From Polyangiaceae bacterium UTPRO1 (GTDB lineage: Bacteria; Desulfobacterota; Binatia; UTPRO1): 64,000 nt of DNA. The number at the start of each line of letters is the position of its first letter. Position 1 is the stretch's first letter. Of this stretch, positions 1 to 64,000 are shown piece by piece. Both the position numbers and the translations under genes were made by a program. The stretch spans positions 1 through 64,000 of the forward strand of contig MWST01000017.1 in NCBI GenBank assembly GCA_002050235.1, read 5' to 3'. The notes below the pieces were generated by a model. The model did no database searches and was not told the origin of the DNA. It saw only the letters and a list, made by a program, of their open reading frames with translations.

Positions 1-2
1 GC

Positions 3-725
3 GCCGGCACCGGCGGCGAGGAGGCGAGCCTCTTCGCCGCCCAGCTCTTCCGCATGTACACGCGCTACGCCGAGGCGCGCCGCTGGCGGGTCGAGATCCT
101 GAGCTCCAGCGAGACGGGAATCGGCGGGATGAAGGAGATCGTCGCCTCGATCGAGGGCCAGGGGGCCTACAGCCGCCTGAAATTCGAGGGCGGCGTGCAC
201 CGCGTGCAGCGCGTGCCGGCGACCGAGGCCTCGGGCCGCATCCACACCTCCGCGGTCACCGTCGCCGTCCTGCCGGAGGCCGACGAGATCGACGTGCAGA
301 TCGACGACAAGGACCTGAAGATCGACGTCTTCCGCTCCTCGGGGCCGGGCGGTCAGAGCGTCAACACCACCGACTCGGCGGTGCGCGTCACCCACATTCC
401 GAGCGGCTTCGTGGTCTCCTGCCAGGACGAGAAGTCGCAGCTCAAGAACAAGGCCAAGGCCCTCAAGATCCTGCGCGCCCGCCTCCTCGAGCGGGCGCAG
501 GCCGAGCAGCAGGCGGAGATCGCCGCCTCGCGGAAGAGCATGGTCGGAACCGGCGACCGCTCCGAGCGCATCCGGACCTACAACTTCCCGCAGAGCCGGG
601 TCTCCGATCACCGCATCAACCTGACCCTGCACTCCCTCGACAAGGTCCTCGAAGGAGACCTCGACCCGTTGATCGACGCGCTGATCACGCACTATCAAGC
701 GGAAGCGCTGAAGACGGCCCACTGA
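3..725 (+). CDS. prfA: Peptide chain release factor 1 (3' part; 5' end outside window)
   Basis: RF1 recognises UAA and UAG stop codons in the ribosomal A site and triggers peptidyl-tRNA hydrolysis. The frame is open from base 3, and about 240 C-terminal residues of a usual ~355-360 are present. The tripeptide anticodon PAT (PxT type) within [15 protein letters not shown] marks RF1 and not RF2. The universal GGQ catalytic loop is encoded at 348-356 and followed by [10 protein letters not shown]. The stop TGA shares its last base with the ATG of prmC, the methyltransferase that modifies this GGQ glutamine, so the two are co-translated as in many bacteria. Confidence 0.97.
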
Positions 726-1639
726 TGGCGGCGGCAGGGCGGCAGGCGGCTCCCGAGACGGCGCTCGCGTACCTAGAGCTGGCGGCGAAGTTCTTTGCCG
801 GGCGCGGCGTCGCCAGCGCTCGGCTGGACGCCGAGCTCCTGCTCGCCGAGGTCCTCGGGACCGACCGCGTCGGCGTCTACCTGCGCTTCGATCGTCCGCT
901 CGGCCGTTCCGAGGTCGACGCCTATCGCGCGCTCGTCAAGCGGCGGGGCGAGGGCGAGCCGGTCGCTCATCTCCTCGGTCGGCGAGAATTCTGGTCGCGG
1001 AGCTTCGTCGTGACGCCGGACGTGCTGGTGCCGCGGCCGGAGACGGAGCTCGTGGTCGAGCGTGCGCTCGCGGCCGTCGACGCCGCCGGCGGGCGAGCGC
1101 GCCGCCTGCGCGTGCTCGACCTCGGGACCGGGAGCGGGGCGCTCGCGGTGACTCTCGCCGTCGAGCTGCCGAGCGCGGTGGTGACTGCGGTCGACGTCTC
1201 GCCGGCGGCGCTCGCGGTCGCCGGGCGCAATGCGGCGGCGCTCGGAGTCGCGGCGCGGGTGCGCGTCGTCGCCAGCGACTGGACGGCGGCGCTCGCCGCC
1301 GCGGCGCGCTTCGACCTCGTGGTCGGCAATCCGCCTTATGTACCCTCGCCCGACCTGCCGCATCTCCCTGCCGAAGTGCGGCGCGAGCCGGCGCTGGCGC
1401 TCGACGGCGGCGCCGACGGCCTCGCCGCCTATCGCCGCATTGCCGTCGAGGCAGCGCGCGTGCTGGCGCCGGGCGGCACGCTCGTCTGCGAGGTCGGGGC
1501 GGGGCAGGCGGCGGCCGTAGCGGCGCTCTTCGCGGCGGCGGGGCTCGGCGCCGTCGGGCGCTTCACCGACCTCGCCGGCATCGAGCGCGTCGTCGTCGGC
1601 GCGGCCGCAGGCGCGACCGCGGCGCGAGCAGCGTCATGA
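725..1639 (+). CDS. prmC: Release factor glutamine methyltransferase PrmC
   Basis: PrmC (HemK) N5-methylates the glutamine of the release-factor GGQ motif using SAM. The 304-residue protein has an N-terminal helical substrate-binding domain, a Rossmann SAM site with LDLGTGSGALAV near residue 131, and the diagnostic NPPY motif at 202-205 (VVGNPPYVPSPDLP). The ATG overlaps the prfA stop by one base and its own TGA overlaps the murA ATG (ATGA at 1636-1639), indicating a coupled operon. The C-terminus is unusually Ala/Gly rich, in keeping with the local base composition. Confidence 0.96.
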   Translation: MAAAGRQAAPETALAYLELAAKFFAGRGVASARLDAELLLAEVLGTDRVGVYLRFDRPLGRSEVDAYRALVKRRGEGEPVAHLLGRREFWSRSFVVTPDVLVPRPETELVVERALAAVDAAGGRARRLRVLDLGTGSGALAVTLAVELPSAVVTAVDVSPAALAVAGRNAAALGVAARVRVVASDWTAALAAAARFDLVVGNPPYVPSPDLPHLPAEVRREPALALDGGADGLAAYRRIAVEAARVLAPGGTLVCEVGAGQAAAVAALFAAAGLGAVGRFTDLAGIERVVVGAAAGATAARAAS

Positions 1640-2892
1640 CCAAGATCGTCGTCCGCGGCGGCCGCCGCCTCGGCGGGCGCGTGGCGGTGGGCGGTTCCAA
1701 GAACGCCGGGCTGCCGCTCCTCTTCGCCGCGCTCCTGACCCCGGAGCGTTGCACCATCCGCGGCTTGCCGCGGGTCGCCGACATCCTGACCACGCTCCAC
1801 CTCCTGCAGAAGATCGGTTGCCTGGTCGGCGACGACGCCTTCGAAGCGATAATGGTCGAGGCCCGCGACCTGACGTCGGCGGAGGCGCCGTACGAGCTCG
1901 TGAAGACCATGCGTGCCTCGTTCTTGACCCTGGGGCCGCTGGTCGCGCGCACCGGCTACGGGCGCGTCGCGACGCCGGGCGGCTGCGCGATCGGGAGCCG
2001 CCCGGTCGACATCCATCTCGCCGGCCTCGAGCGTCTGGGGGCGACGATCCGCCAGGCGCACGGCTACGTCGAGGCGGAAGCCCCGCGGCTGCGCGGCGCG
2101 CGCATCACCCTCGACTTCCCGTCGGTCGGCGCCACCGAGAACCTCATGATGGCGGCGACCCTCGCCGACGGCGTCACCGAGATCGAGAACGCCGCCTGCG
2201 AGCCCGAGATCGAGGATCTCGCGGCGGCGCTCGTCAAGATGGGCGCCAGGGTCGCTGGCGCCGGCTCGACGCTGGTCACCGTCGAGGGCGTGCGCGAGCT
2301 CGGCGCTTTCGACCACACCGTCATCCCGGACCGCATCGAGGCCGGGACGCTGCTGATCGCCGGCGCCATCACCGGCGGCGACGTGACCGTCGACGGCGCC
2401 CGGGCCGAGCACCTCGACGCGCTCCTCGCGAAGCTCGAAGAGGCGGGCGTCGGCGTCGAGCGCGGCGTCGGCGCCGTCGGCGTCAGGGCGGGCGCGTGCC
2501 GCCGCGCCACCGACGTCCGCACCGCGCCGCACCCCGGGTTCCCGACCGACTTGCAGGCGCAGTTCATGGCGCTCATGACCACCGCCGAGGGCCGCAGCAT
2601 GATCACCGAGACGATCTTCGAGAACCGCTTCATGCACGTGCAGGAGCTGGTGCGCATGGGCGCCGACATCCGCGTCGACGGCAAGACCGCGCTCGTGCGC
2701 GGCGTGCCTCGGCTCTCCGGGGCGCCGGTGATGGCCACCGATCTCCGCGCCAGCGTCTGCCTCGTGCTCGCGGCGCTGGCGGCGCAGAACACGAGCGAGA
2801 TCGCGCGCGTCTACCACCTCGATCGCGGCTACGAGCGCCTGGAGGCCAAGCTCTCGAGCCTCGGCGCCGACGTCGAGCGGGTGCGAGGATGA
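1636..2892 (+). CDS. murA: UDP-N-acetylglucosamine 1-carboxyvinyltransferase MurA
   Basis: This enzyme catalyses the first committed cytosolic step of peptidoglycan synthesis, transferring enolpyruvate from PEP to UDP-GlcNAc. At 418 residues it has normal family length. The N-terminal GGSKNAGLPL motif is present, and the mobile active-site loop TPGGCAIGSRPVD carries the catalytic cysteine at residue 117 (Cys115 in E. coli). This is the fosfomycin-sensitive type and not the Asp variant. The start overlaps prmC by 4 nt and the stop overlaps hisD by 4 nt. Linkage of murA to his genes is common in deltaproteobacteria, but the hisG often found between murA and hisD is absent here. Confidence 0.97.
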   Translation: MTKIVVRGGRRLGGRVAVGGSKNAGLPLLFAALLTPERCTIRGLPRVADILTTLHLLQKIGCLVGDDAFEAIMVEARDLTSAEAPYELVKTMRASFLTLGPLVARTGYGRVATPGGCAIGSRPVDIHLAGLERLGATIRQAHGYVEAEAPRLRGARITLDFPSVGATENLMMAATLADGVTEIENAACEPEIEDLAAALVKMGARVAGAGSTLVTVEGVRELGAFDHTVIPDRIEAGTLLIAGAITGGDVTVDGARAEHLDALLAKLEEAGVGVERGVGAVGVRAGACRRATDVRTAPHPGFPTDLQAQFMALMTTAEGRSMITETIFENRFMHVQELVRMGADIRVDGKTALVRGVPRLSGAPVMATDLRASVCLVLAALAAQNTSEIARVYHLDRGYERLEAKLSSLGADVERVRG

Positions 2893-4199
2893 GTCCGGAG
2901 CGGAACCTGCTAGTCGTGGTGCCGGCGCGGGGGCGCGCCTTCACGCGCCGCCTGGCGCTCCTCGAGGGGCGCGGCGAGGAGGCGATGGGCGGCGTCGAGC
3001 GGACCGTGCGGGCGATCATCGCCGCCGTGCGCCGGCGCGGCGACGCGGCGCTCTTCGCCTACACCGAGCGCTTCGACGGCGTCGCGCTCACTGCCCGCAA
3101 CGTCGAGGTCCCACGTGCCGAGCTGGCGGCGGCGGCGGCGGCGCTGCCGCCCCCGGTGCGGCGTGCGCTCGCACTCGCGGTGCGGCGGGTCGCCGCCTTT
3201 CACCGCCGGCAGCGGCAGGGGTCGTGGAGCTTCCGTGACGCCGCCGGCGCGCGCCTGGGACAGCAGGTGCGCCCGCTCGATCGCGTCGGCGTCTATGTGC
3301 CGGGCGGCACCGCTGCCTATCCGTCGTCGGTGATCATGAACGTCGTGCCGGCCAAGGTGGCCGGGGTCGGCGAAGTGATCGGCGTGACCCCGCCGGGGCG
3401 GGCCGATACCGCCGTGCTCGCCGCCGCCCACTTGGCCGGCATCGATCGCCTCTTCCGCGTCGGCGGCGCGCAGGCGGTGGCGGCGCTGGCCTACGGGACG
3501 CGCTCGATCCCGCGGGTCGACAAGGTCTGCGGGCCCGGGAACGTGTTCGTTGCGACCGCCAAGCGCCTGGTGTTCGGCGCCGTCGACATCGACATGATCG
3601 CCGGGCCGAGCGAAGTGCTGATCGTGGCCGACGGGCGCGCCCGCCCCGACTTCGTCGCCGCCGACCTGCTCTCGCAGGCCGAGCACGATCCGCTCGCGGC
3701 GGCGATCCTGGTGACGCCTTCGGCGGCGCTCGCGGCGCGGGTGGCGCGGGCGCTGGCGCGGCAGCTCGCCGAGCTGCCGCGCCAGGCGATCGCGCGCCGG
3801 GCGCTCGGGCGCTACGGCACGGCGTTCATCACCGCGACGCTCGCCGAGGCCGTGGAGCTCGCGAATCGCATCGCACCCGAGCACCTGGAGCTCATGGTCC
3901 AGCGTCCGGAGCGCTGGCTCGGGCAGATCCGGCACGCCGGCGCGATCTTCCTAGGCGCCTACGCACCCGAGCCCCTCGGCGACTACCTCGCCGGTCCGAA
4001 CCACGTGCTGCCGACAGGCGGCAGCGCGCGCTTCGCGTCGCCGCTCGGCGTCTACGACTTCGTGAAGCGCTCGAGCGTCATCGCCGCCGGGCCGCGAACG
4101 CTGGCGAAGCTCGGCCCCGTGGCCGCGCGGCTGGCACGCCTCGAAGGGCTCGATGCGCACGCGCGCGCCGTCGAGATGCGGCTCCAGCCGCGGCGCTGA
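2889..4199 (+). CDS. hisD: Histidinol dehydrogenase HisD
   Basis: HisD carries out the last two NAD-dependent oxidations of histidine synthesis (histidinol to histidine). The start ATG lies in an ATGA overlap with murA and gives 436 residues, the usual size. Family signatures visible are VCGPGNVFVATAKR, AGPSEVLIVAD, SQAEHDP (E265, H266), the catalytic pair APEHLEL (E331, H332) and the C-terminal AGPNHVLPTGGSARF. It is the last gene of the prfA-prmC-murA-hisD run and is followed by a hairpin before a convergent gene. The other his genes resume at hisB downstream. Confidence 0.97.
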   Translation: MSPERNLLVVVPARGRAFTRRLALLEGRGEEAMGGVERTVRAIIAAVRRRGDAALFAYTERFDGVALTARNVEVPRAELAAAAAALPPPVRRALALAVRRVAAFHRRQRQGSWSFRDAAGARLGQQVRPLDRVGVYVPGGTAAYPSSVIMNVVPAKVAGVGEVIGVTPPGRADTAVLAAAHLAGIDRLFRVGGAQAVAALAYGTRSIPRVDKVCGPGNVFVATAKRLVFGAVDIDMIAGPSEVLIVADGRARPDFVAADLLSQAEHDPLAAAILVTPSAALAARVARALARQLAELPRQAIARRALGRYGTAFITATLAEAVELANRIAPEHLELMVQRPERWLGQIRHAGAIFLGAYAPEPLGDYLAGPNHVLPTGGSARFASPLGVYDFVKRSSVIAAGPRTLAKLGPVAARLARLEGLDAHARAVEMRLQPRR

Positions 4200-4213
4200 A
4201 GCGCGAGCGGCCG

Positions 4214-4250
4214 GCTCCCGAGCGAGCGGCGGCGCCGCTACCCCGGGAGC
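4214..4250. terminator. Nested hairpin between hisD and the convergent yjbQ gene
   Basis: GCTCCCG (4214-4220) pairs with CGGGAGC (4244-4250). An inner pair AGCGGC (4225-4230) and GCCGCT (4234-4239) extends the fold. It lies between two converging stop codons, so it may terminate both strands. There is no T-run, so intrinsic termination is not assured. Confidence 0.5.
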
Positions 4251-4253
4251 GCT

Positions 4254-4661
4254 TCAGTCGTCGGCGACGACCGTGACGCTGATGCGGCGGTCGGCCCGCG
4301 GCCCGTCGAACTCGCAGAAGAATATTCCCTGCCAGGTCGAGAGACCGAGAGCGCCGTCGATGACCGGAATCGTTTCCGACGGACCGACGAGTCCGGCCTT
4401 CAGGTGCGCGTCGCCGTTCCCGTCCTGACGATCGTGCAGCCAGACGCCGGGCGGGATCAGCGTCCGCAGGAAGTTCACGACGTCGGTCGGGACACTCGCG
4501 TCCCAGTTCTCCTGGATCATGATCGCGGCCGTAGCGCCGTGGGCGTAGACGCAGCAGAGCCCGTCGCGGACGCCGCTCGCGGCGACCACTGCGAGGACGC
4601 GCGCGGTGACGTCGATCAGAGCTTCGCGTTCCCGCGTGGCCAAGCTGATCAGCGAGCGCAC
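4254..4661 (-). CDS. YjbQ/UPF0047 family protein
   Basis: The 135-residue protein has the UPF0047 (YjbQ) core, with NGDAHLKAGLVGPSETIPV near the middle and LSTWQGIFFCEFDGPR near the end. Both match the family consensus NGxAHL...GxWQ.I...E.DGPR. Members have been linked to secondary thiamine-phosphate synthase activity, but the physiological role is not settled. It is convergent with hisD and divergent from hisB, so it splits the histidine genes into two transcription units. The family assignment is secure; the function is not. Confidence 0.9.
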   Translation of the reverse strand: MRSLISLATREREALIDVTARVLAVVAASGVRDGLCCVYAHGATAAIMIQENWDASVPTDVVNFLRTLIPPGVWLHDRQDGNGDAHLKAGLVGPSETIPVIDGALGLSTWQGIFFCEFDGPRADRRISVTVVADD

Positions 4662-4917
4662 GGCGAGAGTCCCGCGGCCATGGTCGACGTCTCCTTCGTA
4701 GGCACGCCCGTGACCTAGCGCAGCGCCGCGGGTCGCGCCACGTCACGGCGGCGATTGCCGGCGGCGAGCGGCGGATGAGCGGGCAGGGCGCCGCGCGGCG
4801 CCTGCTTGCCGGGCCCCGCTCGCTCGCCGTCGCCGGTCGCGGGAGGCTCGTTATGGTTTGGACCCCTCACGAATGACCGTTCGCGGCGCCGCCTGGCCTC
4901 CGCTATGATGCCGGCCG
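4662..4917. other. Intergenic region between yjbQ and hisB
   Basis: This 256-nt divergent spacer should hold the promoters of the minus-strand yjbQ and of the hisB operon. The only clear element is a TATGAT -10-like hexamer at 4904-4909, described separately. No coding sequence or RNA gene is recognisable. Confidence 0.5.
4904..4909 (+). promoter_or_regulatory. Putative -10 box of the hisB operon
   Basis: TATGAT (5/6 match to TATAAT) ends 8 nt before the hisB ATG at 4918, so initiation would fall at or next to the start codon. No good -35 box sits 16-18 nt upstream (TTCGCG-like only). If used, the hisB transcript would be leaderless or nearly so. Confidence 0.4.
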
Positions 4918-5580
4918 ATGGTGCGCGGACGCACGGTGAAGCGGGTCGGGGCCGCGGCGAGCGCGGGACGGTCGCGGGGCGTTGCTGCGGGACGCTCGGC
5001 GACTGTCGCGCGCCGGACCAAGGAGACCGCGGTCGAGCTCTCCCTGAACGTCGACGGATCCGGCCGCTACGATATCCGGAGCGGCGTTCCGTTCCTCGAT
5101 CACATGCTCGAGATCTTCGCCCGCCACGGCTTCTTCGACCTCACCCTTCGCGCCAGCGGCGACGTCGAGGTCGATGACCACCACACCGTCGAGGACGTCG
5201 GGCTCGCGCTCGGACAGGCCTTCCGCCAGGCGCTCGGCGCCAAGGAGGGGATCCGCCGCTTCGGCGAGGCCACCGTGCCTCTCGACGAGGCGCTCGTCCA
5301 GGTGGTGGTCGATCTGAGCGGCCGGCCGTTCTTAGCCTACGACGTCGAGATCAGGCAGGAGCGTATCGGTGCCTTCGCCGTCGAGCTGATCCACGACTTC
5401 CTGCTCGCCTTCGTCAACGAGAACGGCATGAACCTGCACGTGCGCATGCTCGCGGGCCGCAACCCGCACCATATCGTCGAGGCGGTCTTCAAGGGCTTGG
5501 CGCGGGCTCTCGATGCCGCGACCCAGCGTGATCCGCGGCTGCGCGGGGTGCTCTCCACCAAGGGAACGCTCTCCGGATGA
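4918..5580 (+). CDS. hisB: Imidazoleglycerol-phosphate dehydratase HisB
   Basis: HisB is the Mn-dependent dehydratase that makes imidazole acetol phosphate in histidine synthesis. The core begins at RRTKETAVEL and contains both metal-binding motifs, DDHHTVED (H88, H89) and NPHHIVE (H184, H185). It is the monofunctional form, without the histidinol-phosphatase domain of E. coli HisB. The 220-residue reading has a basic, Ala/Gly-rich extension of about 30 residues before the conserved start. No better downstream ATG exists, so either the extension is real or a rare start is used. The stop overlaps the next ATG (ATGA). Confidence 0.96.
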   Translation: MVRGRTVKRVGAAASAGRSRGVAAGRSATVARRTKETAVELSLNVDGSGRYDIRSGVPFLDHMLEIFARHGFFDLTLRASGDVEVDDHHTVEDVGLALGQAFRQALGAKEGIRRFGEATVPLDEALVQVVVDLSGRPFLAYDVEIRQERIGAFAVELIHDFLLAFVNENGMNLHVRMLAGRNPHHIVEAVFKGLARALDAATQRDPRLRGVLSTKGTLSG

Positions 5581-6176
5581 ACGGCTGGCCCATCGTCGGG
5601 TGGGCGGCGCTCGCGGTCGCGGCGATGGTCGCCGTCATCCTCGGGGCGGTCGGCGTCGGCGTGCCGGGCATCCAGATGGCGCTGCGCGCTACGGCGCGGA
5701 CGTCGGCGGTGTTCTTCGCCCTCGCTTTCGCGGCGTCGGCGCTGCGGCGGCAGTGGCGGACGGCGGCGACGGCGTGGCTCCTCCGCAACCGTCGCCAGCT
5801 CGGCGTCTCGTTCGCGGTTTCGCACTTCATTCATCTCCTCCTGGTCTTCGCGCTCATGGGGTGGAGCTGGGCGGTGCTGCGCGCCCGCTTGCCGACCGAG
5901 GCGCTGGTCATCGGCGGCCTCGCCTACACCTTCATCGCGCTCATGACCCTGACCTCGTTCGACGTCGCCATCGCCTGGCTCGGGACGCGGGCATGGAGGT
6001 GGCTGCACACGCTCGGGTCGTACTATCTGTGGACCATCTTCGCGCTGAACTACTTCACGCGGGCGGCGCGCTCGGCGTTCTACTGGCCGTTCGCGGTGCT
6101 GTTCGGCGGCGTCATGCTGTTGCGGTGGCTGCCGAAGATGCGGGCGGCCGCGACGAGCGAGGGCGCGCGGCCGTGA
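5577..6176 (+). CDS. MsrQ/YedZ-like ferric-reductase-type membrane protein
   Basis: This 199-residue integral membrane protein has about five to six hydrophobic segments. Candidate haem-ligand histidines lie in SHFIHL (H83, H86) and RWLHTLGSYYLW (H144). The layout resembles the ferric-reductase-like transmembrane domain found in MsrQ (YedZ), the haem partner of the periplasmic methionine sulfoxide reductase MsrP. No msrP is visible in the window. It is embedded in the his operon, overlapping hisB by 4 nt upstream and hisH by 4 nt downstream (GTGA), so it is co-expressed with histidine enzymes. Family membership is my recognition of the pattern; the electron partner is unknown. Confidence 0.65.
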   Translation: MNGWPIVGWAALAVAAMVAVILGAVGVGVPGIQMALRATARTSAVFFALAFAASALRRQWRTAATAWLLRNRRQLGVSFAVSHFIHLLLVFALMGWSWAVLRARLPTEALVIGGLAYTFIALMTLTSFDVAIAWLGTRAWRWLHTLGSYYLWTIFALNYFTRAARSAFYWPFAVLFGGVMLLRWLPKMRAAATSEGARP

Positions 6177-6820
6177 CCATCGCGGTCATCGACTACGAGA
6201 TGGGGAATCTCCGCAGCGTCGAGAAGGCGCTCGAGCGCGTCGGCGCGGGTGCCGTGGTCACGCGCGATCCCGACGTCATCATGGGCGCCGCCGCCGCAGT
6301 GCTGCCGGGCGTCGGCGCTTTCGGAGCTTGCATGGAGCGCCTGCGCCGGCACGGCCTCGTCGAGCCGGTGCGGATCTTCGCCGCGAGCGGGCGGCCGTTC
6401 CTCGGGATCTGCGTCGGCATGCAGATCCTCTTCGACGAGAGCGAGGAGTTCGGGCTCGTGCCCGGGCTCGGCATCCTGCCCGGCCGGATCGTCCGCTTCG
6501 CCTCCGACCCGGAGCGCCGGCGCAAGGTGCCGCACATGGGGTGGAACGCGCTCCGCATCGTCGCGCCCGCGCCGCACCTCGCGGGTCTCGAGGACGGCGC
6601 GCAGGTCTACTTCGTCCACTCCTATTATGCCGAGCCCGCCGATCCCGGGATCGTCGCCACGACCACCGACTACGGCGTCACCTTCGCGTCGTCGGTGTGG
6701 CGGGACAATGTCTTCGCCGCCCAGTTCCACCCCGAGAAGAGCCAGGCGGCCGGATTGCGCATCCTCGCCAACTTTGCTGCGCTCGCCGGCGAGGTCGGTG
6801 CTGCCGCCGCGGCGCGCTGA
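6173..6820 (+). CDS. hisH: Imidazole glycerol phosphate synthase, glutamine amidotransferase subunit HisH
   Basis: HisH hydrolyses glutamine and channels ammonia to HisF. The start is a GTG in a GTGA overlap with the preceding membrane protein and gives 215 residues beginning [15 protein letters not shown], which matches the family N-terminus. The class I glutaminase triad is visible: nucleophile C80 in GICVGMQ, and H186 and E188 in FHPEKS. The Y-x-V-H-S-Y element (VYFVHSYY) is also present. hisA follows after 8 nt and hisF after that, so both synthase subunits are co-transcribed. Confidence 0.97.
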
Positions 6821-6828
6821 GGCATGGC

Positions 6829-7563
6829 ATGCTGGTGATCCCCGCGATCGATCTGAAGGGCGGCCGCTGCGTGCGGCTGGTGCAGGGCGACATGGCGCGC
6901 GAGACCGTCTACGCCGACGATCCGGTCGCCGTCGCCTGCAGCTTTGCGGCCGCGGGCGCCGAATGGATCCACGTCGTCGACCTCGACGGCGCGGTCACCG
7001 GCGCGCCCGTCAACGCGGCGGCGATCGCCGCCGTCTGCGGCGCCGTCGCGGCGCGGGTCGAGGTAGGCGGCGGCATCCGCGATCTCACGGCGCTGGAGCG
7101 CATGCTCGCCGCCGGCGCCGGGCGCGTCGTCCTCGGGACCGCAGCCCTGGAGGATCCCGCCTTCTTCACGGCCGCGTGCCGGCGTCACCCGGGCCGCGTC
7201 CTCGCCGGCATCGACGCCCGCCAAGGCAAGGTCGCAGTCGCCGGGTGGACCAAGGACAGCGCCACCGACGCCGCGGCGCTCGCAGTCGAGGTGCAGCGCG
7301 TCGGGGCGGCGGCGATCGTCTTCACCGACATCGCCCGCGACGGCACCGGCGAGGGCGTGAACGCGCCGGCCGTCGATGCCATCGCCGACGCCGTCGACAT
7401 CCCGGTCATCGCCTCGGGCGGCGTGGCGTCGCTCGCCGACCTCCGGCGCTTGCGCGCGCTCGGGCGCCGCAACCTCGAGGCGGTGATCGTCGGCCGCGCG
7501 ATCTACACCGGCGCGATCGACCTCGCCACGGCGCTCCGGGTCGGACGCGGCGAGGCGTCGTGA
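6829..7563 (+). CDS. hisA: ProFAR isomerase HisA
   Basis: HisA is the (beta/alpha)8 enzyme that isomerises ProFAR to PRFAR. The chosen ATG gives 244 residues starting [17 protein letters not shown] with catalytic D8. A second phosphate-binding half is seen in [12 protein letters not shown] and [13 protein letters not shown]. An upstream ATG at 6824 meets a stop after four codons, so it is not the start. GAGG at 6819-6822 may act as the ribosome site. The gene sits between hisH and hisF, and its TGA shares one base with the hisF ATG. Confidence 0.96.
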
Positions 7564-8351
7564 TGGCGCTCGCCAAACGCATCATTCCCTGCCTCGACGT
7601 CAAGGACGGGCGGGTCGTCAAAGGCGTGAACTTCGTCGGACTCCGTGACGCCGGCGATCCGGTCGAGATCGCGGCCCGCTACGACCGGGACGAAGCCGAC
7701 GAGCTCACCTTCCTCGACATCACCGCCTCGCACGAAGCGCGACCGATCCTGCTCGACGTCGTCTCGCGCACGGCCGAGCACGTCTTCATGCCGCTCACCG
7801 TCGGCGGCGGCGTGCGCGAGATCGCCGACATCCGCGCGCTGCTCAACGCCGGCGCCGACAAGGTCTCGATCAACACCGCGGCGGTGGCGCGTCCCGAGTT
7901 CGTCGCCGAGGCGGCAGAGCGCTTCGGGAGCCAGTGCATCGTGGTCGCGATCGACGCCAAGCGCGTGGCCGGGGGCGAGCCGGAATCGGCGTCGCCGGCG
8001 CCGCGCTTCGAGGTGTTCACGCACGGCGGGCGGCGGGCGACCGGGCTCGACGCCGTCGAGTGGGCGGTGCGCATGGAGCGCGCCGGCGCCGGCGAGATCC
8101 TCCTGACCAGCATGGACCGCGACGGCACGCAGGCGGGCTACGATCTCGCCCTGACGCGGGCGGTGAGCCGCGCCGTCGGCGTCCCGGTGATCGCGTCGGG
8201 CGGCGTCGGCACGGTCGAGCACCTCTACGAGGGTCTGACCGTCGGCGAGGCCGACGCGGTGCTCGCCGCCTCGATCTTCCACTACGGCGCCTACACCATC
8301 CGCCAGTGCAAGGAGTACCTGCACGCGCGCGGCGTCGAGGTCCGGCTCTGA
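7563..8351 (+). CDS. hisF: Imidazole glycerol phosphate synthase cyclase subunit HisF
   Basis: HisF uses ammonia from HisH to turn PRFAR into IGP and AICAR, linking histidine and purine synthesis. The 262-residue barrel starts [16 protein letters not shown] with catalytic D12, and the second catalytic Asp lies in [22 protein letters not shown] and [13 protein letters not shown] are the phosphate-binding loops. A short insert ([11 protein letters not shown]) follows the second Asp loop. This is the last gene of the his unit, and hisI/hisE, hisG and hisC are not in the window. A strong hairpin follows. Confidence 0.97.
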
Positions 8352-8371
8352 AGCCCTGAGGCTCGAAGCCT

Positions 8372-8405
8372 GGCGCCGCCGCCGTCCGCGGGGCTCGGCG
8401 GCGCC
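8372..8405. terminator. Hairpin between hisF and trxB
   Basis: A perfect 10-bp stem, GGCGCCGCCG (8372-8381) with CGGCGGCGCC (8396-8405), has a 14-nt loop. It sits between two converging genes and so probably acts for both. There is no T-run. Confidence 0.6.
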
Positions 8406-8425
8406 TGCGCCGGCCGGTCGGCGGG

Positions 8426-9364
8426 TCAGTCGAGCTCGAGGAAGCGCTCGGCGTCGATCGCCGCCATGCAGCCGGTGCCGGCGGCGGTGATGGCCTGGCG
8501 GTACACGCGATCCTGCACGTCGCCGCAGGCGAACACCCCGGGGATGTTCGTCCTGGTCGAGCTCTTCTCGGTCACCAGGTAGCCGTACTCGTCCATGTCG
8601 AGGAGCCCCTGGAAGAGTCGCGTGTTCGGCGTGTGGCCGATCGCCATGAAGACGCCGTCGGTGGCGACCTTGGTGAGCGCGCCGGTGTGCGTGTCCTTGA
8701 GCGTGGCGCCGGTCACGCCCCGACCCTGCGGCTCGCCGTGGATCTCCTCGATCGTGGCGTTCAAGATCCACGCGATCTTCGGATTGGCGCGAGCCCGGTC
8801 CTGCATGATCTTCGAGGCGCGCAGCTCGCCGCGCCGGTGCACCACCGTGACCCGACGCGCGAACTTGGTGAGGAAGTTGGCCTCTTCCATGGCGGTGTCG
8901 CCGCCGCCGACCACGAGCACGTCCTTGTCCTTGAAGAAAAAGCCGTCGCAGGTGGCGCAGGCCGAGACGCCGTAGCCCATGAGCTTCGTCTCGGATTCGA
9001 TACCGAGGAGCTTCGCCTGGGCGCCGGTAGCGATGACGAGGGTGTCGCCGGTGAGCGTGCCGTCGGCAAGCGTGACGGTGAACGGGCGTCTCGCGAGATC
9101 GACGGCGGTGACCTCGCCGGAGAGGTAGCGGGCGCCGAAGCGCTCCGCCTGCCGCCGGAAGAGATCCATGAGCTCGGGGCCCTGGATGCCGGCCGGAAAA
9201 CCGGGATAGTTCTCGACCTCGGTGGTGATCGTGAGCTGCCCGCCGGGCTGGATGCCCTCGACGACGAGCGGCTCGAGGCTCGCGCGGGCGCTGTAGAGGG
9301 CCGCCGTCGAGCCGGCCGGGCCCGACCCGAGGATCAACACTTTGGCGTGCGTCGGCTTGGTCAT
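8426..9364 (-). CDS. trxB: Thioredoxin-disulfide reductase TrxB
   Basis: This is the NADPH-dependent FAD enzyme that reduces thioredoxin in the cytosol. At 312 residues it has the usual length. The N-terminal FAD site GSGPAG is at 13-18, the redox-active CATC is at 136-139 within [12 protein letters not shown], an NADPH site is [12 protein letters not shown], and the C-terminal FAD contact is [14 protein letters not shown]. The start [15 protein letters not shown] was chosen because the open frame further upstream overlaps the moaC promoter and gene and lacks family similarity. It is divergent from moaC. Confidence 0.97.
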
Positions 9365-9410
9365 CGGACGACCGTAATGAGCGGCCGGCGACGATGCAAG
9401 TTCGATGCGG

Positions 9411-9439
9411 TTGTCAGGAGCGCGGCGCGGCAATAGATT
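9411..9439 (+). promoter_or_regulatory. Putative sigma70-type promoter of moaC
   Basis: TTGTCA (9411-9416) and TAGATT (9434-9439) are separated by 17 nt. The -10 box ends 10 nt before the moaC ATG at 9450, so the transcript would have almost no leader, and no Shine-Dalgarno sequence is seen. Confidence 0.55.
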
Positions 9440-9449
9440 CGGCGGCCGC

Positions 9450-9947
9450 ATGGCGGGGCGCCCGCGACTTTCGCACATCGACTCCGGCGGCCGGGCCCGC
9501 ATGGTCGACGTCGGCGACAAGGCGGTGACGATGCGCACCGCGGTTGCCGCTGCGACCGTCCTCATGCGGCCGGCGACGCTGCGCCTGATCGCGGGCGGCG
9601 GCCTGGCGAAGGGCGATGCGCTGGCGACGGCGCGTCTCGCCGGGATCATGGCGGCGAAGCGCACCGCCGAGCTGGTGCCGCTCTGCCATCCGCTGGCACT
9701 GGCGCACGTCGATGTACGGCTGACGCCGCGCGTCGGGCGTGCGGCGATCGACATCGAGGCGTCGGTGCGCTGCGAGGGCAAGACGGGCGTCGAGATGGAA
9801 GCGCTCACGGCCGTGTCGGTCGCGGCGCTCACGGTCTACGACATGTGCAAGGCCGTCGACCGCGACATCGAGATCACCGCCATCCGCCTGCTGCGGAAAG
9901 CGGGCGGCAAGAGCGGCACCTACGTGCGCCGCGCTCGCGGGACGTGA
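9450..9947 (+). CDS. moaC: Cyclic pyranopterin monophosphate synthase MoaC
   Basis: MoaC forms cyclic pyranopterin monophosphate from the MoaA product in molybdenum-cofactor synthesis. The ATG at 9450 gives 165 residues and places the conserved [15 protein letters not shown] at the N-terminus. An in-frame ATG at 9405 would add 15 unrelated residues and lies upstream of the promoter boxes. Visible signatures are [24 protein letters not shown] and [13 protein letters not shown] with the catalytic D131 and K134. No other moa genes are nearby. Confidence 0.95.
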
Positions 9948-9960
9948 AGGGCCCCTGGCG

Positions 9961-10752
9961 ATGGACCGCTGGGCGAAGACGCTGGCCTCGTACGGTCTCT
10001 GGGCGCTGATCGTCCTCACCTGCCCGCCGCTCTTCGTCGGCGCGCTGGCGATCTGGCTCGCGACGACGCCCTTCGACCGCCGCCTCCGCATCCTGCACCT
10101 GTACTCGTGCGCCTGGGCCTCGCTGTACACGTACGTCTTCCCCTATTGGACGACCACGGTGCGGAACCGCGAACGCCTGCGCGACGATCGCGCCTACGTG
10201 ATCGTCGCCAACCACCAATCGCTGCTCGACATCCTGGTGCTGTTCCGGCTCTACCGGCATTTCAAGTGGGTCTCCAAGGAGGAGATCTTCCGGGTGCCGT
10301 TCGTCGGCTGGAACATGACGCTCAACCGCTACATCCGCATCCGGCGCGGTGATCGGCAGGACGCCGCCCGCATGATGCGTGCCTGCGGCGAAGCCCTGAC
10401 GAGCGGCAGCTCGATAATGATCTTTCCGGAAGGCACGCGCTCGCTCGACGGCGAGCTGCGCGAATTCAAGCACGGCGCCTTCACTCTGGCGCTGCGGCAC
10501 GGCGTCCCCATACTTCCGATCGTGCTCGACGGCACGCTCGACGCGCTCCCGAAACACGGCGTCACGCTCAACCAGTCCGCTGCCATCGTCATCCAGGTAC
10601 TGGACCCGATTCCTGCGGCCGGCTTCCGCGACGCCGGCGCGTTTCGCGACCACGTCCGCGACGTCATGGCAGCAGCCCTGCGGCGCCTGCGCAGTGAACG
10701 GCGGGGCGGCGCGGCGGCGCCGAGCGCGCTGCGCGGCGCCCGCTCCGCCTGA
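9961..10752 (+). CDS. plsC: 1-acyl-sn-glycerol-3-phosphate acyltransferase (PlsC family)
   Basis: A 263-residue membrane-bound acyltransferase of glycerophospholipid synthesis, expected to acylate lysophosphatidic acid. A hydrophobic helix spans about residues 11-35. The catalytic HX4D is NHQSLLD (H85, D90) and the substrate motif is FPEGTRS (155-161), followed by GVPILPIVLDGT. The ATG at 9961 comes 13 nt after moaC, so co-transcription with moaC is likely. The C-terminus ends in a low-complexity Arg/Ala/Gly tail. Confidence 0.93.
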   Translation: MDRWAKTLASYGLWALIVLTCPPLFVGALAIWLATTPFDRRLRILHLYSCAWASLYTYVFPYWTTTVRNRERLRDDRAYVIVANHQSLLDILVLFRLYRHFKWVSKEEIFRVPFVGWNMTLNRYIRIRRGDRQDAARMMRACGEALTSGSSIMIFPEGTRSLDGELREFKHGAFTLALRHGVPILPIVLDGTLDALPKHGVTLNQSAAIVIQVLDPIPAAGFRDAGAFRDHVRDVMAAALRRLRSERRGGAAAPSALRGARSA

Positions 10753-10808
10753 GGGCGGCGCCGGCTTCTCGCGGGCGTTGCGGCAGAGCGCGGCGGCTAC
10801 GCGTAGCG

Positions 10809-11537
10809 ATGCAGCGCGCGGCCGCCGGCGCTACGACCGCCGCCATGGCGCATCGCCGTCCGCACTCCATCAAGCAGTGGCCGGCGCACGAGCGACCACG
10901 CGAGAAGATGCGCGACGGCGGCGCCGAGCGCCTGTCGGAGGCCGAGCTCCTGGCCGTGCTCTTCCCGACCGCGGCGCGCGGAGCGACGGATGCCGTCGAC
11001 CAGGCGCGCCTCTGGCTGGAGCGGTGCGGCTCCTTGCGCGGGCTCGTCGACGCGCCGGCGCGCGTACTCCTCGCTACGCCGGGGATCGGCGCGGCGCGTG
11101 CCGCGATGGTGCAGGCGCTCGGCGAGCTCGCCCGCCGCTACGGGCAGCAGCGCCTGGCGCGCGGCACCCCGCTCAGGACCAGCGCCGAGGTCTACCGTCA
11201 CTGCGGCGAGCGCCTGGCGGCGCTCCGCAAGGAGCAGTTCCACGTGATCCTGCTCGACGGCAAGAACCGGCCGCTCAAGGCCGTGCGGGTCTCGGAAGGG
11301 ACGCTGACGGCTTCGCTGGTGCACCCGCGCGAGGTCTTCGTGCCGGTGATCGAAGAGAGCGCCGCGGCCATCATCCTGGTGCACAACCATCCGAGCGGCG
11401 ACCCGACGCCGAGCGCCGAGGACATCGCCATCACCCGGCGGCTGCGCGAGGTCGGCGAGCTGATGGGCGTGCGCGTCCTCGACCACGTGATCATCGGCCA
11501 CGGGCGCTACGTGAGCTTCACCGACGAAGGGCTCTGA
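10809..11537 (+). CDS. radC: RadC/YsxA-type JAB-domain protein
   Basis: The N-terminal HhH-like region (HSIKQWPAHERPREKMRDGG, then LLATPGIGAARAAM) is followed by a JAB/MPN domain. The metal motif is HNHPSGDPTPSAED (H192, H194, D205) with upstream Glu182/183. RadC proteins are widespread, but a direct role in DNA repair is not established. The first ATG gives 242 residues. An internal ATG at 10845 removes 12 low-complexity residues and is an equally good start. Confidence 0.93.
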   Translation: MQRAAAGATTAAMAHRRPHSIKQWPAHERPREKMRDGGAERLSEAELLAVLFPTAARGATDAVDQARLWLERCGSLRGLVDAPARVLLATPGIGAARAAMVQALGELARRYGQQRLARGTPLRTSAEVYRHCGERLAALRKEQFHVILLDGKNRPLKAVRVSEGTLTASLVHPREVFVPVIEESAAAIILVHNHPSGDPTPSAEDIAITRRLREVGELMGVRVLDHVIIGHGRYVSFTDEGL

Positions 11538-11753
11538 GCGCCCGCCGCGGGCGCGTCGTCGCGCCGCCCGCCGCCGGCGAACCGGCGGCGATACGGCAGC
11601 AGCGAGCCTGTTTCGCGATCCTACGCCCGCACCATAGCGAGAGCGTAACTATGCGAACGGCCGCACATATCACATCCGTTCAATTGATCGGCCGGGGGTC
11701 TGTGGCGATTACGGAGCAGCGGCGAGCGCCGCAGCCGCGGGAGATCAGGCGAT
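11538..11753. other. Intergenic region before the efflux operon
   Basis: This 216-nt spacer is locally less GC-rich (about 11640-11720). An inverted repeat GAACGG (11655-11660) and CCGTTC (11676-11681) has a 15-nt spacer, and could be an operator for the metal-efflux genes. No convincing -35/-10 pair was identified. GGGAGA ahead of the 11754 ATG is a plausible ribosome site. Confidence 0.35.
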
Positions 11754-13019
11754 ATGAGCGATGTTGCGATCGAAGGTCGAGCCACCCCTCGCGGGCGGTT
11801 GCGTCGCCGTCTCTGCGGAGCCGGCGCTTCCGGACTCCTCCTCGTCGTCCTCGCGCCGCTTCCGATTGCGGCGGGCGCAGGTCCGACGCTCGCCGACGTG
11901 GTGGCGCTTGCAATCGAGCGCAGCCCGGCGCGTCTCGTGCCCGGCGTGACCTCGGCGGAGGCGGCGGCGCTTTCCCGGCGCGCCGCGAGCTGGCTTGCCG
12001 GTGTTCCGAGCCTAGAGCTCGGCCACCGCACCGACGGCATCGGCAGCGACGACGGGCTCCACGAGTCGATCGTCGCGTTGTCTCTGCCCGTCTGGCTTCC
12101 CGGCCGGCGGGCTGCACGAGGGCGCATCGCCGCGGCCGCCGACCTCGAGGCGCGCAGCGCCGCCTCGACCCTCGCCTGGGAGGTTGCGGGGGAGGTGCGG
12201 GAGGCGCTCTGGGCCGTAGCGATCGCCCGCACCGATCTCGCCCGCGCCGAGCGCGTCGCCGCCGTTGCGCTCCAGCTCGAGAAGCAAGTCGAGCGCCGCT
12301 GGCAAGCCGGGGAGCTGGCTCGCAGCGACACGGTCCTGGCACGCGAGGACACCTGGCGCCGCCGCGCGGAAGAGCTGCAGGCACGGAGCACCGTCGCGCA
12401 GGCGCTGAGCGCCTACGAGGCCTTGACGGGCTCGACGGTGCTACCCGTCGATTTTCGCGAACGGCGCGCCACCGCCCCGACGCGTGAAGAAGACCATCCG
12501 CGTCTGGCCTCGACGCGGGCGCGCTGGGAGCGGGCCGAAGCCGAGCTGGAGGCGGCGCGCCGCGACCGCGGAGGAGCGCCGTCGGTGACGGTCGGCGGCC
12601 AGCGAGAGCGCGATCTGCGCGGGCAACATTTCAACGAGTCGATCGTCTTCGGCATCTCCGTTCCAGTCGGCATCGGCGCTCACGTGGACGCAGAGCTCGC
12701 CCGCCTGGCGCGCGTCGTCGCCGCAGCGGAGAGCGACCATCGCGCCGCGACGCGCGAGATCCGCCTCGCCGCGGATGCGGCGGCGCTGCGCCTGGCGGCA
12801 GGGGAAGCGGCCCTGAGCGCGGCGCGCGCCGCCGCCGACCTGGCCCGCGAGAGCGAGCGCCTGGCCGAGCGGGCGTTCACGCTCGGGGAATCCGACCTGG
12901 TCACCTTGCTGCTGGTGCGCGACCGCGCGACGGCCGCCACCGCCGCCGTCGAGACGCGGGCAATGGAGTGCGACCGCGAGATTGCCCGCTACAATCAAGC
13001 CGCGGGGCTCGTGCCGTGA
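11754..13019 (+). CDS. TolC/CusC-type outer-membrane efflux protein
   Basis: This protein forms the outer-membrane channel of a tripartite efflux pump. The 421 residues begin with a basic and then hydrophobic signal segment (about 17-45), followed by two long helical repeats rich in Ala, Glu and Arg. The repeats contain ARTDLARAERVAAVALQLEK and AARAAADLARESERLAERAF, typical of the outer-membrane factor family (PF02321). The start of the mature protein, TLADVVALAIERSPA, matches the family entry helix. It is the first gene of a three-gene pump operon and its stop overlaps the GTG start of the adaptor. Confidence 0.85.
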   Translation: MSDVAIEGRATPRGRLRRRLCGAGASGLLLVVLAPLPIAAGAGPTLADVVALAIERSPARLVPGVTSAEAAALSRRAASWLAGVPSLELGHRTDGIGSDDGLHESIVALSLPVWLPGRRAARGRIAAAADLEARSAASTLAWEVAGEVREALWAVAIARTDLARAERVAAVALQLEKQVERRWQAGELARSDTVLAREDTWRRRAEELQARSTVAQALSAYEALTGSTVLPVDFRERRATAPTREEDHPRLASTRARWERAEAELEAARRDRGGAPSVTVGGQRERDLRGQHFNESIVFGISVPVGIGAHVDAELARLARVVAAAESDHRAATREIRLAADAAALRLAAGEAALSAARAAADLARESERLAERAFTLGESDLVTLLLVRDRATAATAAVETRAMECDREIARYNQAAGLVP

Positions 13020-14122
13020 GCACCCCGCGAGCACTCGTTCTCGTAGCGATCTGCGCGTCGTCGTGGGGCGCGGCGCCCGCGGCGGGCGCCGGTGGTACGC
13101 TTCTGCTGAACGCAGTCCAGCGGGAAGCTCTCGGGATCGTCGTTGCGCCCGCCGACCGCGCCGAGCGCACGATCGGCCCCGCGCTGCCGGCGCAGGTCGT
13201 TGTTCCCAATACGCAGCTGCGTATCGTCAGCGCCCCGTGCTCCGGCCTCGTCGAGGAGCTGTTGGTTGCCGCGGGCGATGCGATCGAGGAGGGCAAGCCG
13301 CTGGCGCGCATCCGCAGTCCCGAGCTCCTGCAGATCGAGCGCGAGTACCTGGAGCTGCGGAGCCGGGCGGAGCTCGCCGCTGCGAACGCGGATCGCGACC
13401 GGCGGCTCTTCGCGGAGGGGCTCGTAGCCCAGCGGCGGTTCCTGGAAGCCGCAGCGACGCAGCAGCAGGCCGCTGCGGCGCTCGCCGAACGCCGGCAGGC
13501 GCTCGTGCTGGCGGGGCTCGACGCCGCCGCGCTCGAGCGGCTCACGAGCTCCGGCGAGCTCACGAGTCTGGTGACGGTGACGTCGCCGCTCGACGCCATC
13601 GTGCTCGCGCAGAGCGTTACGGTCGGCGAGCGGGTGCGGGGCGCGGACCCTCTCTATCGGCTCGGGGATCTGAGCTCGCTCTGGCTCGAGATCCACGCGC
13701 CGGTCGAGCGCCTGGACGGCATCGCTCCGGGAACGCCGGTGACCATTCCCGCTCTCGGGCTCGAGGCCACCGTGGTCGCAGTCGGGCGCGCCGTTCACGA
13801 GGCCGATCAGGGCGTCACGGTGCGCGCCGAGATCGCCGACGGTGCCGAGCAGCTTCGTCCCGGGCAGTTCGTCTCGGTGCGGTTGCGACCTGCGGCGGCG
13901 TCGAGATCGGTGTACCGCGTACCGCTCGCGGCGGTCGTCCGCGTCGGGGAAGCGAGCTACGTCTTCCTCGCGCAGCCCGAAGGCTTCGTTCCGGTCGCCG
14001 TGCAGGTGCTCGAAGAGGAGCCGCGGTCGGCGGTCGTCGAAGCCCTCCTGCCCGCGGCCGCCGAGATCGCGGTGCAAGGCGCGGCTGCGCTCAAGTCTAT
14101 GTGGGTGCGGGGCGGCGACTGA
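13016..14122 (+). CDS. Efflux RND periplasmic adaptor (CusB/CzcB type)
   Basis: This membrane-fusion protein should bridge the inner-membrane RND pump and the outer-membrane channel. The GTG at 13016 lies in a GTGA overlap and gives 368 residues starting with a signal peptide that ends near AAPAAGAGG. A barrel-sandwich/lipoyl half (APCSGLVEELLVAAGDAIEE), a helical hairpin (about residues 100-165) and beta-barrel segments (LWLEIHAPVERLDGI) are visible. No His- or Met-rich N-terminal metal site is seen, so the metal cannot be read from the adaptor. Confidence 0.88.
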   Translation: MSTPRALVLVAICASSWGAAPAAGAGGTLLLNAVQREALGIVVAPADRAERTIGPALPAQVVVPNTQLRIVSAPCSGLVEELLVAAGDAIEEGKPLARIRSPELLQIEREYLELRSRAELAAANADRDRRLFAEGLVAQRRFLEAAATQQQAAAALAERRQALVLAGLDAAALERLTSSGELTSLVTVTSPLDAIVLAQSVTVGERVRGADPLYRLGDLSSLWLEIHAPVERLDGIAPGTPVTIPALGLEATVVAVGRAVHEADQGVTVRAEIADGAEQLRPGQFVSVRLRPAAASRSVYRVPLAAVVRVGEASYVFLAQPEGFVPVAVQVLEEEPRSAVVEALLPAAAEIAVQGAAALKSMWVRGGD

Positions 14123-17100
14123 TGCTCGGGTTCGCGATCCGCTTCGCCCTGAGCCAGCGCTTGCTGGTGCTGCTCGCCGTCGGCGCGCTGATCGGCGGCG
14201 GGTGGTTGGCGCTCGTCCACACGCCCATCGATGCCTATCCGGACGTTTCGACGACGCAGGTGAAGGTCGTCGTCAAGGCGCCCGGGATGACGCCCGAGGA
14301 AGTCGAGCAGCGGATCACGGCGCGGATCGAGGTCGAGTTGCTCGGCATACCGCACCAGACCACGCTGCGGTCGATCTCGAAGTACGGCCTCGCCGACGTG
14401 ACCGTGGATTTCGAGGACGGCAGCGACATCTACTGGGCGCGCCAGCAGGTGGCGGAGCGGCTCGCGGGGATCTGGGAAGATCTGCCGGACGGCGTGCGCG
14501 GCGGCCTGGCGCCGATGACGACACCGCTCGGGGAGATGTTCATGTTCACGATCGAGGGCGGCGACCTCTCGCTCGAGGAGCGGCGAACCCTCCTCGATTG
14601 GACGATCCGCCCGGCGCTGCGGACGGTGCCCGGCGTGGCCGACGTCAACGCGCTCGGCGGGTTCGTCCGTACGTTCGAAGTCGTGCCCGACGGCGCGCGG
14701 ATGAACGCCCGCGGGATCACCGTGGAGCAGCTCCGCGCGGCGCTCGGGGCGAACAACCGCAACGAAGGCGCGGGCCGCCTCGGATACGGCGAGGAGGTGC
14801 TCCTCGTCCGCGCCGAAGGCGGCGTGCGCGTTCCCGCCGACATCTCCGCGATCGTCGTGGCAGCCGACTCTGCGGAGCCGGTGCGGGTCGGCGATGTCGC
14901 GGCCGTGCGCGTCGGCGCGCTCACTCGCTACGGAGCCGTCAGCGCCGACGGCCGCGGGGAGGCCGTCGAAGGTCTGGTGTTGGGATTGCGCGGAGCCAAC
15001 GCGCAGCAGGTCGTGCAGGGAGTGCGGCGGAAGCTGGAAGAGCTCTCGCGAACGCTGCCCGCCGGCGCGCGGTTCCGCGTCTTCTACGATCGCGGCGAGC
15101 TCGTCGCGCATGCCGTCGCCGGCGTTCGTCGGGCGCTCTTCGAGGCGATCGTCCTCGTGCTGCTGCTCCTGATCGTCTTCTTGGGGAACGCACGCGCGGC
15201 GTTGACGGTCGCGCTCATCTTGCCGCTCGCCGCGCTCGCGACCTTCGTCGCGATGTATGCCGTCGGCCTGTCGGCCAATCTGATGAGCCTCGGCGGGCTC
15301 GCGATCGCCATCGGGATGCTGGTCGACGCGGCCGTCGTGGTCGTCGAAAACGTGGTGACGCGGCTCGGCGAGCAGAGCGAGCGCGGCCGCGTGCCGCAGC
15401 TACACGTCATCTACCGCGCCGCCAAGGAGGTCGCGCGGCCGACGGCGGCGGGGATGGGGATCATCGTCGTGGTCTTCCTGCCGCTGCTGACGTTGCAGGG
15501 GCTCGAAGGCAAGCTCTTCGGACCGGTCGCGCTCACCATAGTGTTCGCGCTCAGTGCGGCGCTGGTCTTGTCGTTGACCGTCATTCCGGTGCTGGCGTCG
15601 TTCCTCCTCGGTGCGGGGCACGCGGGAGAGCCCGCGCTCGTGCGCTGGCTCCATCGGGCGTATGCGCCGGTGCTCGCGTGGTGCCTGCGGCGCAGCGGCG
15701 CCGTCGTCGCCGGCGCCGTGCTCCTGCTCGCGATCGCTGGGCTCCTGTATTCGCGCGTCGGCAAGACGTTCTTGCCGACGATGGACGAGGGCAGCGTCAT
15801 CGTGCAGTTGGAGAAGTCGCCGGCGATCGGCCTCGAGGCTGCCGTCGCGCTCGACAACCGGCTGCAGAGAGCTCTCCTGGAGGCCGTTCCGGAGATCACC
15901 GGGATCGTCGCCCGCACGGGTGCGGACGAGATCGGCCTCGATCCCATGGGGCTCAACGAGACCGACGCCTTTCTGCAACTGCGTCCCCGCGACGCCTGGA
16001 GGATGGCGTCGCGAGAGGCGCTCGTCGAGGAGCTGCGCCGCGTGCTCGACGGCTTTCCGGGGCTCGGCCACACCTTCACGCAGCCCATCGAAATGCGGGT
16101 GGCGGAGATGCTGACCGGGGTGCGAGGTGACGTCGCGGTCAAGATATTCGGGCCCGACCTGGACGACTTGAACCGGACCGCCGACGAGCTCGTACGGTTG
16201 TTGCGAGCGATTCCGGGGGCGGAGGATGTCTATACGCCGCGCAACACCGGCGCGCTCTACCAGAATCTGCGCATCGACCGGTTGGAGGCGGGACGGCGCG
16301 GGCTCTCGGTGGACGCGGTCGGGAGCTTCTTGCGGGCGCAGCTCGAGGGCGTGCCCGTCGGTACGGTCTACGAGGGTGGGCGCCGGACCCCGCTCGTGCT
16401 GCGCGGCGACGAGACCATGCGGACGTCGCCGGCGGAGCTCTCGGCGCTGCAGCTGACGCTTCCGGGCGGGGGCCGGGCGTCGCTATCCGGCCTCGTGACT
16501 ATGGAACGGGTCGAGGGACCGGTGTCGCTGCGCCGAGAGTCGGCGAGCCGCATGGCCGTCGTCATCGCCAACGTCGCGGGCCGGGATCTGGTCGGTTTCG
16601 TCGACGAGGCCCGACGACGCGTCGGGGAGTCGTTGCCGTTGCCGGCCGGATTCCTGCTCGAGTGGGGAGGTCAGTTCGAGAACCAGCAGCGTGCAGCGCG
16701 GCGACTCGGCCTGGTCGTTCCGGTCGCTCTCACGCTGATCTTCCTTCTCCTGTTCTCGACCTTCGGCTCCGTGCGCCAGGCGGGCCTGGTGCTGAGCAAC
16801 GTCCCCTTCGCCATGATCGGCGGCGTCGTCGCGCTCTGGGCCACGGGCGAGTACCTCTCCGTTCCGGCGTCGGTCGGATTCATCGCGCTGCTCGGGATCG
16901 CCGTCCTGAACGGCGTCGTCATGGTCACGCACTTCAACGAGCTGCGGGCGCTCGGCGTTCCGATCGAGCGCGTCGTGGTCGAGGGCGCCCAACGCCGCCT
17001 CCGCCCGGTGCTGATGACCGCGACGATCGCCGCCTTCGGTCTCGTGCCGCTGCTGTTCGCGCGCGGTCCGGGCTCGGAGATCCAGCGCCCGCTCGCGATC

Positions 17101-17187
17101 GTCGTCATCGGCGGCCTGGTGTCGGCGACGGCGCTGACCTTGGTCTTGCTGCCCATACTCTACCGGCGCTTCGGCGCGGTGTCCTGA
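14122..17187 (+). CDS. Heavy-metal efflux RND transporter (CusA/CzcA family)
   Basis: An inner-membrane proton-driven transporter of 1021 residues, the normal size. The heavy-metal RND signature DFEDGSDIYWARQQVAERL lies in the first porter region. The TM4 proton-relay segment reads GGLAIAIGMLVDAAVVVVEN (D402). As I recall, that form resembles CusA-type (Cu/Ag) pumps, whereas divalent-metal CzcA pumps carry a DFG variant; this is suggestive only. The second half repeats the RND fold (VALTLIFLLLFSTFGSV, IALLGIAVLNGVVMVTH). The start shares one base with the adaptor stop (TGATG). Confidence 0.93.
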   Translation: MLGFAIRFALSQRLLVLLAVGALIGGGWLALVHTPIDAYPDVSTTQVKVVVKAPGMTPEEVEQRITARIEVELLGIPHQTTLRSISKYGLADVTVDFEDGSDIYWARQQVAERLAGIWEDLPDGVRGGLAPMTTPLGEMFMFTIEGGDLSLEERRTLLDWTIRPALRTVPGVADVNALGGFVRTFEVVPDGARMNARGITVEQLRAALGANNRNEGAGRLGYGEEVLLVRAEGGVRVPADISAIVVAADSAEPVRVGDVAAVRVGALTRYGAVSADGRGEAVEGLVLGLRGANAQQVVQGVRRKLEELSRTLPAGARFRVFYDRGELVAHAVAGVRRALFEAIVLVLLLLIVFLGNARAALTVALILPLAALATFVAMYAVGLSANLMSLGGLAIAIGMLVDAAVVVVENVVTRLGEQSERGRVPQLHVIYRAAKEVARPTAAGMGIIVVVFLPLLTLQGLEGKLFGPVALTIVFALSAALVLSLTVIPVLASFLLGAGHAGEPALVRWLHRAYAPVLAWCLRRSGAVVAGAVLLLAIAGLLYSRVGKTFLPTMDEGSVIVQLEKSPAIGLEAAVALDNRLQRALLEAVPEITGIVARTGADEIGLDPMGLNETDAFLQLRPRDAWRMASREALVEELRRVLDGFPGLGHTFTQPIEMRVAEMLTGVRGDVAVKIFGPDLDDLNRTADELVRLLRAIPGAEDVYTPRNTGALYQNLRIDRLEAGRRGLSVDAVGSFLRAQLEGVPVGTVYEGGRRTPLVLRGDETMRTSPAELSALQLTLPGGGRASLSGLVTMERVEGPVSLRRESASRMAVVIANVAGRDLVGFVDEARRRVGESLPLPAGFLLEWGGQFENQQRAARRLGLVVPVALTLIFLLLFSTFGSVRQAGLVLSNVPFAMIGGVVALWATGEYLSVPASVGFIALLGIAVLNGVVMVTHFNELRALGVPIERVVVEGAQRRLRPVLMTATIAAFGLVPLLFARGPGSEIQRPLAIVVIGGLVSATALTLVLLPILYRRFGAVS

Positions 17188-17194
17188 GGGCTAC

Positions 17195-17494
17195 GTGGAA
17201 GATTGCTTGCTCGTTCTGTTCGTCGCGCCCGAGATCGAAGACCCGCTGATCGACTGGCTTCTCGAGCGCGAGGACGTCCCCGGGTTCAGCACCCAGTGCG
17301 TCTCCGGGCACGGAGCGCCGCCTGCGTCGCTACGGCTCGCCGAGCAGGTCGCCGGGCGCCGGCCGCGCGCCCGGGTCGAGATCGCGCTCCCGCGCGTCGT
17401 CGCTCCCGCCCTGCTCGAGGCGCTCCGGCGCGCGTTCGGCGGCAGCGGACTGCACTACTGGCTGCTGCCGCTCCTCGAGGCCGGGCGCGTCTGA
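17195..17494 (+). CDS. DUF3240 family protein
   Basis: A 99-residue protein with a GTG start and GAGGG just upstream (17186-17190). The sequence LVLFVAPEIEDPLIDWLLER and the motif GFSTQCVSGHG match the DUF3240 pattern (LTL.v...leE.lvDwLL...GF....v.GHG), a small PII-like fold. DUF3240 genes are regularly found at the end of CzcCBA-like operons, as here, 7 nt after the RND pump. A modulatory or metal-sensing role has been guessed for the family but is unproven. Confidence 0.85.
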   Translation: MEDCLLVLFVAPEIEDPLIDWLLEREDVPGFSTQCVSGHGAPPASLRLAEQVAGRRPRARVEIALPRVVAPALLEALRRAFGGSGLHYWLLPLLEAGRV

Positions 17495-17503
17495 GGTCGG
17501 GCA

Positions 17504-17544
17504 CAGCGCCGCGGGGTCACCGGCGGGCGCCGGTCGGGCGGCGC
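17504..17544. terminator. Nested hairpin at the end of the efflux operon
   Basis: AGCGCCGC (17504-17511) pairs with GCGGCGCT (17537-17544), and an inner inverted repeat ACCGGCG (17518-17524) pairs with CGCCGGT (17527-17533). It fills the 51-nt gap between two converging genes, as a bidirectional terminator would. Confidence 0.6.
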
Positions 17545-17545
17545 T

Positions 17546-18403
17546 TCAATGGTGGACGTGGGTTCCGTGGTCGTCGTGCTTCTCCGGGTCCGAGGCGGCC
17601 GACACGAAGGGCAGCGTCATCACGATGTGCTCGCCGTGCACGTCGATTTCGACCGTCACGTCCTTGTCGTCGGGGCGGCGCGTCTCGCCGGCGACGACGA
17701 GGCAGCCCGGTTCGGGCGCGGGTTCGAGGCGGGCGTTGCGGGTGGCGTCGGCGGCGCCGCGAATCCGGGCCGTGCCGGACGCTGCGGCGACCGCGATCGG
17801 CTCCATGAACGCGTCGAGGAGATAGACGCGCACGTCGCCCCGCTCCCGGCTCACGAGCTCCAGGTGTCGGTCGCCCCACATGCCGACGATGCCGCCGTGG
17901 GGAGCCGCGTCGTGATCGTGGGCGCGCCACACGCGCTCGACCGTGAGCGCGTGAACCCCGGCGTGCTCCGCGGCGCGGCCGGCGACGCGTACGCGCGCGC
18001 CGTGCTGCGCGAGCCAGTGGGCGTGCTCCGCAGGGATGGCGACGTCGACGAGCAGGATCCAGAGCTCGCCCGTGGCCTCGTCGCGGAGGAAGCGCGTCGC
18101 GGCGTCGCGGGGGAGAGCGGCGAGACGGGCGCAGAGATCGTCGGGGGGTACGGCGTCGCGCGGCATGCAGGGGTCGGGCACGATCTCGCCGGCGATCGCG
18201 ACCCGGGCGCCGGGCGTAGCCGCGGCGCCGCCCGACGGCACCGCGCTCCGCTCGCGCGCCGCCGGCGGTGCCGTCGCGGCAGCGTGATCGTGGACGGCCC
18301 CGCCGGTCGTGTGAGCCGCCGCCCGCGCGGCCAGAGCGACGCCGGCAATGGCGAAGATGCAGATGCCGACGAGATCTCGCCGCGCTGCCAGCGGTATCCT
18401 CAT
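17546..18403 (-). CDS. His-rich exported protein of unknown function
   Basis: The 285 residues start with a signal or anchor segment (MRIPLAARRDLVGICIFAIA...), followed by a His-containing linker (HTTGGAVHDHAAATA). A region with CMPRDAVPPDDLCARL then precedes an OB-like stretch, AHWLAQHGARVRVAGRAAEH. A C-terminal domain contains HGGIVGMWGDRHLELV and an RVYLLDAFMEPI segment, a pattern I associate with periplasmic proteins near metal-efflux genes. The tail DPEKHDDHGTHVHH is a likely metal ligand cluster. Its ATG overlaps the acyl-CoA dehydrogenase stop by 4 nt, yet it is convergent with the efflux operon. A periplasmic metal-binding role is inference. Confidence 0.7.
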   Translation of the reverse strand: MRIPLAARRDLVGICIFAIAGVALAARAAAHTTGGAVHDHAAATAPPAARERSAVPSGGAAATPGARVAIAGEIVPDPCMPRDAVPPDDLCARLAALPRDAATRFLRDEATGELWILLVDVAIPAEHAHWLAQHGARVRVAGRAAEHAGVHALTVERVWRAHDHDAAPHGGIVGMWGDRHLELVSRERGDVRVYLLDAFMEPIAVAAASGTARIRGAADATRNARLEPAPEPGCLVVAGETRRPDDKDVTVEIDVHGEHIVMTLPFVSAASDPEKHDDHGTHVHH

Positions 18404-19644
18404 GCCTGCCGTTCGACGAGGATACCGGCGCCGATCTGCGACAGGTACGCGTTCTCGCCGTCGGCGACGGTCAGCGCCGTGGCGTCGCGCAGGAACATCT
18501 CGACCGGGTACTCGCGCGTCAGGCCGTTGCCGCCGTGGAGCTGGACGGCGAGCGTCGCCACCTCGTGCGCCGCCTGGGTGCAGAAGACCTTGGAGGCGAT
18601 CGAGTGCTCGAGGCGCATGCGGCCGCTGGTTTCGAGGAGCGTCAGGTTGGACGTCCAGACGCCGCGTGCGAGCGTGCGGCACGCCTGCACTAGCTGGAAC
18701 ATGCGAAAGAGGCGGGCACGCACCGATTGGTGCTCGGCGATCGGCCGGCCGCCTTGGACGCGCTCGCGCGTGTAGGCGAGCGCGGCGTCGAAGGCCGCGC
18801 GCGCCAATCCCGTCGCGACGACGCCGACGCCGGCGTTGAAGCTCGCGAGATGGTTCTCCATGTATGCCGGATAGGCGTCGGGCTCGACGACCATCGCCCA
18901 GCGCGGCACGTGGACATCGTCGAAGAAGAGCTCGCCCTGGGGCAGGGAGCGCGCCCCGTGCTTCTCGAGCGCCGGGCCGTGCGTCACGCCCGGCAGATCT
19001 AGCGACAGGAGGCACACGCCGCCGCGGTCGAGCCCCGCCGCCGGCTCGAGGTGGACGTTCAGCATCGCGTGCGTCGCGATCGGACCGTTCGACACCCATG
19101 CCGACTTCTGCCCGCGGATCACCCACCCGTCGCCCTCGCGGCGCGCGACCACTTGTCCGGGTGCTTTCACGACCAGCTCCGGGCGCATCACGCCGAGCGT
19201 GTCCGAGCCATGATCGGGCTCGGTGATCGCCCAACAGCCGCGCAGCGACCCGTCGCTCGAGCGGAAGTAGGGTACGGCGATGGCCTCGATCGCCTCGGAG
19301 TTGCCGGAGAGCAGGGCCACCTGCGCCGGTGTGCCGGCGAGGAAGAAGACGGCGGCGAGGCCGAGATTCCCCCATGCCAGCTCTTCCAGGACGAGTGCGG
19401 CCGTCAACGGCGAGAGACCGAGGCCCCCGAGCGCCTCGGGACCGAGGAGGCGCGTGTAGCCGAGCTCCGAGGCCTGGCGCAGCACGTCGAAGAGCGGCGA
19501 CCCCGGGGCCGACACTTCGCGTCCGCTCAGGCGGTCGAGGGCGATGCCGGCGGGGCGCAGCACCTCGGCCGCGAAGGTGCGCGCGGCCTTCTGGATCTCG
19601 CGCTGCTCGTCGCCGAGCGAGAGGTCGTAGTCGAAAAAGTCCAT
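18400..19644 (-). CDS. Acyl-CoA dehydrogenase family protein
   Basis: A 414-residue FAD-dependent dehydrogenase. The N-terminal helical domain begins DFFDYDLSLGDEQREIQKAA, the middle domain carries CWAITEPDHGSDTLG (FAD/substrate loop), and the C-terminal domain has VQLHGGNGLTREYPVEMFLR and ending DATALTVADGENAYL. The substrate cannot be read. It lies 27 nt after a PaaK-type CoA ligase on the same strand, so the pair could activate and then desaturate an organic acid. It overlaps the downstream His-rich gene by 4 nt. Confidence 0.92.
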   Translation of the reverse strand: MDFFDYDLSLGDEQREIQKAARTFAAEVLRPAGIALDRLSGREVSAPGSPLFDVLRQASELGYTRLLGPEALGGLGLSPLTAALVLEELAWGNLGLAAVFFLAGTPAQVALLSGNSEAIEAIAVPYFRSSDGSLRGCWAITEPDHGSDTLGVMRPELVVKAPGQVVARREGDGWVIRGQKSAWVSNGPIATHAMLNVHLEPAAGLDRGGVCLLSLDLPGVTHGPALEKHGARSLPQGELFFDDVHVPRWAMVVEPDAYPAYMENHLASFNAGVGVVATGLARAAFDAALAYTRERVQGGRPIAEHQSVRARLFRMFQLVQACRTLARGVWTSNLTLLETSGRMRLEHSIASKVFCTQAAHEVATLAVQLHGGNGLTREYPVEMFLRDATALTVADGENAYLSQIGAGILVERQA

Positions 19645-19671
19645 GGCTCCTCCGCGCGCCGGGCGCGCTCG

Positions 19672-21027
19672 CTATGACGGCTTCGCCACCTCGATGAAGC
19701 GCGTCTTGTGGGCGCTGCGCTCCAAGGAGAGCGGTGCCAGCCATCGGATCTCGGGGGTGATCTTGAGGCGCTCCTTGAGCGCCGCCCGGACCTCGGCTTC
19801 GAGGGCCGGGAGGGCGCTCTCCGGCACGCCCTCGCCGCGCTCGATGCGCAGCACGAGCGGCGGCACGACGCGCGGCGGCGGCTCGGTGAGCGCGATCCGG
19901 AACTCGCCGGTGAGGCGCGGGATGAAGCTCGCCAGGACGGCGTCGATCGCCGCCGGGTAGACGATCACGCCCTTGACTTTGAGCATGTCGTCGACGCGGC
20001 CGACGATTCGGTAGCGGATGCCGGTGGTGCCGCACGGGCACGGCGAGGTCTCGATGCGGTGGATGTCGCCGAGCGTGATGCGCGTCCAGCCGAACCCGCC
20101 GCCGACGAGCGTCGTGAAGACGGCCTCGCCTTCGGCTCCGTCGCGGAGCTCCACGGGCGCGTGCGTGGTCGGATCGACGAGCTCGTAGAGCGCCAGGTCG
20201 TCGGCCACCCAGTGCATGCCTTGGTATTCCGCGTGGGCGCACGAGACGCCGAAGCCGGCTCCGGCGTCGAAGAGGCGCGCCCCGTAGGCGCCCTCGATCC
20301 GGCGCCTGACCTCGGGAATCCCGGCGCCGGGCTCGCCCCCGCAGAGCAGGATGCGCAGTCCGAGCGACGCGATCGGCGCTCCGAGCACCGCCGGCGCCCG
20401 CTCGATCAGATGCTCGGCGAGCGAGGGCGTACACGAAAGGACGGTGCCGCCGAAGAAGCGTGTGGTGGTGAGGATGCGCGCCGCGCCCGCTTCGGCGCCG
20501 ACGGGGATGCTGAGCGGGTCGCCGTCCTCGATGCTCATCAGCGACGGCACGCCGGCGAGGAACATCGAGAGCGCGAAGGCGTGGACGAGTCGATCGCCCG
20601 GACGCACGCCCGCGCGCCAGCGCGCTCGACGCATGAACTCGCCCCAGAGTCCGTCGATGTCCTCGCGCGTCAGCGGGTAGGGTTGCGGCGCGCCCGTCGT
20701 TCCCGACGTCGCGGCCATGAACACCAGGCGCTCGAGCGGCACCGGGAGGGTCTCGTCGAGGAAGCGGTAGACGTCGCCGCCGCACTCCTCCATGAGCGCG
20801 CGGTAGTCGCTTTTCGTGAACGGCGGCAGCGCCCGCGCCCAGTCGTCGAGGCTCGCGATGTCCTCGGGGGCGCGCACGCCGGAGGCGTGGAGGCGGCGGC
20901 GGAAGTACGGAGCTTCGCGGAGCAGGTCGCGGGCGCGGAGCCGCAGGCGTTCGATCTGGAGGGAGCGCAGCGCTTCGCCGCCGAGCTGCGGCTCGATCTC
21001 CATGTTCCAGTAGAGGCGGTCGGTCAT
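19672..21027 (-). CDS. Phenylacetate-CoA ligase family (PaaK-like) AMP-forming ligase
   Basis: This 451-residue adenylate-forming enzyme makes acyl- or aryl-CoA from acid, ATP and CoA. The P-loop-like ATSGTTGAPQPYPLT is near residue 110, an aromatic-ligase Cys/Gly element is SPCPCGTTGIRYRIVGR, and the hinge/C-terminal motif is RVDDMLKVKGVIVYPAAID, as in PaaK. The N-terminal ERLRLRARDLLREAPYFRRR fits the family. It is the first gene of a probable ligase-dehydrogenase unit. An aromatic acid substrate is the family expectation, not something the sequence shows. Confidence 0.88.
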   Translation of the reverse strand: MTDRLYWNMEIEPQLGGEALRSLQIERLRLRARDLLREAPYFRRRLHASGVRAPEDIASLDDWARALPPFTKSDYRALMEECGGDVYRFLDETLPVPLERLVFMAATSGTTGAPQPYPLTREDIDGLWGEFMRRARWRAGVRPGDRLVHAFALSMFLAGVPSLMSIEDGDPLSIPVGAEAGAARILTTTRFFGGTVLSCTPSLAEHLIERAPAVLGAPIASLGLRILLCGGEPGAGIPEVRRRIEGAYGARLFDAGAGFGVSCAHAEYQGMHWVADDLALYELVDPTTHAPVELRDGAEGEAVFTTLVGGGFGWTRITLGDIHRIETSPCPCGTTGIRYRIVGRVDDMLKVKGVIVYPAAIDAVLASFIPRLTGEFRIALTEPPPRVVPPLVLRIERGEGVPESALPALEAEVRAALKERLKITPEIRWLAPLSLERSAHKTRFIEVAKPS

Positions 21028-21124
21028 ACGGGCTCCCCAGGCGGGTGGCGAGTGCGGCGTGGTCGGTACGGTTCCCGATCAGTACGCGGGTGCGGAGCGC
21101 CGAGTCAACGGCGCCGCTTGCAGG

Positions 21125-21559
21125 TCAGAACGGAACGTCGTCGTCGGCGGGCGGGGCGCCGCCGCCCGTACTCCCCGACGGCTCTTCCGGCCAGCCGGGC
21201 TCGCCGCCGCCGGCTCCCCGCGCGCCGCCGGCGCCGCCGCCGAGGAAGCGGACGTTCTGGGCGACGATCTCGGTGATGTAGCGCTTGTTGCCGTCCTTGT
21301 CGTCGTAGCTCCGGGTGCGGATCTCGCCCTCGACGAAGACCTGGCGTCCCTTGCTCAGGAACTTGCCGCAATTCTCGCCCTGCTTCCCCCAGACGATGAC
21401 GTTGTGCCACTCCGTGCGCTCTTGGCGCGCGCCCTCGGTATCGTTCCAGCTGGTGGTGGTCGCGAGCGGGAACTTGCATACGGCGCGGCCGGTGCCGGTG
21501 AAGCGAACCTCGGGATCCTTGCCGAGATTGCCGATGAGAATGGCTTTGTTGACCGACAT
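21125..21559 (-). CDS. ssb: Single-stranded DNA-binding protein
   Basis: The 144-residue SSB has an N-terminal OB fold ([20 protein letters not shown], then [20 protein letters not shown] and [18 protein letters not shown]). A Gly-rich, Pro-containing linker follows, and the acidic partner-binding tail is DDDVPF. GGGAGG lies upstream of the ATG as ribosome site. It is divergent from rnj. Confidence 0.97.
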
Positions 21560-21748
21560 GCTGAACCTCCCGGGGGGACGGCTGGCGACGTTGCGCGAGG
21601 CTTAACAGCGGCCTCCACCACCGTCAACGACGCCGAGTAGCTGCTGCGGTTGGCCGAGGGCGATGGCGGATCGCGGCCGCGTCCTGGCGCCGGCGCGTGC
21701 TTTGTGGGAGGCTCGCTCGGTCACGAAAGTGGTGGACGGAAAGCGGCA

Positions 21749-23401
21749 ATGAACGAGGTCCTGCGGATCGTTCCCCTCGGCGGCCTCGGCGAGATCGGCC
21801 TCAACATGATGCTGATCGAGTACGGCGACAGCGCCGTGGCGATCGATTGCGGCGTCATGTTTCCGGAGCCGTCGATGCTCGGCATCGACCTCGTGATCCC
21901 CGATCTCACCTATCTACGCGAGCGGCCCGGCCGCTTGCAGGCGATCGTCTGTACGCACGGGCACGAGGATCACGTCGGTGCGCTGCCCTTCGTAGTGCGG
22001 GAGATGCCGGTGCCGACCTACGCGACGCCGTTCGCGCACGCGCTCGTCGCGCACAAGCTCGAGGAGCACGAGCTGGTGCGGCCGCTCGAGCGCTTCCGCG
22101 CCGGCGACTCCTGGCGCGTCGGCCCTTTCGAGATCGAGGCCATCCACATCACCCACAGCATCGTCGACGCCGTGGGCCTCGCCATCCGGACGCCGCTCGG
22201 CACCATCGTCCACACCGGCGACTTCAAGTTCGACCAGACGCCGCTCGACGGGCTGCCGTCCGACCTCCGGCGCTTCGCGGCGCTCGGCGACGCCGGTGTG
22301 CTGGCCCTGCTCTCGGACTCGACCAACGTCGACCGTCCCGGGGTGACGCCGTCGGAGCGTAGCCTGACGGCGCGCTTCGAGGCGACCTTTCGGCGGGCGC
22401 GCGGACGCGTGTTGGTAGCGACGTTCGCGTCGCATCTGCACCGCATCCAGCAGGTGCTCGACGTGTCGGCGACGACCGGCCGGCGCGTTGCCGTACTCGG
22501 CCGCGGCATGGTGCAGAACGTCGAGATAGGTCGCGATCTGGGCTACCTGCGCGTGCCCCCCGGGCTGATCGTCGACGTCGCCGAGGCGCGCGGCCTGCCG
22601 CCCGAGCGAGTGACGCTGCTCTCGACCGGCAGCCAAGGCGAGCCGCTCTCGGCGCTGGCGCGGATCGCGATGGACGACCACAAACAGGTGCGGGTCGAGC
22701 CGGGCGACACGGTGATCATGTCGTCGCGCATCATCCCGGGGAACGAGAAGTCGATCGGCGACGTCATCAATCATCTCTGCCGTCGCGGCGCCGACGTGCT
22801 GCACGAGCCGTATGCGGGCCTGCACGTCTCGGGGCACGCCAGCCAGTCGGAGCTCCAGCTCATGCTGCAGCTCACGCGCCCGCGCTACTTCGTCCCCGTG
22901 CACGGGGAGTACAGGCACCTGGTTCGCCACTGCGGGCTCGCCGCCGACATGGGCCTGGCGCCTGCGGATTGCTTCCTCCTCGAAGACGGCGACGTGCTCG
23001 AGATCGACGCCGCCGGGGCGCGCCGCGCCGAATCCGTGGCGTCGGGGCGTGTCTTCGTCGACGGCAAGGGCGTCGGCGACGTCGGCGACGTCGTCCTGCG
23101 CGACCGCCGTCATCTCTCGGACGGGGGCCTCGTGCTCGCCATCCTCGCCGTGAACCAGCACACCGGCGAGATCATCTCCGGCCCCGATCTGATCTCGCGC
23201 GGCTTCGTCTTCGAGGACGAGAGCCAGGTCTATTTCGAGCACGCCAAGGAGGCGGTCCTGGAGGCGCTGGCGGCGCTGGCGCCGGAGTCGCGTACGGCGC
23301 CCGCCGAGGTGAAGGAAGAGATGCGCAAGGCGCTGCGCCGCTACTTTCGCAAGACGCTCGAGCGGCGCCCGGTCATCCTTCCCGTGGTGATGGAGCTGTA
23401 G
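21749..23401 (+). CDS. rnj: Ribonuclease J
   Basis: A metallo-beta-lactamase/beta-CASP ribonuclease with 5'-3' exo- and endonuclease activity in RNA decay and maturation. The ATG at 21749 gives 550 residues starting MNEVLRIVPLGGLGEIGLNM, the family N-terminus; the 33 open codons before it are non-homologous. Zinc motif HGHEDH is at 70-75, HTGDFKFDQTPLDG is the next metal motif, and the beta-CASP region contains SSRIIPGNEKSIGDVI, then LHVSGHASQSEL and VPVHGEYRHL. It is followed by ftsK after 99 nt. Confidence 0.95.
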   Translation: MNEVLRIVPLGGLGEIGLNMMLIEYGDSAVAIDCGVMFPEPSMLGIDLVIPDLTYLRERPGRLQAIVCTHGHEDHVGALPFVVREMPVPTYATPFAHALVAHKLEEHELVRPLERFRAGDSWRVGPFEIEAIHITHSIVDAVGLAIRTPLGTIVHTGDFKFDQTPLDGLPSDLRRFAALGDAGVLALLSDSTNVDRPGVTPSERSLTARFEATFRRARGRVLVATFASHLHRIQQVLDVSATTGRRVAVLGRGMVQNVEIGRDLGYLRVPPGLIVDVAEARGLPPERVTLLSTGSQGEPLSALARIAMDDHKQVRVEPGDTVIMSSRIIPGNEKSIGDVINHLCRRGADVLHEPYAGLHVSGHASQSELQLMLQLTRPRYFVPVHGEYRHLVRHCGLAADMGLAPADCFLLEDGDVLEIDAAGARRAESVASGRVFVDGKGVGDVGDVVLRDRRHLSDGGLVLAILAVNQHTGEIISGPDLISRGFVFEDESQVYFEHAKEAVLEALAALAPESRTAPAEVKEEMRKALRRYFRKTLERRPVILPVVMEL

Positions 23402-23500
23402 CGCCAGCGCCTCGCGGCGGCGGACGAAGCGGCCGCGGCCGCCGGGGCTTGCGCCTGCCGGGCCGTCCGTGACAAGTCTTGAGCCGTCGGCGCGTCGGGG

Positions 23501-25843
23501 GTGGTGGTGGCTGGAAAAGCGGCACGTGTAGCCAAGGGCGGGGTGCGGGAGAAAGTGGAGCAGGCGGCGGGCACGCTGCGGCGCGAGATCGAGGCGCTCT
23601 TCGCGATCGCCGGCGCCTGCTATCTCGGCCTCAGTTTCCTCAGCTACACGCCCGGTCGGTCGGCAGGGAACGTCGGCGGCCCCGTCGGGCACTTGGTGTC
23701 CGACCTCTTCGTGCAGGCGTTCGGCCTCGCCGCGTTCGTGATCCCGATCGGCATCGTCGTCGTTGCCGTCGTGGTGCTGCGCGGCGGCTCGCTGGCGCTC
23801 TCGCTTCTGCGCGGCGCCGTACTCACGGCCGAGCTGCTCCTGGTGGCGACGGCTCTCGCCCTGGTGCGCGGTCCCGGGCGCGAGGCCGCGGCCGGCGGCT
23901 GGATCGGCGGCTTCCTGGCGACGGTGCTCGCCGGGCTCTTCGATGCGCTCGGCGCGTTCCTGATCGTCGCCACCGGCCTCGTCCTCACGACCATGGTCGT
24001 CACCGGCGGCTCGCTGGTCGGCGGCATGACCGCAGCGGCGCGCCGCGCCACGGCCACCCGCGCCGCGTTCGCGGGCGCCTTCCGGCGCTGGCGCGAACGG
24101 CATCGTCCCGCCGACGACGAGGGGGTGATCGAGTTGCCGCTGCCGCGCCAGCGCCGCGACCGGGAGGCCAAGCCCGAGCGCGGCAAGCGGTCGGCGCTGC
24201 CGCCGCCCGAGCCGGCGCCGCCGATCGTGGTCAACGAGTCCGAGCCGCGTCCGGCCAAGGCGGGGAAGGGCAAGACCGCGAAGACCTGCAAGCAGGAGGA
24301 GTTCCATTTCTCGTCGGGGACACAGTACGAGCTGCCGCCGCTCGCGTTCCTCGACGCCCCCGTCGACTCGGGCGTGCAGATCGACGAGGACTCGCTGATC
24401 GCGAGCTCGCGCATCCTGCAGTCGAAGCTCGCCGACTTCGGCGTCGACGGCAAGGTGGTCGCGGTCCGACCGGGACCCGTGATCACCACTTTCGAGTTCG
24501 AGCCCGCGGCCGGCGTCAAGGTGAACCGGGTCGTGACCCTCGCCGACGACCTGTCGATGGCGCTGCGCGCCCACAGCGTCCGCATCCTGGCGCCGATCCC
24601 CGGGAAGCCGGTCGTCGGCATCGAGGTTTCGAATCCGCGCCGCGAGAAGGTCTGGTTCCGCGACATCATCGCCAGCGACCAGTTCCAGCGCTCGGAGTCG
24701 AAGCTCTCGCTGGCGCTCGGCAAGGACACGACCGGCAACACCTATGTCGCCGATCTCGGCAAGATGCCGCACCTCCTCATGGCCGGCGCCACCGGCACCG
24801 GCAAGTCGGTGTCTTTGAACGCGATGATCATGAGCATTCTCTACGAAGCGTCGCCGCACGACGTGCGCTTCATCATGATCGACCCGAAGATGCTCGAGCT
24901 CTCGGTGTACGACAACATTCCGCACCTGCTCGTGCCGGTAGTGACCGATCCGAAGAAGTCGGCCTGCGCGCTCGCCAACGTCATCCAGGAGATGGATCGC
25001 CGCTACCGGCTGCTGCGGGACAAGGGCGTCCGGAACCTCGACGGCTACAACAAGCAGATCGCGGCCGAACAGGCGGAGAAGGGCGCCGGCGTCATCGAGC
25101 TCACCGAGCCGGAGGACGAGGAGGAGGCTGCAAGCCCGTTCGTCCCCGGGCAGCCGCTCGGCGACCAGCCTCTCGTACACGAGCACTTGCCCCGCATCGT
25201 CATCATCGTCGACGAGCTCGCCGACTTGATGATGACGGTCGGCCGCGACATCGAGGAGTCGATCACGCGCCTGGCGCAGAAGGCGCGCGCCGCCGGCATC
25301 CACCTGATCCTCGCCACGCAGCGGCCGTCGGTGGACGTCATCACCGGGCTCATCAAGGCCAACTTTCCGGCCCGCATCTCGTTCCAGGTGACGTCGCGCA
25401 TCGATTCGCGCACGATCCTCGATGCGCAGGGCGCCGAGCGCCTTCTCGGCTCCGGCGACTGCTTGTTCCTGCCGCCGGGCACGGCGCGCCTGACGCGCAT
25501 CCACGGCGCCTTCGTCTCCGACGAGGAGGTGCAGAAGGTCGTCGAGTTCTGGCGCCGACAAGGAGCGCCCAAGTACCGGATGGAGCTCCTCGAGGGCGGC
25601 GAGGACGAGGAGGGGGCCGAGGACGAGGCAGACGACCTCCACGACGAGATGTACGACATGGCGGTACGGGTGGTCACCGAGAGCCGTCAGGCGTCGATCT
25701 CGTGGCTGCAGCGCAAGCTGCGCGTCGGCTACAACCGCGCCGCGCGCATGATCGAGCGTATGGAGCGCGAGGGCGTGGTGTCGCGCGCCGAGGGCGCCCG
25801 GCCGCGCGAAGTACTGGCGCGCAACATCGACGCCGACGACTGA
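23501..25843 (+). CDS. ftsK: DNA translocase FtsK
   Basis: FtsK pumps DNA at the division septum and aids dimer resolution. The 780-residue protein has four N-terminal transmembrane segments (about 30-150), a charged linker, and an alpha/beta motor with Walker A GATGTGKS (K435) and Walker B VIIVDELADLMM. The C-terminal gamma winged-helix domain contains ASISWLQRKLRVGYNRAARM, which reads KOPS-like DNA sites. The GTG at 23501 is the most upstream of three consecutive GTG codons. SpoIIIE-like paralogues differ little in sequence, so the symbol is by function class. Confidence 0.95.
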   Translation: MVVAGKAARVAKGGVREKVEQAAGTLRREIEALFAIAGACYLGLSFLSYTPGRSAGNVGGPVGHLVSDLFVQAFGLAAFVIPIGIVVVAVVVLRGGSLALSLLRGAVLTAELLLVATALALVRGPGREAAAGGWIGGFLATVLAGLFDALGAFLIVATGLVLTTMVVTGGSLVGGMTAAARRATATRAAFAGAFRRWRERHRPADDEGVIELPLPRQRRDREAKPERGKRSALPPPEPAPPIVVNESEPRPAKAGKGKTAKTCKQEEFHFSSGTQYELPPLAFLDAPVDSGVQIDEDSLIASSRILQSKLADFGVDGKVVAVRPGPVITTFEFEPAAGVKVNRVVTLADDLSMALRAHSVRILAPIPGKPVVGIEVSNPRREKVWFRDIIASDQFQRSESKLSLALGKDTTGNTYVADLGKMPHLLMAGATGTGKSVSLNAMIMSILYEASPHDVRFIMIDPKMLELSVYDNIPHLLVPVVTDPKKSACALANVIQEMDRRYRLLRDKGVRNLDGYNKQIAAEQAEKGAGVIELTEPEDEEEAASPFVPGQPLGDQPLVHEHLPRIVIIVDELADLMMTVGRDIEESITRLAQKARAAGIHLILATQRPSVDVITGLIKANFPARISFQVTSRIDSRTILDAQGAERLLGSGDCLFLPPGTARLTRIHGAFVSDEEVQKVVEFWRRQGAPKYRMELLEGGEDEEGAEDEADDLHDEMYDMAVRVVTESRQASISWLQRKLRVGYNRAARMIERMEREGVVSRAEGARPREVLARNIDADD

Positions 25844-25970
25844 GCGTGCGGGCGCGGCGCGCGCGCGCAGTCGTCGGCGGGCACAGCGCCGGCTCGTGAC
25901 GAGCGCTCGGGGAGCGATCGCGGCGCCGGCTCCCTGGCGGCGTCCGAACCACGCTGGTAGAGAGCGGCGC

Positions 25971-26687
25971 ATGCTGCGTACCACCGCCGCACTGGCAGTT
26001 CTCTTCGCCGCCGTCCTGGGGGCGGGCCGTGATGTACCCGCCGCCGCCGCGGCCAAGCCAGCCGGGGGCGCGGCGGCGTGTCCCGATCCGGCGACGATCG
26101 TGCGCAAGCTCCAGGAGCGCTACGATCAGACGCGTACGTTCAGCGCCAGCGTGCGGCAAGAGATGACGGTCAAGTCGCTCGGCGTCAGCGACGTCTCCGA
26201 GGGGACGGTGGTCTTCAAGAAGCCCGGGAAGATGCGCTGGGATTTCCAGCCGCCGCGTCCGCAGCAGATCATTGCCGACGGCAACACCCTCTGGATCTAT
26301 CAGCCGGACGATCGCCAGGTGCTGAAGGCGCCGTTCCGCGCCGCCTTCGTCTCGACGACGCCGGTCTCCTTCCTCCTCGGGGTCGGGCGGATCACGGACG
26401 ACTTCGAGCCGCGCGCCGATGCGCGCGGCTGCACCGCGGATCGCTTGTACGTGGCCCTGGCGTCGAAGCGGGGCGAGGACGTCGGCGCGCTCGCGCTCGG
26501 GGTCGACCGCGCTACCTACGACATCGTCGAAGCGGCCGTGACCGATCCGCTCGGCAACGTGACCACTCTCGGGTTCAACGACATCGTTCGCAACGTCGAG
26601 GTCCCCGACTCCACCTTCGAGCTCGCGGTGCCCCCCGGCGTCGACGTGATCACGCCGCCCGGCGCCGCCGCACCGCCGCCGTCGTAG
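25971..26687 (+). CDS. lolA: Outer-membrane lipoprotein carrier protein LolA
   Basis: LolA is the periplasmic chaperone that ferries lipoproteins from LolCDE to the outer membrane. The ATG at 25971 gives 238 residues starting with a clear signal peptide ([19 protein letters not shown]). Family features are [54 protein letters not shown] and a C-terminal [17 protein letters not shown]. Linkage ftsK-lolA is common in Gram-negative bacteria. An upstream in-frame ATG would add 25 residues before the signal peptide. Confidence 0.94.
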
Positions 26688-26693
26688 GCCGGC

Positions 26694-26722
26694 GCCCGGC
26701 GCGTGCTGGCACGCGGCCGGGC
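26694..26722 (+). terminator. Hairpin between lolA and yajQ
   Basis: GCCCGG (26694-26699) pairs with CCGGGC (26717-26722) and GCGTGC (26701-26706) with GCACGC (26709-26714), making a near-continuous stem with a small internal bulge and a very tight loop. No T-run follows, so the terminator call is tentative. Confidence 0.4.
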
Positions 26723-26742
26723 ATCTTGCTACGAAATGTCCC

Positions 26743-27228
26743 ATGCCTTCGTTCGATGTCGTCTCCCGGATCGACCTGCAGGAGGTCGACAACGCGCTCA
26801 ATCAAGCGCGCAAGGAGGTCGCGCAGCGCTACGACCTCAAGGACAGCAAGACCGAGATCGCCTGGGATCAGAAAGAGATCGTCGTCACCTCGGCCGACGA
26901 CTTCAAGGTGAAGGCCGTCGTCGACGTGCTGCAGTCGAAGCTGGTGAAGCGGAACGTGCCGATCAAGAACCTCGTGTACGGCGCGATGGAGCCGGCGCAG
27001 GGCGGGCGGTCGCGCCAGAAGATAACGGTGCAGCAGGGGATCGAGACGGAGAAGGCACGCGAGATCGTCAAGTTCATCAAAGGCGCCGGCGTCAAGGCCC
27101 AGGCGCAGATCATGGACGACGAGGTGCGCGTGTCGGGGAAGAAGCGCGACGATCTGCAGGAGGTGATCGCCAAGCTCCGCGGCGCCGACCTCGGACTGGC
27201 GCTCCAGTTCGTCAATTTTCGCGAGTAG
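26743..27228 (+). CDS. yajQ: YajQ family nucleotide-binding protein
   Basis: This 161-residue protein has the conserved start [20 protein letters not shown], the sequence [11 protein letters not shown] and a C-terminal [15 protein letters not shown], all typical of YajQ. The family has two ferredoxin-like folds. Members bind cyclic di-GMP in some species and nucleic acids or phage factors in others, so the role here is open. Its TAG stop shares a base with a GTG that may start the deaminase gene. Confidence 0.95.
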
Positions 27229-28235
27229 TGGCGCGCGCCAGAGCGCAGGCTGCCGCCGGCCAGGCCGGCTCCGCGCTGCGGCCGCGGCGGCGCTCGGCGG
27301 TGAAGGACGGCCGTCCCGAGAACACCCATCCGCTGAATCGCGGCCCCGGCCAGGATCGCATCCCGCTCTACGAGTCGTTCCTGCGCTTCGCCGAGGCCCT
27401 GGCGCGGTGTTCGCCCGCGGCGGCGCACCGCACGGGATGCGTGCTCGTGAGCTTCAATCTCGAGCGCGTGCTCGGTGCCGGCTTCTCCGGCGGCGCCGCG
27501 AGCGCCCGCGGTCGACTCGGCGGCGCGCGCCGGCGCGACAGCCACCTCCACGCCGAGGAGCACGCGCTCCTGATCGCGGGCGCGGTCGAGAAGGACAAGC
27601 TCATGTTCGTGACCGAAGCGCCGTGCCTGCTCTGCGCGGCGCGCGCGATCAACAGCGGCGTGAGCCACGTCTATTACCGAACCGCGACCGCGCGCGGGTG
27701 CAAGGGCCTCGAGCTGTTGCGGCGAGCCGGAAAGGCGGTGATCCACTATCCGCGCTGGCGGCCGCGCAGCGCCGGTCCGCACCCGATCGGGCTCGTCGGC
27801 GGGCGCCTGCCGCCCCGGATGACGCTCCCCGAGGCGTACCAGCACTTCGCCGAGGCGCTGGCGCTACGCTCGACGGACGGGTCGCAGAAGGTCGGGTGCG
27901 TCGTCGTCTCGGGCGATCTCGAGCGCGTGCTCGGCATCGGCTACAACGGCGGCGCTGCCGGCATCGACGACCGTGACTTCATCCCCGCCGATCGCAGCGG
28001 CTACGTGCACGCGGAGGAGAACGCTCTCCTCAAGGCGGGCGCGATCGAGAAGGACAAGGTGATGTTCCTCACCCACACCCCGTGCGTGATGTGCGCGAAG
28101 CGGGCGATCAACAGCGGGGTAGCGCGGATTCATTGCCGGCAGCCGAATCAGCGCGGCGACGCCATGGGGCTGGCGCTGCTGCAGCAGGCGGGAAAGCAGG
28201 TCGTGTGGTGGAAGGGCGAAGCGCGGCGGCGGTGA
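27228..28235 (+). CDS. Tandem two-domain dCMP/cytidine deaminase-like protein
   Basis: Two complete zinc deaminase domains lie in one 335-residue chain. Domain 1 (about 45-175) has HAE at 108-110 and PCLLC with C133 and C136. Domain 2 (about 198-330) has HAE at 261-263 and PCVMC with C286 and C289. Flanks are near-identical in pattern (VEKDKLMFVT... and IEKDKVMFLT..., AINSG twice), indicating internal duplication. Gene context (dut, thyA, folA, tmk) points to dCMP to dUMP conversion for dTMP supply. GTG 27228 overlaps the yajQ stop; GTG 27300 is an alternative that removes 24 Arg/Ala-rich residues. Which domain is catalytic cannot be told, as both keep the zinc set. Confidence 0.85.
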   Translation: MARARAQAAAGQAGSALRPRRRSAVKDGRPENTHPLNRGPGQDRIPLYESFLRFAEALARCSPAAAHRTGCVLVSFNLERVLGAGFSGGAASARGRLGGARRRDSHLHAEEHALLIAGAVEKDKLMFVTEAPCLLCAARAINSGVSHVYYRTATARGCKGLELLRRAGKAVIHYPRWRPRSAGPHPIGLVGGRLPPRMTLPEAYQHFAEALALRSTDGSQKVGCVVVSGDLERVLGIGYNGGAAGIDDRDFIPADRSGYVHAEENALLKAGAIEKDKVMFLTHTPCVMCAKRAINSGVARIHCRQPNQRGDAMGLALLQQAGKQVVWWKGEARRR

Positions 28236-28284
28236 GCCCGCGGCGGCAGCCGGCGCCGGCTGCCGCGGCGGCCGACAAGCCGGC

Positions 28285-28320
28285 ACGGCACGACGGTCGC
28301 CGACGGCACGACGGTCGCCG
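28285..28320. repeat. Two perfect tandem copies of an 18-nt unit
   Basis: The unit ACGGCACGACGGTCGCCG occurs at 28285-28302 and again at 28303-28320 with no mismatch, in the spacer between the deaminase gene and dut. It is a minor repeat, probably slippage. Confidence 0.8.
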
Positions 28321-28360
28321 CGGCTTGACCGGCGCCGGCCGGCTCTGAAAGATCGCGGCG

Positions 28361-28792
28361 ATGATCACCGTTCGCATCACCAAGCGCGACCCGCGCGCCG
28401 CGCTCCCCGAGTACAAGACCGCAGGCGCGGCGGCTTTCGACCTGGCGGTGCTGGAGGATGCGACGGTGCCGCCGCACGGTCAGGCGCTCCTCCGCACCGG
28501 CCTCGCCATCGGCGTCCCCGAGGACCATGTCTTTCACGTCTACGCACGTTCGTCGCTGTTCCAGAAATACGGGCTCGTACTCGCGAACGGCGTCGGCGTG
28601 ATCGACCCCGACTACTGCGGGCCCGACGACGAGGTGCTGATCTCGGTGTGGAACCCGGGCGCCGAGGCCGTGGCGATTCCGGGCGGGACGCGCGTCGCCC
28701 AGGGCATCATCTTCCCGCGACCGCGCGTGCGCTGGGTGGTGGCCGACGCTACCGGCCCCGGGCGCGGCGGCTTCGGCTCGACGGGGCATTGA
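28361..28792 (+). CDS. dut: dUTP diphosphatase
   Basis: dUTPase hydrolyses dUTP to dUMP, protecting DNA and feeding thymidylate synthase. In the 143 residues the five trimeric-dUTPase motifs are in order: AGAAAFDL (1), YARSSLFQKYG (2), GVGVIDPDYCG (3), RVAQGIIFP (4) and GRGGFGSTGH (5). Motif 2 reads ARSSL where PRSGL is usual, a form seen in several bacterial lineages. It is 16 nt upstream of thyA. Confidence 0.93.
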   Translation: MITVRITKRDPRAALPEYKTAGAAAFDLAVLEDATVPPHGQALLRTGLAIGVPEDHVFHVYARSSLFQKYGLVLANGVGVIDPDYCGPDDEVLISVWNPGAEAVAIPGGTRVAQGIIFPRPRVRWVVADATGPGRGGFGSTGH

Positions 28793-28808
28793 GAGGGCGG
28801 CGCGGATC

Positions 28809-29681
28809 GTGAAGGCGTATCTCGACATCGTCCGGCGCATCCTCGCCGAGGGCGAGCGCAAGCCGAACCGCACCGGCGTCGACACGATCGCGATCGCCGG
28901 CGCCATGTTCGAGCACGACATGGCCGCGGGCTTCCCGCTGCTCACCACCAAGCGCACGCCGTTTCGCCTGGTCGCGACCGAGCTCGAGTTCTTCGTGCGC
29001 GGCATCACCGACAAGCGCTGGCTGCAAGCGCGCGACAACCACATCTGGGACGAATGGGCGCATCCGCGCAAGGCCGCGTACGGCCACGACGCGGAAGCCC
29101 GGCGTCGGATGCTCGCCGAGGCGGACCTGGGACCGATCTACGGCTTCCAGTGGCGCCATTTCGGCGCCCCCTACGTAGACCACGAGACCGACTATGCGGG
29201 GCGCGGCGTCGACCAGCTCCGCCGCGTGGTCGAGACCCTGAAGTCGAACCCCGACGATCGGCGCCTGATCGTGAGCGCCTGGAACCCGGCGCAGCTCGCC
29301 GAGCAGGGGCTGCCGCCTTGCCACTTCGTCTTCCAGGTGACGGTGATCGGCGGCAGGCTCAATCTGCTCTGGAACCAGCGCTCGGTAGACGTGCCGCTCG
29401 GGCTGCCGTTCAACATCGCGAGCTACGGGCTCCTGCTGCATCTCCTCGCCAAGGACGCGGGGCTCGGCGAGGGCAAGCTCATCGGTTTCCTCGCCGACAC
29501 CCACGTCTACGTGAACCAGCTCGACGGCGTCCGCGAGCAGCTGCGGCGCGATCCGGAGCGCCATCCCCTGCCGCGCGTGGTGACCGAGCCCTTCACCTCG
29601 ATCTGGGACTGGACCGCCGCCCATAGCCGCGTCGAAGGCTACGCCAGCTACCCGAAGATCGATTTTCCGCTCGCGGTCTGA
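28809..29681 (+). CDS. thyA: Thymidylate synthase ThyA
   Basis: ThyA methylates dUMP to dTMP with methylene-THF, yielding dihydrofolate. The 290-residue protein starts at GTG (MKAYLDIVRRILAEGERK) and has RTGVDTIAIAG, the active-site nucleophile C171 in LPPCHFVFQV, RSVDVPLGLPFNIASYG, and the C-terminal YPKIDFPLAV. It is slightly longer than the 264-residue E. coli enzyme because of an insert around HPRKAAYGHDAEARRR. folA follows after 4 nt, coupling dTMP production with DHF recycling. Confidence 0.97.
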   Translation: MKAYLDIVRRILAEGERKPNRTGVDTIAIAGAMFEHDMAAGFPLLTTKRTPFRLVATELEFFVRGITDKRWLQARDNHIWDEWAHPRKAAYGHDAEARRRMLAEADLGPIYGFQWRHFGAPYVDHETDYAGRGVDQLRRVVETLKSNPDDRRLIVSAWNPAQLAEQGLPPCHFVFQVTVIGGRLNLLWNQRSVDVPLGLPFNIASYGLLLHLLAKDAGLGEGKLIGFLADTHVYVNQLDGVREQLRRDPERHPLPRVVTEPFTSIWDWTAAHSRVEGYASYPKIDFPLAV

Positions 29682-29685
29682 GGCC

Positions 29686-30156
29686 ATGATCACGATCGTG
29701 GCTGCGGTGGCGCGGAACGGCTGCATCGGCAAGGACGGTGGCCTGCCGTGGCGCATCCCCGAGGACATGCAGCGGTATCGGAACATCACCATGGGCAAGG
29801 TCGTCGTCATGGGGCGGAAGACCTGGGAGTCGATTCCCGAGCGCTTCCGCCCGCTCCCCGGCCGCACCAACGTCGTCCTGACGCGCCAGGAGGCTTACCC
29901 GCTGCCGGCCGGCGTCGAGCGCTACGCCTCGCTCGCGGCGGCGCTCGCGGCCCATGCGGGCGCCGAGATCGTGATCAACGGCGGCGCCGCGGTGTACGCC
30001 GCGGCGCTCGGGTGTGCCGACGCGCTCGAGCTCACCCGCGTGCACCGCGACCTCGAGGGCGACACGTTCTTTCCCGCCCTCGACCCCGCCGTCTGGAAGG
30101 AGACGGCGCGGGAGGATCACGACGGGTTCTCCTTCGTCACCTACCGGCGTCGATGA
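29686..30156 (+). CDS. folA: Dihydrofolate reductase
   Basis: DHFR regenerates THF from the DHF made by ThyA. The 156 residues show the N-terminal MITIVAAVARNGCIGKDGGLP, the catalytic acidic residue in LPWRIPEDMQRYRNIT, the NADPH site VVVMGRKTWESIP, and INGGAAVYAAAL near residue 105. The stop TGA overlaps the tmk ATG (ATGA), so folA and tmk are translationally coupled. Confidence 0.96.
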   Translation: MITIVAAVARNGCIGKDGGLPWRIPEDMQRYRNITMGKVVVMGRKTWESIPERFRPLPGRTNVVLTRQEAYPLPAGVERYASLAAALAAHAGAEIVINGGAAVYAAALGCADALELTRVHRDLEGDTFFPALDPAVWKETAREDHDGFSFVTYRRR

Positions 30157-30857
30157 CCGGCACCTTCATCGTCATCGACGGCACCGACGGCTCGGGGAAG
30201 GGCACCCAGACGGCTCGCCTGGAGCGGCGCCTGCGGAGCGATGGACGCGATGTCGTCCTCGTCGACTTCCCGCGCTACGGCGAGCCGTCGGCCTACTTCG
30301 TCGAGCGCTATCTGCGCGGCGAGTACGGAGATCTCGCCGGCGTCGACGCCTATCGTGCGTCCATCTTCTACGCGCTCGACCGCTTCGACGCCTCGTTCGC
30401 GATCCGGGCGGCGCTGGCGCGCGGCGCGGTCGTGATCGCGAATCGCTACGTATCGGCGAACAAAGGTCACCAGATGGCGAAGATCGCCGACCCTGCCGAG
30501 CGCGCGCGCTTCCTCGGCTGGGTGAACGATCTCGAATACGGGGTGCTCGGCATTCCGCGGCCGGACCTCACGATCCTGCTGCACGTGCCCGCCGACGTCG
30601 GCTTCGAGCTCGTCGCCGGCAAGGACGCGCGCGACCACTTGCACGGCAAGGCGCGAGACCTCCACGAGCAAGATCGGGAGCACCTGCGAGCGGCGGAGGG
30701 CGCCTACCTGTCGCTCGTGGCGCTCGATCGCAGCGAGCGCTGGCAGCGCGTCGACTGCCTGCGCGACGGGCGGCTGCTCTCGATCGCCGAGGTCGAGGAG
30801 CTGGTGTGGGCGATCGTGGCCCCGCTCATCGCCGGTGTTTCCGGTCGTCGAGCATAG
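30153..30857 (+). CDS. tmk: Thymidylate kinase
   Basis: Tmk phosphorylates dTMP to dTDP, completing the local pathway. The 234-residue protein starts MTGTFIVIDGTDGSGKGTQT with the P-loop at 9-18. The substrate motif DFPRYGEPSAYF resembles the eukaryote-like or long bacterial forms, and NRYVSANKGHQMAK is the DRY-type motif written NRY. A LID-like element is DLHEQDREHLRAAE. The start is the ATG in overlap with folA. Confidence 0.93.
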   Translation: MTGTFIVIDGTDGSGKGTQTARLERRLRSDGRDVVLVDFPRYGEPSAYFVERYLRGEYGDLAGVDAYRASIFYALDRFDASFAIRAALARGAVVIANRYVSANKGHQMAKIADPAERARFLGWVNDLEYGVLGIPRPDLTILLHVPADVGFELVAGKDARDHLHGKARDLHEQDREHLRAAEGAYLSLVALDRSERWQRVDCLRDGRLLSIAEVEELVWAIVAPLIAGVSGRRA

Positions 30858-30902
30858 CGATTTGCCGATATTCCGTGATGTTCGCGTTTCGTCGATCGAG
30901 AG

Positions 30903-30931
30903 TTGACACGGGTGATACTAGCACTTACCAT
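30903..30931 (+). promoter_or_regulatory. Sigma70-type promoter of the DksA/TraR-like gene
   Basis: A perfect TTGACA (30903-30908) is followed after 17 nt by TACCAT (30926-30931). Initiation near 30938 would leave a leader of about 15 nt that includes the ribosome site GAGGAGA (30944-30950) before ATG 30953. The local sequence is less GC-rich than its surroundings. Confidence 0.65.
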
Positions 30932-30952
30932 CCGCCGCCTTTCGAGGAGACC

Positions 30953-31378
30953 ATGCGCAAAGCCTTCTTGAAGACCGCCCGTGAAACGCTCGAAGTCATG
31001 AAGCGACAGCTGCTCGCGGAGATCCAGCAGGGCATCAAGCAGGGCCGGGAGTCGTCGAAGGACGAAGGGATGGACACCTACGATCTCGCCAGCGAGGAGC
31101 GCGAGCGCGAGATCAACTTCATCCTCACCGACCGCGATCGCGGCAAGCTCAAGTCGATCGAGGACGCGCTCGACCGCATCGGCGAAGGCTCGTACGGAGT
31201 CTGCGAGAGCTGCGAGCAGGAGATCGCCGAGGGGCGCCTCCAGGCGATGCCGTTCACGCGCCTCTGCGTGCAGTGCCAGGCCGATCGCGAGATCGAGGCC
31301 AAGCAGAGCCGGCGCGGGGACGACGATCGAGTATACCGGCGCCTCGGCACCGCTGACATCGACGACGAAGGTCAGTGA
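30953..31378 (+). CDS. DksA/TraR family zinc-finger transcription factor
   Basis: A 141-residue protein with an N-terminal coiled-coil region (about 1-75, including TYDLASEEREREINFILT) and a C4 zinc finger with C84, C87, C105 and C108 (YGVCESCEQEIAEGRL, then FTRLCVQCQA). Proteins of this family bind RNA polymerase in the secondary channel and modulate stringent-response promoters. It has its own strong promoter and ribosome site and sits alone downstream of tmk. Several DksA paralogues exist in most genomes, so I give no symbol. Confidence 0.92.
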   Translation: MRKAFLKTARETLEVMKRQLLAEIQQGIKQGRESSKDEGMDTYDLASEEREREINFILTDRDRGKLKSIEDALDRIGEGSYGVCESCEQEIAEGRLQAMPFTRLCVQCQADREIEAKQSRRGDDDRVYRRLGTADIDDEGQ

Positions 31379-31380
31379 CC

Positions 31381-31399
31381 GCCGGCTAGCGCCGCCGGC
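31381..31399. terminator. Small hairpin after the zinc-finger gene
   Basis: GCCGGC at 31381-31386 and again at 31394-31399 (self-complementary units) can form a 6-bp stem with a 7-nt loop just after the stop at 31378. It is weak and has no T-run. Confidence 0.3.
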
Positions 31400-31429
31400 T
31401 GTGCGTGCGCTCGAGGCACGCGCCCTCTC

Positions 31430-32002
31430 TCAGCGGTGGCAGCCGAGGAAGCCGTGGAGCATGCGGCCGTGGGGGTGGGCGTACGGATAGCCGCCGCCGT
31501 GGAAGCCGAGGGCCCAGCCGAGGACTGCCAGCACGAGGCTCGCGAGGATGACGGTGAGCACCGACTTCACGGTATCGAAGCCGTTCACGCGCTCGAGACC
31601 GACGATGACCAGGAACATCGCATAGAGGAACGTGAGGCCGCCGACGATGGGCAGGAACATGAAGACCATCGGAGCCGTCGCGTACGCGATCACCCGGTAC
31701 GTCGCCTCGAAGTCCGCCGCTCCCGCGAAGACCTGTCTGGCGATCAGCAGGAAGACGCCGGCATAGAGGAACGAGTGGAGGGTGCCCCAGAACACCAGGC
31801 TCAGACCGAAGCCGCGCGGACCGAGCACGAGATAGCCGAGCGCCGCCGCCACGAGGCACGCCACCAGGAAGAGCAGCGGCGCCTGGATACCGCCGCGTAC
31901 CGGCATGTCCTGGAAGAAGCCGCGTGGATCGGTGACCACGCGCTTCCAGACTCCGACGAAGCTCGCGGCGAATTCCTCGGTACGAAACTCCTCGTGCATC
32001 AC
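31430..32002 (-). CDS. Yip1/YIP1-type membrane protein
   Basis: The 190-residue protein has a cytosolic N-terminus (MMHEEFRTEEFAASFVGVWK) with a YIP1-like VVTDPRGFFQDMPVRGGIQAPL element. About five hydrophobic helices follow, including FLVACLVAAALGYLVLG and VLTVILASLVLAVLGWAL. The sequence ends with a His/Gly-rich tail (FHGGGYPYAHPHGRMLHGF). The bacterial YIP1 family has no settled function. A single-gene unit, divergent from the glycerate kinase gene. Confidence 0.75.
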   Translation of the reverse strand: MMHEEFRTEEFAASFVGVWKRVVTDPRGFFQDMPVRGGIQAPLLFLVACLVAAALGYLVLGPRGFGLSLVFWGTLHSFLYAGVFLLIARQVFAGAADFEATYRVIAYATAPMVFMFLPIVGGLTFLYAMFLVIVGLERVNGFDTVKSVLTVILASLVLAVLGWALGFHGGGYPYAHPHGRMLHGFLGCHR

Positions 32003-32061
32003 GTCCTCCGCTGGGTGCGGCGCGTCGATGCGCGCCGCTCGGGACGCTACAGAAAGCTCGG

Positions 32062-33525
32062 ATGGCAGGCAAGTTGAGCGGCGTGCGGCGCGCCCCGGGC
32101 GCGGTCCGCACCGCGCTCGTCGCCGCGTATCGGGCCGCGGTTGCGGCGGTAGCGCCCGCCGCGGTCGCGGCGCGGGCGCTCACGCTCGACCGCGACGCGC
32201 GGCGGCTCGTCGTGGGCGCGCGCGGACGCCGCGTCGCCCTGCCGCTCGCCGGCGGCCTCGTCGTGATCGGCGCCGGCAAGGGCGCGGCCGGCCTCGCCGC
32301 GGGTGTCGAGGCGATTGCAGGGCCGCACATCGTCGGCGGCTGCGTGATCGTGCCGCCCGGATACGAGCGGCCGCTGGCGCGCATCCGCATCGTGCGCGGC
32401 AGCCATCCGCTGCCCGACGCGACCAGCATCGCGTCGACGCGGCGCTTGCTCGCCGAGCTGGCGCGCCATCCGGCCGCAGCCGTGCTGGTCGTGTTGACCG
32501 GCGGCGCCTCGAGCCTCCTCGTGCTGCCGGCGGCGGGCCTAGCGCTTGCCGACGTGCAGCGAGCGGGCAGGTGGATTCTCGCCAGCGGCCTCGACATCGC
32601 CGGGGCGAATGCGATCCGCAAGCACCTCTCGGCGATCGCCGGCGGTCGGCTCGCGGCCCGCCTCGTCGGTCGTGCGGCGGCCGCGCTCGTGGTCGCGGAC
32701 GTACCCGGCGACGATCTCGCCGTGATCGGATCGGGTCCGACGGTCGCCGATCCGACCACGTTCGCGCGCGCGCTGGCGCTCGCGCGTGGCTCCGCAGGTG
32801 CATTGCCGATGCCGCCGCGCGTGCTCCGGCATCTGGAGCGCGGTGCGCGCGGGCGGATCGCGGAGACGCCGAAGCCCGGGTCGGCGGCGGCGCGCGCGTG
32901 TCCGACGATCCTCGTCGCGAGCAACGCGACGGCGTTGGCCGGCGCCGCCGCCTGGGGCCGTCGCGCCGGGTTCGCCCGCGTCGTCGTGCGCCGGCCGCCG
33001 CTCGTCGGCCCGACCGCCGCGGCGGCACGCGTCGTCGCCCGGGCGCTCCGCCGGCTGGCGCGGCGGACCCTGGCGCGCGCGCCGGTGCTGTGGATCGCCG
33101 GCGGCGAGACCACCGTCCGCCTCGGCGCCGGGGCCGGGAAGGGGGGCCGCAATCAGGCGCTCGCCTTGGCCGTCGCCCGCGAGCTCGGCGACGTCGGCGG
33201 CTGGGCGCTCCTGGCAGCGGGCACGGACGGGATCGACGGACCGACCGACGCCGCCGGCGGCTTCGCCGACGGCTCGACGGCGCGGCGCGCGGCCCGCCGC
33301 CCGCCGCGTGGCGCCGCCAGCTCGGCGCTTTCCGGCGCCGGCCCGGGGACGCTCGAGCGCGCCATCGATCGCCACGACGCCTACCCGCTGCTCGCCGCGC
33401 TCGGCGATCTCTTCCGACCCGGCCCGACCGGCACCAACGTCGCCGACCTGGTGATCGGGATCGTCTGGCAGGATCACGGATGGCGGCTCCCCCGGCGTGT
33501 GATAAAAGCGACGAGCCGCCGATGA
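32062..33525 (+). CDS. Glycerate 2-kinase (GckA/TtuD, MOFRL family)
   Basis: This enzyme phosphorylates D-glycerate to 2-phosphoglycerate. The 487 residues contain the N-terminal DUF4147 domain, with VIGAGKGAAGLAAGVEAI, VLTGGASSLLVLPAAGL, and then DVPGDDLAVIGSGPTVADP. The C-terminal MOFRL domain has WIAGGETTVRLGAGAGKGGR, then GTDGIDGPTDAAGGFAD and PTGTNVADLVIGIVW. The product feeds lower glycolysis. It is 30 nt upstream of glpD, so a C3-metabolism unit is plausible. Confidence 0.9.
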   Translation: MAGKLSGVRRAPGAVRTALVAAYRAAVAAVAPAAVAARALTLDRDARRLVVGARGRRVALPLAGGLVVIGAGKGAAGLAAGVEAIAGPHIVGGCVIVPPGYERPLARIRIVRGSHPLPDATSIASTRRLLAELARHPAAAVLVVLTGGASSLLVLPAAGLALADVQRAGRWILASGLDIAGANAIRKHLSAIAGGRLAARLVGRAAAALVVADVPGDDLAVIGSGPTVADPTTFARALALARGSAGALPMPPRVLRHLERGARGRIAETPKPGSAAARACPTILVASNATALAGAAAWGRRAGFARVVVRRPPLVGPTAAAARVVARALRRLARRTLARAPVLWIAGGETTVRLGAGAGKGGRNQALALAVARELGDVGGWALLAAGTDGIDGPTDAAGGFADGSTARRAARRPPRGAASSALSGAGPGTLERAIDRHDAYPLLAALGDLFRPGPTGTNVADLVIGIVWQDHGWRLPRRVIKATSRR

Positions 33526-33555
33526 CCGCGTCGAGCGCATCGTGGAGGCAGTTCC

Positions 33556-35268
33556 GTGTCTGACGCGCGCCGCGCCGCGCTCGGCGCCGCGCTGGCGCGC
33601 GGCCGCTTCGATCTGCTCGTGATCGGCGGCGGCATCAACGGCGCCGGGATCGCCCGCGATGCCGCCATGCGCGGGCTCTCGGTCGCGCTCGTCGAGCAGG
33701 GCGATTTCGCCAGCGGCACCAGCAGCAAGTCGAGCAAGCTCGTCCACGGCGGCCTCCGCTATCTGGAGAACTACGAGCTGGCGCTCGTGCTCGAGGCGAG
33801 CCGCGAGCGCGATCGCCTGCGCCGCCACCTCGCGCCGCATCTAGTACAGCCGCTGCCCTTCGTCTTCCCGATCTTCCGCGGCGATCCGGTGGGACGACTC
33901 CGTCTCTCGGCAGGGCTCTGGGTCTACGACGGGCTAGCGGCCTTCCGGAACATCGCCCGGCACCGCTCGTGGGGGCGCGCCACGACGCTGCGCTGCGAGC
34001 CCCGATTGCGTGCCGACGGGCTGCGCGGCGCGATGCACTACTACGACTGTTGGACCGACGACGCTCGGCTGACGCTGGAGACGATCCGATCCGCCGTGGA
34101 CGAGGGCGCGGTCGCCTGCAATTACGTCGGCGTCACCGAGTTCGTGCGCGACGGCGATCGGCTCTGCGGGGCGCGGATCGTCGACGGCTTGAGCGGCGCT
34201 ACCTTCACGATCGCGGCGCGCCAGATCGTGAACGCGACCGGTCCGTGGCTCGATCGCATCCGCCGGCTCGACGATCCCGGGGCGGCGCCGGTCCTGCGGC
34301 TCACCAAGGGCGTCCACATCGTCGTGCCGCGCGAGCGCGTCGGCAACCGCAACGCCATCGTGCTGCGAGCCCCGCACGACGGCCGCGTGATGTTCGCGAT
34401 TCCCTGGGAGGACCAAACGCTGGTCGGGACCACCGACACCGACTACGACACGCGTCCCGAGGACGTCGCCGTCGACGCCGACGACGTGCGCTATCTGCTC
34501 GCAGCGGTGAACGCCTACTTTCCGGCGGCGCGCCTCGCGGAGCGCGACGTGATCGGGGCCTATGCGGGGCTGCGGCCGCTCGTAGCGCCACCGGCGACGG
34601 AGGACGAGACGCCCTCGGAGACCTCGCGCGAGGAAGCGATCTTCGAGAGCCCGTCGGGGCTGCTCTCGCTCGGCGGCGGCAAGCTCACGACCTATCGGCG
34701 TGTGGCCGAGAAGGTGGTCGACCGGCTCGTCGAACGCTTTGCGGAGTGGGAGCCCGGGCGGCGCTTCGCACCCTGTCGAACCGGCGCGATCCCGCTTCCG
34801 GGAGCGCGCGTCGACGATCCGGATCGGGGCGGCTTCGGCGGCTTCGCGAAGCGCCTGCGGGCGCGCGCGCCGGCGAACGTCGACGAGGTCCTGATCCGGC
34901 ATCTGCTCTCCCGCTACGGAACGGCGGCCGCGGCGATCGCCGAGCGCCTCGCGGCGGCGCCCGAGGCGGCGCGGCGCCTGGTCGCAGGGCTGCCGTATAG
35001 GCGGATCGAGGTGATCCGCGCCGCCGAGTCGGAGATGGCGGCGACGCTCGACGACGTGCTGCGGCGGCGCGTACCCATCGCCTTTCGCTGGAGCGACGGC
35101 GGCGCCGCGGCGGCGGACGTCGTCGGCCGGCTCGTCGCCGCAGCCCTCGGGTGGGACGCCGCGCAAACGGCGAGCGCCGTGGAAAGCTATCGCGCCGGGG
35201 TCGCCGACGAGCAGCGGCGGCGCCTGCATCCGCCGGCTCCGCCCGCCGCGTCGCAGCGCCGCGCATGA
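33556..35268 (+). CDS. glpD: Glycerol-3-phosphate dehydrogenase (FAD, GlpD family)
   Basis: The 570-residue flavoprotein oxidises glycerol 3-phosphate to DHAP and passes electrons to quinone. The FAD site is LLVIGGGINGAGIARDAAMRG, followed by the GlpD signature SSKSSKLVHGGLRYLENYE. IPWEDQTLVGTTDTDYDTRPED and GGGKLTTYRRVAEKVVD are further family landmarks. The C-terminal DAO_C domain ends after YRAGVADEQRRRLH. The start is a GTG with GGAGG at 33544-33548. The nth gene overlaps by 4 nt. Confidence 0.94.
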   Translation: MSDARRAALGAALARGRFDLLVIGGGINGAGIARDAAMRGLSVALVEQGDFASGTSSKSSKLVHGGLRYLENYELALVLEASRERDRLRRHLAPHLVQPLPFVFPIFRGDPVGRLRLSAGLWVYDGLAAFRNIARHRSWGRATTLRCEPRLRADGLRGAMHYYDCWTDDARLTLETIRSAVDEGAVACNYVGVTEFVRDGDRLCGARIVDGLSGATFTIAARQIVNATGPWLDRIRRLDDPGAAPVLRLTKGVHIVVPRERVGNRNAIVLRAPHDGRVMFAIPWEDQTLVGTTDTDYDTRPEDVAVDADDVRYLLAAVNAYFPAARLAERDVIGAYAGLRPLVAPPATEDETPSETSREEAIFESPSGLLSLGGGKLTTYRRVAEKVVDRLVERFAEWEPGRRFAPCRTGAIPLPGARVDDPDRGGFGGFAKRLRARAPANVDEVLIRHLLSRYGTAAAAIAERLAAAPEAARRLVAGLPYRRIEVIRAAESEMAATLDDVLRRRVPIAFRWSDGGAAAADVVGRLVAAALGWDAAQTASAVESYRAGVADEQRRRLHPPAPPAASQRRA

Positions 35269-35957
35269 CGCGCAAGGCGTTGGCCGCCGCCGCCGAGACC
35301 CCGCGAGCTCGGCGCGTACGCGCGCGCAAGATCGACCGCGTTCTCGCCGACGTCTATCCCGACGCGGGGTGCGCTCTCCGGCATCGGGATGCGTGGCAGC
35401 TCCTCGTCGCTACCATCCTCTCCGCGCAGTGCACCGACGCGCGCGTCAACCAGGTCACACCGGCGCTATTCGCGCGCTATCCGACGCCGCGTGCGCTCGC
35501 CGACGCCGATCCCCGCGAGCTCGAGGCGATGATCCACTCGACCGGCTTCTTCCGCCAGAAGACGAAGTCGCTCCTCGGCGTCGCCGCCGCGACCGTCGAA
35601 CGGTTCGGGGGCACGCTGCCGCGCGATCTCGACACCCTCGTGACGCTCCCGGGGATCGGCCGCAAGACCGCCAACGTCGTTCTCGGCACCGCCTACGGGG
35701 TGCCGTCGGTCGTCGTCGACACCCACGTGCGCCGCGTGGCGTACCGGCTCGGGCTCACCAGCGAGGACGATCCGGCCAAGATCGAGAGGGACCTGCAGGC
35801 GCTCTTACCCGCCGCGTCATGGACCGATTTCACCCACCGCCTGGTCCATCACGGCCGGCGGGTCTGTCACGCCCGCAAGCCCCGCTGCGGGGAGTGCCCG
35901 CTGCTGCGTCTGTGCCCCCGGATCGGGGTCACAGACGCCGTGAAATCACCGACATAG
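35265..35957 (+). CDS. nth: Endonuclease III
   Basis: A bifunctional base-excision glycosylase/AP lyase for oxidised pyrimidines. The 230-residue protein has the HhH motif LPGIGRKTANVVLG with catalytic K134, catalytic D152 in VDTHVRR, and a [4Fe-4S] cluster with C201, C208, C211 and C217 in the canonical C-x6-C-x2-C-x5-C pattern. The ATG in the ATGA overlap with glpD was chosen. It has an Arg/Ala-rich N-terminal extension of about 20 residues. Confidence 0.96.
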   Translation: MTRKALAAAAETPRARRVRARKIDRVLADVYPDAGCALRHRDAWQLLVATILSAQCTDARVNQVTPALFARYPTPRALADADPRELEAMIHSTGFFRQKTKSLLGVAAATVERFGGTLPRDLDTLVTLPGIGRKTANVVLGTAYGVPSVVVDTHVRRVAYRLGLTSEDDPAKIERDLQALLPAASWTDFTHRLVHHGRRVCHARKPRCGECPLLRLCPRIGVTDAVKSPT

Positions 35958-36038
35958 ACGAGGCGCATGGATCGGAGATCGCGTCCGCCATCGTTTTCGA
36001 CATATTCGGGACCGCACTACTTCGTTTTTAGAAAACTA

Positions 36039-36066
36039 TTGACTATCGCGGGGTTAGAGATATAAC
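36039..36066 (+). promoter_or_regulatory. Sigma70-type promoter of the ThrB-like/folE unit
   Basis: TTGACT (36039-36044) and TATAAC (36061-36066) are 16 nt apart, each a 5/6 match, in an AT-richer stretch (about 35990-36070). Initiation near 36073 gives a ~35-nt leader to ATG 36108. It is one of the best promoter matches in the window. Confidence 0.7.
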
Positions 36067-36107
36067 TGGGCGGGTTTCAATATCCAACCGGGTGGTGGGC
36101 GAACACA

Positions 36108-37142
36108 ATGGCGGCGTACACGAATCTCGATAGACGGCAGTTGGCGGAGCTCGTCGAAGAGTTCGGGCTCGGCAAGCTGCAAGCGGCCAACGGTAACGGT
36201 AACGGGACGGACGGCAATTGTCGCCTCGATACCGCCAAGGGACGTTTCTGGCTCCGCATCGACGAGGAGCGCAGCGAGATGGAGGTCAAGCGGGAGATCG
36301 ATCTCCTGCTCTATCTTCGCAAGCACGGCTTCCCGTGCCCGCAGCTCGTCATCGATCGCAAGGGCCGCCAGTACCACGAACTCGGCGGCAAGTGCATCGC
36401 GCTCTTCAAATACATCGACGGCCACAGGCGCGAGGGCGCGAGCCTGACGCTGGCGCAGATCGAGAACGCCGGCCGCGTCCTCGCCGACCTCCACGTCATC
36501 GGCAAGGGATACAAGAAGGGCGTCGACAACCGCTTCAATTTCGAGCGCGTGGCCGACGTCTACCAGGAAGTGCGCGATCGGCTCCCCCCGTACTTCAAGA
36601 AGATCACGCGCACGCTCGACGAGGAGGCCGGCTACCTGGAGCACTATCTCGAGAACAAGCTGCCGAAAGGGATCATCCACGGCGATCTCTACCTCGACAG
36701 CATCCTGTTCCGCGGCGACAAGGTCGTCGGCGTCCTCGACTTCGAGACCGCCTCGCGCGGCAAGTACATCTTCGACCTGGCGACCGCGGTGAATGCGCTC
36801 TGCTACGACGGCGAGCGCTACGACCTGAAGCGCTTCGAAGCGCTGATCGGCGGCTACGAGTCGCTGCGGACGCTGTCGCTCGCGGAATGGGATGCGTTCC
36901 CGAACGAGTTGCGGTTCTCCGCCCTGCGCTTCACGGTGAATCGGCTGCAGGCGTTCTACCTGAATCCGGTGGACGAAGCGCATCGCATCAACCGCGACTT
37001 CCGCGAGTTCTACGATCGCCTGATGATCCTGCGCCGCGAGCGCGAGGGCGGCATGGAGGGGCTGTTGATGGCGATGGCGACGGGCTACGACTATCGGAAA
37101 TACCAGAAGGTTCGCGCCATCGAGAAGAAGGGCAAGTCTTGA
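36108..37142 (+). CDS. ThrB-like (homoserine kinase/APH-fold) phosphotransferase
   Basis: A 344-residue protein of the aminoglycoside-phosphotransferase/ThrB fold. Similarity to ThrB is seen in [36 protein letters not shown] and the catalytic loop [11 protein letters not shown] (H191, D193). D211 in VLDFETAS is the second metal Asp. Two deviations stand out: the HxDxxxxN Asn is Ser198, and the GxENTNY element is replaced by an Asn/Gly repeat ([10 protein letters not shown]) at 28-37. Homoserine is the likely family substrate but is unproven. It is followed by folE in a TTGA overlap. Confidence 0.75.
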
Positions 37143-37699
37143 GCGGTGCGGACCTCGTCCGCGCTCTCCTGCGCGCGCTCGGCGAAGATCCCGAGCGGGA
37201 AGGGCTGCTGAAGACTCCCGATCGCGTCACGCGCGCGCTCCAGTTCCTGACCAAAGGCTACCAAGAGGATCCGTCGACGATCCTGAACTCGGCGCTCTTC
37301 ACCGAAGAGTACTCCGAGATGATCGTGCTGAAGGACCTCGACTTCTACACGCTCTGCGAGCACCACATGCTGCCGTTCTTCGGGAAGGCGCACGTCGCCT
37401 ACATCCCGAGCAAGCGGATCCTGGGCTTGAGCAAGCTGGCGCGGCTCTTCGAGGTGTTCGCGCGGCGCTTGCAGGTGCAGGAGCGCCTGACGCGGCAGGT
37501 CGCGACCTCGCTGATGGAAGCGATCGAGCCGCAGGGCGTCGGGGTCGTCGTCGAGGCCGAGCATCTCTGCATGCGGATGCGGGGCGTCGAGAAGCAGAAC
37601 TCGGTCGTCGTCACGAGCTGCATGCTGGGGACGTTCCGTAGCCGGCAGGAGACGCGCCAGGAATTCATGACGCTGATCCGCTGCCGGAACGGGCGATAG
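37139..37699 (+). CDS. folE: GTP cyclohydrolase I FolE
   Basis: FolE makes dihydroneopterin triphosphate from GTP, the entry into folate synthesis. The zinc and catalytic residues are C73, H75 and H76 in LCEHHMLPF and C144 in [28 protein letters not shown] and the C-terminal FMTLIR fit the family. The only start that precedes the conserved [10 protein letters not shown] region is a TTG at 37139, in a TTGA overlap with the previous stop, giving 186 residues. This implies translation coupled to the kinase gene. Confidence 0.95.
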
Positions 37700-37712
37700 C
37701 CGCGCCGCGCCG

Positions 37713-38177
37713 GTGGAGGGCGTGCCGCGCTGGCGGCGGGAGGCCGAGCGGCTCGTTGCCGCGGAGCTCGGCGCCGCGGACGTACCGTGGGTCGGGTGGG
37801 GCGCGCTGGCGACGCGACCCCTCGCGCCGGGAACGCCGTTCGTGCTCTGCGTCGTCGGCCACGCGCCGGCGCCGCAGGAGCGGGCACGGGTCCTGGCCGG
37901 GCTGGCGGCGCGACTCTCCGTGGGGACGAGGCTCGCGGTCGTCGATCACAACCGGCCGCGCCGGCTCCCGCAGGCCCTGCTGGCCTTGCTCGGATCTCCG
38001 CGCGTTCCCGGGCGCTCGCCGGCGGCGCGCTGGCGGCGCCTCGCCGACCTCACCGCGCGCGCCGCGCAGAGCGCCGGCTTCCGCGTCGATCGGCTGCGTC
38101 TGGTCGCGGGCGAGCGCGTGCAGGTCGTACTGGCGACCCGGGTAGGCGTGCCCGCGGTGAGGGCGCGGGAGCGGTGA
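37713..38177 (+). CDS. Small methyltransferase-like protein lacking the SAM-binding half
   Basis: The 154-residue protein has a GTG start. Its pattern (GTRLAVVDHNRPRRLPQALL, a helix DLTARAAQSAGFRVDRLRLV, and final ERVQVVLATR) resembles the C-terminal half of class I methyltransferases, in which a GF-x-V helix precedes the last strands. The glycine-rich SAM motif is absent. It may be a remnant or a repurposed domain. Its stop lies inside the palindrome at 38173-38208. Confidence in coding is moderate. Confidence 0.5.
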   Translation: MEGVPRWRREAERLVAAELGAADVPWVGWGALATRPLAPGTPFVLCVVGHAPAPQERARVLAGLAARLSVGTRLAVVDHNRPRRLPQALLALLGSPRVPGRSPAARWRRLADLTARAAQSAGFRVDRLRLVAGERVQVVLATRVGVPAVRARER

Positions 38178-38208
38178 CGGGGCCCCGCGGCCGCGGGGCC
38201 CCGTCACC
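38173..38208. terminator. Perfect 36-nt palindrome between convergent genes
   Basis: Two 18-nt arms, 38173-38190 and 38191-38208, are exact reverse complements around the centre at 38190/38191, reading GGTGACGGGGCCCCGCGG in the first arm. It lies between a plus-strand stop at 38175-38177 and the minus-strand stop at 38214. A bidirectional terminator is the most natural role. Confidence 0.7.
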
Positions 38209-38213
38209 CGCCC

Positions 38214-39785
38214 TCAGGGCAGGACGACGGTCGACGGCAGGCAGAGGTCGCGCGGCCCGAAGATCGGGTACTGGTCGGCGCCGAACTGGTTGTTCGCGTA
38301 GACCAGCGGCGGCGCCGTCTGCGGCCGTACCCCGCGTACCTGGAAGCAGAGCATCGCGGCGCCGGGGCTCGGGACGCCCTCGCCGTTCTTGTCGGCCGCG
38401 AGGCACAGGTGCAGGGGCCGCTTCACGTCGACGCCGATGGTGCCGAACTGGTCGCTGATCGTGAGGTTCTTGGCGCGGACCTTGGCGCCGCTCACGCGGT
38501 AGCACTTGAAGTGGTCGAGCGGCTCGGCGAGCGGATCGGGCGGCGCGGTCGTGCTCTTCGCCGTCGGCACGAGCATCCGATCGGGACGGGTCAGCTTGAC
38601 GGTCACGGAGCCGAGCGGGCTGGTCACGTCGACGTTCTTGAGCCGCGTGAACGGGCTCGTCGGCGCCGTCGTGTAGTAGGTGAGGTGTCCCGGGTGCGCG
38701 GCTGCGGCGGGATCGGCGCCGTTCACGTCGGCCGGTGCGCACAGGCGCTTGGCGCGCTTGACGACGACCGTGCTCGGGCCGCGCGCGTCGTCCAGCGTCA
38801 CCGTGCGGCCGAGCGGCGGCCGGTGGATCTCGTAGCACTGGAACGGATCTCTGACGCCGCCTGCGGGCGGCTGCAGCGGCGGGAACTCGAGGGTGACGTT
38901 GTTGTTGGGGTCGCCGCTGATGCGCCGGGCGATGTACCGGCCGAACAACTGGTTGCGGCCGCCGAGGTCGAGCCAGCCGTTCGGAGAGAACAACTGGACG
39001 TGGATCTCGGCGTAATGGGCGAGGTTCACCGCCGGCGCCGCCGCCGGATTGAAGCCGAGGGCGCCGAGGAAGATCTGCGCGCCCGAGTGGGTGCCGAGTC
39101 CGAGCTGCAGACCGTCGTTGATCGTCATGCCGCGGTCGATCTGGAGGACGGTCTGATCGGTCACGTTGATGGTGACGTTGCGTCCGCTCGCGAGACTGCG
39201 GAGGTCGAAGGTGCCGGCGCCGAAACTCACCTCGACGCCGTCGTTCAGCCGGACGTCGCGATAGGCGCCCGGGGCGAACGTGAACGGGCTCGGAATTCCG
39301 GTGCCGCCGACGGTGACGTCGGCGGCGTCGTCGGTGAGCGCTCGTCCGGGCGTGAAGGGGAACACCGGGAGGTTCGCCGGCTGGATGATCGGCGCCGAGA
39401 ACGGGATCGGACCGGCACCGTTGATCGTTGCCGCGAAGTTCGAGTTCACGCGGTTGGCGAAGAGGTCGTGGAAGACGCCCTCGGTGTTCGAGCAACGGAC
39501 GCTGTCGGCGACCGCGTGCGAGCCCGGATCCATGATCACGCGTCCGGAGGTGGCGTAGGAAAGGGCGAACGCGTTCGGATTCGCGGTCGGGTAGTTGACG
39601 CCGATGTCGCCGCCGCGGATGTGGCCGCGCGGCGATGCCCCGGTAGCGCCTTTCAGGATCATCTCGTCGTAGGCGAAGAGCACGTAGCTATCGATGACGC
39701 GCGGGGGTTCGACGGCGCTCGCGGTCGTCGCGGCCACGGCGATGAGCGCGAGTGCGAAGGCTCTCATGAGCGTCTGGGAGGACAT
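38214..39785 (-). CDS. Secreted protein with four CY-LC repeats
   Basis: A 523-residue exported protein. A signal peptide (about 1-24, cut near ASA) is followed by a beta-rich, Asn/Gly-rich region (about 30-300) with HIRGGDIGVNYP, resembling passive adhesin or choice-of-anchor folds. The C-terminal third has four repeats of about 52-58 residues, each opening with an aromatic CY motif and closing with LC. Copies are C317-C349, a Cys-less copy around 368-408, C428-C461 (CYRV then DQFGTIGVDVKRPLHLC) and C480-C515. The ribosome site AAGGAGA precedes the ATG. Function is unknown; an extracellular structural or binding role is inference. Confidence 0.8.
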   Translation of the reverse strand: MSSQTLMRAFALALIAVAATTASAVEPPRVIDSYVLFAYDEMILKGATGASPRGHIRGGDIGVNYPTANPNAFALSYATSGRVIMDPGSHAVADSVRCSNTEGVFHDLFANRVNSNFAATINGAGPIPFSAPIIQPANLPVFPFTPGRALTDDAADVTVGGTGIPSPFTFAPGAYRDVRLNDGVEVSFGAGTFDLRSLASGRNVTINVTDQTVLQIDRGMTINDGLQLGLGTHSGAQIFLGALGFNPAAAPAVNLAHYAEIHVQLFSPNGWLDLGGRNQLFGRYIARRISGDPNNNVTLEFPPLQPPAGGVRDPFQCYEIHRPPLGRTVTLDDARGPSTVVVKRAKRLCAPADVNGADPAAAAHPGHLTYYTTAPTSPFTRLKNVDVTSPLGSVTVKLTRPDRMLVPTAKSTTAPPDPLAEPLDHFKCYRVSGAKVRAKNLTISDQFGTIGVDVKRPLHLCLAADKNGEGVPSPGAAMLCFQVRGVRPQTAPPLVYANNQFGADQYPIFGPRDLCLPSTVVLP

Positions 39786-39947
39786 GGCATGGGTCTCCTT
39801 CCTTCCTTGGAAAGGTGCGATCGGCCGCCGCCGGCCGCGGGCAGGGTGCGGAGGGAGTCTAGAGGGGAGGCCGGTCGTGAGTCCACAGATTCTTCGGGAA
39901 CCCGCCCGGGCGCAGGCGCGGGAGCGGCCGACGCGCTCCGCAGCGGC

Positions 39948-41717
39948 TCAGAAACGCGCCCACCAGGGCGTGAAGCGCTCGCCCGGGACCTCGATCACGA
40001 CCGAATACTCGTCGAGCAGCGTACCCTGGGCGCGCGCGAGCTCGGCGAGCGAGATGTTGTAGTCGGTGGCGGCCTGTAGCTCCACGCCGCGTGCCTGCGT
40101 CAGATCGTCCTGGAAGTCGAGGACGTCCTTGGTAGTGACGATGCCGACTTCGAGGCGCTTCTGCTGGTTGCGGAGATTCTCCTCGGCGAGCTCGCGGGCG
40201 ATGCGCGAGGCCTCGATGCGCTTCATGTTGGCGACGACGTCGTTGACCGCCGTCGAGACCTCGAGATTGATGTCGGAGAAGAGCTGGCGGCGGGTGAGCT
40301 CGGATTGCGAGACGTCGATCTTCGCCTTGGCGTATTCGCTCTTGGCGGCGGCGTTGCCGATCGGGATCTCGATCTGGACGCCGGCCTGGTAGGAGTAGAA
40401 CTTCCTGTTCGTGAGGCGGTCGAGCGCTTTCCAATAGGAGCCGTCGTAGGGCGTCTGGACCTGCTGGCCGGTGCTCGGATCGACCACCGGGACCGCGTCG
40501 CCGGAAAGTCCGTTCAGCCCGACGTTGCCGACGAAATCGAAGCGCGGCAGCAACTGGTTCTCGCGGACCCGCGCCGTCACCTGCTTGCTCTCGAGGTCGT
40601 AGGTCTGGGCGTGGACCTCCGGCCGGCGATCGAGGGCGAGGGCGAGGGCGGCTTTGGCGTCGACCGTGACCGGCGCGGTGCGCGGGAGGTCGATCGGCTC
40701 GATCGGGCGCGGGACGAAGGCGCCGCCCTTCTGGAGGTACACGATCTGGCGCAGCGTGCGGAGCGCGTTGTCGAGCTGGTTGTCGGCGACGATCACCTGT
40801 TGTTCGCGGGCGGCGGCCTGGCTCTCGGCTTCTTTCACCGCGACCGGCGCCAGCAGGCCGACGCGCACGCGTTCCTGGTTCTCGCGCAGGGTCTGACGCG
40901 CGAGATCCAGGGACTGTTGCTGCACGACGAGGTTCTGGCGCGCGTAGACGACGATCCAGTAGGCGGCGATCACCTGCTTCACGAAGTTGGCGAGATCGGC
41001 GCGGTACTGCCACGCGGCCGCCTCGGACTGGAGCTTGGTGACGTCGACGAGGAGGTAGGCGAAGTTCAAACCGAAGTTCCTGAGCAGCGGCTGGTTCAGG
41101 GAGAACACCAGCTCCGGCTGATATTGCGGGATCAAGCCCTGGAAGCGGGCGTTCGATACGAAGCGGTTGTTCGTGAAGTCGATGCGGAAATTGCCGCCGG
41201 TGCGCAGGGTCTTGGCGAGTGCGGCATCGAAGTTGACGTTCCCCTGCACGCTGATCGGCACGCCGGCGAGGGCCGAGGAGTTCGGCGCCTTGCGGCGGTC
41301 CTTGTTGACCGCGCCGGAGAGGATCGGATCGAAGATGGCCTCGGCGGAGCGGACGTCCTCGCGCTGGCGCAGCGGCGTCAACCGCGACGCTGCGATGCCC
41401 GGGTTGTGGAGCAGGGCCTGGTGCACCGCCTCGGCGACTGTCAGGCGGGCGGTCTCGGTCTCCTCGGCGCCGGCGTCCGGCGTGCCGATGGCGGGAGCCC
41501 GATATTTCCACTGGTGCGCGAATACCTGCGGCATGTAGGGCGTGGCGTCGAACTCGGCTTCGCGGCGCGCCGACGTTGCGGTGTCGATGGTCGCGCGTCC
41601 TGCGGAATCGCCGCTCATCGCGGCGACCGGCCGGGCGGCGTCGTCGGCCGCCGCTCGACCGCCCAGCGCCGCGAGTCCCAGTAAGACGGCGATCCCGATT
41701 CGTCGACACGTTTTCAT
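39948..41717 (-). CDS. TolC family outer-membrane efflux protein
   Basis: A 589-residue outer-membrane factor. A signal peptide (MKTCRRIGIAVLLGLAALGG, cut near RAAA) is followed by a long N-terminal extension, the family start LTVAEAVHQALLHNPGIAAS, and two outer-membrane-efflux repeats with long helices such as ESQAAAREQQVIVADNQLDN and ELAEENLRNQQKRLEVGIVT. The beta parts end in GERFTPWWARF. GAGGAG precedes the ATG. No pump genes lie next to it, so its partner is encoded elsewhere. Confidence 0.92.
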   Translation of the reverse strand: MKTCRRIGIAVLLGLAALGGRAAADDAARPVAAMSGDSAGRATIDTATSARREAEFDATPYMPQVFAHQWKYRAPAIGTPDAGAEETETARLTVAEAVHQALLHNPGIAASRLTPLRQREDVRSAEAIFDPILSGAVNKDRRKAPNSSALAGVPISVQGNVNFDAALAKTLRTGGNFRIDFTNNRFVSNARFQGLIPQYQPELVFSLNQPLLRNFGLNFAYLLVDVTKLQSEAAAWQYRADLANFVKQVIAAYWIVVYARQNLVVQQQSLDLARQTLRENQERVRVGLLAPVAVKEAESQAAAREQQVIVADNQLDNALRTLRQIVYLQKGGAFVPRPIEPIDLPRTAPVTVDAKAALALALDRRPEVHAQTYDLESKQVTARVRENQLLPRFDFVGNVGLNGLSGDAVPVVDPSTGQQVQTPYDGSYWKALDRLTNRKFYSYQAGVQIEIPIGNAAAKSEYAKAKIDVSQSELTRRQLFSDINLEVSTAVNDVVANMKRIEASRIARELAEENLRNQQKRLEVGIVTTKDVLDFQDDLTQARGVELQAATDYNISLAELARAQGTLLDEYSVVIEVPGERFTPWWARF

Positions 41718-41884
41718 GCAGCCGCTCCTCGCTCCGACGCCATGACCGTACGCGCCGCCGCCCTGTCTCGACGCCGCGGCGACGCCGCCAGCGGCTCACG
41801 TCGGCGCTTCGTCCGCCGCTATTTACGACGAGTGCGTGGGCCGTACCAGTACTGCGGGGTGCGGTCTTCCGATGGCGCTTCACC

Positions 41885-41913
41885 TTGACACTCCGAAGGC
41901 GCTTGGTTACGCT
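41885..41913 (+). promoter_or_regulatory. Promoter of the aminotransferase-serA-purA operon
   Basis: A perfect TTGACA (41885-41890) is followed after 17 nt by TACGCT (41908-41913, 3/6). Initiation would be near 41920, about 20 nt before the riboswitch aptamer starts. The leader to ATG 42077 is then about 157 nt. Confidence 0.6.
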
Positions 41914-41941
41914 TCGCCCCCTTCATACGACTGGTTGGGTA

Positions 41942-42008
41942 TCGCACGACTGGCGTTTACGTGGAGCACCACGAGGAAGTGCGACCTTCAGGAGCCGAAC
42001 GCCTGGGC
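41942..42008 (+). promoter_or_regulatory. Candidate ZTP (pfl) riboswitch aptamer
   Basis: The elements align with the ZTP/ZMP (pfl) aptamer as I remember it. P1 is TCGCA (41942-41946) with TGCGA (41980-41984). The conserved GACTGGCG is at 41948-41955. P2 is CGTGG (41960-41964), loop AGCA and CCACG (41969-41973). AGGAAG (41974-41979) corresponds to the GGGGAG strand. After a linker, the 3' core CGCCTGGGC is at 42000-42008. Its CGCC can form the family pseudoknot with GGCG at 41952-41955. The 3' core is inside the 5' arm of the following terminator, as expected for an ON switch. Known targets of this class are folate, one-carbon and purine genes. Confidence 0.8.
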
Positions 42009-42037
42009 CTCTGAGTGGAAGGGGTCCAGGCTTTTTT
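42001..42037 (+). terminator. Intrinsic terminator in the leader (riboswitch expression platform)
   Basis: A 12-bp stem pairs 42001-42012 with 42020-42031, including two G-T (G-U) pairs, with a 7-nt loop (42013-42019) and six T at 42032-42037. It lies 40 nt upstream of the first start codon, so it would attenuate the operon rather than end a gene. It shares bases 42001-42008 with the aptamer core, so folding of one excludes the other. Confidence 0.85.
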
Positions 42038-42076
42038 GCGACCGCGGCCTCCCCCGTACGATAGGTAGGTACGACG

Positions 42077-43234
42077 ATGATCAAGAAATATCTGCTCGCC
42101 CCGGGTCCGACCCCCGTTCCCGAATCCGTGCTCCTGGCGATGGCGCAACCGATCTTCCACCACCGTACGCCCCAGTTCGAAGCGCTGTTCGCGGAGACGG
42201 CGAAAGCGCTGCAAGGACTCTTCAAGACCACGCAGGACGTGATCGTGCTGGCATCTTCCGGGACCGGCGCCATGGAGGCTGCGGTCGTCAACACGACCTC
42301 TCCCGGCGACCGCGTTCTGGTGGTGAACGGCGGCAAGTTCGGCGAGCGCTGGGGCAAGATCGCCGCCGGCTACGGGCTCGTGGTCGACGAGATCGCGGTC
42401 GAGTGGGGCACGGCGGTCGATCCGGCCGCGATCGCCAAGGCGTTGCGGGAGCGACCCGAGACCAAGCTCGTGCTCGTGCAGGCCAGCGAGACGTCGACGA
42501 CCGTACTGCACCAGGTCGCGGAGATCGCCAAGATCACGCGCGCCACCGACACGCTCCTGGTCGTCGACGGCATCACGGCGGTCGGCGTGCTCGACCTGCC
42601 GATGGACGCGCTCGGCATCGACGTCCTCGTCACCGGCTCGCAGAAGGCGCTGATGCTGCCGCCGGGCCTCGCCTTCGTCGCCCTATCCGAGAAGGCGTGG
42701 AAGGCGGCGGCCGCGGCGCAGCAGCCGCGCTTCTACTTCGACCTGAAGCGCGAGCGCGACAACCAACAGAAGCACACGACCGCGTGGACGCCGGCGATCT
42801 CGCTGATCTTCGGACTGCACGAGGCGCTGCGGCTGCTCTTCGCCGAGGGCCTCGACAACGTCTTCGCCCGCCACGATAGGCTGGCGCGCGCCACCCGCGC
42901 CGGCGTCCGGGCGCTCGGCCTCGAGCTCGTGGCGCCGACGGCGCCGAGTCCGGCGACCACCGGCCTCTACCTGCCGGCGGGCGTGCCCGGAAAGATCGTC
43001 GGCTACCTGCGCGACGCCGTCGGCGTCACCTTCGCCGGCGGCCAGGATCGGTTCAAGGGCAAGATCTGCCGGATCGCCCACCTCGGCTACATCGGCAGCT
43101 TCGACATCGTGACCGCAATGGCGGCGCTGGAAATGGGCATCGCCGCGTACGGGAGGCCGGTCACGCTCGGCAGGGGCGTCGGCGCCGCTCAGGAGATCCT
43201 CCTGGAAGGCATGCCCGCCGTGCCGGCGGCCTGA
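42077..43234 (+). CDS. Class V aminotransferase (alanine/serine-glyoxylate family)
   Basis: A PLP-dependent enzyme of 385 residues. The start MIKKYLLAPGPTPVPESVL is typical of the alanine-glyoxylate/serine-pyruvate branch. VLASSGTGAMEAAVVNTTSPG is the phosphate-binding region, DTLLVVDGITAVG carries the PLP-ring Asp, and the Schiff-base lysine is K190 in TGSQKALMLPPG. Placement directly before serA suggests that it acts as the phosphoserine or serine-forming transaminase; sequence alone cannot separate this from serine-glyoxylate activity. It is the first gene after the candidate ZTP riboswitch. Confidence 0.92.
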   Translation: MIKKYLLAPGPTPVPESVLLAMAQPIFHHRTPQFEALFAETAKALQGLFKTTQDVIVLASSGTGAMEAAVVNTTSPGDRVLVVNGGKFGERWGKIAAGYGLVVDEIAVEWGTAVDPAAIAKALRERPETKLVLVQASETSTTVLHQVAEIAKITRATDTLLVVDGITAVGVLDLPMDALGIDVLVTGSQKALMLPPGLAFVALSEKAWKAAAAAQQPRFYFDLKRERDNQQKHTTAWTPAISLIFGLHEALRLLFAEGLDNVFARHDRLARATRAGVRALGLELVAPTAPSPATTGLYLPAGVPGKIVGYLRDAVGVTFAGGQDRFKGKICRIAHLGYIGSFDIVTAMAALEMGIAAYGRPVTLGRGVGAAQEILLEGMPAVPAA

Positions 43235-43247
43235 AGGAGCGGCGGCC

Positions 43248-44834
43248 ATGGTCTATCGAGTTCTCGTCACCGACCCGCTCGACCAGCAGGGCGTCGACGC
43301 TTTCGCTGCCCATCCCGAGATCGAGCTCCGCCTCGAGCCCGGCATGAAGCCGGACGAGCTCGCGCGCGTGATCGGCGAGTACGATGCTCTCGTCATCCGC
43401 AGCGGCACCAAAGTGACCGCCGAGACCCTGAAGAACCCCGGCAAGCTGCGCGTCATCGGACGCGCCGGCATCGGCGTCGACAACATCGACGTCGCGGCGG
43501 CGACGGCACGCGGCATCGTCGTCATGAATACGCCCGGCGGCAACAACGTGACCACGGCCGAGCACGCGATCACGCTCATGCTGGCGGTCGCGCGCTTCAT
43601 CCCCCAGGCCGACGCCTCGCTGCGCGCCGGCAAGTGGGAGCGCACCAAGTTCACCGGCACCGAGGTCTGCAACAAGACGCTCGGCGTGATCGGCCTCGGC
43701 AACATCGGCCGCATCGTCGCCGAGCGCGCCCAGGGCTTGCGCATGCGGGTGATCGGCTACGATCCTTTCGTGACGCCCGAGGCGGCGGCCAAGCTCGGGG
43801 TCGAGCTGGTGGCGCTCGACGATCTCTACGCGCGCGCCGACTTCATCTCCGTCCACGTGCCCATGACCTCGGAGACCAAGGGGCTGATCGGCGCTGCGGC
43901 CTTCGCCAAGATGAAGAAGGGCGTGCGGATAGTGAACGCGGCGCGCGGCGGCATCGTCGACGAGGCGGCTCTCCACGACGCCATCGTCGGCGGCAAGGTC
44001 GCCGGCGCGGCGCTCGACGTGTTCGCTGCGGAGCCGCCGTCCAAGGATCACCCGCTGTTGGCGCTGCCGCAGGTCGTGGTGACTCCGCACCTAGGCGCCG
44101 CGACCAACGAAGCGCAGATCAACGTCGCCATCGCCATCGCCGAGCAGATCACCAACTTCCTGCTGCGCGGCGAGGTGCAGGCGGCGGTCAACATGCCTTC
44201 GGTGAGCGCGGAGATGTTGCAGCTGCTGCGGCCGCACCTCCTGCTCGGCGAGAAGCTCGGGAGTCTCCTCGCGCAGCTGTCCACGGAGCCGCCGAGCGCG
44301 ATCGCGGTCGAGTACGCGGGCACGGTCGCGGAGCTCGACATCCGCCCGGTGACGATCGCCGTGCTGCGCGGCTTCCTGAGCCGCTTCATCGCCGACGTCA
44401 ATTACGTGAACGCTCCGGCGCTGGCGCGCGAGCGCGGCATCGCCGTCAAGGAGGCGCGCGCCGACCAGCCGACGAACTTCGTGAACTCGATCAAGGTGCG
44501 GATGACCCGCGGCTCGGGGACGCAGGTCGTCGAGGGCGCGGTCTTCGGCGCCAATATCCTGAGGCTGGTGCGCATCGACGACTTCTACATGGAAGCCGTG
44601 CCCGAGGGGTACGTCCTGATGCTGAACAACCGCGATGTTCCCGGCGTGGTCGGGCGCGTCGGCTCGCTGCTCGGGCAGCACGGCATCAACATCGCCGGCC
44701 TCGAGCTCGGCCGCGAGAAGGCGGGCGGAATGGCGATCTCGTTCGTCCACGTCGATGAAGCCGTGCCGGAGTCGGTGCTGGCGGAGCTGCGGCGGTCGCC
44801 GGACATCGTCACGGCGCAGCTGCTTCGGCTCTGA
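43248..44834 (+). CDS. serA: D-3-phosphoglycerate dehydrogenase SerA
   Basis: SerA oxidises 3-phosphoglycerate, the first step of serine synthesis. The 528-residue long form has a substrate domain with IRSGTKVTAETL and a Rossmann NAD domain with VIGLGNIGRIVAERA. The catalytic region contains NAARGGIVDEAAL and HLGAAT, followed by an allosteric substrate-binding domain (about 320-450) and a C-terminal ACT domain (LMLNNRDVPGVVGRVGSLL). ATG 43248 comes 13 nt after the aminotransferase, and purA 8 nt after its stop. Serine inhibition through the ACT domain is expected for the family. Confidence 0.97.
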   Translation: MVYRVLVTDPLDQQGVDAFAAHPEIELRLEPGMKPDELARVIGEYDALVIRSGTKVTAETLKNPGKLRVIGRAGIGVDNIDVAAATARGIVVMNTPGGNNVTTAEHAITLMLAVARFIPQADASLRAGKWERTKFTGTEVCNKTLGVIGLGNIGRIVAERAQGLRMRVIGYDPFVTPEAAAKLGVELVALDDLYARADFISVHVPMTSETKGLIGAAAFAKMKKGVRIVNAARGGIVDEAALHDAIVGGKVAGAALDVFAAEPPSKDHPLLALPQVVVTPHLGAATNEAQINVAIAIAEQITNFLLRGEVQAAVNMPSVSAEMLQLLRPHLLLGEKLGSLLAQLSTEPPSAIAVEYAGTVAELDIRPVTIAVLRGFLSRFIADVNYVNAPALARERGIAVKEARADQPTNFVNSIKVRMTRGSGTQVVEGAVFGANILRLVRIDDFYMEAVPEGYVLMLNNRDVPGVVGRVGSLLGQHGINIAGLELGREKAGGMAISFVHVDEAVPESVLAELRRSPDIVTAQLLRL

Positions 44835-44842
44835 GGTCGGCG

Positions 44843-46123
44843 ATGTCCGCGACCGTGGTCGTCGGCGTCCAGTGGGGCGACGAGGGCAAGGGGAAGTTCG
44901 TCGACATCCTGGCGCGCGACGCCGACATCGTCGTCCGCTTCCAGGGCGGCAACAACGCCGGGCACACGCTCGTCGTCGGCGACGAGCGCACCGTGCTGCA
45001 CTTGATCCCCTCGGGCGTCCTCAACTCGGGGAAGATCTGCGTCATCGCCAACGGGGTCGTCGTCGATCCCGCGGTCCTGGTCGACGAGCTCGCGGCGCTG
45101 CGCGCCCGCGGCTACTTGAGCGACGACGCCTGCCTCAAGATCAGCGACGAGGCGCACTTGATCATGCCGTATCACAAGGCCATCGACGTCGCCCGCGAGC
45201 GGCTGCGCGGCAAGGGCGAGATCGGCACCACCGGCCGCGGCATCGGGCCGGCGTACGAGGACAAGGTCGCGCGCACCGGCATCCGCATCGTCGACCTTCT
45301 CGATGCGGCCGTCTTCGAGGAGAAGCTCGAGCGCAACATCCGCGAGAAGAACCTCTACCTGAAGGCGATCCTCCGGGAGGAGGCGCTCGATTTCGGCGCC
45401 GTACACGACGCCTTCCGCGCCCACGCCGACCGCCTCCGCCCCTACGTGACCGACACGGCGCTCTATCTGCATCGCGAGATCGAAGCCGGCCGGCGCGTCC
45501 TCTTCGAGGGGGCCCAGGGGACGATGCTCGACGTCGACCACGGCACCTACCCGTACGTGACGTCGTCGAACTGCGTCGCCGGCGCGGTCGCGGCCGGCGC
45601 CGGGATCGGCGCCGGCGTCGTGCAGCAGGTCATCGGCATCTGCAAGGCCTACACGACCCGCGTCGGCAACGGCCCGTTTCCGACCGAGGAGCCGGGCGCC
45701 ATCGGCGCGCGCCTGCGCGAGACCGGCGACGAGTTCGGCGCGACGACGGGCCGGCCGCGGCGCTGCGGCTGGTTCGACGCCGTGCTGGTCCGTCAAGCAG
45801 CGCGTCTGAACGGCTTGACCGGCATCGCCCTCACCAAGCTCGACGTGCTGACCGGGCTCGACCCGCTGCGCATCTGCACCGCGTACCGCGCCGAGGGCGA
45901 GCGCTACGAGCGCGTGCCGGCGAGCGCGCGGCTCCTCGCCGCCGCGGTGCCGGAATACGAGGAGCTGCCCGGGTGGACCGAGCCGCTCGCGAACGCCCGG
46001 CGGCTCGAGGATCTGCCGCCGAATGCACGCCGTTACGTGGCGCGGCTCGAGGAGCTCTCGGGAACGCCGTTCACGATGATCTCGGTGGGCGCGCGGCGCG
46101 AAGAGACGATAATCCTCGCCTGA
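44843..46123 (+). CDS. purA: Adenylosuccinate synthetase PurA
   Basis: PurA condenses IMP and aspartate with GTP, the first step from IMP to AMP. The 426 residues start MSATVVVGVQWGDEGKGKFV with the catalytic D13 and H41 (GGNNAGHTLVVG). TTGRGIGPAYEDK, FEGAQGTMLDVDHGTYPYVT and ALTKLDVLTGLDPL are family blocks. Co-transcription with serA and the aminotransferase ties AMP synthesis to one-carbon supply and fits control by ZTP, a purine-pathway alarmone. Confidence 0.97.
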   Translation: MSATVVVGVQWGDEGKGKFVDILARDADIVVRFQGGNNAGHTLVVGDERTVLHLIPSGVLNSGKICVIANGVVVDPAVLVDELAALRARGYLSDDACLKISDEAHLIMPYHKAIDVARERLRGKGEIGTTGRGIGPAYEDKVARTGIRIVDLLDAAVFEEKLERNIREKNLYLKAILREEALDFGAVHDAFRAHADRLRPYVTDTALYLHREIEAGRRVLFEGAQGTMLDVDHGTYPYVTSSNCVAGAVAAGAGIGAGVVQQVIGICKAYTTRVGNGPFPTEEPGAIGARLRETGDEFGATTGRPRRCGWFDAVLVRQAARLNGLTGIALTKLDVLTGLDPLRICTAYRAEGERYERVPASARLLAAAVPEYEELPGWTEPLANARRLEDLPPNARRYVARLEELSGTPFTMISVGARREETIILA

Positions 46124-46133
46124 GCATCTGCAG

Positions 46134-47384
46134 ATGGTATCCGAACCCGCCGCCGCCGGCGCCGCCGCACGCTGGCGGTCGCTCGCGCTCGGCGCGTTCG
46201 CGGTCGCCATGCCGCTCGGCATCGCCGTGCAGCAGGGAGCTCTGGCGCTCCTGGGCAGCGTGTTCGTCGTCTACTGCGTGCAGGCGCGCCGCCTGCCGCG
46301 CTCGCCTCTCGACGGCTGGCTCGCGGTCTTCGCGGCGGCGCTGCTGATCTCGACCGCGTTCAGTCCCGACCCGACGCGCTCTCTCGGCGCCTATCCGCGA
46401 CTCTGGATCGTGCTCGCGTTCTTCGCCACCTATCATCTCGCCCGCACGCGCGCCGAGGTCGAACGTCTGGCGTGGCTGATGATCGCCTCCGCGAGCCTGG
46501 TCGCCGTCTACGGGGTGGTGCAGCACTACACCGGGATCGATCTGGCGCGCACGTTGCTCGGAAAGCCCGCCGACGTCGATCGCTTCTGGCTCGGCGGCGG
46601 CTGGCGGACCAAGGGCCTGCACCCCTCGGGCATCACCTACGCCCACAACGTGCTCTTCCCGCTGACGCTCGCCAGCGGCTACGCGCTCGCCGGCGGCGTC
46701 GCGCGCCGGCGGCGGCTGCTGCTCACGATCGGTTGGCTGGCGATGCTGCTCGCGCTCGTCTTCTCCGCGACCCGCGGCGTGTGGATCGCATTCGCCCTCG
46801 TGTTGCTCCTCCTGGCGATCGTGCGCGGCGGCCGCAGTGCGATCGCCGCTCTCGCCGGGCTCGCGGTGCTGTTGGCCGCGCTCGGCGGGATGGACGCGGG
46901 CATCCGCGAGCGCGCGCGCACGGCGTTCGATCTCGCCGCCAACATTCCGCGCACCCAGATCTGGCGCGCCAATCTCGACATGGCGCGCGAGCGGCCGCTC
47001 CTCGGGTGGGGGTACGGCAGCTACAAGCACATCCGCCAGCCTTTCTACGACCGCTACCCCGAGGCCGACACCACCGCGCACGCGCACAACGACTTCCTGC
47101 AGACGCTGGTCGACGGCGGCGCGCTCGCGCTCGCCGCCTTCGTCGCGCTCTTCGCGCGCATCCTGGTCATCGGGGGGCGCGGCTACCGCGCCATGACGGC
47201 CGCCGACGAGCCGGCCCGCAGCCTCGCGATCGCGGCCTGGCTCGCCGTCGTCGGCTTCCTGATCGGCGGCCTCACCCAGTACAACTTCGGCGACGCCGAG
47301 GTCGTCGTCTGTCTCTGGTTCACGGTGGCGTTGTCGATGCGGCTCGCGGATCAGCGGGCGGCGGCGCCGCCGCCTTTGCGCTGA
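46134..47384 (+). CDS. O-antigen ligase/polymerase family membrane protein
   Basis: A 416-residue polytopic protein with 10-12 hydrophobic helices. The Wzy_C/WaaL hallmark is a long periplasmic loop with HPSGITYAHNVLFP and a later region WGYGSYKHIRQPF...DTTAHAHNDFLQTLVDGG, matching the HNxxLq...G pattern of O-antigen ligases. It is 10 nt downstream of purA, so it may be read through from that operon. No other O-antigen genes are nearby. Ligase and polymerase cannot be separated by sequence. Confidence 0.87.
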   Translation: MVSEPAAAGAAARWRSLALGAFAVAMPLGIAVQQGALALLGSVFVVYCVQARRLPRSPLDGWLAVFAAALLISTAFSPDPTRSLGAYPRLWIVLAFFATYHLARTRAEVERLAWLMIASASLVAVYGVVQHYTGIDLARTLLGKPADVDRFWLGGGWRTKGLHPSGITYAHNVLFPLTLASGYALAGGVARRRRLLLTIGWLAMLLALVFSATRGVWIAFALVLLLLAIVRGGRSAIAALAGLAVLLAALGGMDAGIRERARTAFDLAANIPRTQIWRANLDMARERPLLGWGYGSYKHIRQPFYDRYPEADTTAHAHNDFLQTLVDGGALALAAFVALFARILVIGGRGYRAMTAADEPARSLAIAAWLAVVGFLIGGLTQYNFGDAEVVVCLWFTVALSMRLADQRAAAPPPLR

Positions 47385-49105
47385 TCGGCCGCGGCGACGA
47401 ACGTGCCGTCGCGCGCCGCTACCACCTGCACCGCGCCCGCGAACGGGAAACGCCGCAGCACGTGGCCGCGCGCCGTCAGGTCGGCGGCGGTCGCGGGGTC
47501 GAGCTCGGTTTCGGTGACGAGCGAGGGCGGCGCCCACTGCTGGTGGATGCGGGGGGCCGCGATTGCGGCGGCGGGATCGAGCCCGAAGTCGAGGATGCCG
47601 AGGAGCGTCTGCAGGGTCGCCGAGATGATGAGCGGCCCTCCGGAGCCGCCGGCGACGAGGCGCGGCCTGCCGTCGGCGCGGACGATGATCGGCGACATCG
47701 AGCTCAACGGCCGTTTGCCGGGAGCGATGCTGTTGGCTTCGCCGCCGACGAGGCCGAAGCTGTTCGGTACGCCGGGGGCGACCGAGAAGTCGTCCATCTC
47801 GTTGTTGAGGATGACGCCGGTCGAGCCGGCGACCAGCATCGCTCCGAAGGCGGTGTTGATGGTGGTCGTGCAGGCGACCGCCATGCCCTCGGAGTCCATG
47901 ACCGAGAGGTGCGTCGTGCCGGCGTCGGGGGTGGTGCCGTAGCGGTCCTGGGGTAGCGTCGCATCCGGGGTGATGCGGGCGCGCAACATGGCGCCGTAGG
48001 CCGGCGACGTCAGGCGCTCGATCGGCACGCGCGTGAATTCCGGGTCGCCGTACCAGCGCGCGCGGTCGGCGAAGCCGTTGCCCATGGCTTCCGCCAACAG
48101 GTGGTAGTAGGCGGGGCTGCTCGCGCCGAGCGCCGCGAGATCGTCGTTGGCGAGGATGTTCAGGATCTCGATGATGATGCCTCCCGAGCTCGGCGGCGGC
48201 ATGGTGAAGATCTCGAGTCCGCGGTAGGTGCCTCGCAGCGGGTGGCGCCAGTGCGGGCGGTAGCTCGCGAGATCCTGCGTCGACAGCACGCCGCCGGCGG
48301 TGCGTACGGCGCTCGCGATCTCCTGCGCGACCGGTCCGCGGTAGAAGCCGTCCACGCCTTCGCGAGAGATGCGCTCGAGCGTCACCGCGAGCTCCGGCAG
48401 GCGCAGCGACTCTCCCTGCTGGCGCGGCCGACCGTCGGCGTCGAGGAAGAGCGCGGCCAAGGCCGGAGAGGCGCGGAGCGCCGTCAGGTTCTGCGCGATC
48501 TCCTTGGCGAGATGGGAGCCGAGCGGAAAGCCGTCGCGCGCGAGCGCGATCGCCGGGGCCATCAGCACGTCGCGCGGCAGGCGCGCGAAGCGCGCGCGCG
48601 CAGCCTCGAGACCGGCGACCTCTCCGGGCACCGCGACCGCGAGCCCGCCGCGTTGGGACAGATCCGGGAGCACGTCGGCGCCGTGTCGATAGAGATCGCC
48701 GGCGGCGAGTCCGGGCGCAGTCTCGCGGTAGTCGAGGGCGCTCACGGTGCCGTCGGGGCTGTTCACGAGCATGAATCCGCCGCCGCCGATGCCGCACGAC
48801 GAGGTATTCAGGACGCAGACGGCCCACGCGGCCGCGATGGCGGCGTCGGCGGCGTTGCCGCCGCGCTCGAGCATGGCCAGCCCGATCGCCGCGGCGCGCG
48901 GGTGCTCTGCGGCAACGGCGCCGAGGCGGCCCTCGGCGCGCGCTGCCGCTACCGGCGTCGGCGACGCCGACGGCTTCGCCGCGAGCGTCATCGTGAAGCC
49001 GCGACGCTGCGGGCGTCCGCCGCCGTTCGGAGAGGCGCAGGCGCTCGCCACCAGCAAGGCGACGAGGACGCCGGTGCGCACCGGCGCGGACCAGGAAGCG
49101 ATCAC
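47351..49105 (-). CDS. ggt: Gamma-glutamyltransferase (lipoprotein form)
   Basis: An Ntn-hydrolase that cleaves gamma-glutamyl bonds of glutathione. The GTG at 49105 has AGGAGAG six nt upstream and gives 584 residues, starting with a short lipoprotein-like signal (VLVALLVASAC, lipobox ASAC). A longer open frame upstream would overlap the divergent gene and has no ribosome site. The autoprocessing nucleophile is T397 in DAGTTHLSVMD. NTSSCGIGGGGFMLV and PPPSSGGIIIEILNIL are further markers. Its 3' end overlaps the convergent O-antigen-ligase-like gene by 34 nt. Confidence 0.93.
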   Translation of the reverse strand: MIASWSAPVRTGVLVALLVASACASPNGGGRPQRRGFTMTLAAKPSASPTPVAAARAEGRLGAVAAEHPRAAAIGLAMLERGGNAADAAIAAAWAVCVLNTSSCGIGGGGFMLVNSPDGTVSALDYRETAPGLAAGDLYRHGADVLPDLSQRGGLAVAVPGEVAGLEAARARFARLPRDVLMAPAIALARDGFPLGSHLAKEIAQNLTALRASPALAALFLDADGRPRQQGESLRLPELAVTLERISREGVDGFYRGPVAQEIASAVRTAGGVLSTQDLASYRPHWRHPLRGTYRGLEIFTMPPPSSGGIIIEILNILANDDLAALGASSPAYYHLLAEAMGNGFADRARWYGDPEFTRVPIERLTSPAYGAMLRARITPDATLPQDRYGTTPDAGTTHLSVMDSEGMAVACTTTINTAFGAMLVAGSTGVILNNEMDDFSVAPGVPNSFGLVGGEANSIAPGKRPLSSMSPIIVRADGRPRLVAGGSGGPLIISATLQTLLGILDFGLDPAAAIAAPRIHQQWAPPSLVTETELDPATAADLTARGHVLRRFPFAGAVQVVAARDGTFVAAADQRKGGGAAAR

Positions 49106-49193
49106 GCCGGCTCTCCTACGAGGCGCGTCGCGCAAAAGCAACTTTGCTGCGCGTACTTTCGCCCTCGCCGCGCTTTCGTGGTAACCGACGCGC

Positions 49194-50411
49194 ATGGCGT
49201 CGAGACGCCCCGCGGCCGTCTTCACCGAGAAGGAGTTCTACCTCGACGAGTTCCGCGGCCGGACGCTCCTCTTCGCCGCGCACCACGACGGTCCCGCCGA
49301 TCGCCTGCGCACGCTCGGCGAAGTGGCGCGCGACCTCCTGGTGAACGATACGCGGGTGTTGATCCTCCTCGGCGGCCGCGCGGCGCGCGAGCGCAGCGCG
49401 CTGCGCGCGCTCGAACGCCCGCTCGCCGGCATTCCGTCCGCCGCCCAGGTGCCGCTGCCCTTGCCGCAGTTGCGCCTCGTGCCCGCGGGTGGCACCGGGC
49501 CGGTGCTCCGGCTCTCGGCCGCCGAGCTCGCCGCGCCGGTGGTGGACGATGTGTTGTTGGCTCGCTTCTGGGACGTCGTGCGCGGCTCGGCGTTCGCGCT
49601 CGGGCTCTGCGACGCCGACACGCCCGACCGGCTCGCCGCCTTCGCGGCGCGGCTCGGGGCGCGCCTCCGGGTCCACAAGCTCGTCGTCGCCGACCCCGCG
49701 GGCGGCATCGCGCCTGCAGGCGCGGAGGGACCGCTATCGTTCATGGACGAGAGCATGACGTCCCAGCTCCTGATGGCGGGGGAAGCCGAGTCGAGCGGGC
49801 TCGGCGGGCGCCGAGCCCTCCTCGAGGCGGTGCGGACCGGCCTCGTCGCCGGCGTGAGCTCGATCAACGTCTGCACGCTCGAAGAGCTGGCGCGCGAGCT
49901 CTTCACCTACGAAGGCTCGGGGACGCTCTTCACGCGCGAGGACTACTGCAAGGTCGAACGGCTCTCGCTCGACGACTTCCACGAGGTCGAGAAGGTCCTC
50001 GAGCGCGGGCAGCGCGAGGGCTATCTGAAGATGCGGACGCCCGCCGAGATCGCACCCATCCTCTTCTCGGGATACGGCGCGACGATCGGCCAGCACCACC
50101 TGGCCGGCGTCTGCTCTTTGCAGACCGATCGCTACGAAGCCGAGCGCGCCGGCGAGATCGTCGGGCTCTACACGATCACGCGCTTCAAGGGCGAGGGCGT
50201 CGGCGTCAGGCTGGTCGACTGTATGAAGGCCGTCGGCCGCGAGCGCGGGCTCGCCTACCTCTTTGCGTGCACGACGCAGGAGCGCGTCGGCCAGTTCTTC
50301 GAGCGCCAGGGCTTCCGGGCCGTCTCGCAGGACGAGATGCCGGCGGCCAAGTGGGTCGACTACGATGGCGAGCGGCGGCGCGGCCTCCTCTGCTTCAAGC
50401 TCGACCTCTGA
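49194..50411 (+). CDS. ArgA-like N-acetylglutamate synthase (amino-acid-kinase + GNAT)
   Basis: A 405-residue protein. The N-terminal two-thirds is a degenerate amino-acid-kinase fold (VNDTRVLILLGGRAARER, LVAGVSSINVCTLEELAREL) and the C-terminal third is a GNAT acetyltransferase with GEIVGLYTITRFKGEGVGVRL, CMKAVGRERGLAYLFACTTQ and FFERQGF. This matches ArgA-type enzymes, where YEGSGTLFTRED occurs at the domain junction. The reaction would be acetyl-CoA + Glu to N-acetylglutamate, entering arginine synthesis. Divergent from ggt with an 88-nt spacer. No other arg genes are near. Confidence 0.85.
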   Translation: MASRRPAAVFTEKEFYLDEFRGRTLLFAAHHDGPADRLRTLGEVARDLLVNDTRVLILLGGRAARERSALRALERPLAGIPSAAQVPLPLPQLRLVPAGGTGPVLRLSAAELAAPVVDDVLLARFWDVVRGSAFALGLCDADTPDRLAAFAARLGARLRVHKLVVADPAGGIAPAGAEGPLSFMDESMTSQLLMAGEAESSGLGGRRALLEAVRTGLVAGVSSINVCTLEELARELFTYEGSGTLFTREDYCKVERLSLDDFHEVEKVLERGQREGYLKMRTPAEIAPILFSGYGATIGQHHLAGVCSLQTDRYEAERAGEIVGLYTITRFKGEGVGVRLVDCMKAVGRERGLAYLFACTTQERVGQFFERQGFRAVSQDEMPAAKWVDYDGERRRGLLCFKLDL

Positions 50412-50568
50412 CCGGGCGCGACCCATTGTCGTGCCGGTCGCGTCCGGCGTATGGTGGCGGCGTGCGCGTTCGGCGAATCGCCGCCATGAGGCCGGCCAGC
50501 GGGCGAGCCGCAACCGCGGTGCACACCGCGGTCCCGAGCCGGCATCCGGACTGCGGGCGGGGTTGAGG

Positions 50569-50877
50569 GTGCGGCTCTACCTCCGGGTGCTCGGCGTCCT
50601 GCTCCTGATCGGCGGGCTCGGCACCTGCGTCGTCGCCGCGCGCTTCGCGCTCGGCGATACGGCCTTCTTCCAGGCCGGCGAAGCGCTCGAACGGCACCCC
50701 GATCACGTTCTCTTCCAGGGCGAGTACTATGCCGCGCTCCTGCGCCACGTCGCCTATATCCTGACGGCGATCGTCGGCGGCCTCCTCGGCACGGTGGGGA
50801 GCGCGGTGCTCTTCGGCCTGCACGCGGTCCTCGTGCGGCTCGAGCGCCGCGACGACGCGCCGCGTGCACGTCCGTGA
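50569..50877 (+). CDS. Small membrane protein, unknown function
   Basis: A GTG start (gggtgcgg at 50567) gives 102 residues. Two hydrophobic helices are clear, about 4-28 (YLRVLGVLLLIGGLGTCVVA) and 58-88 (HVAYILTAIVGGLLGTVGSA), with a short loop FFQAGEALERHPDHVLFQGE between them. The tail is basic. I do not recognise a family. The frame, hydrophobicity and spacing support coding, but no promoter or strong ribosome site was seen. Confidence 0.5.
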   Translation: MRLYLRVLGVLLLIGGLGTCVVAARFALGDTAFFQAGEALERHPDHVLFQGEYYAALLRHVAYILTAIVGGLLGTVGSAVLFGLHAVLVRLERRDDAPRARP

Positions 50878-50981
50878 CCCGCTCCGAGCCGCGATTCTCC
50901 CCGTCCGTCTTCGCCGCCGCTGCCGGCGCCGTTCGGCGCGCTCCGGCCGGCTCGGACCGCAGGACGCTTCTCGGGCACTGA

Positions 50982-51743
50982 ATGCTCGCGGCACTCGGGC
51001 GCGCGCTGGCGCCGTTCGGCCTGAACCTCCTCGGCGTCACCACGCCCGCCGCCTACGACGCGCTCGCGCCTGCGGCGCACCGCCTCGGTGCGATCGACGC
51101 CGGCGCCATCGTGGTGATCGGCAACGGCGGCGCCGCCTTCTGGGAGGCGTATAGGGCCTACGTTGCGCGTCGTCCCGAGGCCGTCGCCGCGCCGCATCCC
51201 GTCGATGCGTTCACCGCCGAGGTGCTGCGGGAGCACGCCCTGACGATCGCGGCGCGGGCGGGCGGGCAGCCGCTGCTGCGGCTCCCGTTCGAGGAGGCGG
51301 GCACGCGGCTGTCGTTCGTGCACCTAGCGCTGGCGGCCGGGCTCGGCAGCCGCAGCCTGCTCGGCGTGCTCGTGCACCCCGAGTTCGGGCCGTGGATGGC
51401 GCTCCGAGGGGCGCTCCTCGTCGCCGCCGCCCCGCCGGCGCCGCGCCCGGCGGCGGGCTTCGACCCGTGCTCGTCCTGTCGCGAGCGGCCCTGCGTCGCT
51501 GCGTGTCCGGCAGCCGCGGTGTCGGTCGCCGCGGGTTGGAGCGCCGCCGCCTGCGTCGATCATCGCAGCGCGGGCGAGCGCGTAGGAGCGAATCCGTGTC
51601 CCGACCGCTGTCACGCCCGCGTCGCCTGCGTCTACGGCCGCCGCCACCGCTACCCCGACGACGCGCTCGCCTATCACCATGATCGCGCCTTCGCCGTGAT
51701 GCGCGCGCACGCAGCGCGCGGCGCCACCCGCGCTCCCGGCTAG
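50982..51743 (+). CDS. QueG-like [4Fe-4S] protein
   Basis: A 253-residue protein. The C-terminal half contains two iron-sulfur motif sets: C-x2-C-x4-C-x3-C with Pro (DPCSSCRERPCVAACP), and a second with Cys in ACVDHR, NPCPDRCHARVAC. This is the ferredoxin part of epoxyqueuosine reductase-type proteins. The N-terminal 130 residues (PAAYDALAPAAHRLGAIDAG) resemble the start of such proteins but lack the full cobalamin domain. It may be a shortened relative with another substrate. The stop CTAG is shared with the convergent kinase gene. Confidence 0.7.
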   Translation: MLAALGRALAPFGLNLLGVTTPAAYDALAPAAHRLGAIDAGAIVVIGNGGAAFWEAYRAYVARRPEAVAAPHPVDAFTAEVLREHALTIAARAGGQPLLRLPFEEAGTRLSFVHLALAAGLGSRSLLGVLVHPEFGPWMALRGALLVAAAPPAPRPAAGFDPCSSCRERPCVAACPAAAVSVAAGWSAAACVDHRSAGERVGANPCPDRCHARVACVYGRRHRYPDDALAYHHDRAFAVMRAHAARGATRAPG

Positions 51744-53959
51744 AGCGGCAGCGTCGCGTGAATCGCGGTTCCCCGTCCGGCGCCGGTGCGGATGCGGAGC
51801 TCGCCGCCCATCATGGCGACCCGCTCGCGCATCGTCGTCAGGCCGAGTCCGGCGAAGCGCGCCTCGCCGGCGTCGAAGCCGCTGCCGTCGTCGACGACGA
51901 CGAGCACCACGCGGCGGCGCCGACGCGCCAGGTGGACGGTGACGAGTGTTGCCCGCGCGTGCCGGGCGACGTTGGCTAGCGCCTCCTGGACGATGCGATA
52001 GAGGTGCAGCTCGCGGTCGGCGCCGAGCGCCCCGGCGACCGAGACCGTCGCGAGCCGGAGGGCCAGGCCATGGCGCCGCGCGAACTCCTGCGCGTGCCGG
52101 CGGATCGTCGCTTCGAGGCCTTCGCCCAGGAGCTCTGCGGGGTAGCTGCGGTCGACGAGGCGCGCCACCGACTGCGTGATCTGCCCGACGGTGGCGCGCG
52201 TCGCGGCGAGGGCCGGACGAACCTCGTTCCCTATGGCTCCGCGGGCGCGTTCGAGGGTGGCCAGCGCGGCGTCGATGTCGGCGACGGTGCGGCCGATGTC
52301 TTCGTGCAGCTCCCTCGCGAGCCGGCGGCGCTCGGCGTCGAGCACCTCGAGCAGGCGCTGCCCGAACTGCCGCTGCGCCGCTTGCATCTGCGCACGCTCG
52401 GTGACGTCGCGGGCGACCCCGAAGGCGTAGGAGGCGCCGTCGATCTCGAGCCGCGCGAAGCTCACCTCGCTCGGGAAGAACGAGCCGTCCTTGCGCCGGG
52501 CCTGCACCGACAGCACCATCCCCGGTCCGGGCGGCATGGCGGATATCGTCTGCCGGTACAGCGTCAGCGGCACATCGGGATTGACGTCGGCGATCGTCTT
52601 CTCCCGGAGCTCCTCCCAGCGCCATCCTCCGAGAGCTAGGCCGCGTTGGTTGACGTAGCGGAAGCGGCCGCCCTCGTCGGTCAGGAAGAATGCGTCGCTC
52701 GACATGTCGGCCATGCGGCGGAAGACCTCGAGGTCGAGAGGCGTCGCGAGGCGCGAAGGCGGGGCGGCGCGCCGGCGCCATCGGCGTCCCGGCTCGTCGC
52801 CGCGCTCGAGGCCGGGCGGGCGGCGGAGCGAGAAGCGGGACCAAGCCGACGGCCCTGCGTGCCGCGACCCCGCCGGCACCGCCCGCGGCGCGGGCGGCAA
52901 CGACCGGTCAGCGTCGACGCGGAGAGTGATGCGGATCTCGGTGCCGCGCCGTCGCGACGAGGCGACGTTCAGGTCGGCGCGCATCAAGGCGGCGCGCTCG
53001 CGCATGGTGACGAGTCCGAGGCCGCCGTCCGCGGCGCCGGGCGCGAACCCCTTGCCGTCGTCGCGGATCGACAGCACCAGATCTCCGTGCTGCAGCCGGA
53101 GGCGCACCACTACCCGGCGCGCGCGCGCGTGCCGGGCGACGTTGGCGAGCGCTTCCTGGGCGATGCGATAGAGATGCAGCTCCTGCTCGTGGTCGATAAG
53201 GCCTGCGGTCGCCGTCGTCGCCAGCTCGAGCGCCAGCCGGTGGCGCTGGGCGAACTGCACGACGTGGGCGCGCAGGGTATCCTCCAGGCCGAGCCCGAGG
53301 AGCTCAGCAGGGTGATACTCGCGCACCATCCGCGCCACCGACTCGGTGACCTGGCGGATGCTGGCGTGAGTCGCGGCGAGCGCGGGACGGACGTCGGGTG
53401 CCAGGGAGCCGGGCGTCTGCTCGATCGCGTGCAGGAGGACGCCGACGGTCGCGACCGCCTGCCCGACGTCGTCGTGGAGCTCCCGCGCGACTCGCTGGCG
53501 CTCGGCTTCGAGCATCTGCAGCAGGCGCTGCGTGAAGCTCCGGCGCGCCGCCTCCAGCTGCTTGCGTTCGCCGATGTCGCGGACGACGCCGAACATGAAG
53601 CTGGCGCCGTCGATCTCGAGGTGCGCGACGCCGATCTCGACCGGCACGATGCCACCGTCCTGGCGCCGGCTCACGGTCTCGAAGGGCGGGACCGGATGGC
53701 GGCGGAGGGCGGCGACGAACTCGGCGAGGCGCCTGGGGGGGAACTCGGGGTTCACGTCCGAGATCGTCATCGCCAGCAGCTCTTCACGGCTGTAGCCGGT
53801 CATGCGCGAGCCGCGGTCGTTCACGTACAGGAAGCGGCCGCGCGCGTCGCAGAGATAGAAGGCGTCGTTGGACATGTCCGCCATCTGGCGGAAGACCGCG
53901 AGATCGAGGGCCGGATGGAAGGCGGGTTTGCGGAGCGAACGAAGAGGACGCGTCGCCAC
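51740..53959 (-). CDS. Double PAS-HisKA_3-HATPase sensor kinase (tandem duplication)
   Basis: Two complete modules in one 739-residue soluble chain: PAS (about 22-133), HisKA_3 with H162 ([11 protein letters not shown]) and HATPase with N273 ([19 protein letters not shown]) form module 1; PAS (412-523), HisKA_3 with H552 ([11 protein letters not shown]) and HATPase with N663 form module 2. Matching residues are offset by exactly 390, with only the linker (351-405) unmatched. This is a NarL/LuxR-type kinase that would pass phosphate to a response regulator, but none is next to it. No membrane segment is seen, so the signal is probably cytosolic. Both modules keep the catalytic residues. Confidence 0.9.
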
Positions 53960-54027
53960 GAGCGAACGCTACTGCCGGCGCTTTCCGGGGGTCAAGGCGG
54001 CGGCGCCGGTCGCCGTCGTCGATCGGG

Positions 54028-54252
54028 CTATTTCTCGAGCACGATGCGCCAACGAGCCGCTTCCGCTTCTTCGGAGACGACGTGGTGGCCCTCGGCCTCG
54101 GCAGCGCGCGGCAGGTCGCGGGCACCGCGCGGATCGTCGAGGACCAGCTCGAGGAGATCACCCGGCGCCAGATCGGCGAGGGCGACCTTGGCCTTGGCCC
54201 ACGAGAGCGGACAGGGGACTCCGCTCAGATCGAGTCGACGCCGCGCCGTCAT
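54028..54252 (-). CDS. TusA/SirA family protein
   Basis: A 74-residue protein with [19 protein letters not shown] near the N-terminus. TusA proteins carry a CPxP core; here it is CPLS, so the cysteine is kept but the second proline is Ser. Length and fold ([20 protein letters not shown], then a helix and a strand) fit the family, which transfers sulfur for tRNA thiolation or cofactor synthesis. It lies 57 nt upstream of the typA promoter on the opposite strand. Confidence 0.85.
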
Positions 54253-54309
54253 CTCTCCCGTTGTCTAACAAAGTCGGGCAGATACTGCGACCGCCGCGCG
54301 CCTGCGCGC

Positions 54310-54338
54310 TTGACAGATCACCGATCGGCCAGGATAAC
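54310..54338 (+). promoter_or_regulatory. Sigma70-type promoter of typA
   Basis: TTGACA (54310-54315) and GATAAC (54333-54338) are 17 nt apart. The -10 box ends 6 nt before ATG 54345, so the predicted transcript begins at or within a few bases of the start codon. AGGA at 54331-54334 would lie before the transcript start and could not act as a ribosome site. Confidence 0.6.
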
Positions 54339-54344
54339 TTGCCG

Positions 54345-56210
54345 ATGACACAGGGCGCCATCGACGCCGCGCGGGAGTCCGAGACCCCGACCGCCGTTCG
54401 CAACCTCGCGATCCGCTCCGACGTCCGCAACATCGCCATCGTCGCCCACGTCGACCACGGGAAGACGACGCTGGTCGACGCTCTCCTGCACCAGAGCGGC
54501 ATCTTCCGCGCCAACGAGATCGTCGCCGAGCGGGTCATGGACTCGAACGACCTCGAGCGCGAGCGCGGCATCACCATCCTCGCCAAGAACACCGCGGTCA
54601 CGTACCAGGGCACCACCATCAACATCGTCGATACGCCCGGCCACGCCGACTTCGGCGGCGAGGTCGAACGCACCCTCCTCATGGTCGACGGCGTCCTGCT
54701 CGTCGTCGACGCCTCCGAGGGGCCGCTGCCGCAGACGCGGTTCGTACTGAAGAAGGCGCTCGAGCGCGGCCTTCCCGCCGTACTCTGCATCAACAAGATC
54801 GACCGCGCCGACGCCCGCATCGCCGCAGTGCTCGACGAGGTCTACGACCTCTTCATCGATCTCGGGGCCGACGAGGACCAGCTGGACTTCCCGGTCGTCT
54901 ACACCAACGCCCGCGCCGGTCGCGCGCACACTACTCCCGCCGGCAGCGAAGCGGACCTGAAGGTGCTCTTCGACACCATCGTCGCGCGTCTTCCCGGTCC
55001 GGCGTTCGATCCGGCGGCGACGACGCAATTCCAGGTGAACAACCTCGACTACAACGACTACGTCGGGCGGCTCGTGATCGGGCGGCTGGTATCGGGCGAG
55101 ATCGCTGCCGGCGGGCAGTACACCCTCTGCCGCGCCGACGGCCGGCAGGTGCCGTGCAAGATCACCCAGCTCTACGCCTGGCTCGGCCTCGAGCGGAAGC
55201 AGGTGCCGCGGGCGCGGGCCGGCGACATCATCGCCATCGGCGGCATCGACGAGATCGGCATCGGCGACACGATCGCCGACCAGGAGCACCCCGTTCCGCT
55301 GCCGCCGATCCGGGTCGAGGAGCCGACGATCGCCATGATCTTCGGCGTCAACACGTCGCCCTGGGGCGGGCGCGAGGGGCAGCACGTGACCTCGCGGAAG
55401 ATCCGCGAGCGCCTCTTTGCCGAGGCGCGGAAGAACGTGAGCTTGCGCGTCGAGGAGACCGGGTCGCCCGACTCGCTGCGCGTCGCCGGCCGCGGCGAGC
55501 TGCAGCTCGCCGTACTCATCGAGACCATGCGCCGCGAGGGCTACGAGCTGCAGGTCTCGAAGCCGACGATCATCACGCGTGCGGAGGACGGCCGGGTGCT
55601 GGAGCCGATGGAGACGCTCTTCATCGACGTCCCCGAGGACTACATCGGCATCGTCTCGCAGCTCCTCGCCGCCCGCAAGGGTGTCATGACCGGCATGGAG
55701 CACCACGACTCGGGACGCGTGCGGCTCGAGTTCAGCGTGCCGTCGCGCGGCTTGATCGGCTTCCGCTCCCATTTCCTCACCTCGACCCGCGGAACCGGCA
55801 TCGCCAACGTGCTCTTCGCCGGCCATGCGCCGTGGGCCGGACCCATCCGCGGCCGCACCAACGGCGCGCTCGTCGCCGACCGCGAGGGGGCCGCCACGCC
55901 CTACGCGATCTTCCACCTCCAGGAGCGCGGCACGATCTTCGTCAAGCCCGGGACGCCGGTCTACGAGGGCATGATCGTCGGCGAGTACGCGCGCGACAAC
56001 GACCTCGACGTGAACCTCACCAAGGAGAAGAAGCTCACCAACATGCGCGCCACCGGCCACGACGAGGCGACCATCATCACCCCGCCCCGCGAGATGGGCC
56101 TCGACGCCGCGCTCGAGTGGATCGCCGAGGACGAGCTCGTCGAGGTGACGCCCGCGAGCGTGCGCATGCGCAAGAAGGTGCTGAAGAAGGGGACGCGCCC
56201 GAAGGACTGA
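54345..56210 (+). CDS. typA: Translational GTPase TypA/BipA
   Basis: A ribosome-associated GTPase involved in 50S assembly and stress adaptation. The 621-residue protein has G1 [15 protein letters not shown]2/G3 ([27 protein letters not shown]) and G4 NKIDRADAR, then EF-G-like domains II, III and V. The C-terminal TypA-specific domain contains [16 protein letters not shown]. No other ATG, GTG or TTG lies between 54345 and the conserved [12 protein letters not shown], so the 25-residue N-terminal extension ([20 protein letters not shown]) appears genuine. A clean hairpin follows the stop. Confidence 0.96.
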
Positions 56211-56235
56211 TCGCCGGCGCCCGCAGCGCCGGCGA
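56211..56235. terminator. Hairpin after typA
   Basis: TCGCCGGCGC (56211-56220) pairs perfectly with GCGCCGGCGA (56226-56235), loop CCGCA, directly after the typA stop and before the convergent peptidase stop at 56243. Probably bidirectional; no T-run. Confidence 0.65.
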
Positions 56236-56242
56236 GGCGGAG

Positions 56243-57652
56243 CTATCGGGCGCCGGCGGCGAGCGCCGCCCGCAGACGGCGCTCGAAGTCGGCGTACGAC
56301 ATCCCGAGGGCCAGTCGGAAGGCGTCGTCGTCCGTGCTCGCCGTCGCCATGGCTTCGAGGAGGCGGCGGACGTTGTACGCGCCTTTGCGGTCGAGCAGAT
56401 ACTTGGCGGCGAAGTACGCCTGCGCGTAGGCGAGGCTCGCCTGGTCGCGATCGAAGCGGGTGAAGCCGCTCGCCAGGTCGGCGAGCGGGAGGATGCCGTC
56501 GGCGGCGACCGCCATGCGCAGGCGGTTGCTGCGGCCCGCATCGTCGGTCTCCTCGGCGACCTGCGCCAGACCCTCGTTGATCCAGACCGGAGCCTTCCCC
56601 TTGGAGAGCGTGACGATGGCGGCGTGCGCATACTCGTGGCGGACGGTGCGCGCGAGCCGCTCGCTGCCGCGCGCGAGCCCGCCGATCGGCATCTTGATGC
56701 GTCCGTCGTAGATGCCGCCGCTCCAGTGCGGCGAGCCCGTGAGGGCGCGAAAGGTCTCGTCGGGGTAGAGCACGACCTCGATGCGCTCTAGCGGATAGTA
56801 GGCGAAGCGCGCCCCCACCCGGCGGTACGCGTCTTCGAGGGCGTTCAGGACCGTGCGCGCCGCGGCGTCGCCGCCGCGGCCCTCGATCTTGAGGATGAAG
56901 TGCGAGCTGCCGAGCGCGCGATAGTCGGCCTCGGCGGCGGCGTCGCGTTCGAGGCGAGCGATGGTGGCGGCGAGCCCCGGCGAATCGGCGCCGGCGCCGG
57001 CCGCCGCTCTCAGCATCGCCAGCGCCCGCGCTTGGTCGTGACGGTCGAGGTGGATGCGGCCGAGCGTTAGATACGTCTGGGCGTCGGCGGCGCCTGCGGC
57101 GACGGCGCGCTCGAGCTCGGCGCGCGCCGACTCGGGTTCGTTCGTGCGGTAGTAGGCGTACCCGAGCCCGCGGTGGATCTCGCCGCGGTCAGCGAGCGCC
57201 AGCGCCTCGGTGAAGCGCGCGATGGCGCCGCGGAAGCGCTCGCCGCGGAGGTCGGCGAAGGCGGCGTCGATGAGGGCGGCTTGCAGGTTCGTCCGGTAGA
57301 GATCGGTATCCGGCGCCAGACGGCGGGCGTCGCGGAGGAGATCGATCGTCCGGTCGAGGTCGCCGGCGTTGGCGCGCTCGACCGCCTCGCGGTTGCGCTC
57401 CTCGGCGGTCGCCGCCGGGTCGGCGGTGGGTGCGGTCGCGACGCCGGCAGCGAGCGCGCCGGGATCGGCGTCGGCGCCTCCGGCGGCGACAGGCGCGCCG
57501 TGCCCGTTGCCGGCGGCGCCGGCGGGCGCGGCGGCATCGCCGGTCGCGCTGGCATCGCCGGTCGCGGGCAGGGCCGGTGCCCGTGCGCCGGCCCTGCCGA
57601 TCGCGACGCTCGCCGCGATCAGCAGGGCGAGCCATGCCAGCCGGCTGCGCAT
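56243..57652 (-). CDS. Exported TPR protein with MA-type metallopeptidase domain
   Basis: A signal peptide (MRSRLAWLALLIAASVAIG) is followed by an Ala/Gly-rich stretch (25-85). Tetratricopeptide-like helices are seen at about 88-240 (AERNREAVERANAGDLDRTI, QTYLTLGRIHLDRHDQARAL), and then a peptidase MA-like domain with HEYAH (H339, E340, H343) in VRHEYAHAAIVTL and a downstream WINEGLAQVAE whose Glu is a candidate third ligand. The 469-residue protein is expected in the periplasm. Substrate unknown. The zinc site appears complete, so proteolysis is plausible. Confidence 0.85.
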   Translation of the reverse strand: MRSRLAWLALLIAASVAIGRAGARAPALPATGDASATGDAAAPAGAAGNGHGAPVAAGGADADPGALAAGVATAPTADPAATAEERNREAVERANAGDLDRTIDLLRDARRLAPDTDLYRTNLQAALIDAAFADLRGERFRGAIARFTEALALADRGEIHRGLGYAYYRTNEPESARAELERAVAAGAADAQTYLTLGRIHLDRHDQARALAMLRAAAGAGADSPGLAATIARLERDAAAEADYRALGSSHFILKIEGRGGDAAARTVLNALEDAYRRVGARFAYYPLERIEVVLYPDETFRALTGSPHWSGGIYDGRIKMPIGGLARGSERLARTVRHEYAHAAIVTLSKGKAPVWINEGLAQVAEETDDAGRSNRLRMAVAADGILPLADLASGFTRFDRDQASLAYAQAYFAAKYLLDRKGAYNVRRLLEAMATASTDDDAFRLALGMSYADFERRLRAALAAGAR

Positions 57653-57668
57653 GCGGCGAGGTCCGGCC

Positions 57669-57995
57669 TCAGTGCACGTTGCGCGGCAGGTCCGTCGCTT
57701 CCGAGATGGCGCCGAACGACGCCTCGTAGCGCTGGATGTTCTCTTGCAGCGCGCGCACGATCCGCTTCGCGTGCTCGGGCGTGGTGATCACGCGGGCGCG
57801 CAGCGCCGCGGTCTGGTTGGCGGCGGCTTGCTGCGGCGGCACGAAGAGGAAGTCGAGGATGAACTCCTCCTTGCGGTGGCTCACCATCATCAGGTTGGCG
57901 TACACGCCGAGGCTGGTCGCCGGGTCGGCCTGGACCGCCATCTGGTGGTGGTGATGGGGGTGCGCGGCGCCCCCGCTCTTCTCCTCGCCGGCCAT
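57669..57995 (-). CDS. DUF3467 family protein
   Basis: A 108-residue protein. A His-rich start (AHPHHHHQM) is followed by GVYANLMMVSHRKEEFILDF and ITTPEHAKRIVRALQENIQR, which match the DUF3467 consensus (vYsNl...sHs.eEF.lDF.f...PeHakrl..aL.eNi..YE..fG). Function is unknown. The start ATG shares a base with the DUF72 stop, so it is translated with that gene. Confidence 0.9.
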   Translation of the reverse strand: MAGEEKSGGAAHPHHHHQMAVQADPATSLGVYANLMMVSHRKEEFILDFLFVPPQQAAANQTAALRARVITTPEHAKRIVRALQENIQRYEASFGAISEATDLPRNVH

Positions 57996-58705
57996 CAGGC
58001 GCCTCCTCGCTCGAGCAGATCCACGAGCCGCTGCGCGTACGCAGGCCCCGTGCCTTGCTCTTCGTGCTTGAAATAGACGTACGCTTCGCTCCATCCCGCC
58101 GCCGCCACGCGCCCGGCCCAGTCGGCGAGCGCGGCGTCGTCGTACTCGGAGCGCCGCAGGCGGAAGTAGCCGAAAGGCGCGGTGACCACGATCGGCGTCG
58201 TGTGCTCCTCGCTGTCGGCGACGCAGAGGGCGGCGCCGAAGCGTCGCAGCACGGCGTAGGTGTCGTCGGCGAGCCAGGAAGCGTGGCGGAACTCGACCAC
58301 GGTCTGCAGGCCCGGCGGCAGCTCGTGCAGGAAGACCTCGAGCAGCTCCACGTCCTTCTTCATGAAGGGCGGCAGTTGGAAGAGGAGCGGGCCGAGCTTC
58401 GGGCCGAGCGTCTTGGCGATGGCGCAGAAGGATGCCAGCGTGTCCTCGACGCTGCGCAGCCGCTGGTCGTGCGTGATCCGGCGCGGTGCTTTCAACGTGA
58501 AGCGGAAGCGCTCGGGAACCTCGGCCGACCAGCTCGCGAGGATGCGGTTCGTCGGCATCCGGTAGAACGTGTAGTTGATCTCGACGCTCGTGAAGCGCCG
58601 GCCGTAGAAAGCGAGCATCTGCTTGTCGGTGATGTCCTCGGGATAGAAACTCCCCTTCCATTCTTGATAGTTGTATCCCGAGGTGCCGACCCAGTAGTCC
58701 GCCAT
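57995..58705 (-). CDS. DUF72 family protein
   Basis: A 236-residue TIM-barrel-like protein with WVGTSGYNYQEWKGSFYP at the N-terminus, FTSVEINYTFYRMP, a core LFQLPPFMKKDVELLEVFL, then VVEFRHASW and YVYFKHEEQGTGPAYAQRL. These are the DUF72 hallmarks; members are usually annotated as uncharacterised. GGAAGG lies upstream of the ATG. Together with the overlapping DUF3467 gene it forms a two-gene unit of conserved proteins of unknown role. Confidence 0.92.
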   Translation of the reverse strand: MADYWVGTSGYNYQEWKGSFYPEDITDKQMLAFYGRRFTSVEINYTFYRMPTNRILASWSAEVPERFRFTLKAPRRITHDQRLRSVEDTLASFCAIAKTLGPKLGPLLFQLPPFMKKDVELLEVFLHELPPGLQTVVEFRHASWLADDTYAVLRRFGAALCVADSEEHTTPIVVTAPFGYFRLRRSEYDDAALADWAGRVAAAGWSEAYVYFKHEEQGTGPAYAQRLVDLLERGGA

Positions 58706-58781
58706 GCTTTCCTTCCGTGTCGTGTGCTCACGCGCGGTGCCTTCCGGCGTTCGGCATTATTGTCGGGTCGCCGCGAGCGGT

Positions 58782-58991
58782 TCAAGGTCGGTGCGTCGCG
58801 TCGGGCCCGGGGTGCGGCGTGCGCTCGCCGACCGGCGGCGGTACGACGATGCGCGGCGCGCGCCGCTCGGCTCGGCGCTGGTTCGGCGTCTTCGGAGGCG
58901 TCGCCGAGAGGCAGCCGGCGAGCACGCCGGCCAGCACCATGGCGCCCACCGCGGCACGGGTGCCGCGGCGCCGAGAGGACCCGAGGAGCAT
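58782..58991 (-). CDS. Small lipoprotein
   Basis: A 69-residue protein with a basic start, a hydrophobic segment and lipobox LAGC (AAVGAMVLAGVLAGCLSATP), leaving a 42-residue Pro/Arg-rich mature part. This looks like a true lipoprotein signal, but the gene is short and has no recognised family. It lies between the DUF72 gene and the divergent helicase. Confidence 0.5.
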   Translation of the reverse strand: MLLGSSRRRGTRAAVGAMVLAGVLAGCLSATPPKTPNQRRAERRAPRIVVPPPVGERTPHPGPDATHRP

Positions 58992-59130
58992 TGCTCACAG
59001 AGTGGCGGCGGCAGTCGGCGGCGTCAATCACGTCGCCGCGGGCGCGAAGTTGCAATCCCGGCCGGCTGCCCGTACTGCGAGTAGTGCGATGCGTCCCGGC
59101 CGCGTTCGGGAAGCGCGTCGCCGCCCGCCG

Positions 59131-61110
59131 ATGAAGCGCTACACACTCCGCCGCGAGCCCGCCGCCGCCGCTACGCAGTTCCGCATCCCGTACGCCGACG
59201 AGCTCAACCCCCGCCAGCTCGAGGCGGTGACGGCCCTCGACGGTCCCGTGCTCGTCATCGCCGGCGCCGGCAGCGGCAAGACGCGGACGCTCGTCTATCG
59301 CGTCGCCCGCCTCGTCGAGAGCGGCATACCCCCGGCGCAGATCCTCCTCCTCACGTTCACGCGCAAGGCGGCGGAGGAGATGCTGCGGCGGGCGAGCGCG
59401 CTCGTCGGCGGCAGCTGTGCGCAGATCGCGGGCGGAACCTTCCACTCGTTCGCCCACCGCACGCTGCGGCGCCACGGCGAGCTGGTCGGGATCGCGTCGA
59501 GCTTCAGCATCCTCGACCGCGGCGACAGCGAGGACGTGATCGGCCTGGTGCGCGGCGAGCTCGCGCTCGACCGCAAGGAGCGCCGCTTCCCGCGCAAGCA
59601 GACGCTGGCCGAGATCTTCAGCATGGCGGTCAACAAAGGGACCACCGTCGTCGACCTGGTGACGGCCGCGTATCCGCACCTGGTCGAGGAGCTCCCCGAT
59701 CTGCTGCGCGTGTACGCGCGCTACACCGAGTTCAAGGAAGCGAAGCAGCTCCTCGACTACGACGACCTGCTCGTGCGCCTGCGCAACGCGCTCGCCGAGC
59801 GGACCGAGCTCGCCGCCCGCCTCGGCCGCGAGTACCGCTACCTCATGGTCGACGAGTACCAGGACACGAATGCGCTCCAGGCGGACATCGTCCGCCTCCT
59901 CGCGGCGCCGCACGGCAACGTCATGGTGGTCGGCGACGACGCGCAGTCGATCTACGCGTTCCGCGGCGCCGACTTCCGCAACATCCTCGCGTTCCCGACG
60001 CTCTTTCCGGCGGCGCGCGTCGTCACCCTCGACCAGAACTACCGCTCGACGCCGCCGATTCTCGACCTCGCCAACGAGATCATCAACCGCGCGCCGCACC
60101 GCTACACGAAGAACCTCTTCTCGGAACGGGCTCCCGGCGACAAGCCCGGCCTCGTCCGGGCCCTCACCGAGCCCGAGCAGTCGCGCTTCGTCGCCCAGCG
60201 CATCCTCGAGCTGCGCGAGGAAGGGGTGCCGCTGCAGGACATCGCCGTGCTCTTCCGGTCGAGCTTCCATTCCTTCGATCTCGAGCTCGAGCTCGGCCGG
60301 CGCGACATCCCCTTCGTGAAGCGGGGCGGCTTCCGCTTCATCGAGACCGCGCACGTGAAGGACGTGCTGGCGCACTTGCGGGTCGTCGCCAACCCGGCGG
60401 ACGCCGTGTCGTGGAACCGCATCCTGCTCCTCCTCGACGGCGTCGGTCCGAAGAAAGCGGGCGACATCCTGGCAACGCTCGCGGGCCCGGCGCCGTGGGA
60501 GCGACTCGCCGAGGCGCGAGCGCGCGGTCAGAGCGCCGCCGCACTCGCCCGGCTCGCCGACGTCCTCGCCGACGTGTCGCGCACCGCCGACCCGGGCGAG
60601 CAGGTGAGCCGCGTGCTCGCCTACTACGAGCCCGTGCTCCGCCGCGTCTACCGTGACGACCACCCGAAGCGGACGCGCGATCTCGAACACTTCGCGAGCA
60701 TCGCCTGCCGCTATCGGGCGACGGGCCAGCTTCTGGCCGACATGGCACTCGAGCCGCCGACGGACAGCGTCGGCGGCATCCTCGCTGCCGGCGACGAGGA
60801 CGAGGGCCTGGTGACGCTGTCGACGATCCACTCCGCCAAGGGTCTCGAGTGGCACACGGTCTTCGTGCTCTGGGCGGCCGACGGCCGCTTCCCGTCCCCG
60901 TACACGGTGGGCGACGACGCCGACCTCGAGGAGGAGCGCCGGCTCATGTACGTGGCCGTTACCCGCGCCAAGGACCTCCTCTATCTGACGTATCCGATCG
61001 AGATCTGGGATCGCGGCGCCGGCGTCGTGTTCGGTAAACCATCGCGCTTCATTGCCGACCTCGACGAGGAGATCCTGGAGCCGATCGCTCTCGTCGACGA
61101 AGAGCCGTGA
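59131..61110 (+). CDS. UvrD/Rep/PcrA-type SF1A DNA helicase
   Basis: A 659-residue ATP-dependent 3'-5' helicase. The motifs are in order: Q motif and Walker A VIAGAGSGKTRTL (K50), FTRKAAEEMLRRA (Ia), YLMVDEYQDTNALQ (II), VGDDAQSIYAFRGA (III), LDQNYRST (IV), LSTIHSAKGLEWHTVFVLW (V) and RRLMYVAVTRAKDLLYLT (VI). It is about 60 residues shorter than E. coli UvrD, mostly at the C-terminus, so the UvrB-interacting tail is probably missing. The ATG at 59131 precedes KRYTLRREPAAAA. Rep-like or UvrD-like roles cannot be distinguished. Confidence 0.92.
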   Translation: MKRYTLRREPAAAATQFRIPYADELNPRQLEAVTALDGPVLVIAGAGSGKTRTLVYRVARLVESGIPPAQILLLTFTRKAAEEMLRRASALVGGSCAQIAGGTFHSFAHRTLRRHGELVGIASSFSILDRGDSEDVIGLVRGELALDRKERRFPRKQTLAEIFSMAVNKGTTVVDLVTAAYPHLVEELPDLLRVYARYTEFKEAKQLLDYDDLLVRLRNALAERTELAARLGREYRYLMVDEYQDTNALQADIVRLLAAPHGNVMVVGDDAQSIYAFRGADFRNILAFPTLFPAARVVTLDQNYRSTPPILDLANEIINRAPHRYTKNLFSERAPGDKPGLVRALTEPEQSRFVAQRILELREEGVPLQDIAVLFRSSFHSFDLELELGRRDIPFVKRGGFRFIETAHVKDVLAHLRVVANPADAVSWNRILLLLDGVGPKKAGDILATLAGPAPWERLAEARARGQSAAALARLADVLADVSRTADPGEQVSRVLAYYEPVLRRVYRDDHPKRTRDLEHFASIACRYRATGQLLADMALEPPTDSVGGILAAGDEDEGLVTLSTIHSAKGLEWHTVFVLWAADGRFPSPYTVGDDADLEEERRLMYVAVTRAKDLLYLTYPIEIWDRGAGVVFGKPSRFIADLDEEILEPIALVDEEP

Positions 61111-61198
61111 CCGGAGCCGGCGGCTCGGTAGTCCGCGTCGGTCCGATGGCGAGGCGCGAAGCACGATGGTAGGGTCGCGGGGTCATCGGGAGGACGGA

Positions 61199-61993
61199 GT
61201 GGAGCGACGTCTGGTAGCGATCGTGGTAGCGGTGGTCGTGACCGCGGGACCCTGCGTCTCGAGCGCAACCGCCGCCGTGTTGGCGGTGCCCGACGCGGTC
61301 TATGCGCTGCGGACGCCGAAGGAGGAGACGCACGTGCTCCGTTCGCCGGGCGGCGCCGTCGTCGGCGAGCAGCGCTTCGCGGCGTCGGTGGCCGGCGATC
61401 GCCTCGCCTTAGCGGTGGCGACGCGCTTCACGAGCGGCGAGGAATGGGACGAGCACGGCGAGGCAGACCTCGCCGACGGCTTCCGGGCGCGGCGTTTCGA
61501 CAAGATCGTGCGGCGCGACGGACGCGTCACCCAGGAGCAGCACGTCGACTTCACTACCGGCAAGATCGCGTGGCTCGTGGACGGCGTCCACGCCGAGCGC
61601 ACCATGACGTTCGCTCCCGATACCTACATCGGCTCGATGCTGGCGCTCGGGCTCGCGGGCGTGCCCGAGCGGACGCCGGCCGCGGCGAGCTTCGAGGCGC
61701 TCACGTTCCGTCCCGACCCGGTGGTAGTGACGTTGCATGCGGAGGCCGTCGACGAAGAGGCGCATCCGCTCGGAACCCCGGTGGCGCTGGCGACGAAGCT
61801 GCGCGTGCGCGCCGATCTGGGTCCGGTAGGGAACGTGCTCTTCGCGGGCCTGATCCCGACGCATTATTTCTGGTTCACGCGCACCGCGGCGCCCGAGTTC
61901 GTGGGCTTCGCGGGCGCGCTCGCCAACGGCCTCCAGGTCGTGGTGACGGCGACGACGCCGCTGACGACGACGGCGCATCTCGAAGTGCGCTGA
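61199..61993 (+). CDS. Exported protein, possibly DUF3108-like
   Basis: A GTG start with GGGAGG (61188-61193) five nt upstream gives 264 residues. A signal peptide (RRLVAIVVAVVVTAG...SSATA) precedes a beta-rich body with SGEEWDEHGEADLADGFRAR, DFTTGKIAWLVDGVHAERTM and a tail VGFAGALANGLQVVVTATTP. The pattern is vaguely DUF3108-like, but I do not recognise a defined family. An alternative ATG at 61166 lies in the same frame. Confidence 0.6.
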   Translation: MERRLVAIVVAVVVTAGPCVSSATAAVLAVPDAVYALRTPKEETHVLRSPGGAVVGEQRFAASVAGDRLALAVATRFTSGEEWDEHGEADLADGFRARRFDKIVRRDGRVTQEQHVDFTTGKIAWLVDGVHAERTMTFAPDTYIGSMLALGLAGVPERTPAAASFEALTFRPDPVVVTLHAEAVDEEAHPLGTPVALATKLRVRADLGPVGNVLFAGLIPTHYFWFTRTAAPEFVGFAGALANGLQVVVTATTPLTTTAHLEVR

Positions 61994-62081
61994 ATGGCGC
62001 CGCGCTCGGCCGCGCGCGCGACTCGAGGATGCTCGCCGCAGGTGCCCTGCGTCGCCGGCGGGGAGAGCGCTGGACCGGCCG

Positions 62082-62462
62082 TCAGGACTTGCGCGCGACG
62101 AAGGTCGGCGATGCCGGGAGCGGCAGTGCGGGTACGGGGGCCGTATAGCGTACGAGGCGCTCGCGGAGCGGTTTGACCGCGGCGGCGTTCGCGGGGGCCG
62201 ATGCCGCGGTCGGCGCTTGCAGGGCGACGTCGCGCTCCCAGCGGCGCAGGCGCACGCACTGGAGGACGGCGCGGACGGTAGTGAGGTGCGTCACGTCCTC
62301 AGGTGACAGCGTGATGCCGAAGGAGCGCTCGAGGTCGGCGGCGAGGCGCCGCTGGACCTCGGGGGAATCGATACCGGGGAGCGGGGTGCGTGAGCGCGCC
62401 GCGCGCAGATCCGCGCGGCAGCTCATCGACACGATCTCACGGACGTTGTCGCCGAAGTGCAT
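62082..62462 (-). CDS. Orphan acyl-carrier-like protein
   Basis: A 126-residue protein. GIDSPEVQRRLAADLERSFG, then TLSPEDVTHLTTVRAVLQCV, resembles the carrier protein pattern (DSL...LE..F.i.l...d...l.Tv..l...v). The serine that would carry phosphopantetheine is S33, in DSP where DSL is usual. The C-terminal 60 residues are Ala/Pro rich. AGGAGAG lies 8 nt before the ATG. No partner synthase is next to it, but an enoyl-CoA hydratase gene is 250 nt away on the same strand. The match is motif-level only. Confidence 0.5.
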   Translation of the reverse strand: MHFGDNVREIVSMSCRADLRAARSRTPLPGIDSPEVQRRLAADLERSFGITLSPEDVTHLTTVRAVLQCVRLRRWERDVALQAPTAASAPANAAAVKPLRERLVRYTAPVPALPLPASPTFVARKS

Positions 62463-62712
62463 ACCGGGCTCTCCTGCAATTCGGGAGCCAAGAAGGAGTC
62501 CGATTCGGAACGGGGTACCCGGACGGGCTAAATTGCCGATTTACCGAAGATGGTACCCGAGTATCGGTGTGCGGACGGCGCCGAACGACTGCGTCGGTGT
62601 GCATTTGCGCGTCGCGCTGCGGACGCTCGGGCGACACTTCCGCGCCGGCCGCCATCGGAAAGGCGGCGCCAGCGCTAGGGCGGCACCGCCGCCGCTCGGC
62701 GACCGCCGGCGT
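62463..62712. other. Intergenic region upstream of the ACP-like gene
   Basis: This 250-nt spacer between two minus-strand genes is partly less GC-rich. GGTACCCG occurs twice, at 62514-62521 and 62552-62559 (38 nt apart). No clear promoter or RNA was found. Confidence 0.4.
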
Positions 62713-63555
62713 TCAGCGGCCGACGAAGCGCGGGGGGCGCTTCTCTAGGAAGGAGGCGACGCCCTCGCGGAAGTCCTCGCTCGGAAAGCTCGCCAGCATC
62801 TCCCGGTCGGTCTCGGCCGAGGCGGTGGCGAGGTCGACGAACTGGTGCGTGTACACGAGCCGCTTCATCACTGCGATGGAGCGCGGCGAGTTCAGGGTCG
62901 CGAGCTCGGTGGCGCGTTCATAGACGCGCGGTAAGAGCTCCTCGTGCGGGACGACCGCGTTCACGAGCCCCATCGCCTGGGCTTCCGCGGCGTCGATCAC
63001 CCGCCCCGAGAAGAGGAGGTCGCAGGCGTGCGCCGGCCCGACGAGCCGCGGCAGCATCCACGAGCTGCCGTGCTCGCTGATGAGCCCGCGGCGAGCGAAC
63101 GCGGTCGTGAACCGCGCCCGATCGGAGGCGATGCGGATGTCGTAGTAGAGCATGTGGGTGAAGCCGAGCCCCGCCACCGGCCCGTTGATCGCTGCCAGCA
63201 CCGGCTTCGGGATGCTCTGGGGATACGCGTAGGGGGTATCGAGCGCCGGGTGGAGCGGCGCGATCGACGGGGCGGCGAGGTCGCCGGCCGCGTCCGGGGC
63301 GGCGACCTCGCCGCCGCCGGACTTGGCGGCGCTCTGGATATCGCGCAGCGCCTGCATATCGGCGCCGGAACAGAAGCCCCGCCCGGCGCCGGTCACCACG
63401 ATCACCCGGACCGCCGCATCGGCGGCCGCCGCCGCAAAAGCGGCGTAGAGCTCGCGCCCCATCTGCGGCGTCCATGCGTTCAGCCGCTCGGGCCGGTTCA
63501 GCGTGATGGTCGCGATGTGGTCGCCGACGTCGTAGAGAATCTGCTCGTACGCCAT
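62713..63555 (-). CDS. Enoyl-CoA hydratase/isomerase family protein
   Basis: A 280-residue crotonase-fold protein. ITLNRPERLNAWTPQMGREL is the N-terminal signature, VTGAGRGFCSGADMQALRDI the oxyanion region, IPKPVLAAINGPVAGLGF the second oxyanion strand, and RRGLISEHGSSWMLPRLVG carries one catalytic-type Glu. The other Glu found in true hydratases (GG.E) is not visible in GLGFTHMLYYD, so isomerase or other crotonase chemistry is possible. It has a longer than usual insert (SAAKSGGGEVAAPDAAGD). Confidence 0.9.
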   Translation of the reverse strand: MAYEQILYDVGDHIATITLNRPERLNAWTPQMGRELYAAFAAAAADAAVRVIVVTGAGRGFCSGADMQALRDIQSAAKSGGGEVAAPDAAGDLAAPSIAPLHPALDTPYAYPQSIPKPVLAAINGPVAGLGFTHMLYYDIRIASDRARFTTAFARRGLISEHGSSWMLPRLVGPAHACDLLFSGRVIDAAEAQAMGLVNAVVPHEELLPRVYERATELATLNSPRSIAVMKRLVYTHQFVDLATASAETDREMLASFPSEDFREGVASFLEKRPPRFVGR

Positions 63556-63697
63556 GGCGCTCTCCTCCCCGGGCGGCTCTCATAACGTCCGCTCGCTGCG
63601 CTGGCAATGTCGCTGGTGACGCGCCGCGCCCGCGCGCCTGGCGCCGTTGCGGTTCTTTCGCCGCGCCGCGCGACCGCGCTAGAAGGTCCCGACCGCA

Positions 63698-64000
63698 ATG
63701 CGCAACGAACGGGCCTCTTTCGCATGCGAGCGTCGCGAGCGCATCGTCCGGCGTTTTTCGGCGTTCGCGTCCGGCTGGGCGGGGATACTGGCGCTCTGGC
63801 TCGGCGTCTTCGCGCTCGACGGCCGCCTGACGGGGGAGGCCTTCGCGGCGGCGGGCGCGATGCTCGCCGCCCTCGCGGTCACCGGACGCTTCTTGACCGC
63901 GACGCCGGCTCCTGCCGCGGTCCTGCCGGCGACGGTGGCGGCGTGCATCGGCCTCGGGCTCGGTGCGCTCTGGTTGGGGTCGGCGGGCGGCGCCAGCGGC
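63698..64000 (+). CDS. Membrane protein, 3' end outside window
   Basis: The frame is open from ATG 63698 to the window edge (101 codons, no stop). A basic start (MRNERASFACERRERIVRRF) is followed by three hydrophobic helices, including SGWAGILALWLGVFAL, EAFAAAGAMLAALAVTG and TVAACIGLGLGALWLG. GAAGG at 63682-63686 may be its ribosome site. Family unknown. The antisense open frame here is a composition artefact. Confidence 0.5.
   Translation, partial: MRNERASFACERRERIVRRFSAFASGWAGILALWLGVFALDGRLTGEAFAAAGAMLAALAVTGRFLTATPAPAAVLPATVAACIGLGLGALWLGSAGGASG

Follow-up and report, generated by a model that had tools for sequence, protein, structure and literature searches.

A ZMP/ZTP riboswitch with an overlapping terminator is a probable transcriptional ON switch for an aminotransferase-serA-purA operon

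Serine is a main one-carbon donor, converted by GlyA to glycine and a one-carbon unit, and PurA catalyzes the first committed step from IMP to AMP. In the window (the whole 64,000-nucleotide stretch of DNA analyzed here), serA and purA lie together behind an aminotransferase gene, downstream of a leader in which a first-pass annotation had seen a candidate ZTP riboswitch with an overlapping terminator. ZMP and ZTP build up when 10-formyl-tetrahydrofolate (10-formyl-THF) is short, and they switch on genes that supply one-carbon units and purines (PMC2864571, PMC7266159, PMC9481103). Does this leader contain a member of the ZMP/ZTP class, and could such an RNA join serine and AMP synthesis under one signal of folate shortage?

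A cmscan search placed a match to RF01750 (the Rfam ZMP-ZTP family, or pfl motif) at 41936-42015 on the plus strand, bearing out the candidate with a score of 57.5 bits, well over the gathering score of 39. The match spans the full length of the model (1-86), with E-values of 3.1e-8 when 2 kb were scanned and 1e-6 when 64 kb were scanned. No other Rfam family exceeded its gathering score in the 64-kb window, and no second RF01750 match was found in the 3.8-Mb genome, which is ~89% complete, so another copy could be missing. Aligned to the model, the window aptamer contains the conserved core of the family (CTGGCG, GTGGA...ACCAC, GG.AG, GCCG and CGCCTGGGC). The elements of the leader, read from the sequence unless another source is given, are as follows.

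41885-41913, plus strand: promoter-like element, TTGACA (41885-41890), 17-nt spacer and TACGCT (41908-41913); sequence and leader comparison
41936-42015, plus strand: ZMP/ZTP riboswitch aptamer; cmscan, RF01750
41942-41984, plus strand: P1, 6 bp, TCGCAC (41942-41947) with GTGCGA (41979-41984)
41948-41955, plus strand: GACTGGCG
41952-41955, plus strand: 5' strand of the pseudoknot, GGCG, with its partner CGCC at 42000-42003; sequence and conservation
41960-41973, plus strand: P2, CGTGG (41960-41964) with CCACG (41969-41973)
41974-41979, plus strand: AGGAAG
41994-42008, plus strand: P3, GCC (41994-41996) with GGC (42006-42008), around the 3' strand of the pseudoknot (42000-42003)
42000-42008, plus strand: 3' core, CGCCTGGGC
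42001-42037, plus strand: intrinsic terminator, 12-bp stem (42001-42031) with a 7-nt loop, then six T (42032-42037); terminator scan and folding

P1, P2, the pseudoknot, the 3' core and the terminator all lie where the first-pass annotation had put them; the pairing it proposed for P1 held, and only the length differs, at 6 bp instead of 5. Judged by its sequence, the window RNA is an ordinary member of the known ZMP/ZTP riboswitch class, with an ordinary consensus core.

The proposed pairing is also kept in relatives. Across 60 distinct aptamers from the window's class, 96.4% of the cells in P1, P2, P3 and the pseudoknot are standard pairs, seven pairs have changed at both positions, and none of 500 shuffles reached the observed covariation score. 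Both-sided changes occur at five of the six pairs of P1 and at two pairs of P2, which is 99.3% paired, while P3 is 100% paired with one-sided variation only. The GGCG/CGCC pseudoknot is paired in all 60 aptamers, and the core positions are nearly all invariant within the class.

A terminator scan of the leader found exactly the hairpin listed above (one found, 0.3 expected by shuffling), and the stem-loop at 42001-42031 with its T6 tract folds with -24.1 kcal/mol (z = -4.2). The 5' arm of the terminator (42001-42012) contains most of the 3' strand of the pseudoknot (42000-42003) together with the 3' strand of P3 (42006-42008), and because these sequences are shared, the bound aptamer and the terminator would be mutually exclusive. 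The overlap, which had been proposed from a 12-bp stem plus six T beginning at 42001, proved correct for the window and is retained in 47 distinct class leaders, in which the terminator begins at the GCCTGGG core and ends with a T run; this conservation is taken from the alignment of the 47 leaders, as the automatic detector sometimes picked a later T run. In the same leaders 97.2% of the cells of the terminator stem are paired. Its variation is all one-sided (G-C/G-U and A-U/G-U), with no compensatory changes, and shuffling scores equally well, so that the terminator adds conservation but not covariation.

The promoter-like TTGACA-N17-TACGCT ends 22 nt ahead of the aptamer match. A strict sigma-70 scan of the leader reported no promoter because the -10 element matches at only three of six positions. 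All 59 comparable class leaders, those of glyA aside, have TTGAC-N16-19-TA at 25-65 nt ahead of the aptamer (0.26 expected from base shuffles); they are mutually related and do not represent 59 independent events. The upstream gene, which encodes a TolC-like protein (39948-41717, minus strand), is divergent, and the leader thus has its own promoter region. Also on the minus strand, at 38214-39785, is a gene for a protein with a DUF7450 repeat (PF24247).

Protein-family matches (PF00266, TIGR01327 and TIGR00184) identified the three genes downstream of the leader as the trio named in the first-pass annotation, and a fourth gene follows them.

42077-43234, plus strand: class-V aminotransferase, probable phosphoserine aminotransferase; PF00266
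43248-44834, plus strand: serA, D-3-phosphoglycerate dehydrogenase with an ACT domain; TIGR01327 (660 bits, cut-off 454) and Pfam domains
44843-46123, plus strand: purA, adenylosuccinate synthase; TIGR00184 (529 bits, cut-off 396) and PF00709
46134-47384, plus strand: O-antigen-ligase-like membrane protein; PF04932

The aminotransferase gene and serA are separated by 13 bp, serA and purA by 8 bp, and purA and the O-antigen-ligase-like gene by 10 bp; given this last gap, the transcript may extend to the O-antigen-ligase-like gene and end with it.

RF01750 was present in 63 of 148 genomes of the window's class. Fifty-eight of the 68 class copies lie directly upstream of the same aminotransferase gene, which is followed by serA and, wherever the fetched sequence was long enough, by purA. 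Seven copies precede glyA, recognized from the protein sequences except at L130 and L132, where the assignment comes from the matching leader and open reading frame. One further copy (L129, in genome G012) has serA-purA immediately downstream, without the aminotransferase gene, whose best remaining homologue elsewhere in that genome is only 36% identical. Of the last two, one runs into a contig end, and the other, a second match in G003, is doubtful: it scores 37.6 bits, under the cut-off, no gene beside it is an obvious target, and we left it out of the target count. The class copies therefore stand ahead of purine and one-carbon genes, serA and purA in the window and glyA elsewhere. The glyA gene is already known as a target of this RNA class (PMC2864571), and its presence as the other target in the window's class fits, independently, with ZTP control of serine supply. 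The aminotransferase-serA pair is retained in class families that lack the RNA, indicating that ZTP control is not essential to the pathway.

The expression platform is not uniform across the class. The T run is absent from family f8 (L013, L015 and L129) and from one further genome. In several leaders lacking the T run, a possible partner for the aptamer core lies near the start codon; in the glyA leaders the P3 strand is able to pair with the ribosome-binding site. The f8-type and glyA leaders, considered as single sequences with mixed z-scores, look like a version of the switch that acts on translation, and family f8 suggests a change from transcriptional to translational control inside one class.

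We consider it very likely that the window RNA is a transcriptional ON switch for an aminotransferase-serA-purA operon. The RNA would start a few bases upstream of the aptamer. When ZMP and ZTP are low, the 3' core (the pseudoknot and P3 strand, GCCUGGGC) would be drawn into the 12-bp terminator and transcription would stop at the U tract. A shortage of 10-formyl-THF would cause ZMP and ZTP to accumulate, the bound ligand would hold P3 and the pseudoknot together, the terminator would be blocked, and the operon, purA included, would be transcribed. Additional serine would then supply one-carbon units via GlyA, and additional PurA would draw scarce IMP into AMP. Because PurA commits IMP to AMP, we infer that more of the enzyme would safeguard AMP at times of IMP scarcity. 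That the ZTP signal would control serine synthesis here and glyA in relatives of the class is a coherent reading of these loci.

Could the same RNA work in the opposite direction, with the ligand promoting termination? ZTP riboswitches of the OFF type have been proposed for moeA (PMC9481103), but we regard an OFF switch in the window as most improbable, given the mutual exclusion of bound aptamer and terminator that follows from their shared strand; moreover, no anti-terminator helix was seen in the window leader, and the genes downstream are ones whose expression would be expected to increase with ZTP. It is also very unlikely that the fold has been kept by a variant that senses another serine- or purine-linked metabolite. 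A different pseudoknot and unusual targets, such as isocitrate dehydrogenase and rnfC, do occur in a second lineage (described below) and would suit a changed ligand, yet the consensus core of the window RNA, the near invariance of that core in its class and the classic ZTP target glyA as the other class target all speak for the usual one. That the leader holds a decayed or chance look-alike followed by a plain terminator has almost no probability: folded by itself, the aptamer does no better than shuffled sequence (z = 0.39), a minimum-free-energy comparison that leaves the pseudoknot out and is uninformative, whereas the score lies well over the gathering cut-off, P1 and P2 covary, and the promoter-like element and the position ahead of the operon are conserved in tens of genomes.

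The alternative to which we give somewhat more weight, although we still consider it unlikely, concerns the first gene and not the RNA. If the aminotransferase acted outside serine synthesis, for example on serine and glyoxylate, the switch would serve glyoxylate or glycine metabolism and not phosphoserine formation. The nearest solved structures are serine-glyoxylate and serine/alanine-glyoxylate type aminotransferases, and no NCBIfam cut-off was reached by the window protein, the best model being BhcA (aspartate-glyoxylate; 309 bits, cut-off 650). The canonical SerC model (NF003764), which belongs to a different class-V branch, gave 26 bits against a cut-off of 253. Canonical SerC was, however, over its cut-off in none of the 38 class genomes searched, and the aminotransferase gene lies beside the gene for the ACT-domain phosphoglycerate dehydrogenase throughout the class, including 18 of 18 loci that have no ZTP RNA upstream, and in other phyla as well. 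Because of this fixed place next to serA and the lack of a canonical SerC over cut-off, the enzyme is probably a phosphoserine aminotransferase that works like SerC, as the proposed switch for serine synthesis would have it.

The switch that we propose resembles published ZMP/ZTP (pfl) riboswitches, such as those of Clostridium beijerinckii pfl and Thermosinus carboxydivorans, in its aptamer and pseudoknot, in a terminator that overlaps the 3' side of the aptamer, and in ON logic, but differs from them in its target operon, aminotransferase-serA-purA (PMC2864571, PMC10085676, PMC7337938). In Cupriavidus metallidurans, reporter expression from a ZTP-glyA switch rises with trimethoprim; that RNA belongs to the same ligand class and controls the use of serine as a one-carbon donor, whereas the window RNA would control serine synthesis (PMC10882993). 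The serC motif and the tandem of a glycine riboswitch with T-box-Ser ahead of serC/serA likewise place serine biosynthesis genes under RNA control, but these are unrelated RNAs that sense other signals (PMC7266159, PMC9481103). A literature search found no paper linking ZTP riboswitches to serA, with the qualification that the gene tables of the main 2015 paper lay outside the search and may list the association. The RNA class itself is known; what this analysis adds is how widely serA-purA is associated with it, the conserved design of promoter and terminator, and the recurrence in a second lineage. The association would carry the ZTP alarmone beyond its known control of serine use (glyA) to serine making, and across an uncultured bacterial class a single signal of folate shortage would govern both serine and AMP synthesis.

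The aminotransferase-serA pair, often with purA, also occurs in other records labelled Deltaproteobacteria and in records of Nitrospinota, Nitrospirota and Zetaproteobacteria, and most of these neighbourhoods lack a ZTP RNA; in the last three groups no convincing ZTP RNA was found near the pair. A second lineage of the window's phylum (e.g., Deltaproteobacteria bacterium GWB2_55_19, L046) carries RF01750 matches of 58-68 bits upstream of aminotransferase-serA, and in most of its aminotransferase leaders that were folded the terminator begins at the core. The pseudoknot of this lineage is GACG/CGUC, as opposed to GGCG/CGCC, a compensatory replacement of G-C by A-U that is paired in 50 of 50 sequences and that may have arisen once and been passed on to many of them. 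In L046, a gene between serA and purA was read by eye as hisZ. Recurrence in two distant lineages makes a role for ZTP outside folate genes directly testable.

Many members of the second lineage have three to five ZTP RNAs per genome (L255-L288 and L292-L294; e.g., G338, G420, G493 and G548). Besides aminotransferase-serA, these RNAs precede genes for a monomeric NADP-isocitrate dehydrogenase (TIGR00178), rnfC (TIGR01945) and a CPA2 cation:proton antiporter (TIGR00932), none of which is a folate or purine gene; a literature search found no paper joining ZTP riboswitches with isocitrate dehydrogenase. A lineage-wide ZTP regulon in this phylum, which we put forward tentatively and lean somewhat against, might use a lack of 10-formyl-THF as a broader signal of carbon and energy, acting on serine synthesis and purA in the window's class and, in the second lineage, also on NADP-isocitrate dehydrogenase, the Rnf complex and cation transporters, each through its own ZTP RNA. 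In genome G235 (L289, L290 and L291), ZTP RNAs stand before genes for a Kup potassium transporter and a dimeric NADP-isocitrate dehydrogenase and before sucC-sucD-like genes, the last accompanied by a korA-like gene and read by eye. Family f61 (L218 and, by resemblance to it, L224) has the RNA before the gene for formate-tetrahydrofolate ligase, a classic target.
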